From Christiangramia portivictoriae DSM 23547 (GTDB lineage Bacteria; Bacteroidota; Bacteroidia; Flavobacteriales; Flavobacteriaceae), in contig NZ_KE383971.1 in assembly GCF_000423045.1 (NCBI RefSeq), positions 816,092 through 880,091 of the forward strand: a stretch of 64,000 bases of DNA, in the 5' to 3' direction. The notes under the pieces were generated by a model that did not search any database, was not told the origin of the DNA, and saw nothing but the letters and a program-made list of their open reading frames with translations. Of the stretch, positions 1 through 64,000 are shown piece after piece. The position numbers and the translations under genes are program-made. The first letter of the stretch is position 1. Each line of letters opens with the position of its first letter.

Positions 1-1
1 T

Positions 2-934
2 CAGCCACGAACCAATACCAAAGGAAACTGGCTTATTGGATATGGCGTTAGCGCAGCATCCAGGAATTCACCTTATTTAAAGACCCACGCGAAGGTGCTG
101 TTGGAATTGGTGGAGGACAGAGTAGAAGCGACCATGCAGATGGATGCAACCGATATTGGTACGGGAACTTATACGATCGTAGCTCAAACTGCTGCCGAAT
201 ATCTTGGCATTCCAGTGGAACAGGTCAAGGTAGAACTGGGGGATTCCAACTTCCCGGTAACCCCGGGCTCCGGAGGATCATGGGGAGCAGCCTCTTACTG
301 TAATGGAGCAAGAGCGGCCTGTGAGAACGCAGTTAAAAAATTGAAAGACAATCGAAGTATTCCTGAAGACAAGGAGGTTGCTCTGGCTGAACTTTTAAAA
401 CAGAACCAGCTCACTAAATTTGAAATGACTGGGATGGCCGAGCCTTCTACGGAATTTGAAAAACATTCTGTATTTTCTTTTGGTGCCAACTTCGCCGAAG
501 TCTGGGTAGATAAAGACACAGGAATGTGGAAGATCGAAAGAATGGTCAACGTGGGTGCCGCAGGAAAAATCCTGAATCCTAAGACTGCCTATGGACAGAT
601 CATTGGAGGTCTAACCATGGGAGCAGGAATGGCGATTGCTGAAAAGACTGATGTAGAACCAAATTTCGGGAATTTCATTACACGTTCCTTTGCAGATTAT
701 CACGTTCCTGTAAACCTGGATATGGCAAACATCGATGTCATTTTTCTTCCTGAAGAGGACAAGATCGCCAACAAAATGGGAATAAAAGGAATAGGAGAGC
801 TGGGAATCACAAGTGTAGCCGCTTCACTTTCCAATGCCATTTTTAATGCCACAGGTAAAAGAATGCGCGAATTGCCCATAACCCCTGAAAAATTAATTGA
901 AGCGCCATTGGAACCTGGCGTTCAGGAAGTTTGA
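2..934 (+). CDS. Xanthine dehydrogenase/aldehyde oxidase family, molybdopterin-binding subunit (C-terminal part)
   Basis: The frame is open from base 2, so the gene begins outside the window and the ATG at 95 is internal. The 310 visible residues are the C-terminal molybdopterin-binding half of the xanthine dehydrogenase/aldehyde oxidase large subunit, which hydroxylates purines or aldehydes at a Mo centre. Support comes from the segment DATDIGTGTYTIVAQ, the GSGGSWGAAS loop, and the late GIKGIGELG stretch, where GIGELG corresponds to the catalytic-glutamate region of the family. In Bacteroidota such subunits usually follow separate 2Fe-2S and FAD subunits, which would lie upstream out of view. 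The substrate cannot be read from this fragment. A strong hairpin follows the stop. Confidence 0.9.
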   Translation, partial: QPRTNTKGNWLIGYGVSAASRNSPYLKTHAKVLLELVEDRVEATMQMDATDIGTGTYTIVAQTAAEYLGIPVEQVKVELGDSNFPVTPGSGGSWGAASYCNGARAACENAVKKLKDNRSIPEDKEVALAELLKQNQLTKFEMTGMAEPSTEFEKHSVFSFGANFAEVWVDKDTGMWKIERMVNVGAAGKILNPKTAYGQIIGGLTMGAGMAIAEKTDVEPNFGNFITRSFADYHVPVNLDMANIDVIFLPEEDKIANKMGIKGIGELGITSVAASLSNAIFNATGKRMRELPITPEKLIEAPLEPGVQEV

Positions 935-940
935 TAGTTT

Positions 941-970
941 AAAAACCCGGATCATCATCCGGGTTTTTTA
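941..970 (+). terminator. Rho-independent terminator after the molybdoenzyme gene
   Basis: Inverted repeat AAAAACCCGGAT / ATCCGGGTTTTTT with a short loop, followed by T residues, directly after the stop at 934. Confidence 0.85.
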
Positions 971-974
971 CTAT

Positions 975-1017
975 TATGATAGTTTGACAACTGTTAATTA
1001 AGATATAAACTATCATA
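975..1017. promoter_or_regulatory. Candidate TetR operator: 11-bp inverted repeat
   Basis: TATGATAGTTT at 975-985 is repeated in exact inverted form, AAACTATCATA, at 1007-1017 with a 21-base spacer. It lies just upstream of the TetR-type gene at 1058. Binding by that regulator is inferred; the repeat itself is visible. Confidence 0.5.
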
Positions 1018-1020
1018 TAT

Positions 1021-1043
1021 TAATAGTAATACTATTAGATTTG
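1021..1043 (+). promoter_or_regulatory. Palindrome overlapping a Bacteroidota -7 element upstream of the exporter operon
   Basis: TAATAGTA-A-TACTATTA (1021-1037) is a perfect 8-1-8 palindrome. It overlaps TAGATTTG at 1036-1043, which fits the Bacteroidota -7 consensus TAnnTTTG. No convincing -33 TTTG was found. A repressor bound here would block the promoter, which suits autoregulation by the TetR protein starting at 1058. Confidence 0.55.
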
Positions 1044-1057
1044 CAGGAAATAATTTA

Positions 1058-1747
1058 ATGGTGGATAAGTTATATCAGAACATCAATATTTCAGTAAATT
1101 CAGAATTATTTCTGAAGGATCCTGAATCCAGTGAGCTGGGGAAAAAGATCGTAGGTCAGGGAATTTTGCTTATCGACCAGATTGGTTTCGAGAAGTTTAC
1201 CTTCAAGAAACTTGGAGCGAAGATTAAATCGAATGAAAGTTCTATTTATCGATATTTTGAAAATAAACACAAGTTCCTGGTTTATATCACAAACTGGTTC
1301 TGGGGCTGGAAAGAGTTTCAGCTTACGCTGTCCACTTATGGGATCTCAGATCGCAACATGAAATTACTGAAAGCTATCGAGGTCGTTACACATCCCGTGG
1401 TTCAGGACTTCAGGTTTCAGCACATCAATGAGGTTGCCCTAAACCATATTATTATCAATGAGTCTTCCAAATCCTATCTTACCAAGGAGGTAGAAACAGA
1501 CAATAAGGAAGGCTATTTTTCTATTTACAAAAGACTGGTTACCAGGATAGCTGAAATGATTTCTGAAGTTTCTTCAGATTATCAATATTCCCTTAGCCTC
1601 TCCAGCATGATCCTGGATGGAGCCCTGCACCAGCATTTTTTAAAGGATCATATTCAGTCAATAACCGACTGCTCCGAAAAGAAAAGTGTTTCCAATTATT
1701 TTAAAGACCTCGTGATCAATACCCTAAAAATTGAACTCAATGGCTGA
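1058..1747 (+). CDS. TetR/AcrR-family transcriptional regulator of the exporter operon
   Basis: This 229-residue protein has an N-terminal helix-turn-helix at about residues 40-75 (FTFKKLGAKIKSNESSIYRY, with the SSIYRYF recognition helix typical of TetR proteins). The divergent C-terminal part presumably senses a ligand. The start at 1058 is preceded by an AGGA-type ribosome site. The 3' end overlaps the ABC gene by 8 bases, so regulator and exporter are almost surely one operon. Two inverted repeats upstream (975-1017 and 1021-1037) are plausible autoregulatory operators. Ligand and exported substrate are unknown. Confidence 0.85.
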   Translation: MVDKLYQNINISVNSELFLKDPESSELGKKIVGQGILLIDQIGFEKFTFKKLGAKIKSNESSIYRYFENKHKFLVYITNWFWGWKEFQLTLSTYGISDRNMKLLKAIEVVTHPVVQDFRFQHINEVALNHIIINESSKSYLTKEVETDNKEGYFSIYKRLVTRIAEMISEVSSDYQYSLSLSSMILDGALHQHFLKDHIQSITDCSEKKSVSNYFKDLVINTLKIELNG

Positions 1748-3404
1748 AGAAAAAATGACCGCCTGGCAGCGCTTCGTTGGCCTGCTTAAGCTCGATAAAA
1801 AAGATTTCCTGCAAATTCTGTATTATGCAATTTTTGCCGGACTGGTGAATCTTTCGGTACCACTTGGAATACAGGCAATCGTAAACCTTATACAGGGTGC
1901 CCGAATCACTACTTCGTGGATCATCCTGGTCATCCTGGTAACTATGGGAGTTGCTTTTGTGGGAGTGCTTCAGCTTATGCAGATAAGGATTCTGGAAAAT
2001 ATTCAGCAGAAAATATTTACAAGGGCGTCTTTTGAATTCACCTATAGATTTCCGAAGATAAAAATGTCTGAGCTCGAAAACTTTTACCCTCCTGAACTTG
2101 CAAACAGGTTTTTTGATGTAATCACGATCCAGAAAGGGATCGCCAAACTGGTGTTAGACTTTCCAGCGGCTATTTTGCAGATCGTCTTTGGATTGATCCT
2201 GCTTTCACTGTATCACCCTTTCTTTATTTTCTACGGAATCTTACTCGTATTGCTTATTTACCTGGTGTTCAGATTCACCGCGAAACGTGGACTTCATACC
2301 AGTATCAAAGAGTCCAAAATGAAGTATAAGATTGCACACTGGATTCAGGAAGTAGCCAGGACTTTGATCAGTTTTAAAGTTTCTGGAAAAACCAGGCACG
2401 CCATACAAAAGAATGATGCGCTGGTGACCAAATATCTCCATGAACGGGAGAGTCATTTCCAGGTACTAAAACTTCAGTTCATTCAAATGGTTGGTTTTAA
2501 GACGCTGGTTACAGCTGGTTTGTTGCTAATAGGAGGTTTCCTGGTGCTTAACCAGCAAATGAACATTGGCCAGTTCGTAGCAGCAGAGATCATCATATTA
2601 TTGATCATAAGTTCGGTGGAGAAAATGATCATGGGACTTGAAAACTTTTACGATCTGCTTACTTCACTTGAAAAACTCGGCGAAGTGGTAGATAAAAAAT
2701 TAGAAAGATCTGGAGGCGATACCTCGTTTTCTGAACATACCAATCTGGAAATCGAACTTAAAAATATTGGATTTAAAACACCAGAAGGTCAGGAAGTCCT
2801 GAAGGATATCAATTTAACGATCAAGCCGGGGGAAAAGATTTTGCTGAAAGGGCCTAACGGTTCAGGTAAATCGCTGTTGCTTAGAATCATTGCCGGACTT
2901 GTGGAGCCTACCCAAGGGAAAATCTATGTAAATGGTATTTCCCTTAAGAATATCGACTTAAACTATTATCACGGTCTTATGGGGCAATCACTCACAGAAG
3001 AATCTTTGTTTGAGGGCACCCTTTTCGAGAATCTTACCTTCGGCGATGATACGGTCACAAATTCAGAAATATTTGCAGTACTGGATAAAACCGGATTAAA
3101 AGAATTTGTGCGACAGCAACCCGATGGTTTGGAAACTCTTATCTATCCAGAAGGACTTAAATTACCTCATACCATCGCCAAGAAGATCATCCTGGCCAGG
3201 ACGTTATTGCGAAATCCAAGGTTGTTGATTTTGAACGAGCCATTGCACCAGGTAGATTATGAAGAGGAAAAACGAATCGTTGATCATCTCATGTCTGAAG
3301 ATCAGCAATGGTCCATCATTGTAGCCAGTGGTGAGGAGGTCTGGCAGAATCGTTGTAACCGTCATATCATTTTAAGAGATGGTAAACTTGAATCTAATCT
3401 TTAA
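1740..3404 (+). CDS. ABC exporter protein (membrane plus nucleotide-binding domain) with degenerate catalytic motifs
   Basis: About 554 residues: an N-terminal ABC exporter membrane domain (roughly residues 20-310, several hydrophobic helices), then a nucleotide-binding domain. I chose the ATG at 1740, not TTG at 1731, because it overlaps the upstream gene compactly. Walker A is intact (GPNGSGKS, about residue 370). The signature is not LSGGQ-like but reads KLPHTIAKK. Walker B reads LLILNEP, with Asn for the usual Asp. The H-loop position reads IIVASGEE without a histidine. It is followed by HlyD-type and TolC-type genes, so it is the inner-membrane part of a type-I-secretion-like tripartite exporter. 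It may hydrolyse ATP weakly or pair with another ATPase. No peptidase C39 domain is present. Confidence 0.85.
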   Translation: MAEEKMTAWQRFVGLLKLDKKDFLQILYYAIFAGLVNLSVPLGIQAIVNLIQGARITTSWIILVILVTMGVAFVGVLQLMQIRILENIQQKIFTRASFEFTYRFPKIKMSELENFYPPELANRFFDVITIQKGIAKLVLDFPAAILQIVFGLILLSLYHPFFIFYGILLVLLIYLVFRFTAKRGLHTSIKESKMKYKIAHWIQEVARTLISFKVSGKTRHAIQKNDALVTKYLHERESHFQVLKLQFIQMVGFKTLVTAGLLLIGGFLVLNQQMNIGQFVAAEIIILLIISSVEKMIMGLENFYDLLTSLEKLGEVVDKKLERSGGDTSFSEHTNLEIELKNIGFKTPEGQEVLKDINLTIKPGEKILLKGPNGSGKSLLLRIIAGLVEPTQGKIYVNGISLKNIDLNYYHGLMGQSLTEESLFEGTLFENLTFGDDTVTNSEIFAVLDKTGLKEFVRQQPDGLETLIYPEGLKLPHTIAKKIILARTLLRNPRLLILNEPLHQVDYEEEKRIVDHLMSEDQQWSIIVASGEEVWQNRCNRHIILRDGKLESNL

Positions 3405-3409
3405 GGACT

Positions 3410-4762
3410 ATGCTTAACATCACTAGAAATTCATTGAACGAGCAGGTTGATCTACGGCAGTTTAAGGCTGGAAAGAAGGTTCTGCATACAAGACATTTTA
3501 AATACTTCAACAGATTCCTGAAATACTCGGCAATATTTGGAGTAATCGTACTATTTCTTCCCTGGACGCAGACGATATCAGGAAATGGTTCTGTAACCAC
3601 TTTAAGTCCTGAACAGCGACCGCAGACCATACAATCGGTCATTCCAGGTAAGATCGAAAAATGGTTTGTAAACGAAGGAGATTATGTAGAGAAAGGAGAT
3701 ACGATCCTGCACATAACAGAGGTTAAGAATGAATATTTTGATCCATCGCTGGTAGAAAGAACAGGTGACCAGGTAGCTTCAAAGGCCGGTTCCCTGAAAT
3801 CCTACGATCAAAAAATCTCTGCTTTAGGTACACAGTTACAGGCGCTGGCTCAGGAAAGGGAGCTTAAGTTGGAACAGGCGAGAAACAAGCTGGAACAGGC
3901 CAAACTGAAAGCAAAAAGTGACAGTATCGATTTTGAAGCGGCAAAAACCAATCTGAGTATTGCCGAAACTCAGTTTGATCGTACAAAGACCCTCCAGGAG
4001 GAAGGATTGAAAGCGATGACAGATGTGGAGGAAAAACGACTGAAACTTCAGGAAACTCAGGCAAAACTCATTTCGCAGGAAAACAAGCTTATGGCCAGTA
4101 GAAATGAGATCATCAATGCCCGCATTGAAATTAACCGAACAGCAGCGGAGTACAGTGATAAAATTTCCAAGATCCAGAGTGATCGCTCTTCTGCGGAATC
4201 TCAGAAATTCGATGCCCAGGCTGAAGTAAGTAAACTGCAGAATGCCTATACCAATTACGAAATGCGTCAGGATCTTTATTATGTACGAGCTCCTCAGAAC
4301 GGTTATATCAACAAGGCTATAAAAGCCGGGATTGGTGAAACTTTTAAAGAAGGAGAGCAGTTGGTGAATATTATGCCTTCAGATTATGACCTGGCTGTTG
4401 AAACTTTTGTAAAGCCTCTGGACCTACCGCTTTTACACAAAGGAGAAGAGGTTAGGGTACAGTTTGACGGTTGGCCGGCAATCGTTTTTAGTGGTTGGCC
4501 AAATGTATCTTATGGTACTTACGGAGCAAAGGTTGTGGCTATAGAGAATTTTATTAGTCCGAATGGAAAATACAGAGTACTGCTGGCACCAGACGAGAAC
4601 GATCACGAATGGCCCGATGCCTTGAGAGTTGGATCTGGTGCGAACACGCTGGCATTGCTGGAGGACGTGCCTATCTGGTATGAATTATGGCGACATTTAA
4701 ATGGCTTCCCGCCAAATTATTATACACCGGAAAATCAAACTGAAACTGAGAAAAAGAAATGA
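3410..4762 (+). CDS. HlyD-family periplasmic adaptor (membrane fusion protein)
   Basis: A 450-residue adaptor linking the ABC protein to the outer-membrane channel. One membrane helix lies at about residues 38-58. A lipoyl-like half-motif follows (IPGKIEKWFVNEGDYVEKGD, about residues 75-95). A long charged coiled coil spans about 120-290, then the second lipoyl half (YYVRAPQNGYINKAI) and beta-barrel parts. It starts 5 bases after the ABC gene and overlaps the TolC-type gene by 4 bases (ATGA), so the three are translationally coupled. Assignment to a tripartite exporter is firm; the cargo is not known. Confidence 0.92.
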   Translation: MLNITRNSLNEQVDLRQFKAGKKVLHTRHFKYFNRFLKYSAIFGVIVLFLPWTQTISGNGSVTTLSPEQRPQTIQSVIPGKIEKWFVNEGDYVEKGDTILHITEVKNEYFDPSLVERTGDQVASKAGSLKSYDQKISALGTQLQALAQERELKLEQARNKLEQAKLKAKSDSIDFEAAKTNLSIAETQFDRTKTLQEEGLKAMTDVEEKRLKLQETQAKLISQENKLMASRNEIINARIEINRTAAEYSDKISKIQSDRSSAESQKFDAQAEVSKLQNAYTNYEMRQDLYYVRAPQNGYINKAIKAGIGETFKEGEQLVNIMPSDYDLAVETFVKPLDLPLLHKGEEVRVQFDGWPAIVFSGWPNVSYGTYGAKVVAIENFISPNGKYRVLLAPDENDHEWPDALRVGSGANTLALLEDVPIWYELWRHLNGFPPNYYTPENQTETEKKK

Positions 4763-6147
4763 GTTTAAAAAAGTTACTTTTTTCAGCTTTCCTTTTACTG
4801 CCGCTGCTTCAATTTGGGCAAACTCAGGACAGTGTGGTACTTAATTTTGAGGATTACCTGCAAATGGTAAAAACCTACCATCCGGTGGTACGACAGGCCA
4901 GGCTAATAACAGATCTCGGTGACGCCGAATTACTGAAAGCCAGAAATGGGTTTGATCCAAAGATTGAAGCAAATTATGACAGGAAGGATTACAAGGATAC
5001 CCGGTATTTTGACCTTTTCAATGCTGCCTTCAAGATTCCAACCTGGTATGGTGTAGAGCTGAAGGCAAAATTTGAACAAAACGAAGGATTTTATTTGAAT
5101 CCCCAAAATACGGTGCCAGACGACGGACTGTTTGCGGCTGGAATTTCTGTACCCATAGGCCAGGGTTTGTTTATCAATGAACGTATGGCTGCCTTAAAAC
5201 AAGCCAAAGCATACCAGCAGCAGTCGGTCGCAGACCAGCAACTCGCGGTGAATGAGATCCTGTATGATGCTTCCATAGCCTATTTTGACTGGATTAGTGC
5301 CTATCGCGAACTTAAGTTATACAACAATTTTATTGAGAATGCGCAGTTTCGTTACGATGGTATTCTTGCCAGCTATGAAGTAGGGGACAAGCCGGCTATT
5401 GATACCCTGGAAGCCGATATACAGATACAGGACCGGAAGTTAAGCCTGGAACAGGCGCGACTTATGTTTTTCAAAGCCTCTCAAAAACTGGCTACTTTCC
5501 TGTGGGCTGAAAATAATACTCCGCTGGTGATTCGTGAACGGGTGTATCCCGAAGCTGCCTTATTCGAAAACAGCGCAATTCCAGCCGAGTTCTTGAGTGA
5601 TACTGAAATTGAGAACCATCCAAAGATTCGATCATTAGCATACAAGGTGGAAATTCTGGAGTTCGACAGAAGGCTGAAAGCAAACAAACTGCTTCCAAAA
5701 CTTGACCTGGAATACAATTACCTAAGCGGCGATCCGGATATTTTAAGAAGTTTCGTGAATGAGAATTATAAAATAGGCGTAAACTTCAGTATTCCCTTAT
5801 TTCTTCGGAAGGAACGCGGAGATCTGCAAAAATCAAGGATCAAACTTCAGGATGCTGAATTAGAGTTGTATAGCGAACAGCTCAATCTTCAGAATAAGAT
5901 CAGGGCGCTGAAAGAACAGTTTTTATCTTACCAGCAACAGGTATTAATGATCAACCAACTGGTAGAAAATTATGAAATCATGCTGAATGCTGAAGAACGT
6001 AAATTACAACTTGGAGAAAGTTCAGTATTTCTGGTCAATACCCGGGAAAAGAGTTTAATAAGTGCACGATTAAAACAAATTAGTGTACAGGAAAAACTCT
6101 GGAATACACGTGCTGAATTAAGCCAGGTTCTTGCCATCCTGGAATAA
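4759..6147 (+). CDS. TolC-family outer-membrane channel protein
   Basis: A 462-residue outer membrane efflux protein with an N-terminal signal peptide (hydrophobic residues 6-20, ending near FGQTQ). Two repeated alpha-helical coiled-coil halves typical of TolC/OEP proteins follow, for example the Gln/Glu-rich stretches near residues 150-240 and 360-460. It overlaps the adaptor gene by four bases and closes the regulator-ABC-adaptor-channel operon. No clear terminator hairpin follows. Confidence 0.9.
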   Translation: MSLKKLLFSAFLLLPLLQFGQTQDSVVLNFEDYLQMVKTYHPVVRQARLITDLGDAELLKARNGFDPKIEANYDRKDYKDTRYFDLFNAAFKIPTWYGVELKAKFEQNEGFYLNPQNTVPDDGLFAAGISVPIGQGLFINERMAALKQAKAYQQQSVADQQLAVNEILYDASIAYFDWISAYRELKLYNNFIENAQFRYDGILASYEVGDKPAIDTLEADIQIQDRKLSLEQARLMFFKASQKLATFLWAENNTPLVIRERVYPEAALFENSAIPAEFLSDTEIENHPKIRSLAYKVEILEFDRRLKANKLLPKLDLEYNYLSGDPDILRSFVNENYKIGVNFSIPLFLRKERGDLQKSRIKLQDAELELYSEQLNLQNKIRALKEQFLSYQQQVLMINQLVENYEIMLNAEERKLQLGESSVFLVNTREKSLISARLKQISVQEKLWNTRAELSQVLAILE

Positions 6148-6208
6148 TTTAACCTTTTGCAATGTCTTTTTCCCCGGATTTAAATACGGTGTAGGTAAGT
6201 GTCTATTG

Positions 6209-6216
6209 TATCTTTG
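6209..6216 (+). promoter_or_regulatory. Bacteroidota -7 promoter element
   Basis: TATCTTTG matches TAnnTTTG and lies 11 bases before the ATG at 6228. No clear -33 TTTG was found at the expected distance, so the promoter call rests on the -7 box alone. Confidence 0.5.
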
Positions 6217-6227
6217 CAGGCGGAAAA

Positions 6228-6629
6228 ATGACCATGCAAAAATCTTTCTGTCTATTCCTGCTAACCTTATTCAGCTGGAGCATGCTTGCCCCGGTATTTC
6301 CAGTTTTTGAATATTTTATCAATTACGATTATATCGTTGAAGTGCTTTGTATCAATAAGAATGAGCCAGAACTGGAATGTGACGGTAAGTGTTATTTAAA
6401 GGATCAGCTTTCAGCGAATTCTATCATTAAAAATGATACTTCAGAAAATCAACTGGTCGATTACCGATTCAAACCTGTACCACTTTTTTTCCAGGACACA
6501 GGCAAAATCCATCTGAGCTCAAGTTTCAACCAGCAATCAAAATTGCTTGTTTTCTATACTTCAGTTTCTACGGAATATTTAGCAGAAATCCCGTCTCGAC
6601 CTCCACGATTTTCACTGCTTTTCGTGTAA
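6228..6629 (+). CDS. Small conserved protein with a CxGKCYLKDQL motif, function unknown
   Basis: A 133-residue protein with one N-terminal hydrophobic helix or signal anchor (residues 5-25), then a conserved-looking cysteine motif, LCINKNEPELECDGKCYLKDQ, at about residues 42-62. Similar short proteins are widespread in Flavobacteria, to my recollection often beside metal-related or outer-membrane genes; no function is assigned. Three cysteines close together (LCINK, LECDGKC) could bind a metal or form a disulfide outside the cytoplasm. A good -7 element precedes it, and the broken transporter at 6658 follows 28 bases later. A second in-frame ATG exists at 6234. Confidence 0.7.
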   Translation: MTMQKSFCLFLLTLFSWSMLAPVFPVFEYFINYDYIVEVLCINKNEPELECDGKCYLKDQLSANSIIKNDTSENQLVDYRFKPVPLFFQDTGKIHLSSSFNQQSKLLVFYTSVSTEYLAEIPSRPPRFSLLFV

Positions 6630-6657
6630 ATAGTAAGTGAATTTTTAAAATCAAAAA

Positions 6658-7677
6658 ATGAATAAATTTTTAATCCCTTTTTTAGGGTCAATATTGCTGT
6701 GCTCCAATATGATGGTAGCGCAAGATAAATGGAGTAGTAACCGGGCAGATGGGCATGCTCCAATAAGTATCATGGGTGATCATACTCATCACAAAGGTGA
6801 ATTCATGGTGTCATACCGGTACATGCCTATGTGGATGGATGGATTGATTGAAGGTAATGATGCAATCGAGAATAGGAAGGCGTTTGATAATTATATGGCA
6901 GTTCCTCAGGACATGCGCATGGATATGCATATGCTAGGTGCGATGTATGCTGTTTGCAACCGGGTGATCCTTGCAGGAATACTTAATTATATTGATAATG
7001 ATATGGATCTACGCTCCAGAATGGGTATGAATTTCACAACAGAATCATCTGGGTTTGGAGATATTGCTGTTAATGCTCTCATCAACTTTTATGATAAGGA
7101 CAGGCAGAAAATACATGCCAATCTAGGAGTAAGCATACCTACCGGAGATTTGGAACAGTCTGGGGATACCCCGACGATGCAAAACGCGAGACTTGCCTAT
7201 CCCATGCAGTTAGGTAGCGGTACACTGGATCCATCTATAGGCGTTACTTATCTGGGTTAAACAGATCGTTTTTCGTGGGGTGTACAGCCAAAGTATAAAT
7301 TCAGAATAGGTGAAAATTCTCAGGATTATACATTAGGAAATCGATTTGATGTAGTTGGCTGGACCGCCTATAGTCTGTCACAAAAATGGAGCGTTTCAGG
7401 GAGCGTGAGTTATTTCGATCAGCAGGAAATCGATGGTGTGGATGGTAAGATGAACCCTATGATGATGCCGTTGTTCGATACAGCAAATTCAGGGAGAAGT
7501 CAGTTGGATCTCGGGATTGGTAGTAACTTCTACGTGCCTGCTGGCAGACTGAAGAATCTAAGACTGGGAGTTGAAGTTAAACTGCCTTTATACCAGGATG
7601 TAAATGGTATTCAAATGCAGAATCAGTTGGCAGGAACAATCGGGCTCCAGTATTTAATCAGTTCTTATAAAAAGTAA
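6658..7677 (+). pseudogene. Outer-membrane transporter-like protein interrupted by an in-frame TAA
   Basis: Two open segments (6658-7260 and 7261-7677) lie in one reading frame separated by a single TAA at 7258-7260. Translation resumes at once with TDRFSWGVQPKYKFRI and runs to a natural stop, giving about 339 codons. CAA (Gln) to TAA would explain the break (YLG-Q-TDRFSWG). The N-terminus has a signal peptide ending near MVAQD and a His-rich stretch (MGDHTHHKGEF). The rest alternates like an outer-membrane beta-barrel of the kind annotated as 'transporter' in Bacteroidota. It is probably co-transcribed with the Cys-motif protein upstream. The product would be truncated unless the stop is read through or is a sequencing error. 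Confidence 0.85.
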
Positions 7678-7698
7678 TTCCATCATATATACTGAAAT

Positions 7699-7733
7699 AA
7701 AAAAAAGCCGCTCTGCAGAGCGGCTTTTTTATT
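7699..7733. terminator. Bidirectional terminator
   Basis: AAAAAAGCCGCTCT-GC-AGAGCGGCTTTTTT: perfect GC-rich stem flanked by A and T tracts, between convergent genes ending at 7677 (+) and 7732 (-). Confidence 0.9.
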
Positions 7734-8187
7734 ATAAAAATTTCCTGGTACTCTTTTTATATGCTGAATACTCCGGATATTTCAGTAGTAATAACCGCTC
7801 TTCATAATTTGATTTGAAATAGAGTACTATGAATAGCAAAATAGTAATGATCAATCTGAATTCAGATTCAGAAAAAATTCCGAAGCTGAAGGCCAGCAGA
7901 ATGATAGAGGTATAAATTGGATGCCTGGAAAATGAGAATGCACCACCGGTTATCAATTTCCCCTTATTTACGGGTGTTGGGAACACAGACAATGTATGTT
8001 TAAGTTGATATAATGTAACTACCGCCAAAACAATTCCGAAGATACCGGGAACTAATGCTAACATTCTAATCCAGCCCGGCAGCTCTATTTCCATAAAATC
8101 CACTGGTATCCAATACGTAATGAATAACACTAGCTGCAGGCCTACGAATAAATAATCTCTTACCGGCAGATTTTCCGGTCGTTTCAT
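7732..8187 (-). CDS. Isoprenylcysteine carboxyl methyltransferase-like membrane methyltransferase
   Basis: A 151-residue integral membrane protein with four predicted helices. The C-terminal half carries the ICMT/phospholipid methyltransferase fold signature: FSRHPIYTSI at about residues 86-95, and the closing EERLLLLKYPEYSAYKKST. Bacterial members are of uncertain substrate (lipid or small thiol). It begins one base after the stop of the DUF2490 gene, so it is the last gene of a three-gene operon with a rhodanese. Confidence 0.85.
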   Translation of the reverse strand: MKRPENLPVRDYLFVGLQLVLFITYWIPVDFMEIELPGWIRMLALVPGIFGIVLAVVTLYQLKHTLSVFPTPVNKGKLITGGAFSFSRHPIYTSIILLAFSFGIFSESEFRLIITILLFIVLYFKSNYEERLLLLKYPEYSAYKKSTRKFL

Positions 8188-8188
8188 A

Positions 8189-8902
8189 TCAAAAAGTATA
8201 ACTCAAGATGGTATCCCATAGATGCCTGTGCAAGTCACTGCCCGATCGCGGCAGCATGATAAAATGATAGCCAGAGGTGATATTCAGGCCCTTTGCAATC
8301 ACAATTTGCGGGCCTACAAATACCCAGTTCTGGTCCACAGTATCGGGCAAAATTCCTGAATCAAAATTCAGAAATAGTTCATCGTAAGCGACCAGTGAGA
8401 TACCAGGGTTTTTTAAGACGGGCAGGCTGGCTGTTAATCGATATCTCAGTCGCGTACGGTAATTACGACCGTCTATGAGTTGCTTGTTCTCCCGTTCCAC
8501 GATGGCATCAATAAATCGTTCCTCAACTCTCATTCGATGATTAAAGTTCATAGAACCAATACGGTGACTGAGCGCTACCTGTTGCCAGATATTGTGTTCA
8601 TAAAAATCGGGTTTCGCGATATTGATATTTTGATCATTGTGCAGGTAACTATAACCGGCGGCAAAACTTACGATACTATCGAGGCGAAAATCTACCGAAG
8701 GCCGAATCACCGTTTGTTCATGGTATTTAAGAAAGGATGTGGTACGATGATGGTATTCCAGGCGTACATGCCAGTTTTCATTGAGGTTTTTGGTTACAAA
8801 AGCCGCATTCCAGCTACCATGTTCCTGTCTATCCTGTGCGTTTGCAGAGTAGGATAAGCTTATCAAAGCGAATACAATGAGGGCGTAGTTGATACTTCTC
8901 AT
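8189..8902 (-). CDS. DUF2490 family outer-membrane beta-barrel protein
   Basis: 237 residues with a signal peptide (residues 1-22, cleavage near ANAQ), then alternating beta strands with aromatic girdle residues and a C-terminal aromatic end (ILSYTF), as in outer-membrane barrels. The opening HGSWNAAFVTKNLNENW and the RxRYR segment fit DUF2490. Role unknown. It lies between the rhodanese gene (9 bases upstream) and the membrane methyltransferase (1 base downstream). Confidence 0.85.
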   Translation of the reverse strand: MRSINYALIVFALISLSYSANAQDRQEHGSWNAAFVTKNLNENWHVRLEYHHRTTSFLKYHEQTVIRPSVDFRLDSIVSFAAGYSYLHNDQNINIAKPDFYEHNIWQQVALSHRIGSMNFNHRMRVEERFIDAIVERENKQLIDGRNYRTRLRYRLTASLPVLKNPGISLVAYDELFLNFDSGILPDTVDQNWVFVGPQIVIAKGLNITSGYHFIMLPRSGSDLHRHLWDTILSYTF

Positions 8903-8911
8903 GAGTTTTAT

Positions 8912-9259
8912 TTAAAGATCATAATTTGAAATTCCTGCTTTTAACTCGTAGATCTTAGTGAATCCATTACGAGATAACAATCTCGCGGCTTTCATGCTCC
9001 TAATTCCCGACTGGCAGTATAAAAAGACATGTTCAGATTTTGACCAGGGCAGGACTGCCTTCAGAAAAGAATTTCTATGGATCAGGTTCTGGTTTATCGC
9101 ACCAGGAATTGAACCGGTGTCGAATTCTTTTTTCGTGCGCACGTCCAGTAACCTTCCTGAATTCTTTGAAATGGCTTTTTTAAATTCATCGGGATTCAAC
9201 CTGATGATATTTGTGTTTGCATGTTGCTGACTTCGGAAAAGCCTCCGGAAAAAATTCAT
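8912..9259 (-). CDS. Single-domain rhodanese-like sulfurtransferase
   Basis: About 115 residues from the ATG at 9259 (MNFFRRLFRS); the longer frame to 9298 starts at a non-ATG codon and is less likely. It contains LLDVRTKKEFDTGSIPGA and the active-site loop YCQSGIRS with its catalytic Cys, both diagnostic of rhodanese domains carrying persulfide sulfur. First gene of the operon with DUF2490 and the membrane methyltransferase. The N-terminal hydrophobic/basic stretch may attach it to the membrane, but this is uncertain. Confidence 0.88.
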   Translation of the reverse strand: MNFFRRLFRSQQHANTNIIRLNPDEFKKAISKNSGRLLDVRTKKEFDTGSIPGAINQNLIHRNSFLKAVLPWSKSEHVFLYCQSGIRSMKAARLLSRNGFTKIYELKAGISNYDL

Positions 9260-9317
9260 ATTTTTTGATAAAAGTAAGTTAGATAAACAAGCTGCCATGT
9301 AACATGAGTTGCTTCTT

Positions 9318-9325
9318 TATCTTTG
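9318..9325 (+). promoter_or_regulatory. Bacteroidota -7 promoter element
   Basis: TATCTTTG, exact match to TAnnTTTG, 19 bases before the preferred ATG at 9345. No -33 TTTG was seen at the usual distance. Confidence 0.5.
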
Positions 9326-9344
9326 TTCCGAAAATAAGCTTCCA

Positions 9345-9920
9345 ATGCAAGAATCACAAATATTAAAGCACATACAACACATGGATATCTACCTGCTCGA
9401 CCAGATCATGAAGCAGCGTTATCATAAAAATGACAGGATTCTGGATGCAGGTTGTGGTGAAGGCAGAAATTTAAGATGGTTCTACAATTTTGATTATGAC
9501 ATTTGGGGAGTGGACATGGACACAGAAAGGTTAAAACAGGCAAGGCAGAATTATCCAGACATCAAACAAGGTTTGATACAGGCAGAACTTTCAGATTTAC
9601 CATTTCCAGCTGCTCATTTTGAGCATATTGTTTGCAGTGCAGTACTTCACTTTGCTGAAGGTGAACAACATTTCTATACCATGTTTTCAGAATTAATAAG
9701 AGTTCTGAAGCCTGGTGGCACAATCCTGATAAGAACAGCATCCAACATTGGCCTGCCAGAAAGAAATCCAGACCTGACCGATGCAGTAAGCAACAGGAAA
9801 GCTAGCTATTACCTGAGCAGGCAGATAATTGACAGGCATAAGCTTCGCCTGCTGGAACCTGTGAAAACTACCAATGTTCAGGATATGAGATGCATGACCA
9901 CCCTGGTTCTCCAAAAATAA
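9345..9920 (+). CDS. Class I SAM-dependent methyltransferase
   Basis: About 191 residues. ATG at 9345 (MQESQILKHIQ) is preferred over TTG at 9309, because a promoter-like TATCTTTG lies between them. SAM-binding motif I is clear (ILDAGCGEGRNLRW, about residues 30-43), then the acidic end of strand 2 (IWGVDMD), motif III (FEHIVCSAVLHF) and LKPGGTILIRT. The substrate is unknown. It is convergent with the metallo-hydrolase/rhodanese gene. Confidence 0.88.
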   Translation: MQESQILKHIQHMDIYLLDQIMKQRYHKNDRILDAGCGEGRNLRWFYNFDYDIWGVDMDTERLKQARQNYPDIKQGLIQAELSDLPFPAAHFEHIVCSAVLHFAEGEQHFYTMFSELIRVLKPGGTILIRTASNIGLPERNPDLTDAVSNRKASYYLSRQIIDRHKLRLLEPVKTTNVQDMRCMTTLVLQK

Positions 9921-9921
9921 A

Positions 9922-9940
9922 GGCGATCGAAATGATCGCC
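9922..9940. terminator. Hairpin between convergent genes, weak terminator
   Basis: GGCGATC-GAAAT-GATCGCC is a perfect 7-bp stem, 2 bases after the methyltransferase stop. The following sequence is AT-rich but has no long T tract, so its efficiency is doubtful. Confidence 0.5.
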
Positions 9941-9960
9941 AATTATATGATTTTTGCCAG

Positions 9961-11364
9961 CTATAGCGTGGAAGGACAAACGTAATTGGTAGTAGGAATA
10001 CCTGCTTCCCTGATGGCCTTAAAACCACCCTGAACATCTACAAGATTATGAATTCCCCTGCTTTTAAGAATGGAAGCAGCGATCATACTGCGATAGCCAC
10101 CGGCGCAATGAATGTAAAATGTTTGCTCTGCCGGATAATCCGAAAGATGTTTGTTTATTTCTGAAAGTGAAGTGTGCACCGCCTGCGGCAAATGTTCAGA
10201 CTGGTATTCACCCGGTTTTCGAACATCAAAAATTGCTACTTCTTCTGCGATGGGCTTCAGCTCATTTGCCGTGATTGTTGCCACCGTATCGGTTTCTTTG
10301 GAAGCCTTCACCCAGGAACTGAAACCGCCTTCCAGATAACCTATACCATTGTCGAACCCAACTCGTGAAAGCCTGGTAATCGCTTCTTCAATTCTGTGCT
10401 CATCACCTACCAGCAAAATGGGCTGCGAGATATCCTTGATCAATTCGCCTACCCATGGAGCAAAACTGCCGTCAAGGCCTATAAATACAGAACCCGGGAT
10501 ATGTGATTTCGCAAACTCTGCCGGTTTTCTTATATCCAGTATTAAAGCCCCGGTTTCATTAGCGGCAGCCTCAAAAGCATCAGGATCGAGAGCCTGTAAT
10601 CCCTTAGCCATTACCTTATCGATACTTTCATAACCTTCCATGTTCAGTTTTACATTCATTGGAAAGTAGGCGGGTGGAGGTAACAAACCATCTGTAACTT
10701 CTTCAATAAATTCAGCTTTGGTCATATCTGCTCTTAAAGCATAATTCATTTTCTTTTGATTCCCCAGGGTATCTACCGTTTCTTTCATCATATTCTTTCC
10801 ACAGGCAGAACCAGCACCATGAGCCGGATAGACAATCACTTCATCTGGCAGGGGCATGATCTTTTCTCGAAGACTGTCAAATAGAGTTCCTGCCAGTTCT
10901 TCCTGGGTCATGCTCGCCGATTTCTGAGCCAGGTCTGGACGGCCAACGTCTCCCAGGAAAAGAGTATCGCCAGTAAAGATCGCGTGATCCCTGCCGTGCT
11001 CATCCCTGAGTAAATAGGTCGTGCTTTCCATGGTATGACCGGGAGTGTGCAGCACCTGGATCGTTAATTTTCCGAGTTTAAACTCCTGAAGATCTTTTGC
11101 GATGATCGCTTCAAATTCGGGATTGGCGTTGGGACCAAATATAATGGGTGCGTTCGTCTTTTCTGAAAGACTTATATGTCCAGAAACAAAATCGGCATGA
11201 AAATGTGTTTCAAATATATACCTGAGCCTTGCGACGGCTTCGCTGATTCTATCCAGGTATGGCTGCACTTCCCGAAGCGGATCGATAATAGCGACTTCTC
11301 CTTGACTTTCAATATAGTAGGCACCCTGAGCCAGGCATCCTGTATAAATTTGTTCGATTTTCAT
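9961..11364 (-). CDS. Metallo-beta-lactamase-fold persulfide dioxygenase-like protein fused to two rhodanese domains
   Basis: About 467 residues from ATG at 11364 (MKIEQIYTGCLAQGAYYI); the longer frame upstream is less likely. The N-terminal metallo-hydrolase domain has THFHADFVSGH (HxHxDxxSGH type) and LHTPGHTMEST, as in ETHE1/Blh persulfide dioxygenases. A first rhodanese domain follows (about 275-355, DIRKPAEFAKSHIPGS), whose active-site position reads LLVGDEHR and lacks Cys, so it is probably catalytically dead. A second (about 375-460) has IHCAGGYRS with the catalytic Cys. The likely role is oxidation of glutathione- or protein-bound persulfides in sulfide detoxification. It is close to, but not in one operon with, the stand-alone rhodanese at 8912. 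Confidence 0.9.
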   Translation of the reverse strand: MKIEQIYTGCLAQGAYYIESQGEVAIIDPLREVQPYLDRISEAVARLRYIFETHFHADFVSGHISLSEKTNAPIIFGPNANPEFEAIIAKDLQEFKLGKLTIQVLHTPGHTMESTTYLLRDEHGRDHAIFTGDTLFLGDVGRPDLAQKSASMTQEELAGTLFDSLREKIMPLPDEVIVYPAHGAGSACGKNMMKETVDTLGNQKKMNYALRADMTKAEFIEEVTDGLLPPPAYFPMNVKLNMEGYESIDKVMAKGLQALDPDAFEAAANETGALILDIRKPAEFAKSHIPGSVFIGLDGSFAPWVGELIKDISQPILLVGDEHRIEEAITRLSRVGFDNGIGYLEGGFSSWVKASKETDTVATITANELKPIAEEVAIFDVRKPGEYQSEHLPQAVHTSLSEINKHLSDYPAEQTFYIHCAGGYRSMIAASILKSRGIHNLVDVQGGFKAIREAGIPTTNYVCPSTL

Positions 11365-11548
11365 GATTTCTAGGATTTGATACCGCAAAGATAGAATTGC
11401 AAATGGAAAGCGAAAGTAACATTGATCACCAATTACATACAACTTCTTAAAGCAAGCAATTAACACAGAGATAATCCAGAGACCGGTTTGTTAAAATAGC
11501 TGAAACACCCATGCCAGATTGAGAAGTTATATTCCCATAAATAAATCT

Positions 11549-11821
11549 ATGAAAACACAGCAACTTTTCGATACCCTGTTAAGCTGGTTTAGACCAGGGC
11601 AAAAAACTCATGTTTTTTATGTTGAAAAGCGATTGAAGTTCGGGAAATATCATGTACTACACCGGGATCATTGTGAGGTTTTACCAGATGTGAACGGCAG
11701 GCTGGAAGTTGGAAGAGGCAGCGATATGGAATTGATGCTAACGCAGGCGAATAAGCACTACCAGCATGTACAGCTTTGCCAGCAATGCTGTAAAATCGAG
11801 AAACCAGAATCTATTGCATAA
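11549..11821 (+). CDS. Small hypothetical protein with a CQQCC motif
   Basis: 90 residues from ATG at 11549 (MKTQQLFDTLLSWFRPGQ). No family recognised. It is mostly hydrophilic, lacks a signal peptide, and ends with a Cys pair motif (LCQQCCKIEK). A strong terminator follows at once, which supports it as a real gene. It is divergent from the persulfide dioxygenase-like gene, with about 180 bases between the starts. Confidence 0.6.
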   Translation: MKTQQLFDTLLSWFRPGQKTHVFYVEKRLKFGKYHVLHRDHCEVLPDVNGRLEVGRGSDMELMLTQANKHYQHVQLCQQCCKIEKPESIA

Positions 11822-11852
11822 AAAAAGCAGCCCTGAAGAGGCTGCTTTTTTG
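11820..11852. terminator. Bidirectional terminator
   Basis: AAAAAAAGCAGCC-CTGAAGA-GGCTGCTTTTTT between the small gene ending at 11821 and the TonB receptor ending at 11868 on the other strand. Confidence 0.88.
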
Positions 11853-11867
11853 TAAATCTCAATAAAA

Positions 11868-14800
11868 TTAGAAGATATAACGTAAACCTACCTGAGCCTG
11901 CCATCTTGAGTCAAGACTAAAGTCATTGGCAAAGGTTCTGGTCTGTCCACCGAATGTATAAACAGGTGTGTTGGTATCATCTACGAATACTCCAAGAGGT
12001 TGATCATTGATAGGTCTTTCAATCACACCCCAGTCTGAGCTAATCAGGTTTCCGAAGTTAAGGATATCGATACTAAACTGGATTGTATTGGTTTTTTCAC
12101 CAACCTTGAAGTTATAATCCTGAAGTAACTTAACATCCCAGCGTCCTCTCCAAGGGCTCAAAATATCGTACTTTCCAGCATAGTCACCTCGATTATCATT
12201 CAGGTAATCATCCTGCTGAATAAACCTTTCAAATGCTTCTCTTTGTGCCGCCTGCTCTTCTACATTTCCAGTAAACTGGTATTGCTGAAGTTCAGACTGA
12301 GTAGGAATATATATAAGGTCGTTTAAAACAGATCCATCATTGTTGATGTCTCCTGAATACGTGTACGAGAATCTTCCTCCCTGGGCATATTCGTAAAAAG
12401 CACCAATAGAGGTTCTCCATCTGTCATCTTTTCCGTAGAAGAACTGCTTGTTCAACTGTCCAACGATACGATGTTTATCACCATATCTTGAAGGTGTGCT
12501 TACCGCTCTGTTCACATTTCCAATCGCTGGATTCCTGTCATAGGCATCACTGGAGATCTCGGCATCCAGGGAACTTGCATCCTCAGATTTCAGATAGTTA
12601 TAGGCAATACTCGCAAAGAAATCTTTTTCAAAGTTCTTGCTTAATTTCACAGACCAGTTAAAGGAATATCCAACATCTGTATTGGTAAATACATACGCAT
12701 TGGTCACACCACCAAACTCGTTCACGGCACGATCACTGGTCTGGTAAACCGGACGGTTGTCTACACCATTCAAAGTTCCTGTTGGAACTGAAAGACCGTA
12801 GTTTCTTACCATTTGAGCATTCAGATCTTTGGTATAAATTAGGTCTGTGGTAGCCACAAGTCCGTTTTCAAACTTGTAATCTGCTCCCAGACTGTTTCTC
12901 CATACCTGCGGGAACTGGAAGTCTGGTGCAGTTGTCTGATAGAAATAAAACGCAGGGTTTGCTACCTGATTTCCAATCCATACGAATGGCAGTCTACCGG
13001 TGAAGATCCCGGATCCACCTCGAAGCTGTAACTGGTTATTACCCATTACATCCCAGTTAAAACCAACTCTTGGAGACCATAGCAGTTTATCTGAAGGTAG
13101 GTCAAGACTATTCAGGTTAAGCGCATTTCCATCCTCGTTATAGTAAGTGATTCCCGGTTGATAATCTCCATTTGGAAAAGTTCCACCGGCAAGACGATCG
13201 ATATTCTCCTGGATCTTTTCTTCAGTATCAAAGTAAAGAGGTTTGTCCACTCTTAATCCATAAGTAAACGTAAAGTCATCAGTGATTTTCCACTTGTCCT
13301 GGGCGTATAGTGCGAACTGGCCAACATTAGTTTCAGCAAGCGCCCAGTTATCTGCAGCATTTCTACTATCGAAAGTATTCTGAGCATTTTGAAGTGCAGC
13401 CCCAATAGTACCATTGTTAACAGCTTCTTCAAAAGAAGTTCCCGGGTTGTTCGGGTCTATTCGCACGCTGGTAAATGCATCGAAGAAAGTGCTTACAGGT
13501 CCTGTTCCTAAAGTCGCGTCCCCGTTATAATCGTAGGCACCAAGGTTAAATGAGTTGTCAAATTCAAATTTTTCAAAACTTGCACCAAAAGTGAAGGTAT
13601 GATTACCTTTTACTATATTCAGGTTGTTGGTAATCTGGTAAACATTTTGATCCAGCCTGTTGTTAATCGAAAAAGGTTCATGTCCCGCTACGATATATCG
13701 TACACCATCCTGCTGAATATTGATAGGAGGTGCGGGAGCAGAAAATGGATCACGACTATCATCAAAGTTTGTATAGCCAGCCTGGAATTTGTTGGAAATA
13801 TTGTTACCGAAGTTGGAGTTCAATTCGATCAACCAGGAATCGATCTTATTATTGATCCTGTATCCAGAGTTTCTGAACTGCAGGGTTGTAAGATCTGGAC
13901 CTCTTCGGCCAATTGCTTCAGGGTTGGCAGGCAGGTCTCTGGATGCATCCAGAAAGTTATAGATAACCGCCATTCGGTGGTTCTGGCTTATGTTCCAGTC
14001 TAATTTCAGCAATCCTTTGGTAGATTCAGTATCAAAAGTATAACCCTCGTAAGGACCGGTCTCATAACCAAGGCTGGATAACTGGTTGGAAACGAAATCA
14101 AGATCTTCCGCAGAAACCCTGGAAACATTAGATCCGGTTAAACCTGGTCTTCCGGCTACGAAATTAGATCCCAGATCCTGACGTTCGTCTCTTTCAAAAT
14201 TGGCGAAAACGAACAATTTATCTTTGATAATTGGAGCTCCAATACTTACTCCGTACTGTGCCTGTTTAAGGTCTGGTACGATGATATCATCACCACCAAC
14301 CTTATCGCCAGTCATATCCTCATTACGGTAAAAACCGTAAACAGTACCTTCGATCTCGTTTGTACCACTCTTAGTCACAGCATTCACCGAAGCTCCGGTA
14401 AATCCAGCCTGGGTCACATCGTAAGGAGCAGTGGATACCTGGATCTGGTCTATAGCATCCAGTGAAACTGGCTGTGCATTCGTTTGACCTCCAGGGGTTG
14501 CAGCATCCAGACCAAATGGATTATTAAAGATAGATCCATCAAGACTGAAGTTGTTGAACTGGTCATTACGACCACCAAAAGAACCGTTGCTCGAGGCAGT
14601 AGGCTCCAATCTGTAGAAATCTGATGCTGAGCGTGAGATCGTAGGAAGCGTTTTTAGTTCTTTCCTGCCAATGTTAGTTTCAGCTCCGGTACGATCACTG
14701 TTAATAATCTGGTTTCTACTTGCGGTAATAATCACGGCATCAAGCTGAGTAGCATCGGCTACCATGTTCACATCTACATTGAAAGTCTGACCAAGATTAA

Positions 14801-15083
14801 GGTTGACATCCTCCAGGATTGAAGTTTTAAATCCTACAAAACTGGCAGAAATAGTATAGGGACCACCAACTCTAAGGTTTAACAGGATAAAGTCTCCATC
14901 AAAGTTTGTTACGGCACCATACTGGGTACCTGTTGGGGTATGAACCGCAGTGATGTTCGCGCCGGGAAGCGGAGTTCCCTGATCATCGACTACGTTTCCA
15001 CTAATTTCTGCAGTGGTCACCTGTGCGTTCATTCCAGGAATTGACAATAAGGCTACTGTTAGCAGCAGTAATAATCTTCTCAT
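11868..15083 (-). CDS. Oar-like TonB-dependent receptor with N-terminal carboxypeptidase-regulatory domain
   Basis: A 1071-residue outer-membrane protein. Signal peptide at residues 1-20 (cleavage after GMNAQ). A carboxypeptidase-regulatory-like (CarboxypepD_reg) domain spans about 22-110 (ISGNVVDDQGTPLPGANI). The plug domain is at about 115-240, including VSTAPYDVTQAGFTGASVNA. A long C-terminal beta-barrel ends in an aromatic residue (VGLRYIF). The AYDVTQAGFTGA-type plug and overall size resemble the Myxococcus Oar group found across Flavobacteria, which transport or assemble unknown large ligands. It stands alone with no SusD partner. No TonB box could be assigned with confidence. Confidence 0.92.
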   Translation of the reverse strand: MRRLLLLLTVALLSIPGMNAQVTTAEISGNVVDDQGTPLPGANITAVHTPTGTQYGAVTNFDGDFILLNLRVGGPYTISASFVGFKTSILEDVNLNLGQTFNVDVNMVADATQLDAVIITASRNQIINSDRTGAETNIGRKELKTLPTISRSASDFYRLEPTASSNGSFGGRNDQFNNFSLDGSIFNNPFGLDAATPGGQTNAQPVSLDAIDQIQVSTAPYDVTQAGFTGASVNAVTKSGTNEIEGTVYGFYRNEDMTGDKVGGDDIIVPDLKQAQYGVSIGAPIIKDKLFVFANFERDERQDLGSNFVAGRPGLTGSNVSRVSAEDLDFVSNQLSSLGYETGPYEGYTFDTESTKGLLKLDWNISQNHRMAVIYNFLDASRDLPANPEAIGRRGPDLTTLQFRNSGYRINNKIDSWLIELNSNFGNNISNKFQAGYTNFDDSRDPFSAPAPPINIQQDGVRYIVAGHEPFSINNRLDQNVYQITNNLNIVKGNHTFTFGASFEKFEFDNSFNLGAYDYNGDATLGTGPVSTFFDAFTSVRIDPNNPGTSFEEAVNNGTIGAALQNAQNTFDSRNAADNWALAETNVGQFALYAQDKWKITDDFTFTYGLRVDKPLYFDTEEKIQENIDRLAGGTFPNGDYQPGITYYNEDGNALNLNSLDLPSDKLLWSPRVGFNWDVMGNNQLQLRGGSGIFTGRLPFVWIGNQVANPAFYFYQTTAPDFQFPQVWRNSLGADYKFENGLVATTDLIYTKDLNAQMVRNYGLSVPTGTLNGVDNRPVYQTSDRAVNEFGGVTNAYVFTNTDVGYSFNWSVKLSKNFEKDFFASIAYNYLKSEDASSLDAEISSDAYDRNPAIGNVNRAVSTPSRYGDKHRIVGQLNKQFFYGKDDRWRTSIGAFYEYAQGGRFSYTYSGDINNDGSVLNDLIYIPTQSELQQYQFTGNVEEQAAQREAFERFIQQDDYLNDNRGDYAGKYDILSPWRGRWDVKLLQDYNFKVGEKTNTIQFSIDILNFGNLISSDWGVIERPINDQPLGVFVDDTNTPVYTFGGQTRTFANDFSLDSRWQAQVGLRYIF

Positions 15084-15261
15084 GTGTTAGTTTGTGTTGT
15101 GTTAAAAATTTCTAAATTTTTTGCAAAAATAGTCCAAAATCCAAGTTCTACAAGTGTTTTTAGATTTTTAGAATGATGTTTTTCAATGATATGTGATGCC
15201 AGGAGAAGATCTTATTTTAGCAGAGGGGTAGTTGGGGTGTCATCCAGGAAAGCGCTCAGAT

Positions 15262-15918
15262 TTAATTTTTCACTTCGCTGAAAAATTCCTGTAACTTTTG
15301 AGGATCCAGCTTTGCTGATGTTCTAACACCACTGCAAAGATCAATTCCATAAGGGGTAACTGCCTTGATAGCCTTCTGAACATTCCCAGCCTTAAGACCA
15401 CCGGCCAGATAAACCGGAATGTTTAATTTTTCAACGATCTGCCGACTTATTTCCCAGTTATGAGTTCGCCCGGTTCCTCCCAGCTCTTTTATTGCAAGAC
15501 CAGGATTACCGCTATCCAGTAATATAGCATCTACAAAGCTAGAGACACTATCTGCTTCCTGAATAGATTCCTGACCGGTCACATGAATCACCTGAACTAT
15601 TTTGACCTGAGGTAAACGCTCTCTGATTTTTTGATATTCTGAAATTTCTATTTGATCTACCAGCTGTATGACTGAAGTCTGGACTTTCTGATGATGAGCT
15701 ATAATTCCCTGAGCAGATGTATCGCTGGTAAGCAGAAATGTTTGGATAGAAGAAGGCAACTGTTTAACTATTTCAGCAATAAGCTGATCGTCAATGATGC
15801 CGGGACCACTAGGCATGGGGCCAACGAATCCAAGCGCATCTGCCCCTGCATCTATCGCCAGTTTTGCTTCTTCAATACTGCCAATGCAGCATATTTTGAC
15901 TTTGGGAAGATCGCTCAA
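15262..15918 (-). CDS. trpF: Phosphoribosylanthranilate isomerase homologue outside a trp operon
   Basis: 218 residues, close to the usual TrpF length, with (beta/alpha)8-barrel features. VKICCIG near the N-terminus holds the catalytic Cys (family motif KICG). AILLDSG carries the general-acid Asp. GGTGRTHNW and the end VYLAGGLK ... YGIDLCSGVR form the phosphate-binding side. TrpF isomerises PRA to CdRP in tryptophan synthesis. No other trp gene is near, and the second Cys in KICCIG and missing Gly differ from classical TrpF. It may therefore be a paralogue with another substrate; a canonical trpF elsewhere in the genome would favour that. The symbol is tentative. Confidence 0.7.
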   Translation of the reverse strand: MSDLPKVKICCIGSIEEAKLAIDAGADALGFVGPMPSGPGIIDDQLIAEIVKQLPSSIQTFLLTSDTSAQGIIAHHQKVQTSVIQLVDQIEISEYQKIRERLPQVKIVQVIHVTGQESIQEADSVSSFVDAILLDSGNPGLAIKELGGTGRTHNWEISRQIVEKLNIPVYLAGGLKAGNVQKAIKAVTPYGIDLCSGVRTSAKLDPQKLQEFFSEVKN

Positions 15919-15987
15919 AGTTTAATTTTTAGTTTGCTACTAAAATAAAAATATATCGCAGAAGTTCAGATTGGGAAAGTGTTTAAA

Positions 15988-16020
15988 CAAAAAAAAGCAG
16001 CCATTTCTGGCTGCTTTAGA
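15988..16020 (-). terminator. Terminator of the AhpD-like gene
   Basis: On the minus strand the hairpin AAAGCAGCC-AGAAAT-GGCTGCTTT is followed by a run of T, 22 bases beyond the stop at 16042. Confidence 0.85.
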
Positions 16021-16041
16021 TTCTCCAATGCTACTTGCGAA

Positions 16042-16608
16042 TTAAGCGTTCCACTTGAAAGGTTCAAAACCTTTATCGATTGGAGTTTCAGCGATATGAT
16101 TGGTGTAGTTGCTAATCACTTTTTGAGAAAGTCCAAGTACGATATCCAGTAACTGTCTTTGAGAATACCCGGCATCATAAAATTCCTGGATCTCAGATTT
16201 CGATATATTTCCACGATTTTTAGTGAGCGCCAGGGTAGTATTTCTAAGAACTTCCAGCTTTTCTGAAGGTAGTTCAGTCTTATCACGTAGAGCATTGCTT
16301 ATGGAATCATCCACTTTCATCGCTTTGGCAATCGCTGTATGCGCCGGTACACAATAGTGGCATTCATGTTCCACGTTGATGGTTTGCCATACAACGGTTA
16401 GTTCATCCTTATCAAAAGATGAGTTGGAAAATAATTCGTGTAATTGCTGGTAAGCGTCCAGTAATTGTGGTGAACCAGCAAGCACTGCGTGAAGGTTAGG
16501 TATATAACCATAGGCCTTTTCAGATTTTTCAAGCAAAGCTTTTCCTCCTTCAGGAGCAGATTCTTTGGTGTGTACAGTTAAAATGTCTGTGTTCTTTTCA
16601 GTATTCAT
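16042..16608 (-). CDS. AhpD-like / carboxymuconolactone decarboxylase family protein
   Basis: About 188 residues from ATG at 16608 (MNTEKNTDIL); the frame extends to a TTG at 16617. The family core is visible around VNVEHECHYCVPAHTAIA (about residues 87-104). Its CxxC plus downstream His is the redox active site of AhpD-type alkylhydroperoxidases. Later, LSQKVISNYTNHIAETPID resembles the closing helix of the family. It probably reduces peroxides through the CxxC pair. The TetR gene at 16675 lies directly upstream on the same strand, and the palindrome between them resembles the one before the TetR gene. Confidence 0.85.
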   Translation of the reverse strand: MNTEKNTDILTVHTKESAPEGGKALLEKSEKAYGYIPNLHAVLAGSPQLLDAYQQLHELFSNSSFDKDELTVVWQTINVEHECHYCVPAHTAIAKAMKVDDSISNALRDKTELPSEKLEVLRNTTLALTKNRGNISKSEIQEFYDAGYSQRQLLDIVLGLSQKVISNYTNHIAETPIDKGFEPFKWNA

Positions 16609-16641
16609 AATTTTCAATTTTTAATTATTAGTTGACCGTAG

Positions 16642-16657
16642 CTAAACGACCGTTTAG
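16642..16657. promoter_or_regulatory. Candidate TetR operator before the AhpD-like gene
   Basis: CTAAACG-AC-CGTTTAG is a perfect 7-2-7 palindrome, between the TetR gene's end and the AhpD-like gene's start. The half-site CGTTTAG recurs at 17263-17269 upstream of the TetR gene. Confidence 0.65.
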
Positions 16658-16674
16658 TTTTAATTTAAATTTTT

Positions 16675-17238
16675 TTAGATATTTCTGAAGATATGTTCTA
16701 TATAATGTTTCAGTTGATCTTCAGTAAATATTCTGGTAGCAGAGGAGAGGCCAAACATGGAGATCAACAGGTAGTCAGCCTGCTCTTCGATTTTCTGAGA
16801 ATCGTGCACCCCTTCAAGTTGTAGCTTCTCTGCAAACACCTGCTTGATCTCTTCAGTAAAACCTTTGAGCGTCTGCGGAATCTGTTCCTCACTGTCCATT
16901 CCAATTTCGTTAGCCGTATTGGTCACCAGACAACCCTTGCCATTCTTAGTATCTCTTGTGAATTCCACGAAATCATAAAAATACTGCTTGATTGCTGGCA
17001 TACCTTCACGCGCATTGACCAGTTTATTGATGAGTACGAACAACCTGGACTTATAACAGTCCAGGCTTTTCAAGAACAATCCGTCCTTGTTACCAAAACT
17101 AGAGTAAATGGAGAATTTATTGATACCCATTTCTTTCTCGAGCATCTGCATGGAAGTGTTAGCATAACCATTCTTCCAGAATAGATTCATCGCCTTTTCT
17201 ACCACCTCTTGCTCGTTATATTTTTTGGTTCTTGCCAT
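16675..17238 (-). CDS. TetR/AcrR-family regulator of the AhpD-like gene
   Basis: 187 residues. HTH at about 10-55: AMNLFWKNGYANTSMQMLEK, then INKFSIYSSFGNKDGLF, typical of the TetR group near AcrR/NemR. The C-terminal part resembles TetR_C domains (TRDTKNGKGCLVTNTANEIG, with a Cys that could sense electrophiles). Near-identical palindromes occur both upstream of this gene (17251-17272) and between it and the AhpD-like gene (16642-16657), which suggests autoregulation and repression of its neighbour. The inducer is unknown; reactive electrophiles or peroxide would fit the neighbour's role. Confidence 0.88.
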   Translation of the reverse strand: MARTKKYNEQEVVEKAMNLFWKNGYANTSMQMLEKEMGINKFSIYSSFGNKDGLFLKSLDCYKSRLFVLINKLVNAREGMPAIKQYFYDFVEFTRDTKNGKGCLVTNTANEIGMDSEEQIPQTLKGFTEEIKQVFAEKLQLEGVHDSQKIEEQADYLLISMFGLSSATRIFTEDQLKHYIEHIFRNI

Positions 17239-17250
17239 ATTTCTGGTACA

Positions 17251-17272
17251 AAACTAACCAACCGTTTAGTTT
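17251..17272. promoter_or_regulatory. Candidate TetR operator before the tetR gene
   Basis: AAACTAA-CCAACCG-TTTAGTTT is an imperfect palindrome sharing the half-site CCGTTTAG with the site at 16642-16657. It lies 13 bases upstream of the TetR start codon. Confidence 0.65.
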
Positions 17273-17376
17273 ATACCAAATCCTTTAAGAAAAGCTTATT
17301 ATTTGCTCTTTAAGTTCATATTTAACATGGCGAGGTAACTACTCAAGTTGATGCCGAATAGAATGAATTTTAAAAT

Positions 17377-17841
17377 TTATTTTGAAGGGTAGATCTTTTC
17401 GAAATACTCGCAAATGATGATCATATCTTCCTGAAAAACGGCTCCCGACTCTTCCATTTCCCTTCTGTAATAGGCTTCATGAACTTCTTTCCAGTATTTC
17501 AGCGATTTGTCTCCTTCACCCTCGGTTCGGGCAAATTCGGGAGTTACTTTAGCAAAGGGTACCTTTTCTATTCTGGTTGTTTTAATAATGGCCTGGGGAT
17601 ATCCTTCCCAATTGGTAACGATGGATATATCACCAGCTTTTGGCAGTTCTTCACCATGATGCCGGAACCACCAAAGCGAAGTAGCAGTTGCTTTTTTGAT
17701 GTCTTGTAAGACCAGTTCTGCACATTCATTCGCGTCCTTTTCGTTATCGCAAAAGTAGTAGTAGGGTGGGACATCTGCACGGGAATATTCTGGGTTTTCA
17801 CACAGGAACTGTTTCCAGAATTTTTCAATGGCAGTTTTCAT
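17377..17841 (-). CDS. ASCH domain protein
   Basis: 154 residues with the ASCH/YqfB-like pattern: TATSLWWFRHHGEELPKAGD followed by SIVTNWEGYPQAIIKTTRIE and FAKVTPEFARTEGEGDKSL. ASCH domains belong to the PUA-like superfamily and are thought to bind RNA or modified nucleosides; the exact activity here is unknown. It is monocistronic or loosely linked to the DUF3891 gene upstream (71-base gap). Confidence 0.85.
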   Translation of the reverse strand: MKTAIEKFWKQFLCENPEYSRADVPPYYYFCDNEKDANECAELVLQDIKKATATSLWWFRHHGEELPKAGDISIVTNWEGYPQAIIKTTRIEKVPFAKVTPEFARTEGEGDKSLKYWKEVHEAYYRREMEESGAVFQEDMIIICEYFEKIYPSK

Positions 17842-17911
17842 TTATGAACCAATTATTAAATAATTTACTCAGCCAGGCACACTTCTGAAATATTGAACTC
17901 CGTCGCGAATC

Positions 17912-18655
17912 TTATTCAGGCCTGCGCAATTCCCAGGTTCTTAAACTTATTGGTGTGTTACGAAGACAATCTTCAAATTGTTCGTTTCCAGAAAATGAAG
18001 CTTTTTCCAGCATTTTATATTCGCAACTTAACTGGAAGGATTCTTCTTCAAAAATCCAGGGATCAATAAAAATCTCTTCATGCTCGTTCCTGTAGATCGT
18101 ATATTTTTTATTCTGAATGCTCGTATTTATTTCAAGTTCGCGACCTTTTGCCGGTACTCCATTCTGGCATAGTATGAGGGAACAGCGGTCTGCAAATACC
18201 ATAATCTGGTAAAGGGCGTGAACTTCCTGGTCACTAAGTTTATAGACTTTCATGAGCTCTTTCATTTCCAGGCCCATTTCCTGCATAAAGCGATCTATCA
18301 TTTTGCTTTCTGCAGAAAGATCCTTATACAGAAATTCCAGGTGCTTCATCACCAGGATGGTCACCCAGCTGGACTTTAACCTTGACTGCTCCAGTAATCT
18401 TCGGCTTCTTTTTATGATCTCATGAATATTTCTGTCCTCATCAAGAAAATCCTGCGGTGTTCCAATATTCGTGAGGTAATCCTTTTCCCTGAAGTTCAAC
18501 TGCCGATCATCATGTTCTATGATCGCGGTGAGCGTAGCCACCCAGTTTCTCCCTTTGATTTCGGGTTTTAGATGATCTGCGATCTTTCCTGCAAGCAAGC
18601 CATGAGCAGAGTGTGAAAAGATTTCCCAGCCTTCAGCATTAGAGTTTACGATCAT
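17912..18655 (-). CDS. DUF3891 family protein
   Basis: 247 residues. The start, EIFSHSAHGLLAGKIADHL, and the HDD motif in TAIIEHDDRQLNF resemble DUF3891, an HD-like helical family of unknown activity. The histidines and HDD could bind a metal. It begins 3 bases after the AraC gene stop, so the two form an operon. Confidence 0.82.
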   Translation of the reverse strand: MIVNSNAEGWEIFSHSAHGLLAGKIADHLKPEIKGRNWVATLTAIIEHDDRQLNFREKDYLTNIGTPQDFLDEDRNIHEIIKRSRRLLEQSRLKSSWVTILVMKHLEFLYKDLSAESKMIDRFMQEMGLEMKELMKVYKLSDQEVHALYQIMVFADRCSLILCQNGVPAKGRELEINTSIQNKKYTIYRNEHEEIFIDPWIFEEESFQLSCEYKMLEKASFSGNEQFEDCLRNTPISLRTWELRRPE

Positions 18656-18658
18656 ACT

Positions 18659-19669
18659 TTATTTTTTTTCTCTTACTGCGGTTGGTGTCATCCCATATTT
18701 TTCTTTGAATATCTTTGAAAAATGACTTCGGCTGTTCAAACCAATTTCATAAACTATCTCTTTAATAGTCTTATCGGTTTTCAGCAATAAAAGCATGGCG
18801 GTTTCCATCCTTTTGCGCTGTATATATTCATGTACTGAACAATTGAACAATACCTGGAAGCCTTCCTGAAGTTTGCTTTCAGTAATATCTACAGATTTTG
18901 CCAGCGAACTAATATTTCCAATTTCAGCAATATTCTGGTCTATCTGGAGAATGACCAGTTTCACTTTGTCGAGATCTTTTTGACGAATCACACTCTGGCT
19001 ATCTTCCGGCTGGGCATCATCACGGTAAAGCATTAAAATGAATGTAAGCAGTTCCAGCGCCTTGGCACCATAATAACTTACCCGTTCCAGACCTGGTGTT
19101 GTAAAGTCCCTTAATTCCTGGATCAAATATGACATCTTAAGACTGTACTGGGTATGATGATAAAGAGTACGCATGGCATTGGTATCTGCAAAGATCCCGT
19201 GATAAATATCATCCATCTCTTCCAACGGGAAAGTTAGCTGGTCTACAAATTTCTGCCGGTCTACATCAAGCATGACCACAGAAATAGGTATATCCCCCGG
19301 AAACATGATCTTATTACCACTTCCACTATTAGCACCAATAATTACAGATTGATTTTTTTCGATATGGTGCACGATATCTTCATCCCTGAAACTGTGGTCC
19401 AGGCGGCCTTCAGTGACATAAACAAACTTGAAAGGATGAATTAGGTCTCCATGAAAATCCAGGCAGGTATCTTCATTTAATCTTGTTTCAAACCTAAAGA
19501 TGCCTACACCGTTAGGAAAATTGATACCAGATATTTTCCCTTCACCGTATTCATTAGAAAACTCTATATAAGCTTCACCATATTCTTCGGTATACCTGGT
19601 TTCAAAAGCTGAAGCCAATTCCTTTAATATCGATTTGGCTGAAGTTTCAGCGATCTTTACTGTCTGCAT
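18659..19669 (-). CDS. AraC-family transcriptional regulator
   Basis: 336 residues. The C-terminal AraC/XylS double HTH (about 235-333) is clear: ISSLAKSVDITESKLQEGF, then IKEIVYEIGLNSRSHFSKIF and YGMTPTAVR. The N-terminal 220 residues are an unassigned, possibly cupin-like sensor (VTEGRLDHSFRDED). It precedes and is coupled to the DUF3891 gene. It is also divergent from the glycosyltransferase operon starting at 19836, with 166 bases between, so it is a candidate regulator of that cluster. That link is inference from position. Confidence 0.88.
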   Translation of the reverse strand: MQTVKIAETSAKSILKELASAFETRYTEEYGEAYIEFSNEYGEGKISGINFPNGVGIFRFETRLNEDTCLDFHGDLIHPFKFVYVTEGRLDHSFRDEDIVHHIEKNQSVIIGANSGSGNKIMFPGDIPISVVMLDVDRQKFVDQLTFPLEEMDDIYHGIFADTNAMRTLYHHTQYSLKMSYLIQELRDFTTPGLERVSYYGAKALELLTFILMLYRDDAQPEDSQSVIRQKDLDKVKLVILQIDQNIAEIGNISSLAKSVDITESKLQEGFQVLFNCSVHEYIQRKRMETAMLLLLKTDKTIKEIVYEIGLNSRSHFSKIFKEKYGMTPTAVREKK

Positions 19670-19835
19670 TTCTTGATGTTTGATTTTCGGAATACTAAAA
19701 TATTAACAACTGTTTGTTCCTTAAGGATTCTGAAGTTAAACCTTTCCTAATAAGAAGAATATCGTCAAGGTCAAATGTAAAACCGCACACTTTCAAAAGC
19801 TACTTCCCTCAAATTCGTAAAAAACAGTAGGGATT

Positions 19836-21314
19836 TTGAAATTATCTATAAACTTTTTTGTGCTCGGCCTTATTCTTATTTCAGGGATGCTGGTATCTTA
19901 TGTTGTGGCGGGTTTTGAAATATCAGCGATCATTTTTCTTGGATTGCTGAGCCTGTTGATGATCGTTGAATCTATCGTACGAATAGGATTTTGCAGGCGG
20001 CAGAATAATCTGGGATCAAAAACCTCTCAACTTCAAAATTCTCCCAAAGTATCTATTCATATCGCCATCTGTAACGAACCTTCAGAACTGGTGATCAAAA
20101 CCATTCGTGCGGCACTTCAGCTTCAATATAAGAATTACGAAATCATTGTACTGGATAACAATACTTCAGATAAAAAGTTATGGAAGCCTGTTCAGCAATT
20201 TTGCAACAGATATCCTGAGATAGTAACCTTTAAGCATTTCGATAAACTTGAGGGTTACAAGGCTGGGGCACTCAACCAGTGTTTAAAACTGATGCATCCT
20301 GATACCTCTTATATTTTTACGGTGGATGCAGATTATATCCTAAGGCCAGACAGTCTTAATAAAGCAGTCCAGGCGATAGATGGTACAGATGCAGCAGTCG
20401 TGCAATTTCCACAACATTATTCACTGAAGCATGAGCGCCATGGAATATTCAATGAGCTTGAACATTTTTTTAGTGGATATGCGGTGGCAGGAAACCGTAG
20501 TCATTCCACTTTGCCTACCGGAACCCTTAGTATGGTAAGAGTGGCATCGCTACTTTCTGTTTCAGGCTGGCCTACAGATTCGCTGACAGAGGACGCACAT
20601 CTGGGAATTAAATTTCTCACTGAAAAGTTTACCACCTATTTTTCGAACGAAATTTTAGGTCAGGGAGTGATGCCTGGAAGTTTGGCAGATCTTCGCAAAC
20701 AAAGACATCGTTGGGTTTATGGAAACACGCAGTGTTTTTTAAAGTTTTGCCGCGTACGTGTGAAGGATCAATGCAGGCTTTCGGTTCTTATGCAATTGTC
20801 TGCCTGGGTCAATGTACTGTCTTTTCCAATTGTCTTCAGCATCCTGTATATACTGGCCGAGCTGTTAACGAATAGGCAGATCTCAGACCTGATACCCATG
20901 TTGATACTGAGTCAGTTCAGCATCTATATATTTGGAAAATTGTTATTGTTTTTGTCGAATTCCAAAAATACTTTTCATTATAACCTAAAGGCTTTTCTGG
21001 TTCATATTGCACTTAGCTTTGAAATGGCATTCTCACCAATCATGGCACTACTTGGAATGCCTGCAAGTTTTGTGACCACCAGCAAATTTGCTTCGGTTTC
21101 CAGTCTTAAACATATTCCATTAAGAATTCCGATCCTGTTGATCACTTTGACTCTCCTGTTATTTGCGGTTGGAAAGACCGGGATCGCTATGTACAGTCTT
21201 CAGGTTAGTCTGCTCTTTCTTTTATCAGGAATTTATCTCTATTCTGAATTTGCACCTAAAACCATTAACCAACTTAAAATAATACCAGATGAAAATAGCC
21301 ATTCTCGCGCATAA
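19836..21314 (+). CDS. Cellulose-synthase-like family 2 glycosyltransferase, membrane-bound
   Basis: 492 residues; the start is TTG at 19836, preceded by AGTAGGG as a ribosome site, and no usable ATG is nearby. Two N-terminal membrane helices (about 5-50) are followed by a GT-2 domain with the D,D,D,QxxRW signature: VLDNN, TVDADYIL, LTEDAHLG, and QRHRW. Several C-terminal helices (about 320-475) follow. This architecture is that of processive polymerases or large membrane GTs making beta-linked glycans. It overlaps the next gene by 26 bases and opens a four-GT operon that lacks a visible flippase or polymer-export gene. Confidence 0.88.
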   Translation: MKLSINFFVLGLILISGMLVSYVVAGFEISAIIFLGLLSLLMIVESIVRIGFCRRQNNLGSKTSQLQNSPKVSIHIAICNEPSELVIKTIRAALQLQYKNYEIIVLDNNTSDKKLWKPVQQFCNRYPEIVTFKHFDKLEGYKAGALNQCLKLMHPDTSYIFTVDADYILRPDSLNKAVQAIDGTDAAVVQFPQHYSLKHERHGIFNELEHFFSGYAVAGNRSHSTLPTGTLSMVRVASLLSVSGWPTDSLTEDAHLGIKFLTEKFTTYFSNEILGQGVMPGSLADLRKQRHRWVYGNTQCFLKFCRVRVKDQCRLSVLMQLSAWVNVLSFPIVFSILYILAELLTNRQISDLIPMLILSQFSIYIFGKLLLFLSNSKNTFHYNLKAFLVHIALSFEMAFSPIMALLGMPASFVTTSKFASVSSLKHIPLRIPILLITLTLLLFAVGKTGIAMYSLQVSLLFLLSGIYLYSEFAPKTINQLKIIPDENSHSRA

Positions 21315-22350
21315 TAAGTTTCCAATTGCCGAACCATATGCCGGAGGATTGGAGATGATCACTCACCAGCTGGTTCAATCGCTCATGGAGCGAGGTCATG
21401 AAGTGCATTTATATGCATTATCTGGCTCAGACCCTCAGTTTGATGTGACTTCTCTGGACATAGTTCAGGTAGCCAACAATGAGCTAACCGAGTTTAAAAT
21501 GGATGAACTCATGTACAGGAACGTCCTGGAAGTCATCGAATCCATAGATTATGATGTGGTACACAACCATAGTATGCATGAATTGCCGATCATTTGGGGT
21601 GCTACTAGCAGGCATAAATTTCTAACTTCCTTTCATACACCTGTTTTTGACAGTATTCACGCAGGTCTTACGAATATCTTCGGAAGGGATCATCAGGAAA
21701 GATTTAGCGTGGTAAGTGGAAAGTTAGGTAAAACCTATCAACATTTGCTTCCGCAGCAAGAGGTTGTATATAATGGAATCGATACTGCTGCATGGAACTT
21801 TTCAGGATTTGCAGAAAAAGATAAAGTCTGCTGGATAGGCAGAATTTGTAAGGAGAAAGCCCCACATCTGGCAATAGATTACGCGTTAAAGGCGAATAAA
21901 AAAATAGTCCTCGCCGGCCCATTGAGCAATACAGAGTATTTCCAGGAATATGTAGCACCCAGATTGCAACAGGACGGAGTGGAATACCTGGGACATTTAA
22001 AACATAAAGCTTTAAACAGACTTATTGGTTCTTCTGAAGCTACCTTATTTACCAGTGTGTGGGATGAACCATACGGTCTTGTAATTGCTGAATCCCTCGC
22101 CTGTGGAACTCCGGTGATTTCTTTCAATGTTGGTGCAGCACCGGAAATTCTGACGGAAGAAACAGGTTTTCTCGTAGAGCTGCAAGATGAAAAATCGTTC
22201 GTGAGTGCTATAAAATACTGTACAAAACTTAACAGGAAGGATTGCCGCGAGCGAGCGATAAAATTTTGTGATAAAACACAAATGGTAGATGCCTATGAAG
22301 CTATTTACAAGGAAATGATTGCAGATAAACTTAAAAAAATTGCGGTATGA
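21289..22350 (+). CDS. Family 4 glycosyltransferase
   Basis: 353 residues, GT-B fold. The N-terminal domain has the glycine-rich start YAGGLEMITHQLVQ and HNHSMHELP. The C-terminal nucleotide-sugar domain has VCWIGRICKEKAPHLAI and the EPYGLVIAESLACGTPVI stretch holding the E-x7-E catalytic/donor motif. It probably adds a sugar to a lipid or glycan acceptor. It overlaps its neighbours on both sides (26 and 4 bases), so expression is coupled. Donor and acceptor cannot be read. Confidence 0.9.
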   Translation: MKIAILAHNKFPIAEPYAGGLEMITHQLVQSLMERGHEVHLYALSGSDPQFDVTSLDIVQVANNELTEFKMDELMYRNVLEVIESIDYDVVHNHSMHELPIIWGATSRHKFLTSFHTPVFDSIHAGLTNIFGRDHQERFSVVSGKLGKTYQHLLPQQEVVYNGIDTAAWNFSGFAEKDKVCWIGRICKEKAPHLAIDYALKANKKIVLAGPLSNTEYFQEYVAPRLQQDGVEYLGHLKHKALNRLIGSSEATLFTSVWDEPYGLVIAESLACGTPVISFNVGAAPEILTEETGFLVELQDEKSFVSAIKYCTKLNRKDCRERAIKFCDKTQMVDAYEAIYKEMIADKLKKIAV

Positions 22351-23402
22351 TAGGATATTATGCACACCAGCATGGAAACGGTCATCTCAATTTTGCGCGT
22401 CTTTTTGCAGAAATCTTTCAGGATAAGATGTGCACATTTAGCAGCCTTGAACGGCCCGCGACTTTGAAAGGTGGTTTTGTGCAACTCGCAGATGAAAATC
22501 CGGATGGTACTGCAAATCCAGAAAATCAGGTAGCGGTACCCGATTATCTGCATTACAGTCCAGTGGGACAGCAATCGATCCAGTATAGAAGCGTACAGAT
22601 ACTCAAAGAAGTGCTGGAGCGAAGTCTCAAGCTTATGATCGTGGATGTAAGCGTGGAGATAGCTGCCTTAATGCGCGCATCTTCCATTCCTTATGCCTAC
22701 GTCAAACTTCCCGGTCACAGAGATGACCCTGCTCATGTGCAGGCTTTCCAGGGGGCGGTCTTTGTTCTTGCGTATTATCCTGAACAATTTGAAAGTAAGA
22801 GAACGCCGGAATGGCTTCGAAAAAAGACCATTTACCTTGGCTTTATGACAGATCGAAAAATTGAAGTTCAATCGAAAGCTTCAGAAGTTGTGAAAAATAT
22901 CCTGGTTATAAGTGGAGGAGGAGGCAATGATCGACTTTTAAAGGCGCTGCCGGTGCTTCCGAAGCGTTTTCCTTCCGCAGAGATCAAGATGATCGGGATG
23001 CCAGAAGCAAGTTTCAAGCACACCAGACTTAAGAATTGCGGTTACATTCAGGATTTCCGGCAATTGCTGGAACAGGCAGATCTGGTCGTTGCCAATTGCG
23101 GACTCAACTCCGTAACCGAAATCCTTCAGGCTAGAAAAGCCTTTGTAGCAATACCTGAGGAACGACCTTACGAAGAACAGGAGACCACCGCAGCCCGCTT
23201 GTACGAACATAGATTAGCAGTAGATCTTCACTCTCTATTTAATCTGGATGATTCAGAAATAATGGAGCAGAATCAATGGGTCGTTGATGATGAATTGCGA
23301 GCTCTTAAAAAACTGAAATCAAATCTAATTGGTAATTATCATCGACTACCGGTGATTCCAGAATTATTTTTCAATCAACAACTTGAACAACATGCAGAAT
23401 AA
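22347..23402 (+). CDS. MurG-like (GT28-type) glycosyltransferase
   Basis: 351 residues. It begins MIGYYAHQHGNGHLNFARL, with the glycine-rich GxGHxxR-like loop of GT-B enzymes. The C-terminal half has ILVISGGGGNDRL and the nucleotide-sugar site VVANCGLNSVTEILQARKAF with IPEERPYEEQETTA. This is the pattern of MurG/GT28 and related proteins. It overlaps the GT4 gene by 4 bases and the next GT by 11. Substrates unknown. Confidence 0.85.
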   Translation: MIGYYAHQHGNGHLNFARLFAEIFQDKMCTFSSLERPATLKGGFVQLADENPDGTANPENQVAVPDYLHYSPVGQQSIQYRSVQILKEVLERSLKLMIVDVSVEIAALMRASSIPYAYVKLPGHRDDPAHVQAFQGAVFVLAYYPEQFESKRTPEWLRKKTIYLGFMTDRKIEVQSKASEVVKNILVISGGGGNDRLLKALPVLPKRFPSAEIKMIGMPEASFKHTRLKNCGYIQDFRQLLEQADLVVANCGLNSVTEILQARKAFVAIPEERPYEEQETTAARLYEHRLAVDLHSLFNLDDSEIMEQNQWVVDDELRALKKLKSNLIGNYHRLPVIPELFFNQQLEQHAE

Positions 23403-24261
23403 GGCTAAATTTTCAGTGATCACCATTGTGAAAGGCAGGGAGGCGCATTTGCACAATCTCCTGAATGGTGTGGTAAATAGTAGTCTGCAGCCAGATGAGA
23501 TCATCATTGTTGCCATAGACGATATACCAGATCTTTCAGCTTTTGGCGAGTTACCTATTAATATTGTCCAGATAAGTTCACAGGGTGCAAATCTGCCAAT
23601 TGCAGAGGCCAGAAACCGGGGAGCGCTTGAAGCCAGATTTGATCATCTTATATTCCTGGATGTGGATTGCATTCCTCATCCCGAATTTTTTAGTGAAATG
23701 ATTGGCCAGGGCCAGAAGCATACAACTTTGATCATGGGTAATCCATATTACCTGGAACGTACGCTTCCGAAGAAATTTAAATTACAGACACTGGAAGAGT
23801 TGAGCGCTGCTCATCCTGCAAGACCCGTAGTTTCAGAATTAACAGAAGCAGACGATTACATGCTATTTTGGAGCCTGGCATTCTATATGCCGAAGCGGTT
23901 ATTCCATATCCTGGAAGGTTTCGATGCTCAGTTTACCGGTTATGGCGCTGAAGATACCGATATGGCGATGAAGATGATCAAACTCAAGGATACATTTCCT
24001 TTAATGCTATCGCCTGCCCGGGTCTACCACCAGCAGCATGCGGTACACTCGCCGCCGGTACACCAGGTGGAAGCGATTGTGATCAATGCCCGCATTTTCT
24101 ATGAGAAATGGGAACGATGGGTCATGGAAAACTGGCTGGAGCAATTCCGGGAGCTTGGTCTTATTGAATGGCAGGAAGATGGAAATAGCATCGAAATTTT
24201 AAAGCAACCACAACAGGATTTGATAGCGCAGTGCTATCAGCCTGAAGCTGCTTATATGTAG
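23392..24261 (+). CDS. Family 2 glycosyltransferase with galactosyltransferase-type C-terminus
   Basis: About 289 residues from ATG at 23392 (MQNKAKFSVITIV); the frame is open to a TTG at 23383. GT-A signatures: VITIVKGREAHLHNLL, LPIAEARNRGALEA, and the metal site FLDVDCIP (DxD). The C-terminal FDAQFTGYGAEDTDMAMK matches the galactosyltransferase-like (Glyco_transf_7C) motif. It completes a run of four overlapping glycosyltransferase genes. Confidence 0.9.
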   Translation: MQNKAKFSVITIVKGREAHLHNLLNGVVNSSLQPDEIIIVAIDDIPDLSAFGELPINIVQISSQGANLPIAEARNRGALEARFDHLIFLDVDCIPHPEFFSEMIGQGQKHTTLIMGNPYYLERTLPKKFKLQTLEELSAAHPARPVVSELTEADDYMLFWSLAFYMPKRLFHILEGFDAQFTGYGAEDTDMAMKMIKLKDTFPLMLSPARVYHQQHAVHSPPVHQVEAIVINARIFYEKWERWVMENWLEQFRELGLIEWQEDGNSIEILKQPQQDLIAQCYQPEAAYM

Positions 24262-24273
24262 AACTAAAAATTG

Positions 24274-24915
24274 ATGATGATGAGAACGAAAGAGAAATTT
24301 GAACACTGGATCCTGGAAGAGGATCATCCATGTATCATGGCGCAAACAGTTTTTAGCCAGGAACATGTAAAGACGAAGCAATACGGCAAACTGGGAGATC
24401 CTCTGCAAACCAAAAAGTTGCTTAATGATCTTGAGAAATACATAGCCGAATATGATTTCGATACAAACGATTTTAGATCTTTTATCGCTGTCTTTCCTGA
24501 ATCTACGATAGCTACGGAAGATGAATTTGAAAAATTGTTATGGAAGCAACTGTCTGAAATAGAGCAGATGGATAAGGAAGATTGGGATCCTTCGGTTAGT
24601 AAAGACCCTGAGGATGATAACTTTAGCTTCAGCATTGCCGGAAGATCTTTCTATATTGTAGGTATGCATCCAAATAGTTCAAGACAGGCCCGGCGCAGTC
24701 CGTTTCCAGCCATAGCCTTCAATTTGCACGCTCAGTTTGAGAAATTGCGGGAAATGGGAGTTTATGAAAAAGTTCGGGATAAAATACGAGACAGGGATAG
24801 AAACTTACAGGGGAGTATGAACCCGATGCTGGAGGACTTTGGTTCTTCAAGTGAAGCAAAACAATATAGCGGAAAGGCGACCGGGAAAGACTGGGTTTGT
24901 CCATTTCACAATTAA
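24274..24915 (+). CDS. YqcI/YcgG family protein, GntA-like heme-dependent N-hydroxylase homologue
   Basis: About 213 residues; three ATGs at 24274-24282 follow a TTG. Family marks: HPCIMAQTVF near the N-terminus, then HPNSSRQARRSPFPAIAFN followed by LHAQFEKLR, and the end WVCPFHN. YqcI/YcgG proteins include GntA, the heme enzyme that N-hydroxylates an arginine-derived guanidine in guanitoxin synthesis, and related N-oxygenases. The local partner genes for guanitoxin are absent, so the substrate is open. It starts 12 bases after the glycosyltransferase operon and is followed by two small unknown genes, implying co-transcription. A link to glycan nitrogen oxidation is speculation. Confidence 0.82.
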   Translation: MMMRTKEKFEHWILEEDHPCIMAQTVFSQEHVKTKQYGKLGDPLQTKKLLNDLEKYIAEYDFDTNDFRSFIAVFPESTIATEDEFEKLLWKQLSEIEQMDKEDWDPSVSKDPEDDNFSFSIAGRSFYIVGMHPNSSRQARRSPFPAIAFNLHAQFEKLREMGVYEKVRDKIRDRDRNLQGSMNPMLEDFGSSSEAKQYSGKATGKDWVCPFHN

Positions 24916-24924
24916 ACTGGAATT

Positions 24925-25503
24925 ATGAGAAATTTTTTTAGCGAAAACAGGAAAGCGATTTATGGCGGAATTGTAGCTACCATTTTTACAGGGTTAGGCA
25001 TATTTCTACTAGGTCAACTCTCTGGTTATGAAGCTAAAGAACTTATAGAATCTTCCCATAGTGGTTTGAACATGCTTTGCAATACAATTACATTAGCTTC
25101 AGCTACGATACTCACCCTGTTACTTACCTTGCTGGGGATTAGCACGGGAACAGAATCAAAACTGAAAAGTGAGCATTACTACCAGGTTCTTGACATTGCA
25201 AAGCTGGATACTGTTCTAATCGTGAGCGCTATCGTGATGTTTCAGTTATTCAACATTCAGATCACTGAGGCCGATAATGTTCCTTTAAACTGGTATTCCT
25301 CCATTTACTGGGTAAGTTTGATCTTCACATCGATCCTGAGTGGTATGATGATCACGGTGGTGCTGATGCTTTATACAACCATTACTGCCATCATCCACAT
25401 TGTAGGGCTAAAGAACGATCATCGATTATTAACCAGGGATGAGGAAGAAGAGCAAAAGCAAGAGATGAAAAACGAAAAAGAAAAGATGTCGAACGAAAAC
25501 TGA
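24925..25503 (+). CDS. Four-helix membrane protein, function unknown
   Basis: 192 residues with four hydrophobic segments at about 13-35, 49-72, 91-110 and 125-158, and a highly charged C-terminal tail rich in Glu and Lys (about 168-192). No family recognised with certainty. It lies 9 bases after the YqcI/YcgG gene and 4 bases before the next small gene, so it belongs to the same transcript. Confidence 0.75.
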   Translation: MRNFFSENRKAIYGGIVATIFTGLGIFLLGQLSGYEAKELIESSHSGLNMLCNTITLASATILTLLLTLLGISTGTESKLKSEHYYQVLDIAKLDTVLIVSAIVMFQLFNIQITEADNVPLNWYSSIYWVSLIFTSILSGMMITVVLMLYTTITAIIHIVGLKNDHRLLTRDEEEEQKQEMKNEKEKMSNEN

Positions 25504-25507
25504 TGTT

Positions 25508-25765
25508 ATGAACGCAACTGCCAAACACCTAAACACAATAAACTCAATCCTGTCCAAGAAAAATCTAAGCAGGAAAGAATTCGAATTTTTAAATAGTATT
25601 GATACTGAGCATGTAAAAAGTATTTCAGTTACCACAGATGGAGGTTTTGATCCTGAATCTGGAGATTTTCATAAAGAAGATCGGCCTTTGAATTACAAAA
25701 TCCGTCTCAAATATACCGAGGCGGGGAATCTTCGGTTTAAATGTTTACATGCGGAAAAAGCATAA
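25508..25765 (+). CDS. Small hypothetical protein
   Basis: 85 residues, soluble and charged, with no recognised domain. The middle segment SISVTTDGGFDPESGDFHKE looks structured and is preceded by a helical N-terminus. It follows the membrane protein by 4 bases and is followed at once by a terminator, which supports it as the last gene of the glycosyltransferase/N-oxygenase transcript. Confidence 0.65.
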   Translation: MNATAKHLNTINSILSKKNLSRKEFEFLNSIDTEHVKSISVTTDGGFDPESGDFHKEDRPLNYKIRLKYTEAGNLRFKCLHAEKA

Positions 25766-25800
25766 AAAAAAAGCAGATCAACAGGATCTGCTTTTTTTTT
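25764..25800. terminator. Bidirectional terminator
   Basis: AAAAAGCAGATC-AACAG-GATCTGCTTTTT flanked by long A and T tracts, between convergent genes ending at 25765 and 25809. Confidence 0.9.
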
Positions 25801-25808
25801 GCTTTATA

Positions 25809-26849
25809 CTAAAGTCTGATTCTATAAATACTGAATTCCATATTTGAAATATCTCCGGAAACCTCATTGATCCTGGAATTTGTATAATACAAGTAGCCAT
25901 CATGAATACTAAAAGTATCAGCCCAGCGAATTTTATCACCCTGTGCCAGCACTTCACTGGTTCCCTTCTTTAGATCATATCTCATAATAGCGTTATTCTC
26001 AAGATCTGCCATATAGAGCATGCTATCTTTTAGGATCATCCCATCTGGTGCGGTAGTTTTACGAATCACCTTTACAGAATTTTCGATCTCTATCTTACTG
26101 CCTTCCCGAAGGATTTTTGTTGGTACAGCATACAGCGTGTAACCGGTAAGGGTGTGATAATATAACATTCCCTCGGTCTCATCCAGGGCGATACCATCTG
26201 AGTGAATGGTGTTGGTGTACTTCTCGCCATTGATGGTTAATTCATTGGTTTCAGACATGGTGGAAGCATGATCGGTCAGGGCTCGTTTACTCTTTCCAGT
26301 CGTCATGTCGATGATGACCAGGCCGGCATGATTAGAGTCGGTAAGGTAAATATGATCATTAAGGCGATCGATTCTCAGGTCATTGATGTACGAATCCCTG
26401 TAAAAACTCTCTTTTCCTAACTCGTATATATGTTTCAGCTGGTTAGAATTCATATCAAAAACAAATATCCGGGGATTATTGATGACTCCTTGAAATTGAG
26501 GGTTTCTGGTATCCAGAACAAATAGCTCATCTTCAGAAGCAATCACAGATTGCACCGCAACAAAAACAGAATCCATATCTTTCATACCAGGCTTCCAGGA
26601 ATTCCATTTTTTGTCCGGGTACGCTAAAGCATTGCTGTCTTTTCCAATTTCCACCACCGCGTGTTTTACATTCTCGCGCCATCTTGGGAAATTCGCGAAA
26701 ATTCTGCCAGATTCACTAAGACTGATCCCGGTAACCTGCTGTCCCTTAAAGGCTGTTACTTTTTCTATGGCAGACTGTGCTACCAGAGGTGCCTGGCTAC
26801 TAACATTCTGAAAAAGAATGATGAATGCTAAGAGTATTAATTTCTTCAT
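25809..26849 (-). CDS. Major royal jelly/yellow-family secreted beta-propeller protein
   Basis: 346 residues with a signal peptide (residues 1-18). GRIFANFPRWRENVKHAV near the N-terminus, together with NDLRIDRLNDHIYLTDSNHA and YHTLTGYTLYAVPT, matches the yellow/major royal jelly protein family, six-bladed propellers related to SMP-30/gluconolactonase. Bacterial members are of unknown substrate; a secreted lactonase or ligand-binding role is possible. Single gene; the next gene upstream on this strand ends at 26914 with its own terminator. Confidence 0.85.
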   Translation of the reverse strand: MKKLILLAFIILFQNVSSQAPLVAQSAIEKVTAFKGQQVTGISLSESGRIFANFPRWRENVKHAVVEIGKDSNALAYPDKKWNSWKPGMKDMDSVFVAVQSVIASEDELFVLDTRNPQFQGVINNPRIFVFDMNSNQLKHIYELGKESFYRDSYINDLRIDRLNDHIYLTDSNHAGLVIIDMTTGKSKRALTDHASTMSETNELTINGEKYTNTIHSDGIALDETEGMLYYHTLTGYTLYAVPTKILREGSKIEIENSVKVIRKTTAPDGMILKDSMLYMADLENNAIMRYDLKKGTSEVLAQGDKIRWADTFSIHDGYLYYTNSRINEVSGDISNMEFSIYRIRL

Positions 26850-26865
26850 GATGTAGAACTTAAAT

Positions 26866-26900
26866 TAAAAAAGAACTGATCGACGATCAGTTCTTTTTCT
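26866..26900 (-). terminator. Terminator of the DoxX-MarR-oxidoreductase operon
   Basis: AAAAAGAACTGATC-GAC-GATCAGTTCTTTTT, 14 bases beyond the stop at 26914 on the minus strand. It lies upstream of the royal-jelly-family gene. Confidence 0.85.
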
Positions 26901-26913
26901 GTTAAAAGGTTAT

Positions 26914-27546
26914 TTAGGCTTTTACTGCATTTAGAATTTCGGTATCACCAGAAAGAATTTCAAAGGTTTGGTTCTTTCTTACATCATCTTCCAGTACGGC
27001 AACCAGAGTGCGGGCAACGTCTGCCCTGGAAATTTCGCCCATTTCTGAAAGTTTTTCTTTCAGTTTGATTTTTCCTGATGCATCATTGTTGGTTAGTGAA
27101 CCTGGGCGTACAATGGTATAGTCGATACCGCTGCTTCTTAAATATTCATCAGCGTTTTGTTTTGCCTTTAAATACTCATGCAGATCTTCACTAATAGAAG
27201 GATCATCTGCGCCCATGGAACTCAACATTACAAATTTCGATGCTCCGGAACTCTTAGCTGCATCTGTGAGTTTTTTAGCTCCTTCCTGATCTACTCCAAT
27301 CACGTTCTTCCCACCAGATCCAGCTGCAAATATCACTTTATGGGCATTCTGAGTGGTATGACCCAGATCCTTCTCCAGGTCACCCAGGATCGTTTTTACG
27401 TTCTGTGATTTAAATTCCTTTTGCTGTTCCTCTTTGCGAACCATGGCGATAGGCTCATATTCTGAAGAGTTTTTCAAAAGATCCACAATAATTTTTCCTG
27501 TAGTTCCGGTTGCTCCGGCAACTAATACATTTTTTTCTTTACTCAT
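26914..27546 (-). CDS. NAD(P)-binding atypical SDR (YwnB/HSCARG-like)
   Basis: 210 residues, Rossmann fold: VLVAGATGTTGKIIVDLL at the N-terminus is the NAD(P) glycine-rich loop (GATGxTG). Then FVMLSSMGADD and YTIVRPGSLTN resemble NAD(P)H-binding atypical short-chain dehydrogenases, which often sense redox state or reduce quinones. Last gene of an operon with a quinone oxidoreductase, a MarR regulator and DoxX (37-base gap to the former). Confidence 0.88.
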   Translation of the reverse strand: MSKEKNVLVAGATGTTGKIIVDLLKNSSEYEPIAMVRKEEQQKEFKSQNVKTILGDLEKDLGHTTQNAHKVIFAAGSGGKNVIGVDQEGAKKLTDAAKSSGASKFVMLSSMGADDPSISEDLHEYLKAKQNADEYLRSSGIDYTIVRPGSLTNNDASGKIKLKEKLSEMGEISRADVARTLVAVLEDDVRKNQTFEILSGDTEILNAVKA

Positions 27547-27582
27547 AACAATAATTTTAATTTTTGGTTCTCAGTGTTCTGT

Positions 27583-28584
27583 TTAATTATTTTCGAAAGT
27601 TTCAGCCAGGCTTACGATTACTTTTCCCTGGGCTCTGCCTGTAGCCAGATATTCGAAGGCATCCACAGCTTTATTGAAGGAATAAACCAGGTCAATAACT
27701 GGTCTAATGGTTCGGTCTTCTACCATCGTTTTGATTTCCTGAAGTTGAGCGGCGTTTGGCTGCATCCAGGTTAAAGTGTACTGAGCAGATTTTTCCTGAA
27801 TAAGTTTGCTGAGCTTTTCTGGCATCTCATAGTTGGTCATACCCATTTGCTTAGCCGTTTTTTCATCTGGTGGTCCAACGATACTCGTAACTTTTCCACC
27901 ATCTTTAATGATTTCGAAAGCATCAAATGTATATTGATCACCCAGTGTGTCGAAGACGATATCAAGGTTGTTCGCAACTTCCTTATAATCTTCGTTCTTG
28001 TAGTCTATCACTCTATCTGCACCTAATGCTTTTACCCATTCCACATTGGTGTCACTTGTGGTAGTATTAACAATGGCACCAATGGATTTGGCGTACTGGA
28101 TGGCGAAACTTCCCACACCACCAGAACCTGCATGGATAAGAATGCGATCGTCTTTCTTGATGTCTGCTTTTTGCAGCGCCTGCATGGCGGTAAGTCCGGC
28201 AAGCGGTAGAGAGGAAGCTTTCTCGAAAGTCACGTTTTCAGGCTTATGTGCGATCACATTAGCATCTACGGCTACAAACTCAGCTACTGTTCCCATATAA
28301 TCCTGGGGTACACGACCGTAGACCTCATCACCAACTTTAAAATTTTTCACCTTTTTCCCAATTTCGACAATTTCACCACTCATGTCATAGCCAATTCCGG
28401 TGGGAAGATCCAGCTTCAACATGTCTTTTAGATGACCCTGAACAAGCTTATAATCGATTGGGTTTAAGGCGGCAGCTTTTACCGCTACAAGAACATCATT
28501 GTCAGAAATTTCAGGTTTGCTGGTTTCAGCAAATTCAAGACCTTCCTTAATTTCTCCGTATTTCTTTATTTGTAATGCTTTCAT
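27583..28584 (-). CDS. Zinc-independent NADPH:quinone oxidoreductase (MDR superfamily)
   Basis: 333 residues. N-terminal GroES-like domain (MKALQIKKYGEIKEGLEFAE; NPIDYKLVQG). Cofactor domain with ILIHAGSGGVGSFAIQYAKS (AxxGxGxxG). No Cys/His catalytic-zinc pattern is seen, which fits the QOR/CurA-type reductases acting on quinones or enals. It starts 4 bases after the MarR gene stop, and both are likely induced together under electrophile or peroxide stress. Confidence 0.9.
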   Translation of the reverse strand: MKALQIKKYGEIKEGLEFAETSKPEISDNDVLVAVKAAALNPIDYKLVQGHLKDMLKLDLPTGIGYDMSGEIVEIGKKVKNFKVGDEVYGRVPQDYMGTVAEFVAVDANVIAHKPENVTFEKASSLPLAGLTAMQALQKADIKKDDRILIHAGSGGVGSFAIQYAKSIGAIVNTTTSDTNVEWVKALGADRVIDYKNEDYKEVANNLDIVFDTLGDQYTFDAFEIIKDGGKVTSIVGPPDEKTAKQMGMTNYEMPEKLSKLIQEKSAQYTLTWMQPNAAQLQEIKTMVEDRTIRPVIDLVYSFNKAVDAFEYLATGRAQGKVIVSLAETFENN

Positions 28585-28588
28585 AATT

Positions 28589-29062
28589 TTATTTTTTTGA
28601 ATTTATGTTCATTTCCTTTTCATTATTCAAAATCTCTATCCAGGAGTCGAGTGTTTTCTTCAGCAATAGAACATCTGTAACCTCCACATCCTCATGAAGA
28701 AGCTTTCCCAGTAAATCTTCTGGGATGCTTTTGGCTTCCTCTTTAAATGAAAGGCCTTTGCTGGTCAAACTAACCATAACCGTTCTCTCATCTTCTGAAG
28801 AACGGGTACGTACCACCAGGTCATTCTTCTGCATACGCTGAATGAGAGGGGACAACGTATTGGTATTTAGTAACAATTTCTTACCAATCTCGTTTACAGT
28901 TTGAGCATCCTTCTCCCATAGTACAAGCAAGACGAGATATTGAGGATAGGTGAGACCCATCGTATCCAGGTATGGCTTATAGGCTCTGGTAATTAATCGC
29001 GATACTGAATACAGTGGAAAACAGATTTGATTTTCCAGTTTGAGATCTTCGTATTTTTCCAT
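28589..29062 (-). CDS. MarR-family regulator, OhrR-like with N-terminal redox cysteine
   Basis: 157 residues with winged-helix DNA-binding region (about 60-115: VNEIGKKLLLNTNTLSPLIQ, then VVRTRSSEDERTVMVSLT). The N-terminus, NQICFPLYSVSRLI, has a Cys at about residue 14. It matches in position the peroxide-sensing Cys of OhrR and related one-Cys or two-Cys MarR proteins; no second sensing Cys is visible, so a one-Cys mechanism is likely. The start overlaps the DoxX stop by one base (TAATG). A perfect palindrome upstream of the operon (29507-29523) is the natural operator candidate. Confidence 0.9.
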   Translation of the reverse strand: MEKYEDLKLENQICFPLYSVSRLITRAYKPYLDTMGLTYPQYLVLLVLWEKDAQTVNEIGKKLLLNTNTLSPLIQRMQKNDLVVRTRSSEDERTVMVSLTSKGLSFKEEAKSIPEDLLGKLLHEDVEVTDVLLLKKTLDSWIEILNNEKEMNINSKK

Positions 29063-29493
29063 TACGCTTCTTTTTTAGAATTTCTCCAGGCGGTCCATGC
29101 GCCGGTAGACCATAATACCCATATAATAAGGACTGGCTGAAAAAACAATCTTATCAATCTTGCTCTATCTGAATCCAGAACACCAAAAGCATCTGTACCA
29201 TTTACATACTGCGCAATATTTCCAGGGAAGATCAAAACAAAGAAAATAGCCAGGAACCATCCTATTTTTACACGCTGACTTTTCCAGAATAGTAAGGCAA
29301 GTCCCAGTATCATTTCAACGATCCCGGAGAGTATGACCACGAGATCTTTACTCATGGGGATCCAATCTGGAACCTGCGCCTGGAAGTCCACCCGGTTAAA
29401 TGTTAAGTGACTGAATCCTGCATAGATCATAAAGACCGATAGTAATATTCGGAAGATATTCTGCAGTGTGGTAGTTTCTATATAATTCTTCAT
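29062..29493 (-). CDS. DoxX-family membrane protein
   Basis: About 143 residues from ATG at 29493 (MKNYIETTTLQNIFRI); the frame continues upstream through the operator, so the longer version is unlikely. Four membrane helices and the DoxX pattern FMIYAGFSHLTFNRVDFQAQ. Such proteins join membrane redox or thiol-stress complexes. First gene of the DoxX-MarR-QOR-SDR operon. Confidence 0.85.
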   Translation of the reverse strand: MKNYIETTTLQNIFRILLSVFMIYAGFSHLTFNRVDFQAQVPDWIPMSKDLVVILSGIVEMILGLALLFWKSQRVKIGWFLAIFFVLIFPGNIAQYVNGTDAFGVLDSDRARLIRLFFQPVLIIWVLWSTGAWTAWRNSKKEA

Positions 29494-29506
29494 TGCATTT
29501 AATTTA

Positions 29507-29523
29507 GCACGATTATATCGTGC
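29507..29523. promoter_or_regulatory. Candidate MarR/OhrR-type operator
   Basis: GCACGAT-TAT-ATCGTGC, a perfect 7-3-7 palindrome, 13 bases upstream of the DoxX start. The flanking TCGTGCGCGAT (29518-29528) adds a second partial dyad. Control by the operon's own MarR protein is inferred. Confidence 0.7.
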
Positions 29524-29629
29524 GCGATGCAAATTTAAGCTGAACGAAACGTTGTCGAGGTAGACTTACGAAAAGTTTAACTTCTCGCGAAAATATAGAT
29601 GCCTGTTAGCAAATGTTAATGAACTCCGA

Positions 29630-30151
29630 TCAGCTTCTTTTTACATCGTCCAGCAGCCAGTTGTTCACAGACCTGTTATCTTGTGAATGGATTACCACAA
29701 TATTCCCGGTTGTTTCAAAAACCACTGCTTTTACATCTTCCAGTTCTATGATGTTTGATTCTCTTAATTTCGAGCGTAGATCGGTGACCGTAACCCTGGC
29801 TTTTTTAAGATTATCATGAAGGATATTATTTCCATCCATTAATAGCAGCGGAGAATTATCTATAGCTTCTCTGAAAAAATCCCATCTGCGCAAATAGGCT
29901 GCGACCAACTGAAATAGGTAAATAAAGAAGAGACCTATCATGCCTTCAGGAAGCGTTACAGAATCTGAAAGTACCGTGGTGGCCAGCATCGAACCTACCG
30001 CAACGGTCATTGCAAAGTCAAAACTGGACATTTTTGAAAAGCTTCTTTTTCCGAAGATCCTGGTATATATGATGATTGAAATATAAATTCCCAGACAGGA
30101 AATGACAATTGCTAAAGCAGAATTCAGAGTTAAATCAAACCATTTTTCCAT
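29630..30151 (-). CDS. DUF421 (YetF-like) membrane protein
   Basis: 173 residues. Three N-terminal helices (about 8-28, 43-62, 70-90) with FGKRSFSKMSSFDFAMTVAV, then the DUF421 soluble domain (LLMDGNNILHDNLKKARVTV and DLRSKLRESNIIELEDVKAV). The family is linked to spore coat or envelope functions in Bacillus but is undefined in Bacteroidota. Single gene. Confidence 0.9.
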   Translation of the reverse strand: MEKWFDLTLNSALAIVISCLGIYISIIIYTRIFGKRSFSKMSSFDFAMTVAVGSMLATTVLSDSVTLPEGMIGLFFIYLFQLVAAYLRRWDFFREAIDNSPLLLMDGNNILHDNLKKARVTVTDLRSKLRESNIIELEDVKAVVFETTGNIVVIHSQDNRSVNNWLLDDVKRS

Positions 30152-30198
30152 AGAAAAGAATTTTAATAATCTTGAGTTCGTAACATGATTAAATAAAA

Positions 30199-30225
30199 AA
30201 GCCGCTGATAAGAATCAGCGGCTTG
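30199..30225 (-). terminator. Terminator of katE
   Basis: Minus strand AAGCCGCTGATT-CTT-ATCAGCGGCTT followed by TTTTATTT, 13 bases after the katE stop. Confidence 0.88.
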
Positions 30226-30237
30226 ATCTTGGATGCC

Positions 30238-32364
30238 TTATACAGGTATGGACATTGCTTCTTTCTGCCTGCTCCAGTTTCTGTGAGCAGCAATTTGTTC
30301 AATAAATTTTTCAGGAGTTTTACCAACCAATACAGCGGCATCGTCCTTAAACTTTTTCAGGTAGGTGTTTTCAATTTTATCCATTACCTCCTTATCCAGC
30401 GCAATAGCCTTGCAATGCTTCAATGTTTCATTAATGAACTTAGCAGTTTTAGGAGCTTTGTTTAAAGCTTCCAGACTTTTCGCGCCTCCTGGAACATAGA
30501 TAGCGTCAAACAGAACACTTTCTGTAGTTAATAAAGCTGCGTCTACCTTATGACTTTTGCCCTGATCACACTTTACCGTACCTCCGTGCGGAGCAAGTAA
30601 CTGAACCATGGCACCCTTATCTTCCAGGGCTTTCTTCATCTTTCCAGCGGCTTCACCGTTAAATCCATCGCCTACAAGGAAACCGATCTGGCGGGTGGCG
30701 ATACTATCAGATTTCAAATGCGTTAAACTCAGTGCTTCAGATTTATCGAGGTAATTCTTTTTCTTTGGTGGCTGGTGCTTTTCAACATCAGCATCTGCTC
30801 CAATTGCCTGGTTTACCGGACCATCAACTTTACCCGGGATTTCCATACCCAATCCTTCAGCAACTCTTGTCGCAAGATCCTCATCGATCTGGTTGATGAT
30901 GTATAGCATACGCTCCTTGATATGATCATAAGTACATTTACCAATTTCGAAAGTATAAGCATCTGCAACATGATCCTTCTCCCAGTCGGTTAAACTTCTA
31001 TAGAACATTGCCGGTTGTGAGTAATGATCATTAAAGCTTTCGCTTCTGGCTCTTACCTTTCTGGCATCGATACGTTCCTCGTAAGATGTAAACCCACCTT
31101 CAGCCATTTTTGCCAGGTGCGGGCAACCTCCTCCAATAGAATTAGGGAAATAAGCGGTTTTTCCTTTATTGATGGTCATTCTCATGTGCGCGTCACGCTG
31201 ATTGTTATGCGTTTCGTTCACCGGGCGGTTGATTGGTAGCTCATGAAAGTTAGGACTGCCCAGTCTTGATAACTGTGTATCTGTATAAGAGAATAACCTG
31301 CCTTGTAGAAGTGGATCGTTAGAAAAGTCTATTCCGGGAACGATATGACCTGGGTGAAAAGCAACCTGTTCAGTTTCCGCAAAGAAGTTATCTGGGTTAC
31401 GATTTAGGGTCATCTTACCAATACGTTGTACCGGCACCATTTCTTCAGGGATCAGTTTTGTTGGATCAAGGATGTCAAATTCGAACTTATGTTCATCTTC
31501 TTCAGGAATGATCTGGAGTCCAAGTTCCCATTCAGGAAAGTGTCCCGCATCGATCGCATCCCATAGATCTCTTCTATGGAAGTCGGTATCTGCTCCATGA
31601 ATTTTAACCGCTTCGTCCCAGGTTACAGAATGTGTACCTAAAAGTGGCTTCCAGTGAAATTTGACGAAATGTGATTTTCCTTCAGCGTTAACCAATCTGA
31701 AGGTGTGAATACCGAACCCTTCCATCATTCGTAAACTTCTTGGAATGGCACGATCACTCATTACCCAGATATGGTTGTGCAGGGTTTCCGTAGTATGGGA
31801 GACGAAGTCGTAGAATGTATCGTGGGCAGATGCAGCCTGTGGAATCTCACGGTCCGGCTCAGGTTTTACGGCATGTATGAGATCAGGAAACTTCATGGAG
31901 TCCTGGATAAAAAATACCGGCATATTATTCCCTACCAGATCAAAAATTCCTTCTTCAGTATAAAATTTCACCGCGAATCCACGAACATCTCTTGCCAGGT
32001 CTGCCGAACCTTTAGAACCTGCAACGGTAGAGAATCTTACGAAAACAGGGGTTTTTCTGTTGGTATCAGTAAAAATTGGAGCTTTGGTATATGTTTCCAT
32101 GCTCTCATAAAGCTCAAAATACCCATGAGCACCGCTACCTCTTGCATGTACGATCCTTTCCGGAATTCTTTCGTGGTCAAAATGGGTAATCTTCTCTCTT
32201 AATATAAAATCCTCCAGTAAGGTGGCACCTCTTTCTCCGGCCTTCAGGGAATTATTGGTATCGTTCACTTTGACTCCCTGGTTGGTGGTCATAGTTTTAC
32301 CCTCAGCATTTTTAGTGTTTTTACTGAGGTCCTGGGACTTTTTATCCTTCTCTTTCTCGCTCAT
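30238..32364 (-). CDS. katE: Large-subunit monofunctional heme catalase (HPII type)
   Basis: 708 residues, the length of clade-2 catalases. The heme-binding core has VHARGSGAHGYFE (distal His), RFSTVAGSKGSADLARDVRG, and the proximal RLFSYTDTQLSRLG with the Tyr heme ligand. The C-terminal 150 residues (about 560-700) form the DJ-1/PfpI-like flavodoxin domain of HPII enzymes (VGDGFNGEAAGKMKKALEDK). It decomposes H2O2. The N-terminus is hydrophilic with no signal peptide. It is the intact catalase in the window, since the katG at 48834-51131 carries a nonsense codon. Confidence 0.95.
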   Translation of the reverse strand: MSEKEKDKKSQDLSKNTKNAEGKTMTTNQGVKVNDTNNSLKAGERGATLLEDFILREKITHFDHERIPERIVHARGSGAHGYFELYESMETYTKAPIFTDTNRKTPVFVRFSTVAGSKGSADLARDVRGFAVKFYTEEGIFDLVGNNMPVFFIQDSMKFPDLIHAVKPEPDREIPQAASAHDTFYDFVSHTTETLHNHIWVMSDRAIPRSLRMMEGFGIHTFRLVNAEGKSHFVKFHWKPLLGTHSVTWDEAVKIHGADTDFHRRDLWDAIDAGHFPEWELGLQIIPEEDEHKFEFDILDPTKLIPEEMVPVQRIGKMTLNRNPDNFFAETEQVAFHPGHIVPGIDFSNDPLLQGRLFSYTDTQLSRLGSPNFHELPINRPVNETHNNQRDAHMRMTINKGKTAYFPNSIGGGCPHLAKMAEGGFTSYEERIDARKVRARSESFNDHYSQPAMFYRSLTDWEKDHVADAYTFEIGKCTYDHIKERMLYIINQIDEDLATRVAEGLGMEIPGKVDGPVNQAIGADADVEKHQPPKKKNYLDKSEALSLTHLKSDSIATRQIGFLVGDGFNGEAAGKMKKALEDKGAMVQLLAPHGGTVKCDQGKSHKVDAALLTTESVLFDAIYVPGGAKSLEALNKAPKTAKFINETLKHCKAIALDKEVMDKIENTYLKKFKDDAAVLVGKTPEKFIEQIAAHRNWSRQKEAMSIPV

Positions 32365-32580
32365 CTTTATTAATTTATTAATATGGTTGAATTAAAATTA
32401 ACAACAAAAAAAGAGACGAGTGTGCGATATTGACATCGCTACATGCGTTTATGGAGTTTTTCACATAGTTATAACAACGTGAAGGTAATTTTTGGAAATG
32501 CTTAACAGAGTATGGCGTTCAACGTGACATCATGATAAAAATGCTCTTTCTAAAACCAGTGCAGGTCTAAACTGAAATAC

Positions 32581-33792
32581 TTAATTGGGTTTTGACAGAG
32601 AGAAATTAAAGGTGGTTCCCTGATTAAGAACACTTTTTACTGAAATTTCACCGTTCATGGTATCTACAAGTTTCTGGACAGTGCTAAGGCCAATCCCATG
32701 GCCGCGCTCTCCCGGAGTTCCATCTACTTCTATAACCGTAAAAAGGTCAAAGATCTGGTCTAGTTTTTCTTCAGGAATGCCAATGCCATTATCTGTCACA
32801 GAAAAATAGTAGAAGTTATTTTCTTCGCTGCAATCTATCTCGATCACAATCTCTTCAGCGGTGTTGTATTTAAGGCTATTGCTTATAAGATTCATCATGA
32901 TTTGGCCTAATCCGGCTCTGTTCCCACGAATTTTTAAGTTTTCCTCCGGAAGCCTAATGTCGCAATTAGCATCTATATGCAGCAGGTCAATGGTATCTTC
33001 CAATAGATCATTCAGAAAAAATTCTTTGACTTCTGAAGCTTTTGTGCCAACTTCAGAATAGTATTCCAGCAACCCGGTGATATACTCACTCAGCTTAAGT
33101 CCTGAATTTTTAATATAATCCAGATATTCTTTCCCTTTTTCATCCAGAACACTGGCATATTTCGCCTTAACAATATCTGAGGTGATAATCATGTTGGCCA
33201 GGGGCATTTTAAGATCATGGCTTACATTCCCTGCAAATTCCCGCAGAATTTTATTATTCTCGAGCTGTCGGCTCTGAACTTTCTTAAGCCTGCTATTCTG
33301 CAGGTGGTAATCATATAAAATCTCTACCTGCTTACCCAGGGCGATCAGGGATCTCTTTTGATGTATATTAAGTTTTTTCGGGGTTTTATTGATAACACAA
33401 AGTGTTCCCAGCGGCAAACCTTTGTTGTCTAGAATAGGAACCCCGGCATAGGATCTAAAATGCGTTTCTTCATTCAGCACAAGCGGATTGTCTGCAAAGC
33501 GGCTATCTTCCAAGGCGTTGTCCACCTCAAAAACCTTGTTGGGTTCCAGGATGGCATGTCCGCAAAAGGATACATCGCGGCCGGTTTGATCTGCACCAAG
33601 ACCTTTTTTGGATTTGAACCACTGTATCTCCTTATCCAGAATGGTAAGCAGTGCTACCGAAGTACCACAGATTTCACTGGCCAGTGTCGTAATGTTATCA
33701 TATGATTCCTGCGGAAGGGAGTCAAGAAGTCCTAGTTGTCTAACACTTCGTAATCTCAGATCTTCGTTTTCTGGTATTTCAGGCTCTTTCAT
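32581..33792 (-). CDS. GAF-domain sensor histidine kinase
   Basis: 403 residues, cytoplasmic (no membrane helix). A GAF domain at about 25-155 (VALLTILDKEIQWFKSKKGL; DVSFCGHAILEP; GVPILDNKGLPLGTLCVI) is followed by a HisKA phospho-acceptor (EFAGNVSHDLKMPLANM, His near residue 190). A HATPase domain has NLISNSLKYN (N box), FSVTDNGIGIPEEKL (G1) and GERGHGIGLSTVQKL (G2). The GAF type resembles diffusible-signal or redox/light sensors. No response regulator is adjacent. Confidence 0.93.
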   Translation of the reverse strand: MKEPEIPENEDLRLRSVRQLGLLDSLPQESYDNITTLASEICGTSVALLTILDKEIQWFKSKKGLGADQTGRDVSFCGHAILEPNKVFEVDNALEDSRFADNPLVLNEETHFRSYAGVPILDNKGLPLGTLCVINKTPKKLNIHQKRSLIALGKQVEILYDYHLQNSRLKKVQSRQLENNKILREFAGNVSHDLKMPLANMIITSDIVKAKYASVLDEKGKEYLDYIKNSGLKLSEYITGLLEYYSEVGTKASEVKEFFLNDLLEDTIDLLHIDANCDIRLPEENLKIRGNRAGLGQIMMNLISNSLKYNTAEEIVIEIDCSEENNFYYFSVTDNGIGIPEEKLDQIFDLFTVIEVDGTPGERGHGIGLSTVQKLVDTMNGEISVKSVLNQGTTFNFSLSKPN

Positions 33793-34030
33793 ATAATGTA
33801 AATATATCGTTGATGGCGGTAATTGCTGGTTTTAAGGTTTTCAAAAGTACATTTCCTAAATGCTTCGCGCAAATATGACTATTTCTTTGGTTTGCCAATT
33901 AAGCAATTTAATAATCTCTAGATGAACAGATTCCCTTTTTATTTTAATCTGAAAGCTATAAGCATACAGATTGGTTGATGAGCTTTGAGATTCTCTATAT
34001 CTTTAATTTTTCAAAAATATAGACAGCTCT

Positions 34031-37000
34031 ATGCAGATCACCAATGCTTACCAGAATAACCTTAAGAACCTTAGCCTTGAGATCCCTGAAAATAAATTGA
34101 TAGTTCTTACGGGACTTTCAGGTTCTGGCAAGTCATCCCTGGCCATGGGGGTTATTGGAAACGAAGGTTACCGGTATTTCCTGGAAAGTTTACCTGCATA
34201 TAATCAGCAGAACGCAAATCTCATTCCCACTGCGGAAGTCGATGATATCAAAGATCTTCCTCCGGTAATAAAAGTAGAGCAGTCTAAACGGTTTCAGTCC
34301 ATTAATACCACTTTTGGAACTCTTTCTGAAATTACCTCCATTTTTAGAATACTTTTCGCCCGTTACTCTGCGAATAAACCCATGAGTAAATCGCTGTTCT
34401 CATTCAATCATCCTAAAGGAGCCTGCCAGACCTGCCGCGGAATTGGGGAAGCGGAATACATCGACATCGAAAAACTGGTAGGTGATGAAAATAAGACTTT
34501 AAGAGAGGGAGCGATTACCACAACTTTGCCCGGTGGTTATATAGTGTATTCACAGATCACTGTCGAAGAACTGGATAAGGTATGCCATGCTCATGGTTTC
34601 AGCGTTGATATACCCTGGAAAGAACTTAGCGATGAGCAGAAGGATGTCGTACTGAATGGGAGCGATCGACTAAAGGTTTTCTACGGAAAACACACGCTGG
34701 AATCGAGGTTACGCTGGGAAGGTTTTAAGGCAAAACCAAGAGAAGAAGGCTATTATAAGGGAATGTTACCCATTATGCAGGATATTTTAAAAAGAGACCG
34801 GAACAAGAATATTCTGAGGTTCGCCAGTTCCAGTCTTTGTCCCGCCTGTCATGGCGCCAGGATCAAACCAGATCATCTCAAATTTAAATGGCAGGACAGG
34901 AATTTTGCCGAATGGATGGATCTGCCGCTGGCTGAATTAAATAAAATTTTACAAGACCTGAATCTAAAGGCTGGCGAACAGGATCTTGTCCATAAGATCA
35001 AGGTGCAACTTGGAGATCTGGTACAGCTGGGAATGGGTAATTACTGTCTAAGCACCCCAAGTTCCAAGATATCCTCTGGAGATGCCCAACGTGTAAAACT
35101 TATCAAGCAGGTAAACAGCAACCTGCAGGGCATACTTTATATTTTTGATGAACCATCCATTGGACTGGCAGAAAATTTTCAGAAACACCTACGTCATATA
35201 TTGCAAAGATTGATCGCCAGGGGAAATACGGTCATGGTCGTGGAGCATGATCTTGCATTTATTCGTTCTGCCGATTGGATCATAGAATTGGGGCCTGGCG
35301 CTGGTATTCATGGTGGTGAAATTCTCTTTAACGGTCCAATGGAAGAATTTCTGAATTCTGAATCCCTTTCCACTCCCACGCTGGAGGAAATAAAAGCTTC
35401 AGAAAAGGATGCTATAGAAATAGTAAAAAAGCCTACCGCTGCATTAAATATAAACGCAGGCGAACTAACGGTCATCTCCCGTATGAATGAGACGATCGAA
35501 AAACAGCTTCAGGAAATTTCCGAAGAAAAGGATTTGAAATTGATCACTGTGAGTGACCAGCCTATTGGCAAAACTCCGCGTTCGAATCCAGCTACCTATA
35601 CCGGCCTGGCCGATAAGATTCGGGATCTGCTGGCAAAATCCCAGGACGCAAAAACCCGGAAGCTGGCGAAAGGATCCTTTTCATTTAATAATAAAGCTGG
35701 CAGATGTGAGGAATGTGAGGGAGCCGGGGTGATCACACTTTCCATGAACGTGATGGGAACGATAAACCAGGTTTGTCCGGTTTGTAAGGGTAAGCGCTTT
35801 AAGAAACAAGTGCTGGAGGTTAGATGGAATGGGAAGAATATCGCAGATATTTACGATCTCAGCATTCGGGAGGCCATCGAATTTTTCGAAGCAGAAAGCA
35901 AAATACTCACTATTTTAAGGCTGATGCAGGACCTCGGACTGGATTATTTGAAATTAGGACAACCTTCGAATACTTTATCTGGAGGTGAAGCCCAGCGCAT
36001 CAAACTGACCAAGCATTTTGCCAAACCTTCTAAAGACAATATTTTAATACTTGAAGAGCCCAGTATTGGACTGCACCAGCGTAATGTGGGACAATTAATC
36101 ACTGCTTTGCATAAGCTAAAAGAGCAAACGGCAGGTATCGTTTGTATTGAAAATCATGAGCTTTTTAAACAACATGCAGACGCATTTTTCAATAATTCAG
36201 AAGATATTCTTGAAACATCTATTCCGGCTCCAGAATTCCAGCGAACAGACGAGATAAGGATTCTTGGAGCTCGTACACACTACTTAAAGAATCTTGACCT
36301 TGTTTTGCAGAAGAGTGCATTGATCACGGTAACAGGAATCTCGGGATCTGGAAAATCTTCATTGCTTATAGACACTCTGCATGCGTATGGAATGCAGGAA
36401 ATGACAAGGCAATTTTCAGCCTATCAACAGTCCAGGGTTGGAGTGAATTTTCAAATGGAAGTCGAACAAATCGATGGATTAACGCCTAGTATTTGTGTGA
36501 CCCGAAAAGTTCCTAACTTCACGAACAGGTCTGATCTTGCCAAGCAAACAGGAATTGATAAGCTGTTACGATTTGCATTTTCCCGTAAGGCAGAATTTGA
36601 GGGAGAAGAACTTTCTGCCAGTCATTTTTCCAATAATCATGAACTGGGAAAATGCCAGATTTGTGAGGGCCTGGGCGAGGAACTGCTTCCAGACATTACG
36701 AAACTGGCGCCCGATACCAGCTTGAGTGTTTCAGAAGGAGTTTTCGAGCATAACAAAGCGCTGTCTTACTATGGGCAGAGAGACAGCCAGTATATGGCCA
36801 TTCTGGAAGAAGTAGGTAAGGAATATGGCTTTGACCTCAGTACTGCGTTCGAAGAATTTTCCGAAGAACAGAAGATGATCATCTTTGAAGGAACCGGAGA
36901 GAAGGTGTGGGCAGCCCACTGGAAGTTCAAAACCAAAACCAGGGAAGGAATCCAGCAGATCAGGATGAAATGGGAGGGACTGAATAATTACCTGAAACAG

Positions 37001-38521
37001 GAATATTACAAGACCAGGAAAAATAAATTTATCGAGAATCTAACCGCGCTTTTCTCAACAGAAATTTGTAGTAATTGCCTTGGAAGCGGATTGAAACCAG
37101 AGCGATTGAATTTCAGTATCGGTGGTCTCTCTATTCAGGAGATAAAAAATCTGGATTTCTGCGGAATCGATGACTGGATGCAAAAAGCAGATAATTATGA
37201 GCAAATTGATCGGGATTTAATTGAAAAAATCGGCCCATTCTTAGTAAATACGATCCACCGGGCCAGGCAGTTGCATATAGATCACCTTCAATTAAACCGA
37301 AGATCTCAAAGTTTATCTGGTGGAGAAAACCAGCGAGTAGCTTTGATCACACAGTTAAACAGTCCGTTGAAGGGCATCACCTACCTACTGGACGAGCCTT
37401 CCGCAGGTCTTTCAGAACATAACATTCCAGATCTTATTGCGATTCTAAAGGAACTGGTCGCCAAAGGAAATACTGTTATTGTCATCGAACATCATAAAAA
37501 GATCATCAAAGCGGCGACTGAGCTTATTGAGATTGGTCCATTGGCTGGTAAAAATGGCGGACAAATAACTTTCCAGGGAACTCCTGCAGATTTTTTAAAG
37601 CAGGAAAGCACCCATGCATACTTCAAAAAACAGGAGGAGGCTTTTGAATTTACTTCTGAAGAAAAGGATTACATCAAGATTAGGCATTTATCTCGTTATA
37701 CTTTACAACGTGATGTTCTGGAAATCCCGGTAGGAGGGATCACGGCCTTAAGCGGAAAGAGTGGAATAGGCAAAACCACTCTGGTGAAGGATATCATTAT
37801 ACCCTCGATCCGACATCGAAAACCATTTTTTTGTAAGGATATTTCATTCCCTGAGAATTATACGAATGCCCATTATTTCGAGGCGAAAAAGTTAAGAGCA
37901 CATGCCGCCACTTTGCTCGTTTCTTACCTGGATACGCTGAAGGAGCTTGGGAAAATCTTCGCAGAGGATTCAAAACTGAAACCAAAGGATTTTTCTTATA
38001 AAACGAAAACGAGTCAGTGTTCTGATTGTAATGGAAAAGGTTATCAGGAAACGAGTCTTGATGTTACCGCCAATGCCGTGGAAACCTGTGTCACCTGCAA
38101 GGGACAGCGCTACACGCAGGAAATCCTGCATCATACAAAGCATCAAATGAATATCGCCGAGGTGCTTGCCTTAGATTTGCATGGCTTTAAAACATGGCTC
38201 GAGGACCATAAGAAACTTGAAAAATTATGGCTGGTTCTAGAAAGACTTCAGAAAATAGGGCTGGGACATTTAAGACTGGATCAACCCATACAAAGTTTGT
38301 CTTCTGGTGAAAAGCAGCGGTTATTGTTGCTGAACTGGCTGTTACAGGGAAGCGAGGATATGTTGTTTATTCTTGATGAACCCAGTACCGGCTTGCATTA
38401 TGCAGATATCGACCTGTTATTCGGGATTCTGAAAGATCTTAGTATCAAAAATGATATTTTAGTCATAGACCATAATCAATATCTTCTGGAGAAGATAGGA
38501 GTTGGAGTAGAGCTGAAGTAA
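34031..38521 (+). CDS. Double-length UvrA-like ABC protein with four nucleotide-binding modules
   Basis: 1496 residues, against about 750-950 for known UvrA classes. Four ABC modules are visible. Module 1 (from residue 1): GLSGSGKSS at 28, KISSGDAQRVK, YIFDEPSIGL. Module 2: the Walker A position is degenerate (ELTVISRMNETIEKQ), with LSGGEAQRIK and ILEEPSIGL. Module 3 (about 740): GISGSGKSS, LSGGENQRVA, LLDEPSAGL. Module 4 (about 1220): GKSGIGKTT, LSSGEKQRLL, ILDEPSTGL. Each module keeps CxxC zinc-like pairs (CQTC, CPAC; CEEC, CPVC; CQIC, CSNC; CSDC, CVTC). It looks like two class-III UvrA paralogues fused head to tail, giving an intramolecular 'dimer'. Probable role: DNA-lesion or DNA-binding-drug protection. 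No uvrB/uvrC is adjacent. Confidence 0.88.
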   Translation: MQITNAYQNNLKNLSLEIPENKLIVLTGLSGSGKSSLAMGVIGNEGYRYFLESLPAYNQQNANLIPTAEVDDIKDLPPVIKVEQSKRFQSINTTFGTLSEITSIFRILFARYSANKPMSKSLFSFNHPKGACQTCRGIGEAEYIDIEKLVGDENKTLREGAITTTLPGGYIVYSQITVEELDKVCHAHGFSVDIPWKELSDEQKDVVLNGSDRLKVFYGKHTLESRLRWEGFKAKPREEGYYKGMLPIMQDILKRDRNKNILRFASSSLCPACHGARIKPDHLKFKWQDRNFAEWMDLPLAELNKILQDLNLKAGEQDLVHKIKVQLGDLVQLGMGNYCLSTPSSKISSGDAQRVKLIKQVNSNLQGILYIFDEPSIGLAENFQKHLRHILQRLIARGNTVMVVEHDLAFIRSADWIIELGPGAGIHGGEILFNGPMEEFLNSESLSTPTLEEIKASEKDAIEIVKKPTAALNINAGELTVISRMNETIEKQLQEISEEKDLKLITVSDQPIGKTPRSNPATYTGLADKIRDLLAKSQDAKTRKLAKGSFSFNNKAGRCEECEGAGVITLSMNVMGTINQVCPVCKGKRFKKQVLEVRWNGKNIADIYDLSIREAIEFFEAESKILTILRLMQDLGLDYLKLGQPSNTLSGGEAQRIKLTKHFAKPSKDNILILEEPSIGLHQRNVGQLITALHKLKEQTAGIVCIENHELFKQHADAFFNNSEDILETSIPAPEFQRTDEIRILGARTHYLKNLDLVLQKSALITVTGISGSGKSSLLIDTLHAYGMQEMTRQFSAYQQSRVGVNFQMEVEQIDGLTPSICVTRKVPNFTNRSDLAKQTGIDKLLRFAFSRKAEFEGEELSASHFSNNHELGKCQICEGLGEELLPDITKLAPDTSLSVSEGVFEHNKALSYYGQRDSQYMAILEEVGKEYGFDLSTAFEEFSEEQKMIIFEGTGEKVWAAHWKFKTKTREGIQQIRMKWEGLNNYLKQEYYKTRKNKFIENLTALFSTEICSNCLGSGLKPERLNFSIGGLSIQEIKNLDFCGIDDWMQKADNYEQIDRDLIEKIGPFLVNTIHRARQLHIDHLQLNRRSQSLSGGENQRVALITQLNSPLKGITYLLDEPSAGLSEHNIPDLIAILKELVAKGNTVIVIEHHKKIIKAATELIEIGPLAGKNGGQITFQGTPADFLKQESTHAYFKKQEEAFEFTSEEKDYIKIRHLSRYTLQRDVLEIPVGGITALSGKSGIGKTTLVKDIIIPSIRHRKPFFCKDISFPENYTNAHYFEAKKLRAHAATLLVSYLDTLKELGKIFAEDSKLKPKDFSYKTKTSQCSDCNGKGYQETSLDVTANAVETCVTCKGQRYTQEILHHTKHQMNIAEVLALDLHGFKTWLEDHKKLEKLWLVLERLQKIGLGHLRLDQPIQSLSSGEKQRLLLLNWLLQGSEDMLFILDEPSTGLHYADIDLLFGILKDLSIKNDILVIDHNQYLLEKIGVGVELK

Positions 38522-38536
38522 GGTCACTAGAAAATA

Positions 38537-38571
38537 AAAACCCGGTATGTAATCCTGATACATACCGGGTC
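38537..38571. terminator. Bidirectional terminator
   Basis: ACCCGGTATGT-AATCCTG-ACATACCGGGT-like stem (with one adjusted base) between the UvrA-like gene ending at 38521 and the PLP enzyme ending at 38595; A-rich before and T-containing after. Confidence 0.8.
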
Positions 38572-38594
38572 TGTTTATAATTGAGTTGATGGTT

Positions 38595-40439
38595 TTATTT
38601 GATATCTTCAACAAATAGGGAAAAGACTTTTTTATGCATTTCAAGGTCAAGTTTGGGTGAAACCGAGACCCGCGCGATATAATCCTTGTCATCTTCCTTG
38701 GTAGTTCCCTGGGTTGAGGTTGCCGGAATGGTCCAGTAACAACCTTTTAACTGACCGTAACTTACACAATATTTACTTTCTTCAGGAATGCTGGTGATCA
38801 TCATATTGATAAGTTTTTGGTTCAGGTCCCTTTTGTAGGACTCGCGATCTGCAGCGGTCTCTCCTTTTGTAGGAAGATCAAGAGAAAAAACAGAAGGTGT
38901 AAAACCTGCCTTGGCTAACTCTTCTGAAACAAAATTGATCTTTGCTTCGGGAAGTTCAGCTTTAATAAAATTCACGAATTCACGGGTATTTTTATAGGCG
39001 TCTGCAATTCTTTGATTCATGGACGGTAATTGTTCTGCCAGGATTTCTACCTGCAGGGAAGTTGCTTCGTTATCGCAGATTTTTAGATGCCTGTTGATCT
39101 TTTCCATTAATGCAGCCGCTTTTTGATTGGCAACGGCATAACCGGCAGTACATTTTCCACCACTCGGAAATTTGGATCCGCTTACATAAGATATGACTCT
39201 GATTCCAGATAAAATACCATCCTCCCCACAAAACTGTACATTCGGGCAGAAAGTCTGGTCCAGAATGAACACCGGATCAACCGCAGCATTTCCATTGGCA
39301 TTGGTACGACTTTTAGCCAGTACTTCCTGTAATTTTTCAAGGTCAGGAACTTCCACGCGGGGGTTTGTTGGAATTTCAGCAATGATAAGTGGTACGGCAT
39401 TTTCATGCGCGGCCTGATCCAGTACCTTGTCGGTACTCTGCACCATGTCATTATCGCCATCTACGGGAAGGTCCATGATCTCAACATTATCCAGGCAGGC
39501 GGCGACACGGCGAGCCTGATCGTTCGTGCCCCCATAGCAATTTGGCGGAACGATGATTCGAATATCTTTTCCAGGATGTCTGGTCATTGCATCATCAATA
39601 AGCCCCATCATAATCGCGTACTGCATGGAAAGACCGCAAGAGCCTACCAGGACCTTTGAACCGGTCGCGGTGATCTTTTGAACTTCATCAACTACTTTCT
39701 TAAGATTGTCATCCTTAAAATTTTTATTCTCTTCGGAAGAAGGCTTCACCAGCTGTTGCAATAGCGTATGGGTATCTGCCGGCGTCATCGATATGGTTTC
39801 CCTTCTTCGTACATGCTGAATTTCAGAAATATAAGAAGCGTTCTTCTCACCATTTACGACTATTACACTTCCCAAATCCTGCTGAAGGCTCAGTAAAAAG
39901 TCAATGTTCTTTTCTATTTTTAAATTCTTCAGATTAGCACTGGAAGTAATATAAATGCTACTTCCTTCGAAATCAGGGATACTATCACCCTCCTCGACCT
40001 TCAGCAATTCAAATTCAAAATTATAAACGCTTCGGAAGAGATCAAAATCGAATGCTTCCGGAAGGTTTTCAGAAAATATGATTCGAGTTTTACTTTTTTC
40101 GAATAGGTTTTTCCGTAGTACAGCCAGCAGGGGAGTGGTTCTGGAAGAAAAGGCAATAATATGATCAGCTCTTAGATCATTTAATTTGCCCACATACCAT
40201 TCCAGAATGGAAGATAGTGGATGTCCCAGTCTTATATAATCATAAGCAGTAGGTAGTTCTGCTAATTTTTCGGCGCTATGGTCATTCTTTGCAACCAGCG
40301 TCTCGAATTTATCAAGGAATTCTGTTTTCGCCTGCTCTTCGTTATAAATATCCAGCCGGTGTGTGGTTAATTTTACCCAGTCCTGCGGAATATTTGGGAG
40401 CATGTTTTCTATATATTCGGTCACTTTAGACTTATCCAT
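38595..40439 (-). CDS. Large PLP-dependent Cys/Met-metabolism-type enzyme
   Basis: 614 residues. The region from about 210 on follows the cystathionine gamma-synthase/lyase fold: VLVGSCGLSMQYAIMMGLID (cofactor phosphate region), PLIIAEIPTNPRVEVPDLEK, ILDQTFCPNVQF (cofactor Asp), and YVSGSKFPSGGKCTAGYAV with the probable Schiff-base Lys in SGSKF. The final part has RVSVSPKLDLEMHKKVF. The 200-residue N-terminal extension has no recognised domain and is unlike typical 380-400-residue family members. It is probably a fold-type I PLP enzyme for sulfur amino acids, reaction undetermined. Single gene. Confidence 0.75.
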   Translation of the reverse strand: MDKSKVTEYIENMLPNIPQDWVKLTTHRLDIYNEEQAKTEFLDKFETLVAKNDHSAEKLAELPTAYDYIRLGHPLSSILEWYVGKLNDLRADHIIAFSSRTTPLLAVLRKNLFEKSKTRIIFSENLPEAFDFDLFRSVYNFEFELLKVEEGDSIPDFEGSSIYITSSANLKNLKIEKNIDFLLSLQQDLGSVIVVNGEKNASYISEIQHVRRRETISMTPADTHTLLQQLVKPSSEENKNFKDDNLKKVVDEVQKITATGSKVLVGSCGLSMQYAIMMGLIDDAMTRHPGKDIRIIVPPNCYGGTNDQARRVAACLDNVEIMDLPVDGDNDMVQSTDKVLDQAAHENAVPLIIAEIPTNPRVEVPDLEKLQEVLAKSRTNANGNAAVDPVFILDQTFCPNVQFCGEDGILSGIRVISYVSGSKFPSGGKCTAGYAVANQKAAALMEKINRHLKICDNEATSLQVEILAEQLPSMNQRIADAYKNTREFVNFIKAELPEAKINFVSEELAKAGFTPSVFSLDLPTKGETAADRESYKRDLNQKLINMMITSIPEESKYCVSYGQLKGCYWTIPATSTQGTTKEDDKDYIARVSVSPKLDLEMHKKVFSLFVEDIK

Positions 40440-40790
40440 TTTCTGTAATTTTTGAAAGTCGGAATATAGTTTAATTGACCTGTTTTAAGAAAAAATACGA
40501 TCGTAATTCTCTATTTGCTTATCGATATACGCTAATTGATTCAACATATAAGTTGATCCAATCTTTAAGAAGCTTTAAGTAAAAAAGGAGGATGCTTGTA
40601 GACTTGGGAAGTGAAAATTTAGATAAGCGGCAACTGTAATAAAATTATAATTTATGACCCTACTCATAAAATATAATTAGATGTTAGATCTCGTATAGCA
40701 GCTACCGCCATCTAATTTTTGGTAAACTTATAACTTAAGATTAGTAAAGAATCATTGAATTAGTAAACGTAGCTGTTTTTTGAGTGAACG
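40440..40790. other. Intergenic region (351 bases) without a gene
   Basis: No credible ORF on either strand; the longest runs are short and AT-rich. An 8-bp inverted repeat, ATTAGATG (40676-40683) and CATCTAAT (40709-40716), could form a weak terminator for the kinase gene ending at 40791. AGGAGG occurs at 40590-40595 without a following gene. Confidence 0.4.
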
Positions 40791-43766
40791 TTACAAATCC
40801 AGTTTCAGGCTTACTTCTGTACCCAGGCCAGGTTCAGATTTTACGCTCAATGCTTCTTCAATATCATAGCCTAAAAGCGCCAGTCTTTCTTTTACCAGAC
40901 TTAAGCCTTTGGAATTATGCAGTGAATTATTTCCAGTGGCTGAAAATCCCGAACCATTATCAATGATCCTGCAACATAAAGATTGTTCAGTCAGTTTTGT
41001 AAAAGTTATTTGCAGGGTTGGATTGATGCTTTCCACGGTGAAGGCGTGAACGAAGACATTTTCTACGAATGTTTGCAGGATCATGGTAGGAACTTCTGTG
41101 TCATAGGTGTCGATAGCCGGATCCACTTTAAAATTTACGCTAACCGCATGGTTCATTCTGGTATTTTCCACCCGAATGTAGGATTCCAGATATTCGATCT
41201 CCTCTACCAGCAGAATCGTTGGTTTGGTACAATGATCCAGGTTAAGCCTTATGAGTTTCGCAAAATCTCCCAGGAAAATTGTGGCATTGTCAATATCACT
41301 ATCCATAATATAATTTTGAATGGAGTTCATGGCGTTGAAGATAAAATGCGGATTCATTTGAGCGAGTAAGGCTTCCATTTTAGTTTCTTCAACTCTTCGC
41401 TGAATTGCCCGTTTTTGTTTTTCAAAACGTTTGTTCTTAGCGAGTTCATACGTATAGATGGCATAAACAATCACCAGTAACGCCAGGAAAATACTGGTAA
41501 GAAACCACCAGGTTTTCCAGAATGGCGGCTTAATCCTGAAGTTGAGAAGGTCTTGCGTATAAGTATGCCCCGTGCTGGAATCAAGTACACGAACCTGCAC
41601 CTGGTAGTGTTTTGCAGGCAGGTATGGCAAAAGAATTTCAGAATTTGAGCTGGCCGTACTCCATTCTTCGTTCTCATTCAGCCTGTATTGATATTTTAAT
41701 TTTTTAGGGTATGGATGAGCGTTCGTAGAGAAATTGATGAGTACGGTATTTTCATCAAAATCGAGATCAAGTTCCTTTATGTTCGCTTCTGAAAGGTCGA
41801 TGTGCATGTTGTTAATGAGCAGCTGTTCCAGATTGATCTTAGAGACCCTATTGGAAGAAGCCAGGATATCATCCATGTTCAGTTTGAAAATCCCATCTTC
41901 ACTACCAATCTGTAGTTCATTTTTTTCGATACTACTCGCGAAAAACGGCTGCTTTAAACCTTGTTCTTCATCCAGAAATATAAAGCGATCATCATTGACC
42001 AGGGTAAGCCCACGTTCTGTACCAATGATCAAAGTATTGCCGTAAGTATTGAGGAAAGAGATGGTATTTCCCTGGATGCTGGCCCGGGGAATTTTTCTTA
42101 AAACCTCGAAAGAACCAGGCTCATCCCTAACGATAAAAACATCGCCGAATTCACTGGAAATCGCCAGGTCATCCCGGTATGCAACGATATGCCGGAGATT
42201 TTCTTCTTCCCAGATACCGGCCATAAGAAAGGACTGGAAATCTCCCTTTTCATACAGATACAGACCAGAGAAAACTGAAGTAAAATAGGTTTTATCGCGT
42301 ATTCGAAGACTACTCACTACCATGGTTGGAGTATTCTGCCGGCGTTGTGGAAAGTGTTTGTAGGATAAACTATCCAGGTTATCGTACACTCTTACGCCAC
42401 CATAAGGGTTGGTTTCAATTAATTTTCCATTAGCAGTAAAATTGATCTCTTCTGTGTGCAAAGGCGAGTAGCTATGAAATTTTCCTTCAGCAGTAATGAC
42501 GAATAAGCCAATATTGGAATTGATCCAGTAGTGATCATTCATTAATTTAATGTCATAGAACCTGATGCTGCTTGCCGTTGTGTTATGGTCCAGTTCATAA
42601 AAATCATCTTTATGTTCTGGTAGCGGCCTTGTATTGGTCTTGAGAAAATTTTGCTGCCAATGCTTGAAATCTGATAATTGAATAAAAAACTGGTTGTTTG
42701 CAGTTTTGATTTGAACGCCCTGATCAAGTAGATATGCTGTTTTTCCAGCTATCTCCGCAAAACCCTTGATATTTCGGTCAGGCTGTTCTTCAAATTTCAC
42801 CAGTGGTTTAAGCTGAATTTCGTAGACCCCTGAAGTCAAGCTACCTATATACAACCTTTCAAAGGCATCGTCGTAGACTAGAGAATACATATCATTTCCC
42901 TGTATTCCGAAGGAATTTGTAAGGTCCGAAAAATTATCGCTTAGTTCGAAAATCCCACCATTACTGTCATATATTCCCCAACCAGCTGCGTAGATGATCG
43001 AATCATTTGTTTTTACATAGTCCCATAGAATCGAACTGCCATGTTGTTCCAAAGCCTTATTGCCTGGTTTTGTATATTCTGAAATTTCAGTTTTTGTAAA
43101 ATAATTTTTATTGCTGCTGTAAACGGTATCACCATCAACAAAAGCAGCGTAGATGAACTGTCGGTCGTCTACCAGTTCCAGTTTTAGCGATTCTTCCGAA
43201 GAAACTTTAAAGAGTCCGTTTCTGTATGTGGGAACATAGAGTTCATTATCAAATTCAAAAAATCCGGAAACTCTTAGCAAACTGTCAGCTCCCTGATCTT
43301 TCCAGGACTGTATCTCAAATGTATCCAAGTGGATCCTGGAGACCCCATCACTTGTTCCCACGTAAACAAAATTTTCATATGGAAAAAGATGCACGATCTC
43401 ATCATGTACGAGTCCATCCAGAGTGGAAATAACCTGGAAATGATCTCCATCAAATATGGTAATCCCACCTCCATAGCTTCCCAGCCAGATCCTGTGATAC
43501 TTATCTTCGGTGATCGCCCAACAGCTGTTGAGCGCTAAACCATCTTCTTCAAAATAGCTTTGAAAGTTATTGTTCTGTTTGCTTACGACTCCATTCTCGG
43601 TTCCTATCCAGAGTTTATTACTACTATCCAGAAATAGTGCCCGGACAGCATTGTTAGGCAATTCATTGGCTGCTGAAAAGTTTCGGGAGGGAAAGTTTTG
43701 TGCGCAGAGCAATTGCACACAAAAGAACAGGCATAAAAAGATTCTACTGGTTTTGTAAAATAGCAT
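40791..43766 (-). CDS. Periplasmic beta-propeller sensor histidine kinase (LytS-type)
   Basis: 991 residues. Signal peptide at 1-22 (cleavage near LLCAQN). Two seven-bladed-type propellers of regulator repeats (about 30-640, for example LWIGTENGVVSKQNNNF and IWLGSYGGGITIFDGDHF). A Y_Y_Y domain follows (about 660-745: NAHPYPKKLKYQYRLNENEE), one membrane helix (WWFLTSIFLALLVIVYAIYT, about 755), and a His_kinase domain (MNPHFIFNAMNSIQNYI) with HATPase_c at the end (IIDNGSGFS; KGLSLVKERLALLG). It phosphorylates the LytTR regulator encoded 23 bases inside its start. The beta-propeller sensors are best known for polysaccharide sensing; here the neighbours suggest an iron or other nutrient signal, which is only inference. 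Confidence 0.92.
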   Translation of the reverse strand: MLFYKTSRIFLCLFFCVQLLCAQNFPSRNFSAANELPNNAVRALFLDSSNKLWIGTENGVVSKQNNNFQSYFEEDGLALNSCWAITEDKYHRIWLGSYGGGITIFDGDHFQVISTLDGLVHDEIVHLFPYENFVYVGTSDGVSRIHLDTFEIQSWKDQGADSLLRVSGFFEFDNELYVPTYRNGLFKVSSEESLKLELVDDRQFIYAAFVDGDTVYSSNKNYFTKTEISEYTKPGNKALEQHGSSILWDYVKTNDSIIYAAGWGIYDSNGGIFELSDNFSDLTNSFGIQGNDMYSLVYDDAFERLYIGSLTSGVYEIQLKPLVKFEEQPDRNIKGFAEIAGKTAYLLDQGVQIKTANNQFFIQLSDFKHWQQNFLKTNTRPLPEHKDDFYELDHNTTASSIRFYDIKLMNDHYWINSNIGLFVITAEGKFHSYSPLHTEEINFTANGKLIETNPYGGVRVYDNLDSLSYKHFPQRRQNTPTMVVSSLRIRDKTYFTSVFSGLYLYEKGDFQSFLMAGIWEEENLRHIVAYRDDLAISSEFGDVFIVRDEPGSFEVLRKIPRASIQGNTISFLNTYGNTLIIGTERGLTLVNDDRFIFLDEEQGLKQPFFASSIEKNELQIGSEDGIFKLNMDDILASSNRVSKINLEQLLINNMHIDLSEANIKELDLDFDENTVLINFSTNAHPYPKKLKYQYRLNENEEWSTASSNSEILLPYLPAKHYQVQVRVLDSSTGHTYTQDLLNFRIKPPFWKTWWFLTSIFLALLVIVYAIYTYELAKNKRFEKQKRAIQRRVEETKMEALLAQMNPHFIFNAMNSIQNYIMDSDIDNATIFLGDFAKLIRLNLDHCTKPTILLVEEIEYLESYIRVENTRMNHAVSVNFKVDPAIDTYDTEVPTMILQTFVENVFVHAFTVESINPTLQITFTKLTEQSLCCRIIDNGSGFSATGNNSLHNSKGLSLVKERLALLGYDIEEALSVKSEPGLGTEVSLKLDL

Positions 43767-44493
43767 TGATGAATTCCTCTTCTTTTCGGTGAGAAACGGG
43801 CAGCTTCTCTCCGTTCGTTAACTCAACCTCTTTATTTGCTTTGTGATATCGCACTACAAAATTAAGGTTGATCACATAACTTTTATGTATTCTCAGAAAT
43901 GCTGAAGGGAGGATTTCTTCTACAAACTTAAGGGTTTTTGTGGCAGTTTTTACACTTCCATCAATACCTTTAATACTGCAATAATTACTTTCTGCCTTGC
44001 AGTAAAGGATCTGGTTGGAATGAATAAGCTCAAATCCTTCCTGGGTTGGAAAAGCGAGTTTCGCGACATTCTGGTCGTTTACATTCAGATTTTCGAGCAG
44101 CAACGTGAGCTTATCTTTCGTGGATAATCTCCTTTTGCGTTCCTCAAAACGTTTGATGGCGTCGCCAAGATCTATATGATTAATTGGTTTCAAGATATAA
44201 TCCAGGGCGCTTTGCCTTATGGCCTGGACTGCAAACCGGTTATGTGCGGTAGTGAAAATGACCTCAAAATTGATACGGTCAAACTGCTTGAATAGTTCAA
44301 AACCACTTTTTTCAGGCATTTGTATATCCAGAAACACCAGTTCAGGTTCGTAGTTGTTGATCGCGATCACTCCGGAGTCTACAGAATGACATTTTGCGAC
44401 AATATTGAATTTGCTGGGAAAATATCTTAAGAGGGTTTTCTCAAGTACATTCTGAGCACTAAGCTCATCGTCGATAATGACTACTTTGATCAT
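43744..44493 (-). CDS. LytTR-family response regulator
   Basis: 249 residues. Receiver domain (about 1-120): VVIIDDELSAQ (acid pocket), LVFLDIQMPEKSG (phospho-acceptor Asp), VIFTTAHNRF, DYILKPIN (Lys). The C-terminal LytTR DNA-binding domain (about 150-245) has YCKAESNYCSIK and FLRIHKSYVINLNFVVRYHK. The end overlaps the sensor kinase start by 23 bases, so the pair is coupled, regulator first. Targets may include the TonB receptor operon at 44646-48433, which lies upstream on the same strand. Confidence 0.94.
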   Translation of the reverse strand: MIKVVIIDDELSAQNVLEKTLLRYFPSKFNIVAKCHSVDSGVIAINNYEPELVFLDIQMPEKSGFELFKQFDRINFEVIFTTAHNRFAVQAIRQSALDYILKPINHIDLGDAIKRFEERKRRLSTKDKLTLLLENLNVNDQNVAKLAFPTQEGFELIHSNQILYCKAESNYCSIKGIDGSVKTATKTLKFVEEILPSAFLRIHKSYVINLNFVVRYHKANKEVELTNGEKLPVSHRKEEEFINAILQNQ

Positions 44494-44577
44494 GCCATAA
44501 ACTTACATATTTGCAGAGATATGACCATATTCTAAAAGCTGATAAATATTTAAATTCTTATACAGCTCATAAATAGC

Positions 44578-44606
44578 AAAGGCCACTAAGTATGATAGTG
44601 ACCTTT
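44578..44606 (-). terminator. Possible terminator of the TonB receptor/DUF4374 operon
   Basis: Minus strand AAAAGGTCACT-ATCATACTT-AGTGGCCTTT is a stem with one mismatch, 40 bases beyond the DUF4374 stop. The T-tract is short. Confidence 0.5.
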
Positions 44607-44645
44607 TGCGTTAAAAAACAAAATTATTTACAAAGGCTGGTTCCA

Positions 44646-46007
44646 TTAGAAAGCTCCAATAAAATGGCTCCCCTGGGTATTCACCAGTTCAGCACCTTTG
44701 GTAACTTCTCCAGTCTCGGTATCTACAATATAGATGTTTCCATTTTCTCCAACAGGCGCCTGAGTAAGATAAATTTCAGTACCATCTACTGCAAATCCCT
44801 GGTATTGGAAGAGGTAGAAGTTAGGGTCGTATGGAATTGCATCGATCTTCTGCGCTGTTCTTGAATTCAGGTCTATTAATGCAAAGTATCCCTGAGCTCC
44901 GGCAACACCTTCAGCTGAACCGGCATGTCGATATGCCAGCACGGCTTTACCATTGGAGGCTGGTCTCCAGGCCAGGATATATGCATCTTCTACGCCCAGA
45001 GCTTCATCAAGATTAAATATATAAGAGTCATCATACTCGTTATCTGAATCAATTTTTAAGATATGCGAACCTTGAGGATCATTCTGGTTTGCCTGGTAGA
45101 CACTTCCGTTATACTCAAAAGCGTTAATACTACGATAGCCATTGGTATTTCCCAGTCCTACGCCAGAGATGATAACTTCCGGGTTCAACAGTGAAGGATA
45201 ATCAAGAACAATAGATCTGGAGGCTAGAATTTCACCGTTGTTATCATTCTCTCCAGTTTCTGGATCTACCTTACTAAGTCTCGCACCAATATAAATTTTA
45301 TCACCCGCTGCATTCAAAGCAGGCATATCGATTCTTGAGATATAATATCCTGCGGCTTCTTCTTCCACAGAAAGTGGAACACTGTGTTCCTGAAATTCCT
45401 TAATTGCTGAATTTTGCAAATCAAGGGTTACAATTCCCATTGTTGCTTCAGTACGAACATAAAAGTCATCTGATGAATCTTCTGGAGTACCATTATCACT
45501 AAATTCATTTTCGGTATTTACATAAACTGCAGCACCAGTCTGGTCTCCATCGAAAAGTTTGATCCATCTGGGCGCAGATCCTACGTAAGGTGCTATACTG
45601 ATCTCAGAACCTGTTTGTTCAAAATTCTGACCACCTAGCACATTATACTTAGTATAATTTCCTCCAGTATCACCGGCATAGCTAATATTGAAAATAGTAC
45701 TTCCGTCTTCTGAAGCCTGCAAACGAGCAGTTCGGTTGGAAGGCACGATGAATCCATTCTCAAAGGGTTCTATTGAGAATTCCGGATTCCTCGCATCTTC
45801 GCTGGAAACAGAATAGATCAGAGTTCCTCCATTTCCATCACCAGGCTCTTCGCCCATTTTTGCTGCAGCAACTGTGATCCAGCGGCTTTCTGTACCTGGT
45901 TCAGGAATTACATCATCAGAACTATCGTCGCTACTACAGGAGGACAAAAGTAAGAAGATGGCGACTGCACTAAAAAGTGACTTAAATTGAAAATAATTGC
46001 GATTCAT
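44646..46007 (-). CDS. DUF4374 surface lipoprotein partner of the TonB receptor
   Basis: 453 residues. A lipoprotein signal ends in LLLSSCSSDD (lipobox LSSC), then an Asp/Ser-rich linker. The rest is a propeller-like repeat protein with DUF4374 character (RWITVAAAKMGEEPGDGN near the start; FALIDLNSRTAQKIDAIPYD later). DUF4374 lipoproteins typically accompany TonB receptors in iron or heme uptake loci of Bacteroidota. It is 17 bases after the receptor stop, so it is co-transcribed. Confidence 0.9.
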   Translation of the reverse strand: MNRNYFQFKSLFSAVAIFLLLSSCSSDDSSDDVIPEPGTESRWITVAAAKMGEEPGDGNGGTLIYSVSSEDARNPEFSIEPFENGFIVPSNRTARLQASEDGSTIFNISYAGDTGGNYTKYNVLGGQNFEQTGSEISIAPYVGSAPRWIKLFDGDQTGAAVYVNTENEFSDNGTPEDSSDDFYVRTEATMGIVTLDLQNSAIKEFQEHSVPLSVEEEAAGYYISRIDMPALNAAGDKIYIGARLSKVDPETGENDNNGEILASRSIVLDYPSLLNPEVIISGVGLGNTNGYRSINAFEYNGSVYQANQNDPQGSHILKIDSDNEYDDSYIFNLDEALGVEDAYILAWRPASNGKAVLAYRHAGSAEGVAGAQGYFALIDLNSRTAQKIDAIPYDPNFYLFQYQGFAVDGTEIYLTQAPVGENGNIYIVDTETGEVTKGAELVNTQGSHFIGAF

Positions 46008-46024
46008 ATGAAAGTTAATTTTGG

Positions 46025-48433
46025 TTAGAATTTATTTAATGAATAGTTTAATTTTAAGTAGAATGCTCTTCCCGGTTTTTGAACAGATAGATTGTCAAAT
46101 ACAGCTTCATCTAAAATGTTCTTTACATCAAAGCTTAATACGATGTTTTTGCCAGGAAATGAATAACTCAAACCCAGATCATGGGTAAGCTGTTGTGGTA
46201 CTTTAAAGAAGTCATCTCCAACAGTATTGGAACCCTGAGGTACCAAATAGGAAAATGCATCTGTGAAATACATATTGTAGAAAAGATCCAATCTCGATTT
46301 CTTCTGAAGTAGATCTTTTATGGTATACCTGGCATTACCACTCATTGTAAAAAATGGCGTATTTGGCACATCGATTTCAGCTCCTCTGTTTTCAACTTTA
46401 AGGTCAAAACGGGAAACATTGAAATTGAGGTCCAGGTTCTTATCATAGGTGTAATTAAACTGTGCATCAAAACCTTTAGAAGTTCCGCTGCCCTGGTTTA
46501 CGTATAAGATCAATTCATCATCAACATTCAGGGAAGTTTCAATAGGCAAACCAATTCTATCCCTGATATTCCGCAGAAAGAAATTAGTGGTAAGTCCTAA
46601 CCTGTGTCTCTGGTAGTTAAAGGCGCCTAATCTTAAACCGATATTGAAATTATTACTCTGTTCCGGATTGATGGCTGAGTTCGCTACCACATTATCCCCA
46701 TCATTCCCAAAAATTTCAGTTTCGTCTGGAAGTCTAACGGCTTTTTCCGCAGAGGTGAGCAGCATTACTTCTGAAGTTATAGCGTATGACAGGGCAAATC
46801 CATAGCCTTCATATTCTTTGTTACTACTTACAGTTTCGTTCACAATTCTTCTGTTACCTGAAATATCTGTTTCAAAAGCCGGGTCTGTACTAATAGTTTT
46901 CTGCTGGTAATATTTCCCGAAAATGCTAGTCTTCAGTTGATCATCTAAAGCATTCAATTCGTACGTAAGAGAGACTATATTTTTGCGCAAATCCCGGGTG
47001 CCTACAAAACTATTTTCAAATTCTGAATCCAGGGCATCACTATCTTCCCGATCTACAGAACTATACAGGTGGTTGATTAATATTGTATGATTTTTTGCAA
47101 TGGAGTAGGAGAGTCCGGTTCTCAGGGAGGCCACTTTTCTCTCAATCTTTGCAAGCGTTGGACCACCTTCCTGCTGGGAACCCCAGGTGTATTGATATTC
47201 ATTACCTCTGAAATCTATGGCGCGGTCACCGGTCCAGCTGTAAGCCCAGACAAGCGTATCTGTGAGCTGGCGATCCCGTTTTCCATAATAGGCATTGACA
47301 GTAGCGTCCAGTCCATTTATTAGTACATCCGCTTTTTGATATTTCAAATTTGCCAAAGCTGCCTGGGATTCGAAAAACCGGTCTTTATACGGTGTAATGG
47401 TCATAAATGCTCCATGCTGAACTTCTTTATAATCACTGGACCCGTTAAAGCCAACGAAAAACTGATCTGCCCAGGAAACATTCGTGTAGCCTAATTGCAC
47501 GATACCACCTGTAGAACGATAGGCATCATTAAACCTTCTGGCAGTAATGGGTGTTTGAACTCCGCCAAGACCTGTGACCACCACACTTCTGCCCGATACC
47601 TCGTAGTCATTATCTGAGTAATTATGGAAACCTGAAGCTTTTACGGTGAATCCGCTATCGTCGAAGCGGTACAATCCATTCATCGAAGCCTGGAAGGTAT
47701 TAAATGAGCCATAAGACACAGAAGCATTTAAACTGGTGTTCATAGACTGATTTAGAACGATATTAATGGCTCCACCCAACGCATCGTCAGACAGATGTCC
47801 CGGAACCACTCCCTTGTAGACTTCAATTTGCTGAATAAGTGATGGTGGAATACTGTTTAAATTGAAGGATGAGCCAAAAGTGGAAATGGGGATTCCATCA
47901 ATAAAAATACGGACAGCACTTCCAGACAAACCGTTGAGGCTGAATTGAACATCAGATCCTAAACCGCCGTTTTGTCTGAGCTTAACGCCAACTGTGTTAT
48001 TAAGCAACTCTGTCGTTTGAATATTTCTCTGGCTGGCTTCTTCGGTATTGATGATATTGATAGCAAATCCTATTTTCTCCAATCTTGTTTTTTTGGATTC
48101 TCCCTGAATGGCCACTTCTTCAAGTTCATAATCCCCTTCATTCTTTAGCTGAATATCGAACCTTACCTGCGTAGAGTCTATGATTACCTGATGAAAACTT
48201 ACCGTTTGGTTCGTACTTACCTCAAGCAGGTACGTTCCCATAGGTATGTTTTTAAAAGTGTACGTCCCATTCCCGTTAGTATGGGTAATCCGACTATAAT
48301 TAGATCGGCTTAATTTGAGTTCGGCATTGGCTACGATATAATTGTTGGCATCTGTGATTTCGCCTTCCAGTTGAGACTGGCCATAAGTTACCATGGGGAT
48401 TATAAGCAGGAGTATTAAAATCGTTCGGATCAT
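46025..48433 (-). CDS. TonB-dependent receptor, siderophore/iron type
   Basis: About 802 residues from ATG at 48433 (MIRTILILLLIIPMVTYG); the frame extends to TTG at 48454 but the ATG restores a standard signal peptide. CarboxypepD_reg-like domain (about 22-105: LEGEITDANNYIVANAELKL). Plug with GFAINIINTEEASQRNI, VRIFIDGIPIS and DDALGGAINIVL. A 22-strand-type barrel ends in LKLNYSLNKF. The DUF4374 lipoprotein beside it points to an iron-chelate ligand. No Fur box was looked for successfully. Confidence 0.92.
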   Translation of the reverse strand: MIRTILILLLIIPMVTYGQSQLEGEITDANNYIVANAELKLSRSNYSRITHTNGNGTYTFKNIPMGTYLLEVSTNQTVSFHQVIIDSTQVRFDIQLKNEGDYELEEVAIQGESKKTRLEKIGFAINIINTEEASQRNIQTTELLNNTVGVKLRQNGGLGSDVQFSLNGLSGSAVRIFIDGIPISTFGSSFNLNSIPPSLIQQIEVYKGVVPGHLSDDALGGAINIVLNQSMNTSLNASVSYGSFNTFQASMNGLYRFDDSGFTVKASGFHNYSDNDYEVSGRSVVVTGLGGVQTPITARRFNDAYRSTGGIVQLGYTNVSWADQFFVGFNGSSDYKEVQHGAFMTITPYKDRFFESQAALANLKYQKADVLINGLDATVNAYYGKRDRQLTDTLVWAYSWTGDRAIDFRGNEYQYTWGSQQEGGPTLAKIERKVASLRTGLSYSIAKNHTILINHLYSSVDREDSDALDSEFENSFVGTRDLRKNIVSLTYELNALDDQLKTSIFGKYYQQKTISTDPAFETDISGNRRIVNETVSSNKEYEGYGFALSYAITSEVMLLTSAEKAVRLPDETEIFGNDGDNVVANSAINPEQSNNFNIGLRLGAFNYQRHRLGLTTNFFLRNIRDRIGLPIETSLNVDDELILYVNQGSGTSKGFDAQFNYTYDKNLDLNFNVSRFDLKVENRGAEIDVPNTPFFTMSGNARYTIKDLLQKKSRLDLFYNMYFTDAFSYLVPQGSNTVGDDFFKVPQQLTHDLGLSYSFPGKNIVLSFDVKNILDEAVFDNLSVQKPGRAFYLKLNYSLNKF

Positions 48434-48833
48434 TGTAGTAGTAATTCCGGACAAATTTATATCTATTTAGACTAAATCCAAATAAAAATAATCTCTAGAA
48501 TGAATTATTTTATAACCGATTTATATACAGATATTTGAAGTAGAAAATTAAAAACAAGGTGAGATGTAATACTTTAAAGGCTTTGATCTTGGAGTAGGTC
48601 TTGATCAAGAGAATAACCAATAGAGGGATTAGAAATCTTATGTTGAGAAGGAAATTGGCAGATGCATAGTTGGTCTTAATATCCAAAGGTTTTTCTGAGG
48701 ATCTTAGCTAGAGAGTTAACCAGAAAAGATTCAGAGGATATAATTTAATCAGTCATTTTGAACCAATGTTTGCTATAAATCAAAATGCCCGATCACTTTC
48801 GCAACCAGGCATTTCTGTTTGCAAGAAATTTTT
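48434..48833. other. Intergenic region, about 400 bases, with a possible gene remnant
   Basis: On the minus strand an open stretch from about 48707 to 48510 encodes roughly 65 codons with a hydrophobic core (FLLNIRFLIPLLVILLIKTY) but no obvious start codon. It could be a membrane-protein remnant or chance in AT-rich DNA. A hairpin beyond katG occupies 48782-48814. Otherwise nothing is seen except the promoter region of the TonB receptor. Confidence 0.35.
48782..48814 (-). terminator. Probable terminator of katG
   Basis: Minus strand AAATGCC ... GGCATTT with an 18-base loop, beginning 20 bases after the katG stop. A T-poor tail makes it only moderately convincing. Confidence 0.5.
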
Positions 48834-51131
48834 CTAATCGTCTTTAACGTCGTACCTGTCCAGCATCATCACTTTATTCCACGCTTTCACAAAATCACGT
48901 ACAAAGCGTTCCCTGCCATCTTCAGAACTGTAGACTTCGGCAATATTTCTTAGCTGCGCGTTGGATCTAAAAATCAGGTCACAACGGGTTGCGGTATATT
49001 TCACAGTTCCGTTTTCGCGATCTTTTAAATCAAAGATCATTTCCTTGTCATTTTGTGGTACCCATTCGTAATCCATGCTTAGCAGCACTTTAAAGAAATC
49101 GTTGGTTAGAACACCTGGTCGATCTGTAAACAAACCGTGACTGGAACGATCATAATTTTGCTCCAGCACTCTCAAACCTGCTGTAAGCACGGTCCATTCC
49201 GGAGCACTCAATGTAAGCAGCTGTGCTCTGTCCAGAAATATTCTTTCTGGTGGTACGTTGTAACCAACCTTATCGTTATGATAATTTTTGAATCCGTCTG
49301 AAACCGGTTTTAACCAGTCAAAACTTTCCTCATCGGTTTGTTCCTGGGTTGCATCGTTACGACCGGGTGTAAAAGGAACTTCGAGTTCATGACCGGCATC
49401 TTTTGCAGCTTTTTCAATCGCAGCACATCCACCAAGTACAATTAGATCTGCCAGCGAAACCTTTTCATTCCCACTCTGGCTGCCATCGAAGTTGGATTTC
49501 AAGGTTCTGTAAGTTTCAAGAACTCTGTTCAGTTCATCTGGCCTGTTAAGATCCCAATTGTTCTGAGGTTCCAGCGAAATATGGGCTCCATTGGCACCGC
49601 CACGTTTATCACTATTACGGTAGATAGCTGCGGAAGACCATGCTGCAGAAACCAAAGCAGACACACTTAAACCAGTGTCAAGGATCTTTCGTTTTAAAGC
49701 AGCTATATCACTACTATCAATGAGGTCATAATCTATCTTCGGGATAGGATCCTGCCAAAGCAAATCTTCTTGCGGGACTTCCGGTCCAAGATATCGATCT
49801 TTCGGCCCCATGTCTCTATGGGTTAATTTATACCAGGCTCTTGAAAAAGCATCGGTAAAATAGTCAAAATCATTCAGGAATTTTTCGCATACCTTTCGAT
49901 ACTCTGGATCTACCTTTAAAGCGATATCTGAAGTCATCATCATCAAAAGATTCATTTTCCCTTCTTCATGCGCATCTGGTGTTTTTGGCGCATGTTCATC
50001 TACCGGTGTCCATTGTATGGCGCCGGCAGGACTTTCAGTCTTTTTCCATTCAAATTTGAACAGGTTCGTCAAATAATCATTATCCCAGGTTGTAGGATCT
50101 GGTGTCCAGGAGCCTTCTATCCCGTTGGTCATGGTATATTTTCCAAAACCGGTACCTTCAGGATTCTGCCAACCCATTCCCATGGCCTGCAAAGGAGCAG
50201 CTTCTGGCGCCGGACCAATTTTATCTGCGCTAACCATCCCGTGGCTTTTTCCGAAGGCATGTCCACCCGCGATAAGAGCAACGGTTTCCTCATCGTTCAT
50301 GGCCATACGCTTAAACGATTCTCTAATTGCCATAGCCGAATCCCTAGGTTCTCCATTTCCACCGGGTCCTTCCGGGTTTACGTAAATTAAAGCTTGGTGC
50401 GTAGCTGCCATTGGATTTTCCAGATCGCGATCAGGATCTGATGGTTCCCCTTTCCAACGAAGGTTCTGGGATACCATTTGTTCAGGATGCCCATCATAAT
50501 ACTCTCCAACATTGGATTCCTTAAATTCCTTTCCATTCCAGAATTCCAATCCCCAGTAAGTACTACGATCTGGTTCCCAGGCATCGCGCCTTCCACCGGC
50601 ATAACCAAAAGTGGGAAAATTCATGATTTCGAGAGCACAGTTCCCGGTTAAAACGATAAGATCTGCCCAGGAGAGAGAAGCTCCATATTTTTGCTTGATG
50701 GGCCAGATATGTCTTCTGGATTTATCAATATTCCCGTTATCCCACCAGGAATTAATAGGGCCAAAGCGCTGCATGGCCTGTCCAGCACCTCCACGACCAT
50801 CGGCAATGCGGTATGTACCTGCAGAGTGCCAGGCCATTCGTATCATCTGTGGGCCATAGTTATTATAGTCTGCAGGCCACCAGTCTTTCGATTCTACCAG
50901 TAATTGCTTGATTTCATTTTTAAGCTTTTCAAGGTCAATTTTATTGAAGGCTTCTTTGTAATCGAAATCGCTTAAAGGATTCGCAACTGCTGGTTCCTGG
51001 TGTAAAAGTTCTACCTGTAGTCGGTTAGGCCATCAGTCATCAAGTTGTGGTTTTGAACCAATAGCTCCGCCAACACTGGTACCTCTAAAAGGACATTTTG
51101 CTAGATTGTCTGGATTGACCATGTCTTTCAT
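48834..51131 (-). pseudogene. katG: Catalase-peroxidase interrupted by an in-frame TGA at codon 33
   Basis: The uninterrupted part (48834-51032) reads as a complete KatG from WPNRL onward. It contains [18 protein letters not shown] (distal Arg, Trp, His), [15 protein letters not shown] and [14 protein letters not shown] (proximal His), and the duplicated C-terminal peroxidase-like half. Upstream in the same frame ATG 51131 gives 32 residues (MKDMVNPDNLAKCPFRGT ... PQLDD), then TGA at 51033-51035, then [15 protein letters not shown]. KatGs have WWPN here, so TGG to TGA is the simplest explanation. The first downstream ATG (50846) would remove about 95 residues. KatG removes H2O2; KatE at 30238 is intact. 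Either a recent nonsense mutation or an error in the sequence. Confidence 0.9.
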
Positions 51132-51562
51132 ACTGAATGTTTTGAAGTTTTGAAATGAATTAAAATAAAACGTCAATATTTTTCTTCTGAAGTTCATTCT
51201 GAACATGCCAAACCTGTAAAATGGAATAGATAAGATGTTATTCTCAACATTTTTAAAGCAAAGGGAGGTAAAAGGAAAATGGTGGACGTAATTAATTTTT
51301 AGTTTATGAGCAGAATTTAGAAAGATGTGGTAACAATTTGGGAACTGCTGCGTTAAACTTTTTTTAAAAATTATATGCTGCGTCGCCCTGAAAGTGAAGA
51401 ATTCGCAATAGCCAAGCTTAGTATTGCCATATTAGAAGAATTGCCGATAGCTTTCTGGTCTTGCTGAATCAGCCTTAGAAAGAAACTGAAGAAGTTTCGT
51501 TTTGCCAGTATGGGATTATATTTTCATAGTGGAGATGATGGTTGCAAAAAGTATGAAGACAT
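51132..51562. other. Intergenic region (431 bases) without a recognised gene
   Basis: Holds the katG upstream region (AT-rich, with TTGACG then TTTTAA on the minus strand) and no ORF of convincing length. A 30-codon plus-strand frame at about 51375-51467 (MLRRPESEEFAIAKLSI...) is too short to support, and no family is recognised. Confidence 0.35.
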
Positions 51563-52228
51563 TCAGATTAGTTGCAGGTCTTTCATGATCGAGATGAGAT
51601 GAGGATTTGTATTTGCCCTGAATTCATCACGAAGTTCTTTCAGTCTTTTTTCGATCGCACTTTTACTACTAGGCCTGATATTCCTGTTCTTTAGTTCCAT
51701 TTGAATCTGGTCCTGCGTATAACCATTGGCCAGATACTTTACAATGCTGATCTCGAAATCGTTCAGGGTAAGAACATTGTTCTGGTTCATAATTCTTTCT
51801 ATTGATGGTGAATTATAATTTTCTCCTTTATTCAGCTTCAGGATCGCTTCTTTCAATTCTTGTAAGCCATTCCTGTCCTTGCAAACATACGCATCAATAT
51901 GACCGCTCGCCCAGAGCTCCTTCACTGTTTGAGGATGATCTTCAATGGAATTCACAACAACTTTAAGGTTTGGGTCCAGCAATTTTACGGCTTCAATGAG
52001 TTCCCTGCCCGAAGAAATCTTTTCCTCACGATAATCTGGTTTAAAGGAAAGATCGCAGATCAAAAGATCATAAGGGTTATTCTCCATAATCGCTTTTTTG
52101 GCCAGCAACCAGGCTTTATCACAATATTGCGCATGATCTGCGTGGGCAATCTTCAGATCTTTCAGAACAAAAGAAACAGCATGATTGATGCTATCCATAT
52201 CTTCAGCAACCAGAACCTTTTTAAACAT
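51563..52228 (-). CDS. Response regulator with LuxR-like output domain
   Basis: 221 residues. Receiver domain (about 1-125): VLVAEDMDSI, LLICDLSFKP (phospho-acceptor Asp), KVVVNSIEDHP, YVCKDRNG (Lys in KD). C-terminal HTH (about 148-205): LTLNDFEISIVKYLANGYTQ and SKSAIEKRLKELRDEF, NarL/LuxR-like. It starts 12 bases after the TPR kinase stop, so the pair is an operon and a likely cognate system. Confidence 0.9.
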   Translation of the reverse strand: MFKKVLVAEDMDSINHAVSFVLKDLKIAHADHAQYCDKAWLLAKKAIMENNPYDLLICDLSFKPDYREEKISSGRELIEAVKLLDPNLKVVVNSIEDHPQTVKELWASGHIDAYVCKDRNGLQELKEAILKLNKGENYNSPSIERIMNQNNVLTLNDFEISIVKYLANGYTQDQIQMELKNRNIRPSSKSAIEKRLKELRDEFRANTNPHLISIMKDLQLI

Positions 52229-52240
52229 AAAAGAGACAAA

Positions 52241-54160
52241 TTAGGTGGGAATCTGGATAGAAATTTTCAATCCTTTATCCGGTTCAGTTTCAAAATTAAG
52301 TTTTCCTTTGATAGAAAGAATACGGTTTTCCATATTCCGCATGCCATTCCCGGTCTTTAAATTCTGGCTTGAAGTACCAATCCCATTGTCTGAATACTGA
52401 ATCTGTAAGGAATTATGTTCTTCAGAAAATACGATGGCAACCAGCGTGGCTTTACTGTGCTTTTTCATATTGACCATAATTTCCTGAAGTACACGATACA
52501 GAATAATCTTTTTTTCAGTACCCAGGTTGTACCAGTTCACCTGTTCTTCACCTTTTAAGATCAATCTCGCCTCTGCCGGCAGGCCGGAACTGAGTGTGGA
52601 AAGAAGGTGAGGCAGGTAATCTTCACCTACAGGAATGTTGCTGTTTTCCCTGGAAATATTACGTGTGCGGTTATAAATGTGTTCCAGTTTATCCATAAGT
52701 TCGTTTGGCGCAATCGTGTTCATCCCGCTCATGACATGGTACACATCATTTGCCAGTTCATCATGGATCTTTTTGGAAATCCTGGATTCTGTACGATGCG
52801 CTTCTCTTATTTTTTCCCTGCTGTGTCTTTGCCTCAGGTAATAAAATCCAAACCCTCCGCTAACTAAAACCAGCAAACCTCCAAGAGATAGTATGATGAC
52901 CTGGTCCTGCAGTTGCTCCTTCTCTATAGTTTGCAGTGCGGTTCGATTTTCCAGTTGCTGGATCTCCTTCTGTTTCTGTTCTTCATCATAAGTGATCTTA
53001 GCGAACATATTTTTTGCCTGAGCATTTTCCAAACGTATGCTATCGCTAAGCTGAATATAGCTTGCTGAAAGTTCTTTGACCGCTTCCAATGGCGATAGCT
53101 GTATCAATTTTTCGATCGCATTTAATTGAGACGTTTTACTATTGAGTTGGCTCGCAGTGATAAGCAGGCTATCTGCATAGAGTTTTGAAATATTCTCATC
53201 CTTATTCCGGTAATAATTCGCCAGATGATCATAACTGGCCAGAAGGCCGTTTTTGCCATTATTTAAAAGCCTTATATTCCTGGCTTCTAACAGATCATCT
53301 TCCACATTTACGGTTGAATCCTGCAACCACCTGGTGTAAGCCAGATTATCTAAGAACCTGGCTTTAGAGAGAATATTCGTTGAATCAGATCTACGAAGGA
53401 TGCTTTCAAAAACAGCTATGGCTTCATCGTAATTCTTTTGATCCTGGAGGGAAAGTGCAATATTGTTCAGATTACTTAAGCTGTCTTTGATATTAGCAGC
53501 AAATGCAAGAGCGTTTCTCCATTCACGTATGGCATCACTTTGGAAACCCTGGTTACGATATGCTGTCGCAATAATGTTGTAAGCGGTACTAAAGTAAGTG
53601 GAGTCAATGGGATCCAGCAGTCTGAGGGCTTCAGCAGCAGTTTGTTGAGCTCCGGTATAATCTGTTAATCTGCTTTGTGCATTCGCCATCTCTATTGTTC
53701 TTTGCCCGGCCCTGGAAGAATCTCCATCAGCAAGGTGTAACTCCCTGGAGATAAAAGCATTTCTAAAATATTCTTTATAATTATTTATAGACCGATGAAT
53801 AATGGCTTTGCGGTAGAAACCCATGGCTTCAAAATGCATATTTCCATAGATCCTGGATTGATTGATCATTCTTGAGGAATAGACCAGAGAGCTGTCATAA
53901 TACCTTAATTGATTATAGCTATAAATAACGCCATCAAAAAGCTTTAGATGCACCGTATCATTATCGATCCTGGAAGAGTACAGACCATATTTAAAATTAG
54001 CAAGCATTTCTGCTGGCAACTTTGATTTTAATCCTTGCTGAAAATAATATTCTCCGCTGCTAGGTTTAATTTCTTCTGAACTGTTTTCCGAAGCCTGGGC
54101 ACAAGCGATCAGGCTTAGACAGATACAGAGGTAGCTCAGGAAATACTTTGAGATTTGCAT
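52241..54160 (-). CDS. TPR-containing sensor histidine kinase (lipoprotein/anchored)
   Basis: 639 residues. The N-terminus looks like a lipoprotein signal (LSLIACAQASE, Cys at about residue 20). Tetratricopeptide repeats fill about 60-350 (for example AYNIIATAYRNQGFQSDAIR and IALSLQDQKNYDEAIAVFES). One helix at about 415-437 is followed by a HisKA_3-type acceptor (SRISKKIHDELANDVYHVMS, the His in IHDE) and a HATPase domain (VLQEIMVNMKKHSKAT; YSDNGIGTSSQNLKTGNGM). This type is common in Bacteroidota; the signal is unknown. Pairs with the downstream LuxR-like regulator. Confidence 0.9.
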   Translation of the reverse strand: MQISKYFLSYLCICLSLIACAQASENSSEEIKPSSGEYYFQQGLKSKLPAEMLANFKYGLYSSRIDNDTVHLKLFDGVIYSYNQLRYYDSSLVYSSRMINQSRIYGNMHFEAMGFYRKAIIHRSINNYKEYFRNAFISRELHLADGDSSRAGQRTIEMANAQSRLTDYTGAQQTAAEALRLLDPIDSTYFSTAYNIIATAYRNQGFQSDAIREWRNALAFAANIKDSLSNLNNIALSLQDQKNYDEAIAVFESILRRSDSTNILSKARFLDNLAYTRWLQDSTVNVEDDLLEARNIRLLNNGKNGLLASYDHLANYYRNKDENISKLYADSLLITASQLNSKTSQLNAIEKLIQLSPLEAVKELSASYIQLSDSIRLENAQAKNMFAKITYDEEQKQKEIQQLENRTALQTIEKEQLQDQVIILSLGGLLVLVSGGFGFYYLRQRHSREKIREAHRTESRISKKIHDELANDVYHVMSGMNTIAPNELMDKLEHIYNRTRNISRENSNIPVGEDYLPHLLSTLSSGLPAEARLILKGEEQVNWYNLGTEKKIILYRVLQEIMVNMKKHSKATLVAIVFSEEHNSLQIQYSDNGIGTSSQNLKTGNGMRNMENRILSIKGKLNFETEPDKGLKISIQIPT

Positions 54161-54436
54161 TTAGCGAAAATATATAAAAACTGAGGAACCCAGAATACTT
54201 AATTGGAAAGTTTGAAAACTAGCAAAGAATGCAAGCCAATCCAGCTTTTGCAGACGAATTCCGAAGATTTTATCAGGGGATATGGTGTCACGGGACAGAA
54301 CAAATTCTGAAGTTGATAAATCACAATACAATTCTAACTGTTTCTAATGTAAATCATCACTTATACTTCGGCATTTTTAATTTTTTAAAATTCCAATCTT
54401 GTGATATTTTGCGCGACAATTTCAGAATATATTAGT

Positions 54437-55355
54437 TCAATTATCGATCTCATTATTCCTAAACAAAGTAGGGGAGAGCTCTCGTTGTTTACTTCTGGTT
54501 AAATATTTCCGAAGCACACCTCCAGAAACCCTGTTCACATCAAATTCTATCACAAAAGCGTTCTTATCCACTTCATGCAAAATTCTATAGGCCTTTTTGG
54601 TATCTATCCTGTTTACAACCGTATGGATAATCTTTAGATCCTACTTTCCTCCCTGACTTCCGTATCCTTTACTACCGTTATAGATCGTTAATCCCTGGCC
54701 TATATTCTTAAGCAAAGCGATCTGCATTTCTTTAGATTTTTCGGTAACGATCATGAGTCCAACATAATCTTCGAAACCTTCCAGGATAAGGTCTATGGTT
54801 TTTGCAGTAATAATATAGGTTAGTACAGAATACATGGCAACTTCGATCGAGAATAGTAAACTAGCCAGTAAAAAAAGCACCACGTTGAACCAGAAAATGA
54901 TAAGACCAATGGAAATTCCTGTTTTTTCATTGAGGAAAATTCCCAGGATCTCGCTCCCGTCCAGAACAGACCCGTTTTTTATGGCGAGGCCAATTCCTGC
55001 ACCCAGAAATAAACCGCCAAATATTGAGATAAGCAATTTATCTTCTGTAATGGATTGAAAGTTCTCGAAAGAATGATGAGGGAAAGTACAAGTACTGAGA
55101 TATTGACCGTATGACAGTTTTTCGTGAGATGGTAAACCAGCCTATTACAAAGAACGGTATGCTAATGACTGGCAGAATAATTGATATTTCTATCCACGTG
55201 ATTTTGCTTAGAAGAATTGAAATTCCGGTTACTCCGCCATCCAGAAAGCCGTTGGGAAGCAAAAAAGCTTTTAGTCCAAGGCTGGCTAGAAAAACTGCGA
55301 GTGCCAGCTGACCAATTTCCCAAACCAAATTTGCCTGTAAAAATCTTTTTATCAT
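54437..55355 (-). pseudogene. YitT-family (DUF161/DUF2179) membrane protein with two frameshifts and an in-frame stop
   Basis: A first segment (55355-55109) reads LALAVFLASLGLKAFLLPNG, FLDGGVTGISILLSKI and VIGWFTISRKTVI. The frame then shifts near 55105-55109 to give VNISVLVLSLIIL, and shifts again near 55068-55071 (one T lost from a T run would do) to give FENFQSITEDKLLISIFGG. The third segment runs to a TAG at 54641-54643, after which the same frame continues DLKIIHTVVNRIDTKKAY and FVIEFDVNRVSGG to a stop at 54437. Restored, it gives about 306 residues, the normal YitT length (six helices plus a cytoplasmic DUF2179). Three lesions make a non-functional gene likely, unless these are sequencing errors in homopolymers. 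Confidence 0.9.
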
Positions 55356-55384
55356 ACAGTACAGTTCTTACTGAAATGAACTTC

Positions 55385-55567
55385 TCAGTTACCTTTTTCT
55401 GCTGATTTTATCTTATCTATTTCCTTCAGAATTTCGTTGGCTTCATGCATTTTATCGTCACTCAGTTTTCTATTACTGGTGGATAAGCGATGAGCTTCCT
55501 CAAGAAGTTGTTTGTACTTTAAATTCAATTTTTCAACTTCAGATTTCTTTTTAAATAAACCGAACAT
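55385..55567 (-). CDS. Lacal_2735 family small protein
   Basis: 60 residues, charged and helical, starting MFGLFKKKSEVEKLNLKYKQ and continuing LSTSNRKLSDDKMHEANEI. This pattern fits Lacal_2735-type proteins of Flavobacteria, function unknown. It is a real small gene with a ribosome-site region (AAAGAAAAAG) upstream, not a shadow. Confidence 0.8.
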   Translation of the reverse strand: MFGLFKKKSEVEKLNLKYKQLLEEAHRLSTSNRKLSDDKMHEANEILKEIDKIKSAEKGN

Positions 55568-55722
55568 AACTTTTTCTTTAAATATAGTTTAAAGTATTTA
55601 TTATAAATCTTTTATGAGTGGTTGTTTTGGCAGCGCTAGCCTCAGGATAGACATACTAAAAGTGGTTGACAGCCGATGATTTTATGTTTAAAGTATGCAG
55701 ATAAGCAACGATCTATAAAATG

Positions 55723-56973
55723 CTAATATTTCAGTTTCGTGAGATAACACTTAATTTTTTCGCCTCTTACGGCCGGTTTACCAGGTTCTTCAGCACATTC
55801 GCATAATTTCGTGCTTCCGTAGTCATTTAATTTCTCATGAGCATCGGAGCGAGCCCAAATAGATACCAGTGCATTTTGATCAGGATTTTCTTCACAGTCG
55901 CCATCTATTTCAAAGGCATGTATGGTATTTTCATAAAAGTAGACCAGTGGATCTCGATCATAGGATGAGGTGGTCCACATTTTGAATTCGTTAGGCATTC
56001 CTGTATCAAATTCTACTATCCTTTCCTTTTCATTTTCAGAAATGCTGGTAACCTTTTCATTATGATCCCGAACAGCGAAGGTTTTGAATTGATTCATACA
56101 TGCAGGCTCTCGCATCGTATAATACAATTCTGAAGTGGCGTGATGATGGTATGGATACAAAGTGTTTACGGCCTGCACGGTCATTCCAACTTCAGCACCA
56201 ACTTCCTCTCCATTGATCTTTTCAATCCGTAATAAACCCCAATGTCCAAAAATCTCAGCATAGGCATAACCACCTCTTACTTTCGCATTATTTCTCTGGT
56301 TTCTTTCACTTTCTTCAGCATACATGGGAAACCAACCTGCAGAAGCCCAGAGATTTGGTAGCGCTCGTGCACTAACGTCAAAAGGAAAATTACGAGGCGT
56401 CTTCACCTGATCACCCGTGACCATTATATTAAAATTTTCAGAGAACAAAAGCCCCGCCTTTTTAACTTCAGGATCACTTACTTTTGAATCGAAAAATTCC
56501 TGAAACGTCATTCTGTTCAACCACTGAGCGACTTCTGATCTTGCTTCCAGTTCACCACCGGGACTATAGAGCCAGTCCACATTTCCTCTTGCCGCGAAGC
56601 ATGCTTTCGCCGCATCAGGATTGTGCAGTATCTGGTAAATATTCTTAACCATGAGTTGCATGTCACGGCGATCCATAATGCATAACTTGCTTATCCCATC
56701 AACAGTTTCATAAGTCGCGACATCTGAATTCTGACATTTGCTGCCTTCAGGAGAGGTAGTTAACGCCACCGCGTAAGCCTCGAGATACTGTAAAGATTCT
56801 TTCCATAGAATGTCAATATACTTTTGTTCCTCTTCTGAATATACTTCAGATTCTTCAAGGCATTCGAACTTCGCATTCTTCAGTTCGTCTGGATCAATAA
56901 AATCAGGAATTTTCTGAGCGTAGCTGAAGTTATAGGCTGTCAATGCAATCATGACGCTAAGTAAATATTTCAT
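55723..56973 (-). CDS. Secreted cupin-like protein with a DMSP-lyase-type metal motif
   Basis: 416 residues with a signal peptide (residues 1-19, cleavage near SYAQK). The C-terminal half has YPYHHHATSELYYTM. This aligns with the HxHxxxExY cupin metal site of the DddL/DddQ/DddW dimethylsulfoniopropionate lyases (there YPxHxHxAxExY), followed by a downstream His in ENTIHAFEI. The N-terminal 200 residues are helical and Cys-containing. Its secretion and extra domain differ from characterised DMSP lyases, which are cytoplasmic. It may be a DMSP-lyase-like enzyme of unknown substrate. Single gene, weak neighbours. Confidence 0.65.
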   Translation of the reverse strand: MKYLLSVMIALTAYNFSYAQKIPDFIDPDELKNAKFECLEESEVYSEEEQKYIDILWKESLQYLEAYAVALTTSPEGSKCQNSDVATYETVDGISKLCIMDRRDMQLMVKNIYQILHNPDAAKACFAARGNVDWLYSPGGELEARSEVAQWLNRMTFQEFFDSKVSDPEVKKAGLLFSENFNIMVTGDQVKTPRNFPFDVSARALPNLWASAGWFPMYAEESERNQRNNAKVRGGYAYAEIFGHWGLLRIEKINGEEVGAEVGMTVQAVNTLYPYHHHATSELYYTMREPACMNQFKTFAVRDHNEKVTSISENEKERIVEFDTGMPNEFKMWTTSSYDRDPLVYFYENTIHAFEIDGDCEENPDQNALVSIWARSDAHEKLNDYGSTKLCECAEEPGKPAVRGEKIKCYLTKLKY

Positions 56974-57255
56974 ATCAATGATTTTAAATTATTCCATGTT
57001 TGATACTGCATTTAAAACTAGCCTGGGACCAGATTGATGATTTTCTTTTCCGAATTTGTAACAATAGATTTGTTAAGTCATTCTTATCCAATATACATAT
57101 GAGATCACAAATCTCTTTTTCGATAGATGCACATTCCATTTACACAACTCACAGGCTTTCGTTCCGAAATCTATTATTACTACAGCTTCCTGCTTCAGCA
57201 ATAAACAGCAAACTGTAATTTTACTGTTGTAGGCTGCCACGGCAAATTCTTATTT

Positions 57256-59556
57256 CTATACCACTTTTTCAATCCGAACCTTTACAGACTTACTAATGGG
57301 CGTATTACTGCGTTCTGCAAAATGATTAAAAGGCACCAGAGGATTAGTTTCCGGGAAATAGGCCGCCGTGTTTCCTGCAGGTATCTTGTAAGGCAGTACT
57401 TTAAATTTATAAGCAGTTCTTTTCTTACCATCGTAAGTGCTGCTTAGATTGACAATTTCAAATTTTTTCAAATTGCGTTTTTGCATGTCCTGCTCGTTCA
57501 TAAAAATTACCCGCCGTTCGTTGTATACTCCGCGATACCTGTCATCAAGGCCATAAATGGTGGTGTTGAACTGGTCGTGACTTCTAATGGTCATTAGCAT
57601 CAATTCATCTTCTTCCAGATCATGGTCGGGCAACTTATTCAGGGTAATCTGCGCCTTTCCATTCGGGAGCATGCTAAAATCTCTTCTGCGGGCGTTGTTG
57701 GGCAGATAATAGCCAAAACCCTTGGAACGTTCGCTGGTCTTTTCAAATCCTTTGGCTACAAGATCTATCTTCTCTCTGATAAGTTCGTAATCTTCTCCCA
57801 TGTCTTTCCAGGCTACAGCATGATCACCTTTAAAATAGGTATGCGCAAGATTACCTATAATTTCCGGTTCACTCATGATGTTGCTGGATGCAGGTTTAAG
57901 GACTCCCTTGGACTGCCTTATTCTACCCATACTGCTTTCCATCGTAAGAAACCTGGTGTTTCCATTCTTTTCATCTTTTTCTGAACGTCCAAAAGTGGGA
58001 AGGATCAGCGCTTTTTTACCGGTTACCAGATGAGAGCGATTCAGTTTCGTGCTTATTTGAACTGTCATACTGCAGTTATTGAGTGCCTCGGCCGTATAAT
58101 CTGTATCTGAAGCCGCCATCAGAAAATTACCTCCCAGAGCAAAAAAGACTTTTGCTTTGCCGGAATGCATGGCCTGCATGGACTCCACCACATCGATGCC
58201 TTTCTTGGTAGGTGGATCAAAGTTCATAAATTTTTTGATACGCTTATTCAGATCTTCATCTACAAAGTGCATGATGCCTACACTCCTGTCACCCTGCACA
58301 TTGCTATGTCCTCGCACGGGACAGGTACCAGCGTTGTCTTTTCCAATCGCTCCTTTTAAAAGAAGCAGGTTTACATATTCCCGAATGGTTTCCACACCAT
58401 TTTTATGCTGAGTAAGTCCCATTGCCCAGCAAACGATGATCTTCGTTTTCTTCGCCAGGACGTCTACAGCCTCGTTGATCTTTTCGCTGGAAACTCCGGT
58501 GAGAGCAAGTAACTCTTCTTCGTCAAACGACTTGAGATCCTCGATAAGTTCTGAATATCCCTGGGTATATTCTTTCAAAAATTCATGATCGAATACAGAG
58601 TCATCCAGCGCATCTTTATCAGCAAGACGTTTCAGAATAAGTTTTACCAGGGGAATATCCTGGTTGATATTTACCGCCAGGTGCAGGTTGGCAATATCTT
58701 CCCCACCACCCAGTAGTCCTTTTACATTTTTGGGATTTTTAAAGTTTACCAGCCCGGTTTCTTCCAATGGATTAATGGCGATGATGTAGCCTCCGTTTTC
58801 CTTACATTTTTCCAGGGCAGATAGCATCCTTGGATGGTTGGTCCCGGGATTCTGACCTGCAATGATTACTACTTCAGCTTCGTAAAAGTCTTCCAGCTTT
58901 GTGCTGCCCTTACCAATGCCAAGAGTTTCATCCAGGGCGACCCCACTGGATTCGTGACACATGTTACTGCAGTCTGGCATATTGTTAGTGCCATAGGCGC
59001 GAACAAACATTCCGTATAAAAAAGCAGCTTCGTTGCTGGAGCGACCGGAGGTATAGAAAATAGCTTCGTTTGGAGAATCCAGGCTACGCAGTTCTTCGGA
59101 AATCATATCAAATGCAGCCTGCCATGAAATAGCTTCGTAATGTATGCTTCCTTCACGTAAAACCAAAGGTTCTATGAGTCGGCCAAATTTATTTAGTTGA
59201 AAATCACTTAATTCTGAAAGCTCTTCGACAGAATATTTCTGAAAAAAAGCGGCATCAATATGACTATGGGTCGCTTCGTCTGCCAGGGCTTTAGCTCCGT
59301 TTTCGCAGTACTCTCCAATTTTTGAAGGATTTTCAGGATCTGGCCAGGCGCAACTAGGGCAGTCAAATCCATCCTGCTGATTGATGGTGAAAAGCGCTCG
59401 CATGGAATCCACCACGCCCATTTCCTTGAATGTATGTTTCACTGTCTCTCTTATCCCCAGCTTGCCTGCGGCATGAGTCACAGGCTCTTTAAATTTGAGA
59501 TCTTTAAATTCAACTGGTCCGCGGTGATTTACTTTTCTGTGATTTTGATTTTCCAT
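57256..59556 (-). CDS. FdhF/YdeP-family molybdopterin oxidoreductase
   Basis: 766 residues, size of YdeP-type formate-dehydrogenase-like enzymes. The N-terminus has FDCPSCAWPDPENPSK with EYCENGAKALADEATH (Cys pattern for a 4Fe-4S cluster). The molybdopterin domain follows: YTSGRSSNEAAFLYGMFVRA, CSNMCHESSGVALDETLGIG, and IAGQNPGTNHPRML. C-terminal molydop-binding domain with MLMTIRSHDQFNTTIYGLDD. YdeP homologues are linked to acid stress and formate-like oxidation, but their substrate is not proven. It begins directly after the small upstream gene (TAA then ATG) and is near the divergent mobA. Confidence 0.92.
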   Translation of the reverse strand: MENQNHRKVNHRGPVEFKDLKFKEPVTHAAGKLGIRETVKHTFKEMGVVDSMRALFTINQQDGFDCPSCAWPDPENPSKIGEYCENGAKALADEATHSHIDAAFFQKYSVEELSELSDFQLNKFGRLIEPLVLREGSIHYEAISWQAAFDMISEELRSLDSPNEAIFYTSGRSSNEAAFLYGMFVRAYGTNNMPDCSNMCHESSGVALDETLGIGKGSTKLEDFYEAEVVIIAGQNPGTNHPRMLSALEKCKENGGYIIAINPLEETGLVNFKNPKNVKGLLGGGEDIANLHLAVNINQDIPLVKLILKRLADKDALDDSVFDHEFLKEYTQGYSELIEDLKSFDEEELLALTGVSSEKINEAVDVLAKKTKIIVCWAMGLTQHKNGVETIREYVNLLLLKGAIGKDNAGTCPVRGHSNVQGDRSVGIMHFVDEDLNKRIKKFMNFDPPTKKGIDVVESMQAMHSGKAKVFFALGGNFLMAASDTDYTAEALNNCSMTVQISTKLNRSHLVTGKKALILPTFGRSEKDEKNGNTRFLTMESSMGRIRQSKGVLKPASSNIMSEPEIIGNLAHTYFKGDHAVAWKDMGEDYELIREKIDLVAKGFEKTSERSKGFGYYLPNNARRRDFSMLPNGKAQITLNKLPDHDLEEDELMLMTIRSHDQFNTTIYGLDDRYRGVYNERRVIFMNEQDMQKRNLKKFEIVNLSSTYDGKKRTAYKFKVLPYKIPAGNTAAYFPETNPLVPFNHFAERSNTPISKSVKVRIEKVV

Positions 59557-59925
59557 TTACAGGCTTAAGGTTTTGGGATTGGGATAATTTTCAGATTCAT
59601 CTTCTCCACGATCTTCGAGGCAGGTAAAATCTTTTTCCAGTAAGAGATCTATGCTTTTGCCATTAGTTGTGGAAATAGTATGAGAAAATCCAATTCTTTG
59701 ATCGGTATCCCAGTTTTTCAGTAGTGCATTGGAAATTTGCAAAGAGATCTTATTACTGTCAAATTGTATGTTTAATTCGTCAATTTCAGTAGCTTTCACT
59801 TCATAAATGAAATCCTGAGTGGTGAAATTGGTTCTTTCTTCGATAGATCTCTCCTGGCATAATTGCTCAACTTCGGTCTTTGTCAATCTGAATCTTACCG
59901 AATTTCCCCGAATTCTTATTTTCAT
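59557..59925 (-). CDS. Small protein coupled to the YdeP-type molybdoenzyme
   Basis: 122 residues: MKIRIRGNSVRFRLTKTEVE start, beta-rich middle (LNIQFDSNKISLQISNALL), acidic Cys-containing end (FTCLEDRGEDESENYPNP). No function known; it may belong to the DUF7009 group, from memory only. Its stop abuts the YdeP start without a gap, so translation is coupled and it may help maturation or cofactor loading of YdeP. Divergent from mobA. Confidence 0.75.
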   Translation of the reverse strand: MKIRIRGNSVRFRLTKTEVEQLCQERSIEERTNFTTQDFIYEVKATEIDELNIQFDSNKISLQISNALLKNWDTDQRIGFSHTISTTNGKSIDLLLEKDFTCLEDRGEDESENYPNPKTLSL

Positions 59926-60158
59926 ATGTATTTAATTTCTTGAATGGTTCATAGCTTAACCACCTTTTAAAGTTAAGCCTATTCAGTTAAATTATAGAAC
60001 AGAATATGAACGGAAATGGAAGTTTTAGCAAGCTTTTAACGACAGCAGTTCAATTTAAAAGGAACAAATAGAAACAGTTCAATTTTGGTGCAGTCATCAA
60101 AATTCGGCAGAAATCCACTATAATATGTCTATTTTTATCATTCATAGTTTGTGGTAAA

Positions 60159-60752
60159 TTGATAGATAGAAGTGAAATAGAAGTTTTTATTCTCGCGGGT
60201 GGTAAGAGCCGTCGAATGGGTATGGACAAAGGTTTAGTTCATTATAATGGACAGCCAATGATCACGCGTATATTAAATGTTATTGAAGAGCTTGAACTAG
60301 AGACCTGCATCATTAGCAGCAACCCAGACTATTTAAAATTTGGGAAACCTGTATTGCAGGATTTAATTCCGGGTAAAGGACCCATGGGTGGTTTGTATAC
60401 GGCTCTAACTTATTCCAAAGCCCCTATGGTTTTTTTGATAGCCTGTGATATGCCAGCCATAAACAGGGAAGGAGTAGAGAGTCTATTGACTTATTCTGAA
60501 ATAGGATCGATCACGATCGCTAGAGATGCCAAGCAAATTTCTCCACTTTTTGCCTGCTATCCGAAATCCTTGCTTTCGAATGTAAAAGAGGCTGTTCTGA
60601 CAGATCATCTAAAAATGCAGGATTTTGTAAAGAAGCAGAAGCATAGAGTAGTCGACTTTGAAATCCTTTACAAATCAGAAGTTTTGCAGAATTTTAATAC
60701 CAGAGAAGAATTAAATGCTGCAGAAAATACAGAGCACGAAAGCGATAACTAA
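60159..60752 (+). CDS. mobA: Molybdenum cofactor guanylyltransferase
   Basis: 197 residues with ILAGGKSRRMGMDKGLVHYN, the GTP-binding LAGGxSxRMGxDK signature of MobA, then IPGKGPMGGLYTALTYSK and FLIACDMP. It attaches GMP to molybdopterin to make bis-MGD, the cofactor of DMSO-reductase-type enzymes such as the YdeP protein next door. The start is TTG at 60159: the upstream frame has a nearby stop and no ATG. No other moa/moe gene is in view. Confidence 0.9.
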   Translation: MIDRSEIEVFILAGGKSRRMGMDKGLVHYNGQPMITRILNVIEELELETCIISSNPDYLKFGKPVLQDLIPGKGPMGGLYTALTYSKAPMVFLIACDMPAINREGVESLLTYSEIGSITIARDAKQISPLFACYPKSLLSNVKEAVLTDHLKMQDFVKKQKHRVVDFEILYKSEVLQNFNTREELNAAENTEHESDN

Positions 60753-61012
60753 GACAAATTGATTGTCAACTTTACTAGTCTTGGAAGAATGTTTTTATTG
60801 CAGAAGTATTAGTCAATTTCTAAGTGATTTGAACAATTAATTGAAGAAATCGTTTGGGTTTGGAAAAATGAATAGCTTACTAAGTTTGGTAGCTTTTCTA
60901 CATATCCATATTTTAATTCGATATCGCTATATTGGCGCGAGAATTATCCTATTAGTCGAATGAAAAGCCATGTAATGAATTTCATTCTTACGTTATTATG
61001 AACGTTGTAAAT

Positions 61013-62038
61013 TTATATCATTTCCTCGATCGTAACTTTCTCTGTCTTTTCAATGACATCCCACTGCCAGCCGTCGTTTTGCAAATAGGCCAATAACAGT
61101 TTTCTTCGATTAGCCAGTCTACGATTCGCTGAATCATTGATCGCCTGATCTGACTTTTTTAAGTCTTGTAAATAATTCGTATCAGGATGTTCAGGTTCAT
61201 CGTCATTAGGATGTATGAACGCAGAAGCCAGAGTAGATAAATAATAGGTCAGGGACTTGTAGGTTCGCTCTATACTTCGCCTGTCTTCAAAATGATCTTC
61301 CTCAACCTGATATAAAAGAATAGATAAGGTTTCATCAAGGGTAGCGAGTTGTACAGGTAAGGATTCATAGAGATTTATTGAATGAAAATAATGAATAACG
61401 GGATACGCCAGGTGACTTTGAGCAACTTTCAGCAAAGGCGCTTCCAGATCGCTTAAAGCTTCAGATAACCGATTAAAATTATCATCCTTATAATTTGTAA
61501 TAATTTTTTCTGGGGTTTCACCAAGGTTATGAATTTGCATACTCAACTTTCTTTTTAGCGTGATTCCCTCAACTACGGGAATTAAAAAGGAGATTCCTAA
61601 ACTAATGAAAACAACCCCGGTATAGGATATGAATCCAGTAAAGAACAACCACCAGTCGGAAGCCGGAGTGTAGTCTCCATTACCCATAGATGAAAGAACA
61701 TAGGCTGCAAAATAAAGTTTATTAAAAAAGCCTGAGACATAAGCATTATCCTGCGCAGACCATAAAGCCTGGGGATCTGAATAAACTATCAAGGTATTTC
61801 CAAGCCATAAAATAATGATCCATGTCAAAACGATCCCTAATAGTATCAAGGGACCAACATATTCTAAAAGTCTGTTCTTACCATTTTTGCCTGTGATCTT
61901 TAATGCGAATCTCCAGAACCATCTGGAAATTCTATCGGCAATAAAAGCAGAACCTCTGGGTGATAAGATCGTATAGATCATATCATAAATGGTTACTAAA
62001 ACGATGATAGCACCGATACCGAAATACAAAAGATTCAT
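61013..62038 (-). CDS. Two-helix ion channel with an atypical selectivity filter
   Basis: 341 residues. N-terminal helix (about 1-25), second helix (about 60-82), pore loop with LSSMGNGDYTPASDWW (about 115-130) and inner helix (WLFFTGFISYTGVVFISLGI, about 130-150). The cytoplasmic C-terminal 190 residues carry no obvious RCK domain. The filter position reads M-G-N-G-D, not the T-V-G-Y-G of potassium channels. Fold by pore-helix pattern is an Ion_trans_2 channel; ion selectivity is uncertain. Single gene. Confidence 0.82.
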   Translation of the reverse strand: MNLLYFGIGAIIVLVTIYDMIYTILSPRGSAFIADRISRWFWRFALKITGKNGKNRLLEYVGPLILLGIVLTWIIILWLGNTLIVYSDPQALWSAQDNAYVSGFFNKLYFAAYVLSSMGNGDYTPASDWWLFFTGFISYTGVVFISLGISFLIPVVEGITLKRKLSMQIHNLGETPEKIITNYKDDNFNRLSEALSDLEAPLLKVAQSHLAYPVIHYFHSINLYESLPVQLATLDETLSILLYQVEEDHFEDRRSIERTYKSLTYYLSTLASAFIHPNDDEPEHPDTNYLQDLKKSDQAINDSANRRLANRRKLLLAYLQNDGWQWDVIEKTEKVTIEEMI

Positions 62039-62160
62039 AGTTCCTGTTTATTTATTTTAAATAAATTTTGTGCAGGCATTTAAGTTACAACATCTCATTT
62101 ATATAAGTAAGAATTGAGCCATTCTCTGTGCCTGGAATTTGTTTGATCTCTGGTTAGCTT

Positions 62161-62469
62161 ATGCATACTTTAATCAAATTGCTGTATTTTGCTAGTCAAA
62201 ACAGAAGTTTGGAAAATCAACGCTCAGAGGTGAAAAACCTGATCCAGGATATTGCCAACCAAAGAAAAGTTAACGATACTAGTTTTTGTCCTTCAGAAGT
62301 AGCCAGAATATTCTTTGATGAACATTGGAGAGACAAAATGGACATGGTGCGATCTGTTGCCGACGAACTTGTTAAGGAGAATAAATTGATCACTATGCAA
62401 AAGGGAAAGCTAATTCAGGCTTTGCGTTCAGAAGCAAAAGGACCAATACGTCTTAAGGCTAAAAACTGA
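62161..62469 (+). CDS. DUF3253 family protein
   Basis: 102 residues. SFCPSEVARIFFDEHWRDKM and the later KGKLIQALRSEAKGPIRLK fit DUF3253, a small winged-helix-like domain of unknown role, found widely in bacteria. Single gene between the ion channel (divergent) and the PLP enzyme. Confidence 0.88.
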   Translation: MHTLIKLLYFASQNRSLENQRSEVKNLIQDIANQRKVNDTSFCPSEVARIFFDEHWRDKMDMVRSVADELVKENKLITMQKGKLIQALRSEAKGPIRLKAKN

Positions 62470-62620
62470 TTCTTTACGAAAACAGCTGCGCCAACTGTCT
62501 TATGATATCCAGCAATTTTCTTAGAAAGATAGATGTATAAATTTCTGGATGTTAATTATAGTCAAAAACATCTGGAAAAGAGAAGAAATAATAACACCTT
62601 TATCCCGCAGATTTAAAGGT

Positions 62621-63613
62621 ATGATATTGGAGCAGGTAAAAAATTGTCAAAGTATTTTAGATTCCATCGGGAATACGCCGCTATTGCGTTTAACCAAATT
62701 ATTTCCTGGTTCCCGGGCTAATTTCTTCGGAAAACTGGAATCTGCAAATCCTGCCGGTAGTTTAAAAGACAGAACTTCCTTACTCATCTTACAGAATGCA
62801 TTAAAGCAGGGAAAAATCAAACCTGGTGATACGATTGTGGAATCAAGTTCTGGTAATATGGCGCTTGGTTTAGCGCAGGCATGTCTCTACCTTAAATTGA
62901 AGTTGATCGTTGTTGTCGATCCCAATCTCAACAAGCATACAGAAAAGTTACTGCAGGCTTACGGCGCAAGGATTGAGTACATTAAGGAGCCATTGGAAGA
63001 GGGAGGTTTTCTGGCTGCCAGGTTGGATAAAGTTAAGTTTTTACTAGACGAAATCCCTAATAGTTACTGGCCAAATCAATATGGGAATGCAGACAATCCC
63101 TTAGCTCATCATAAGACTATTGAAGAGATAATGACCGCCATGAACGGAGAGGTGGATTATATCTTTGTATCTGTTAGCACCTGCGGAACATTAATGGGGT
63201 ATGCAGATTACATTAATATGCATAAACTAAAAACCAAATTAGTCGCTGTAGATGCAGAAGGAAGCGTGCTCTTTGGCGGTGAACCAGATAAACGGCTAAT
63301 TCCCGGGCACGGTTCTGCAGTCCCTTCTCAATTTCTTGACAGGGATCTGGTACATGATCATATTGCAGTTAGTGATTTGGAATGCATTGAAGGCTGCTGG
63401 TCATTGCTAAAAACCGAGGGAATTCTTTGCGGGGGCTCCACGGGCGGTGTAATATCTGCGATTAATAAATATAACCTGGAAGACGATTCAAATTGTGTAT
63501 TCCTGCTTTGTGATAAGGGCGAGCGTTATCTGGACACCATTTACAATAAAGAGTGGATCAGTTCCAACTTTCCAGATCAGATTTTAAATGATAAATCTGT
63601 TATAGGGTGGTAG
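62621..63613 (+). CDS. Cysteine-synthase-family PLP enzyme, SbnA-like
   Basis: About 330 residues from ATG at 62621 (MILEQVKNCQSILDSIGN); the longer frame from 62549 is less likely. Fold-type II PLP enzyme: SIGNTPLLRLTKLFPG, LESANPAGSLKDRTSLLILQ (Schiff-base Lys in SLKDR), ESSSGNMALGLAQAC (phosphate/substrate loop), and STCGTLMGYA. The PNQYGNADNPLAHHKTIEEI stretch and the overall character resemble SbnA (N-(2-amino-2-carboxyethyl)-L-glutamate synthase), which makes the 2,3-diaminopropionate precursor of staphyloferrin B. No SbnB is seen inside the window, so the call is tentative. It overlaps the next gene by 7 bases. Confidence 0.78.
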   Translation: MILEQVKNCQSILDSIGNTPLLRLTKLFPGSRANFFGKLESANPAGSLKDRTSLLILQNALKQGKIKPGDTIVESSSGNMALGLAQACLYLKLKLIVVVDPNLNKHTEKLLQAYGARIEYIKEPLEEGGFLAARLDKVKFLLDEIPNSYWPNQYGNADNPLAHHKTIEEIMTAMNGEVDYIFVSVSTCGTLMGYADYINMHKLKTKLVAVDAEGSVLFGGEPDKRLIPGHGSAVPSQFLDRDLVHDHIAVSDLECIEGCWSLLKTEGILCGGSTGGVISAINKYNLEDDSNCVFLLCDKGERYLDTIYNKEWISSNFPDQILNDKSVIGW

Positions 63614-64000
63614 ATACTCAACTGGATCATACCAATCTGGATAATGCCTATAGAATAGCCATCGTTGGTTTGGGACCAAAAGGCTTGTATGCACTGGAAC
63701 GACTGCTAGCTCAAATCAATCATCGAAAAATTACATCAAGGGTAGAGATTCACCTGTTTAATTCCAGTAAATATTTTGGGGCAGGGGATATTTATGACCT
63801 CGATCAGCCTGAGTATTTATTGATGAACTATTCAAGCGACAATATCAATGCCTGGATTGATGAGAAACCATCAGCCATACTTCAGAAAACAACTAATTTC
63901 AGAGAGTGGTTGCTTTTAAATGGATTTAAGAGAGACTCAAAAACTTATCTCCAGTATGCACCAAGAGCTTTAGTTGGAAGATATTTGAACGAAGTATATC
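63607..64000 (+). CDS. FAD/NAD(P)-binding protein, N-terminal part
   Basis: Open from GTG at 63607 to the window end (131 codons). An upstream in-frame TAA leaves GTG as the only plausible start. It begins with YRIAIVGLGPKGLYALERLL, the dinucleotide-binding GxGxxG loop of the pfam13454-like NAD_binding_9/FAD-NAD(P)-binding group, then MNYSSDNINAWIDE and LQYAPRALVGRYL. Translationally coupled to the SbnA-like gene (7-base overlap), so the two act in one pathway, probably a small siderophore-like or diaminopropionate-derived product. The rest lies outside the window. Confidence 0.8.
   Translation, partial: MVDTQLDHTNLDNAYRIAIVGLGPKGLYALERLLAQINHRKITSRVEIHLFNSSKYFGAGDIYDLDQPEYLLMNYSSDNINAWIDEKPSAILQKTTNFREWLLLNGFKRDSKTYLQYAPRALVGRYLNEVY

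Follow-up and report, generated by a model that had tools for sequence, protein, structure and literature searches.

How the work of a UvrA dimer is divided among its ATP sites is raised as a question by a gene of unusual length in Christiangramia portivictoriae DSM 23547, whose genome encodes, besides this double-length UvrA-like ATPase, two ordinary uvrA genes together with uvrB and uvrC. The gene lies within the 64,000-nucleotide stretch of DNA analyzed here (the window, to which all positions refer). As a fusion of two UvrA-type units in which one of four ATP sites appears to have decayed, this protein is an uncommon, naturally occurring example of UvrA units tethered into a lopsided pair.

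Architecture and conservation of the gene

The open reading frame at 34031..38521 (forward strand) starts with ATG, contains no internal stop codon and encodes 1496 aa; the frame, its profile matches and its homologs all identify the whole gene as a double-length UvrA-like ATPase. With the two class I UvrA proteins of the same genome and one plasmid class II UvrA as BLASTP references, modules 1 and 3 best match NBD-I and modules 2 and 4 best match NBD-II. The order is NBD-I/NBD-II/NBD-I/NBD-II, that is, two UvrA units joined head to tail. A single genome scan recovered 57 further loci, 48 of which, with the window, provide 49 in-frame full-length proteins of the same design, and in all 49 every one of the four modules carries at least two CxxC pairs. 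The preliminary description, which had counted four modules with four sets of CxxC pairs in a frame of this length and had read them as two UvrA units in one chain, is confirmed in these respects. The 48 relatives belong to the Bacteroidota wherever they are named. Motif counts refer to these 49 proteins, which fall into a short group of 31, including the window protein, and a long group of 18; nine of the 57 loci (L026, L036, L050, L052, L057, L061, L062, L064 and L065) end at contig borders or have interrupted frames and were excluded.

A join of two genes through sequencing or assembly error, which the preliminary description had itself considered, is ruled out by the 49 in-frame proteins and by dN/dS values of 0.084 and 0.078 against two relatives of the same genus. 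The gene as a whole is under purifying selection, and dN/dS within module 2 is 0.10–0.13 against the same two relatives. That the gene is a tandem duplication heading for loss is scarcely credible: one site seems dead and the frame is interrupted at two of the 57 loci (L057 and L062), but the low dN/dS, in module 2 as well as overall (about 0.08), speaks against decay, as does an architecture kept in 49 proteins with identities down to 38%.

A degenerate composite ATP site and the asymmetry of the halves

Motif alignment and BLASTP define module 1 (aa 1–455; 34031..35395, forward strand, as are all modules and motifs below) as an NBD-I with two CxxC pairs that keeps Walker A (aa 27–36), Walker B and the H-loop. 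Its signature is degenerate (ISSGD, within ISSGDAQRV at aa 347–355; 35069..35095); this stretch would contribute the signature to the distal ATP site of that half, and SGGE/Q is present there in none of the 49 proteins, of either group. Module 2 (aa 456–734; 35396..36232) is by the same methods an NBD-II with two CxxC pairs and an intact LSGGE signature, and its ATP-binding part is degenerate. At the position of the lost Walker A (aa 479–493, LTVISRMNETIEKQL; 35465..35509) the window protein reads SRMNETIE in place of the P-loop, and a G....GK[ST] pattern occurs here in 0/31 proteins of the short group and in 15/18 of the long group. In the Walker B stretch (aa 671–681, ILILEEPSIGL; 36041..36073) EEP replaces DEP, the DE pair being lost in all 31 short-group and 17 of the 18 long-group proteins; the H-loop of module 2 in the window protein is changed as well.

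Walker A, the Walker B Asp and the H-loop of module 2 have been lost together with the signature of module 1 in 31/31 proteins of the window's group. This joint loss agrees with a pairing of signature I and ATP-binding domain II within one UvrA unit, so that the four elements would make up a single composite ATP site spanning modules 1 and 2, the one termed "distal", in the N half. The earlier observations that module 2 lacks Walker A and has EEP for DEP, and that one site looks inactive, therefore stand at the level of sequence; the defect is not confined to module 2 as had been described, since the module 1 signature decayed along with it. It should be noted that the Q-loop Gln of module 2 (in the Q-loop and DNA-contact loop at aa 507–525, VSDQPIGKTPRSNPATYTG; 35549..35605, from motif counts), which belongs to the supposedly dead site, is kept in 30/31 proteins of the window's group. 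The other three composite sites keep their Walker and H motifs, with a mildly altered signature in module 4. Loss of a single composite site is shared with the ABC proteins CFTR, TAP and SUR, which differ in being membrane proteins and not DNA scanners.

In the C half, motif alignment and a domain search show module 3 (aa 735–1200; 36233..37630) to be an NBD-I in which Walker A, Walker B, the signature and the H-loop are preserved and the Q-loop Gln is changed to Arg; it also carries a UvrA DNA-binding insertion domain. Module 4 (aa 1201–1496; 37631..38518) is by motif alignment an NBD-II that keeps Walker A (GKSGIGKT), Walker B and the H-loop, has the signature LSSGE and lacks the TPRSNPATY loop. 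An RTPRSNPATY-type NBD-II loop is found in module 2 of 49/49 proteins and in module 4 of 0/49 (the pattern matched 12 of 13 class I UvrA rows used as a control and failed in one). The asymmetry proposed earlier for the two halves is supported. Because module 4 has the LSSGE signature in the window's group, and modules 3 and 4 both lack the Q-loop Gln there, the C half of these proteins may also hydrolyze ATP poorly.

Relationship to known UvrA families and distribution

The protein resembles class I UvrA of nucleotide excision repair (NER) in module order and motifs and in the TPRSNPATY loop of its N half; it differs in being fused, in having one degenerate site and in having no detectable UvrB-binding domain. 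The 19 families matched by the window protein do not include this domain (PF17760), nor do the 25 of 26 families listed for a long-form relative (L045), and the control, a uvrA of the same genome, scored 62.6 bits (cut-off 23.3). The whole chain scores 1042.6 bits with TIGR00630, summed over stretches of both halves, against a cut-off of 729.8; taken separately, the halves score 603.9 and 452.8 bits in the window protein and 814.6 and 730.3 bits in L045. The protein could in principle be an NER accessory that recognizes special lesions and passes them to canonical UvrA/UvrB, or that pairs with class I UvrA in heterodimers. The uvrA, uvrB and uvrC genes elsewhere in the genome would serve such a role, which is also consistent with the long-form N half scoring above the TIGR00630 cut-off and with the DNA loop kept in N halves as in most class I rows; we nevertheless regard it as unlikely, given the missing UvrB-binding domain and the thin distribution in the family described below.

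With class II UvrA (Deinococcus radiodurans UvrA2, 2vf7; Ecm16, 7sh1; DrrC) the protein shares the UvrA fold, the lack of a UvrB-binding domain and a pair of zinc modules in each unit. Its fold matches, obtained with structure models of pieces of the chain, include 7sh1 and 2vf7. Unit length is also similar, complete single-chain references having 745–784 aa and the N and C halves 734 and 762 aa, respectively. Here, unlike in class II, each chain has four modules instead of two and one distal site is degenerate, and the seven class II rows form a group of their own (100/100), outside which the N halves and the C halves fall.

Double-length UvrA as such is already known (NCBIfam NF001885/PRK00635, the chlamydial double-length excinuclease A), and a fused "class III UvrA" may exist as well. 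The NF001885 model has 1809 positions, about two UvrA lengths, so the earlier statement that UvrA proteins have two modules does not hold generally. The window protein is not a member, scoring 660.1 bits against a curated cut-off of 3054, and the best stretches of both halves, in the window protein and in L045, lie in the first half of the model. As a probe for double-length genes NF001885 was uninformative, matching 198/198 genomes with none above the cut-off. No paper on a four-module UvrA was found among the matches listed from the open-licence literature.

In trees of the halves of 28 proteins, the N halves cluster together and the C halves cluster together, a pattern that fits one single fusion. 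Of the 49 proteins, one half tree covered 28 and the other 10 (L059, with runs of X, was excluded from both); a further tree was built from the 31 short-group and two long-group proteins. A single clade of N and C halves was not rejected (p-AU 0.244, from the 10-protein half trees), and the halves may derive from different paralogs or from a tandem duplicate. The gene is present in 20/24 genomes of the genus, where it is more like a core gene, and in at least three of 100 genomes of the family; for each genome, between 2 and 10 candidates were scored when the phylum and the family were searched, so that presence may be underestimated. Reported frames of 1263–1802 aa around UvrA matches had indicated further double-length UvrA proteins in other Bacteroidota; all ten regions inspected encode ordinary single-length UvrA (881–958 aa, in frames of 927–997 aa), and the longer frames could not be reproduced there.

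The thin, uneven distribution and a match to the PADLOC mad3 profile (241.2 bits) might suggest an anti-phage defense or mobile-element protein, which we consider very improbable. With 292.4 bits, an ordinary class I UvrA from this genome exceeds that score, so the match is generic and a defense role based on it was rejected. No double-length locus was found among the plasmid matches listed (40 of 871 records) or the phage matches listed (15 of 49), and one scan of viral contigs gave no relative; the near-core status within the genus also argues against this explanation.

A possible tethered pseudo-dimer and its genomic context

What the double-length protein does we infer from its sequence. 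We are inclined, with some reserve, to see in it a covalently tethered, asymmetric UvrA pseudo-dimer that acts outside UvrB-dependent repair and scans DNA like class II UvrA. The two halves would pair inside one chain, taking up the saddle shape of the UvrA dimer. The N half would make most of the contacts to DNA and provide a proximal ATPase that responds to DNA, and the two ATP sites of the C half would serve as a switch. The protein would scan duplex DNA and displace or shield bulky or non-covalently bound ligands, by analogy with what has been proposed for class II UvrA. In ordinary UvrA, dimerization is favored by an active distal site (PMC6486640), and with tethering one of these sites may have become dispensable. 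The same source describes a distal Walker A mutant of a bacterial UvrA with very low ATPase activity without DNA, so that losing the site should carry a cost, at any rate if it is lost from both copies. More tentatively, and short of an even chance, tethering would have replaced ATP-driven dimerization in a UvrA lineage, so that the distal site in the N half was free to degenerate, the roles being split between DNA and lesion contact (N half) and an ATP-driven switch (C half) in a one-chain heterodimer with three ATP sites. Two double-length chains could also dimerize, giving eight modules in total. Counting against the pseudo-dimer are the retained module 2 Q-loop Gln, the signature and Q-loop changes of the C half and the uninformative flanks.

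According to PMC6486640, how a UvrA dimer shares dimerizing, scanning and lesion sensing among its four ATP sites is not resolved. In our view this is partly because any mutation of a site in a homodimer affects two sites at once. A natural one-chain protein in which just one distal site is degenerate, and in which the NBD-II DNA loop is kept in one half only, would allow the sites to be tested individually and, if the tethering reading is true, would be a natural UvrA heterodimer from which the job of each ATP site can be read off directly. The double-length protein would also extend by one lineage the poorly understood set of UvrA proteins working independently of UvrB.

Some class II UvrA proteins of antibiotic producers give self-resistance (PMC9241694, PMC10413001), and the double-length protein might similarly be a DrrC/Ecm16-like ATPase, spread by transfer, that confers self-resistance to, or tolerance of, a single natural product that binds DNA. 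Marivirga copies are indeed placed among Flavobacteriaceae copies in the tree. This role seems to us improbable: comparison of neighbors, in the other loci by clustering, revealed no conserved operon partner across 58 regions (the window and 57 loci), and the commonest neighbor family besides the fusion, a PLP enzyme, occurs in 11/58, at varying position and distance (a producer cluster in a single genome would still be compatible with this). Flanking genes vary among the 58 regions and give no functional hint. A sigma-70 promoter scan gave nine sites against 11.2 in shuffled sequences, which is no excess. Downstream of the gene, between convergent genes, a stem of 12–14 pairs (38538..38572, no strand assigned) is terminator-like on both strands, as judged by pattern match only.

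Architecture and relatives of the fusion protein

The fusion gene is a single frame of 1496 codons open from an ATG (34031-38521, forward strand), within contig C2 of a 3.27-Mb genome, and Pfam places UvrA_DNA-bind in two stretches, together with ABC_tran, in its product. Compared by BLASTP with UvrA of classes I and II, the four modules follow the order NBD-I, NBD-II, NBD-I, NBD-II, and at least two CxxC pairs occur in each of the four modules in 49 of 49 proteins (the window protein and its full-length relatives); the protein therefore consists of two UvrA units head to tail, which bears out the four-module, double-UvrA design that the preliminary description had read from this ORF. The joint is short: in a structure model the last strand of unit 1 spans residues 718-720 and the first strand of unit 2 lies at residue 741.

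One scan for exact matches to short peptides across a collection of 84,980 species returned 57 loci, of which 48 yielded full-length proteins in addition to that of the window. They form a short group of 31 proteins including the window protein (1493-1521 aa; other members 63-70% identical to it) and a long group of 18 (1565-1696 aa; 38-42% identity to it). The closest named match is to an uncultured Christiangramia MAG, with L061 at 95% over the L061 segment and L026 at 82%. All relatives with a named group, a statement that leaves aside L040 and L053, are presumably Bacteroidota. Sequencing error as the source of the double-length ORF is excluded by the 48 full-length relatives and by dN/dS values of 0.084 and 0.078 for the fusion gene against the same-genus relatives L071 and L072. 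Copies of the gene in Lacinutrix (L057) and in a Fluviicola MAG (L062) are interrupted.

Double-length UvrA as such is already known, as the NCBIfam model NF001885 (PRK00635, double-length excinuclease A), against whose cut-off of 3054 bits the fusion protein scores only 660. The statement of the preliminary description that known UvrA proteins have two modules is thus not supported as it stands. Among the open-licence literature matches listed, none describes the present lineage or any UvrA with one degenerate composite site. In several other Bacteroidota genomes, UvrA matches had been assigned frames of 1263-1802 aa, which suggested further double-length UvrA; in ten such regions this was rejected, each gene being single-length with a frame of 927-997 aa.

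Motif loss in the two halves

According to passages of PMC10192343 and PMC6486640, the two NBDs of a UvrA chain share each ATP, one NBD giving the ATP-binding domain and its partner the signature domain that hold it, the proximal site being formed by ATP-binding I and signature II and the distal site by ATP-binding II and signature I. We scored the motifs of the 49 proteins by this pairing rule. In the short group, module 2 has lost Walker A, Walker B DE and the H-loop (each found in 0/31), and the module 1 signature is likewise found in 0/31; in the long group the module 1 signature is found in 0/18 (LRASE, LSASE, LTRGE and similar), and module 2 has Walker B DE in 1/18, the H-loop in 2/18 and the P-loop in 15/18. 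In 49/49, modules 1 and 3 retain both Walker motifs, signatures 2 and 3 are intact, and Walker A, Walker B and H are present in module 4, whose signature is LSSGE-type in the 31 short proteins and SGGE in 16/18 long ones. Judged by these counts, the Walker, H and signature losses are concentrated in one site, the distal site of the N half, on both faces and across two separate modules. They are also graded: every protein has an altered signature, almost every one has lost Walker B and H as well, and Walker A is affected in the short group. The single inactive-looking site proposed earlier is upheld in the loss of module 2 Walker A and Walker B DE (0/31 short); its confinement to module 2 is not, as the module 1 signature and module 2 H-loop are lost too.

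Most of module 2 survives in L039 and L040 (a P-loop ending GKA and the H-loop, with DEP still in L040), and these two stand beside the short group in some reconstructions with weak support (84 for C halves in one tree, 87/48 for N halves in another), otherwise having no resolved placement; on these grounds the later losses in the short and long groups may have been separate events. Module 2 averages 281 aa in the short versus 337 aa in the long group, about 56 residues less. Contrary to a clean picture of decay, its Q-loop Gln is retained in 30/31 short proteins; in the long group this column is His in 12/18 and Gln in 6/18. Another deviation at the distal-site signature, LSPGELQR in NBD-I, was seen in two single-length Bacteroidota UvrA2-type proteins (L095, L096; G072, G033).

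The RTPRSNPATY-type NBD-II loop occurs in 12/13 class I, 2/2 UvrA2-type and 0/7 class II reference rows, and among the 49 fusion proteins in module 2 of all and in module 4 of none. Its residues are taken by us to contact DNA. This assignment draws on a statement in PMC6486640 that signature domain II contains residues critical for DNA and UvrB. With columns assigned by alignment, the module 3 Q-loop position is Arg in all 48 readable proteins, and the module 4 Q-loop Gln is absent in 31/31 short and present in 17/18 long proteins. Decay is thus split between the halves: it has affected ATP-site motifs in the N half, while in the C half the motifs of the DNA loop and the Q-loop have gone.

Origin, distribution and gene neighborhood

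In maximum-likelihood trees of the halves (reference rows: 13 class I, 7 class II, 2 UvrA2-type; 28 and 10 of the 49 proteins; root arbitrary), one fully supported branch set the N halves apart and another, also with full support, the C halves. This grouping is what a single fusion, passed on whole, would give. The N halves lie nearer the class I and UvrA2-type rows (89/81), with the C halves apart, and a tree holding N and C halves together survives the rejection test (p-AU 0.244); the fusion may have come from duplication or from the joining of unlike paralogues.

Including the window, the gene is carried by 20/24 genomes of the genus, 3/100 of the family (one per genus) and 2/395 of the phylum, counts that are lower bounds because few candidates were scored per genome. 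A long-form query, likewise giving a lower bound, matched 43/99 phylum genomes, the window included, with a frame above 1022 aa only for the window's match. Copies from Marivirga (Marivirgaceae) are placed among those of Flavobacteriaceae (SH-aLRT 94-99), a placement that suggests transfer but does not prove it. No double-length place was found among the best 40 of 871 plasmid and 15 of 49 phage records, in which spans reach about 2.8 kb at most, nor any relative of the fusion protein in one viral-contig scan.

Gene neighbors vary from locus to locus. In the window, a long catalase whose C domain is of DJ-1 type (30238-32364, reverse strand) and a GAF sensor histidine kinase (32581-33792, reverse strand), directed away from the fusion gene, lie upstream. 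A protein of 614 aa that matches Cys/Met PLP enzymes weakly (35 bits) is encoded convergently (38595-40439, reverse strand), and a strong inverted repeat, terminator-like on both strands, separates the two genes (38538-38572). The family of the 614-aa protein occurs in 11/58 regions (window included), in both groups and at varying distance from the fusion gene.

Proposed function

Besides the fusion gene, the genome carries two further uvrA, in frames of 966 and 938 aa, as well as uvrB (1004 bits) and uvrC (532.5 bits), which means that the fusion gene is not necessarily required for excision repair. A Pfam search for PF17760, the UvrB-binding domain, found it in neither the window protein nor the long form L045. 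Its lack defines class II UvrA (PMC5128194), whose role is described as unclear; these proteins have been proposed to protect against intercalators or to make cells tolerant to damaging agents (passages of PMC9241694 and PMC5128194). From this likeness we propose that the fusion protein is a DNA-scanning ATPase that acts on bulky or non-covalent ligands independently of UvrB. In ordinary UvrA, an active distal site promotes dimerisation according to PMC6486640. A UvrA distal Walker A mutant is reported, in passages of PMC6486640, to have very low activity without DNA, rising more than tenfold with native DNA. In a tethered protein help to dimerise would be superfluous, and this may account for the loss of a distal site in particular.

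The PADLOC profile PDLC04135 for mad3, a MADS defence protein, matches an ordinary class I UvrA with 292 bits; UvrA genes might therefore be misannotated as parts of MADS.
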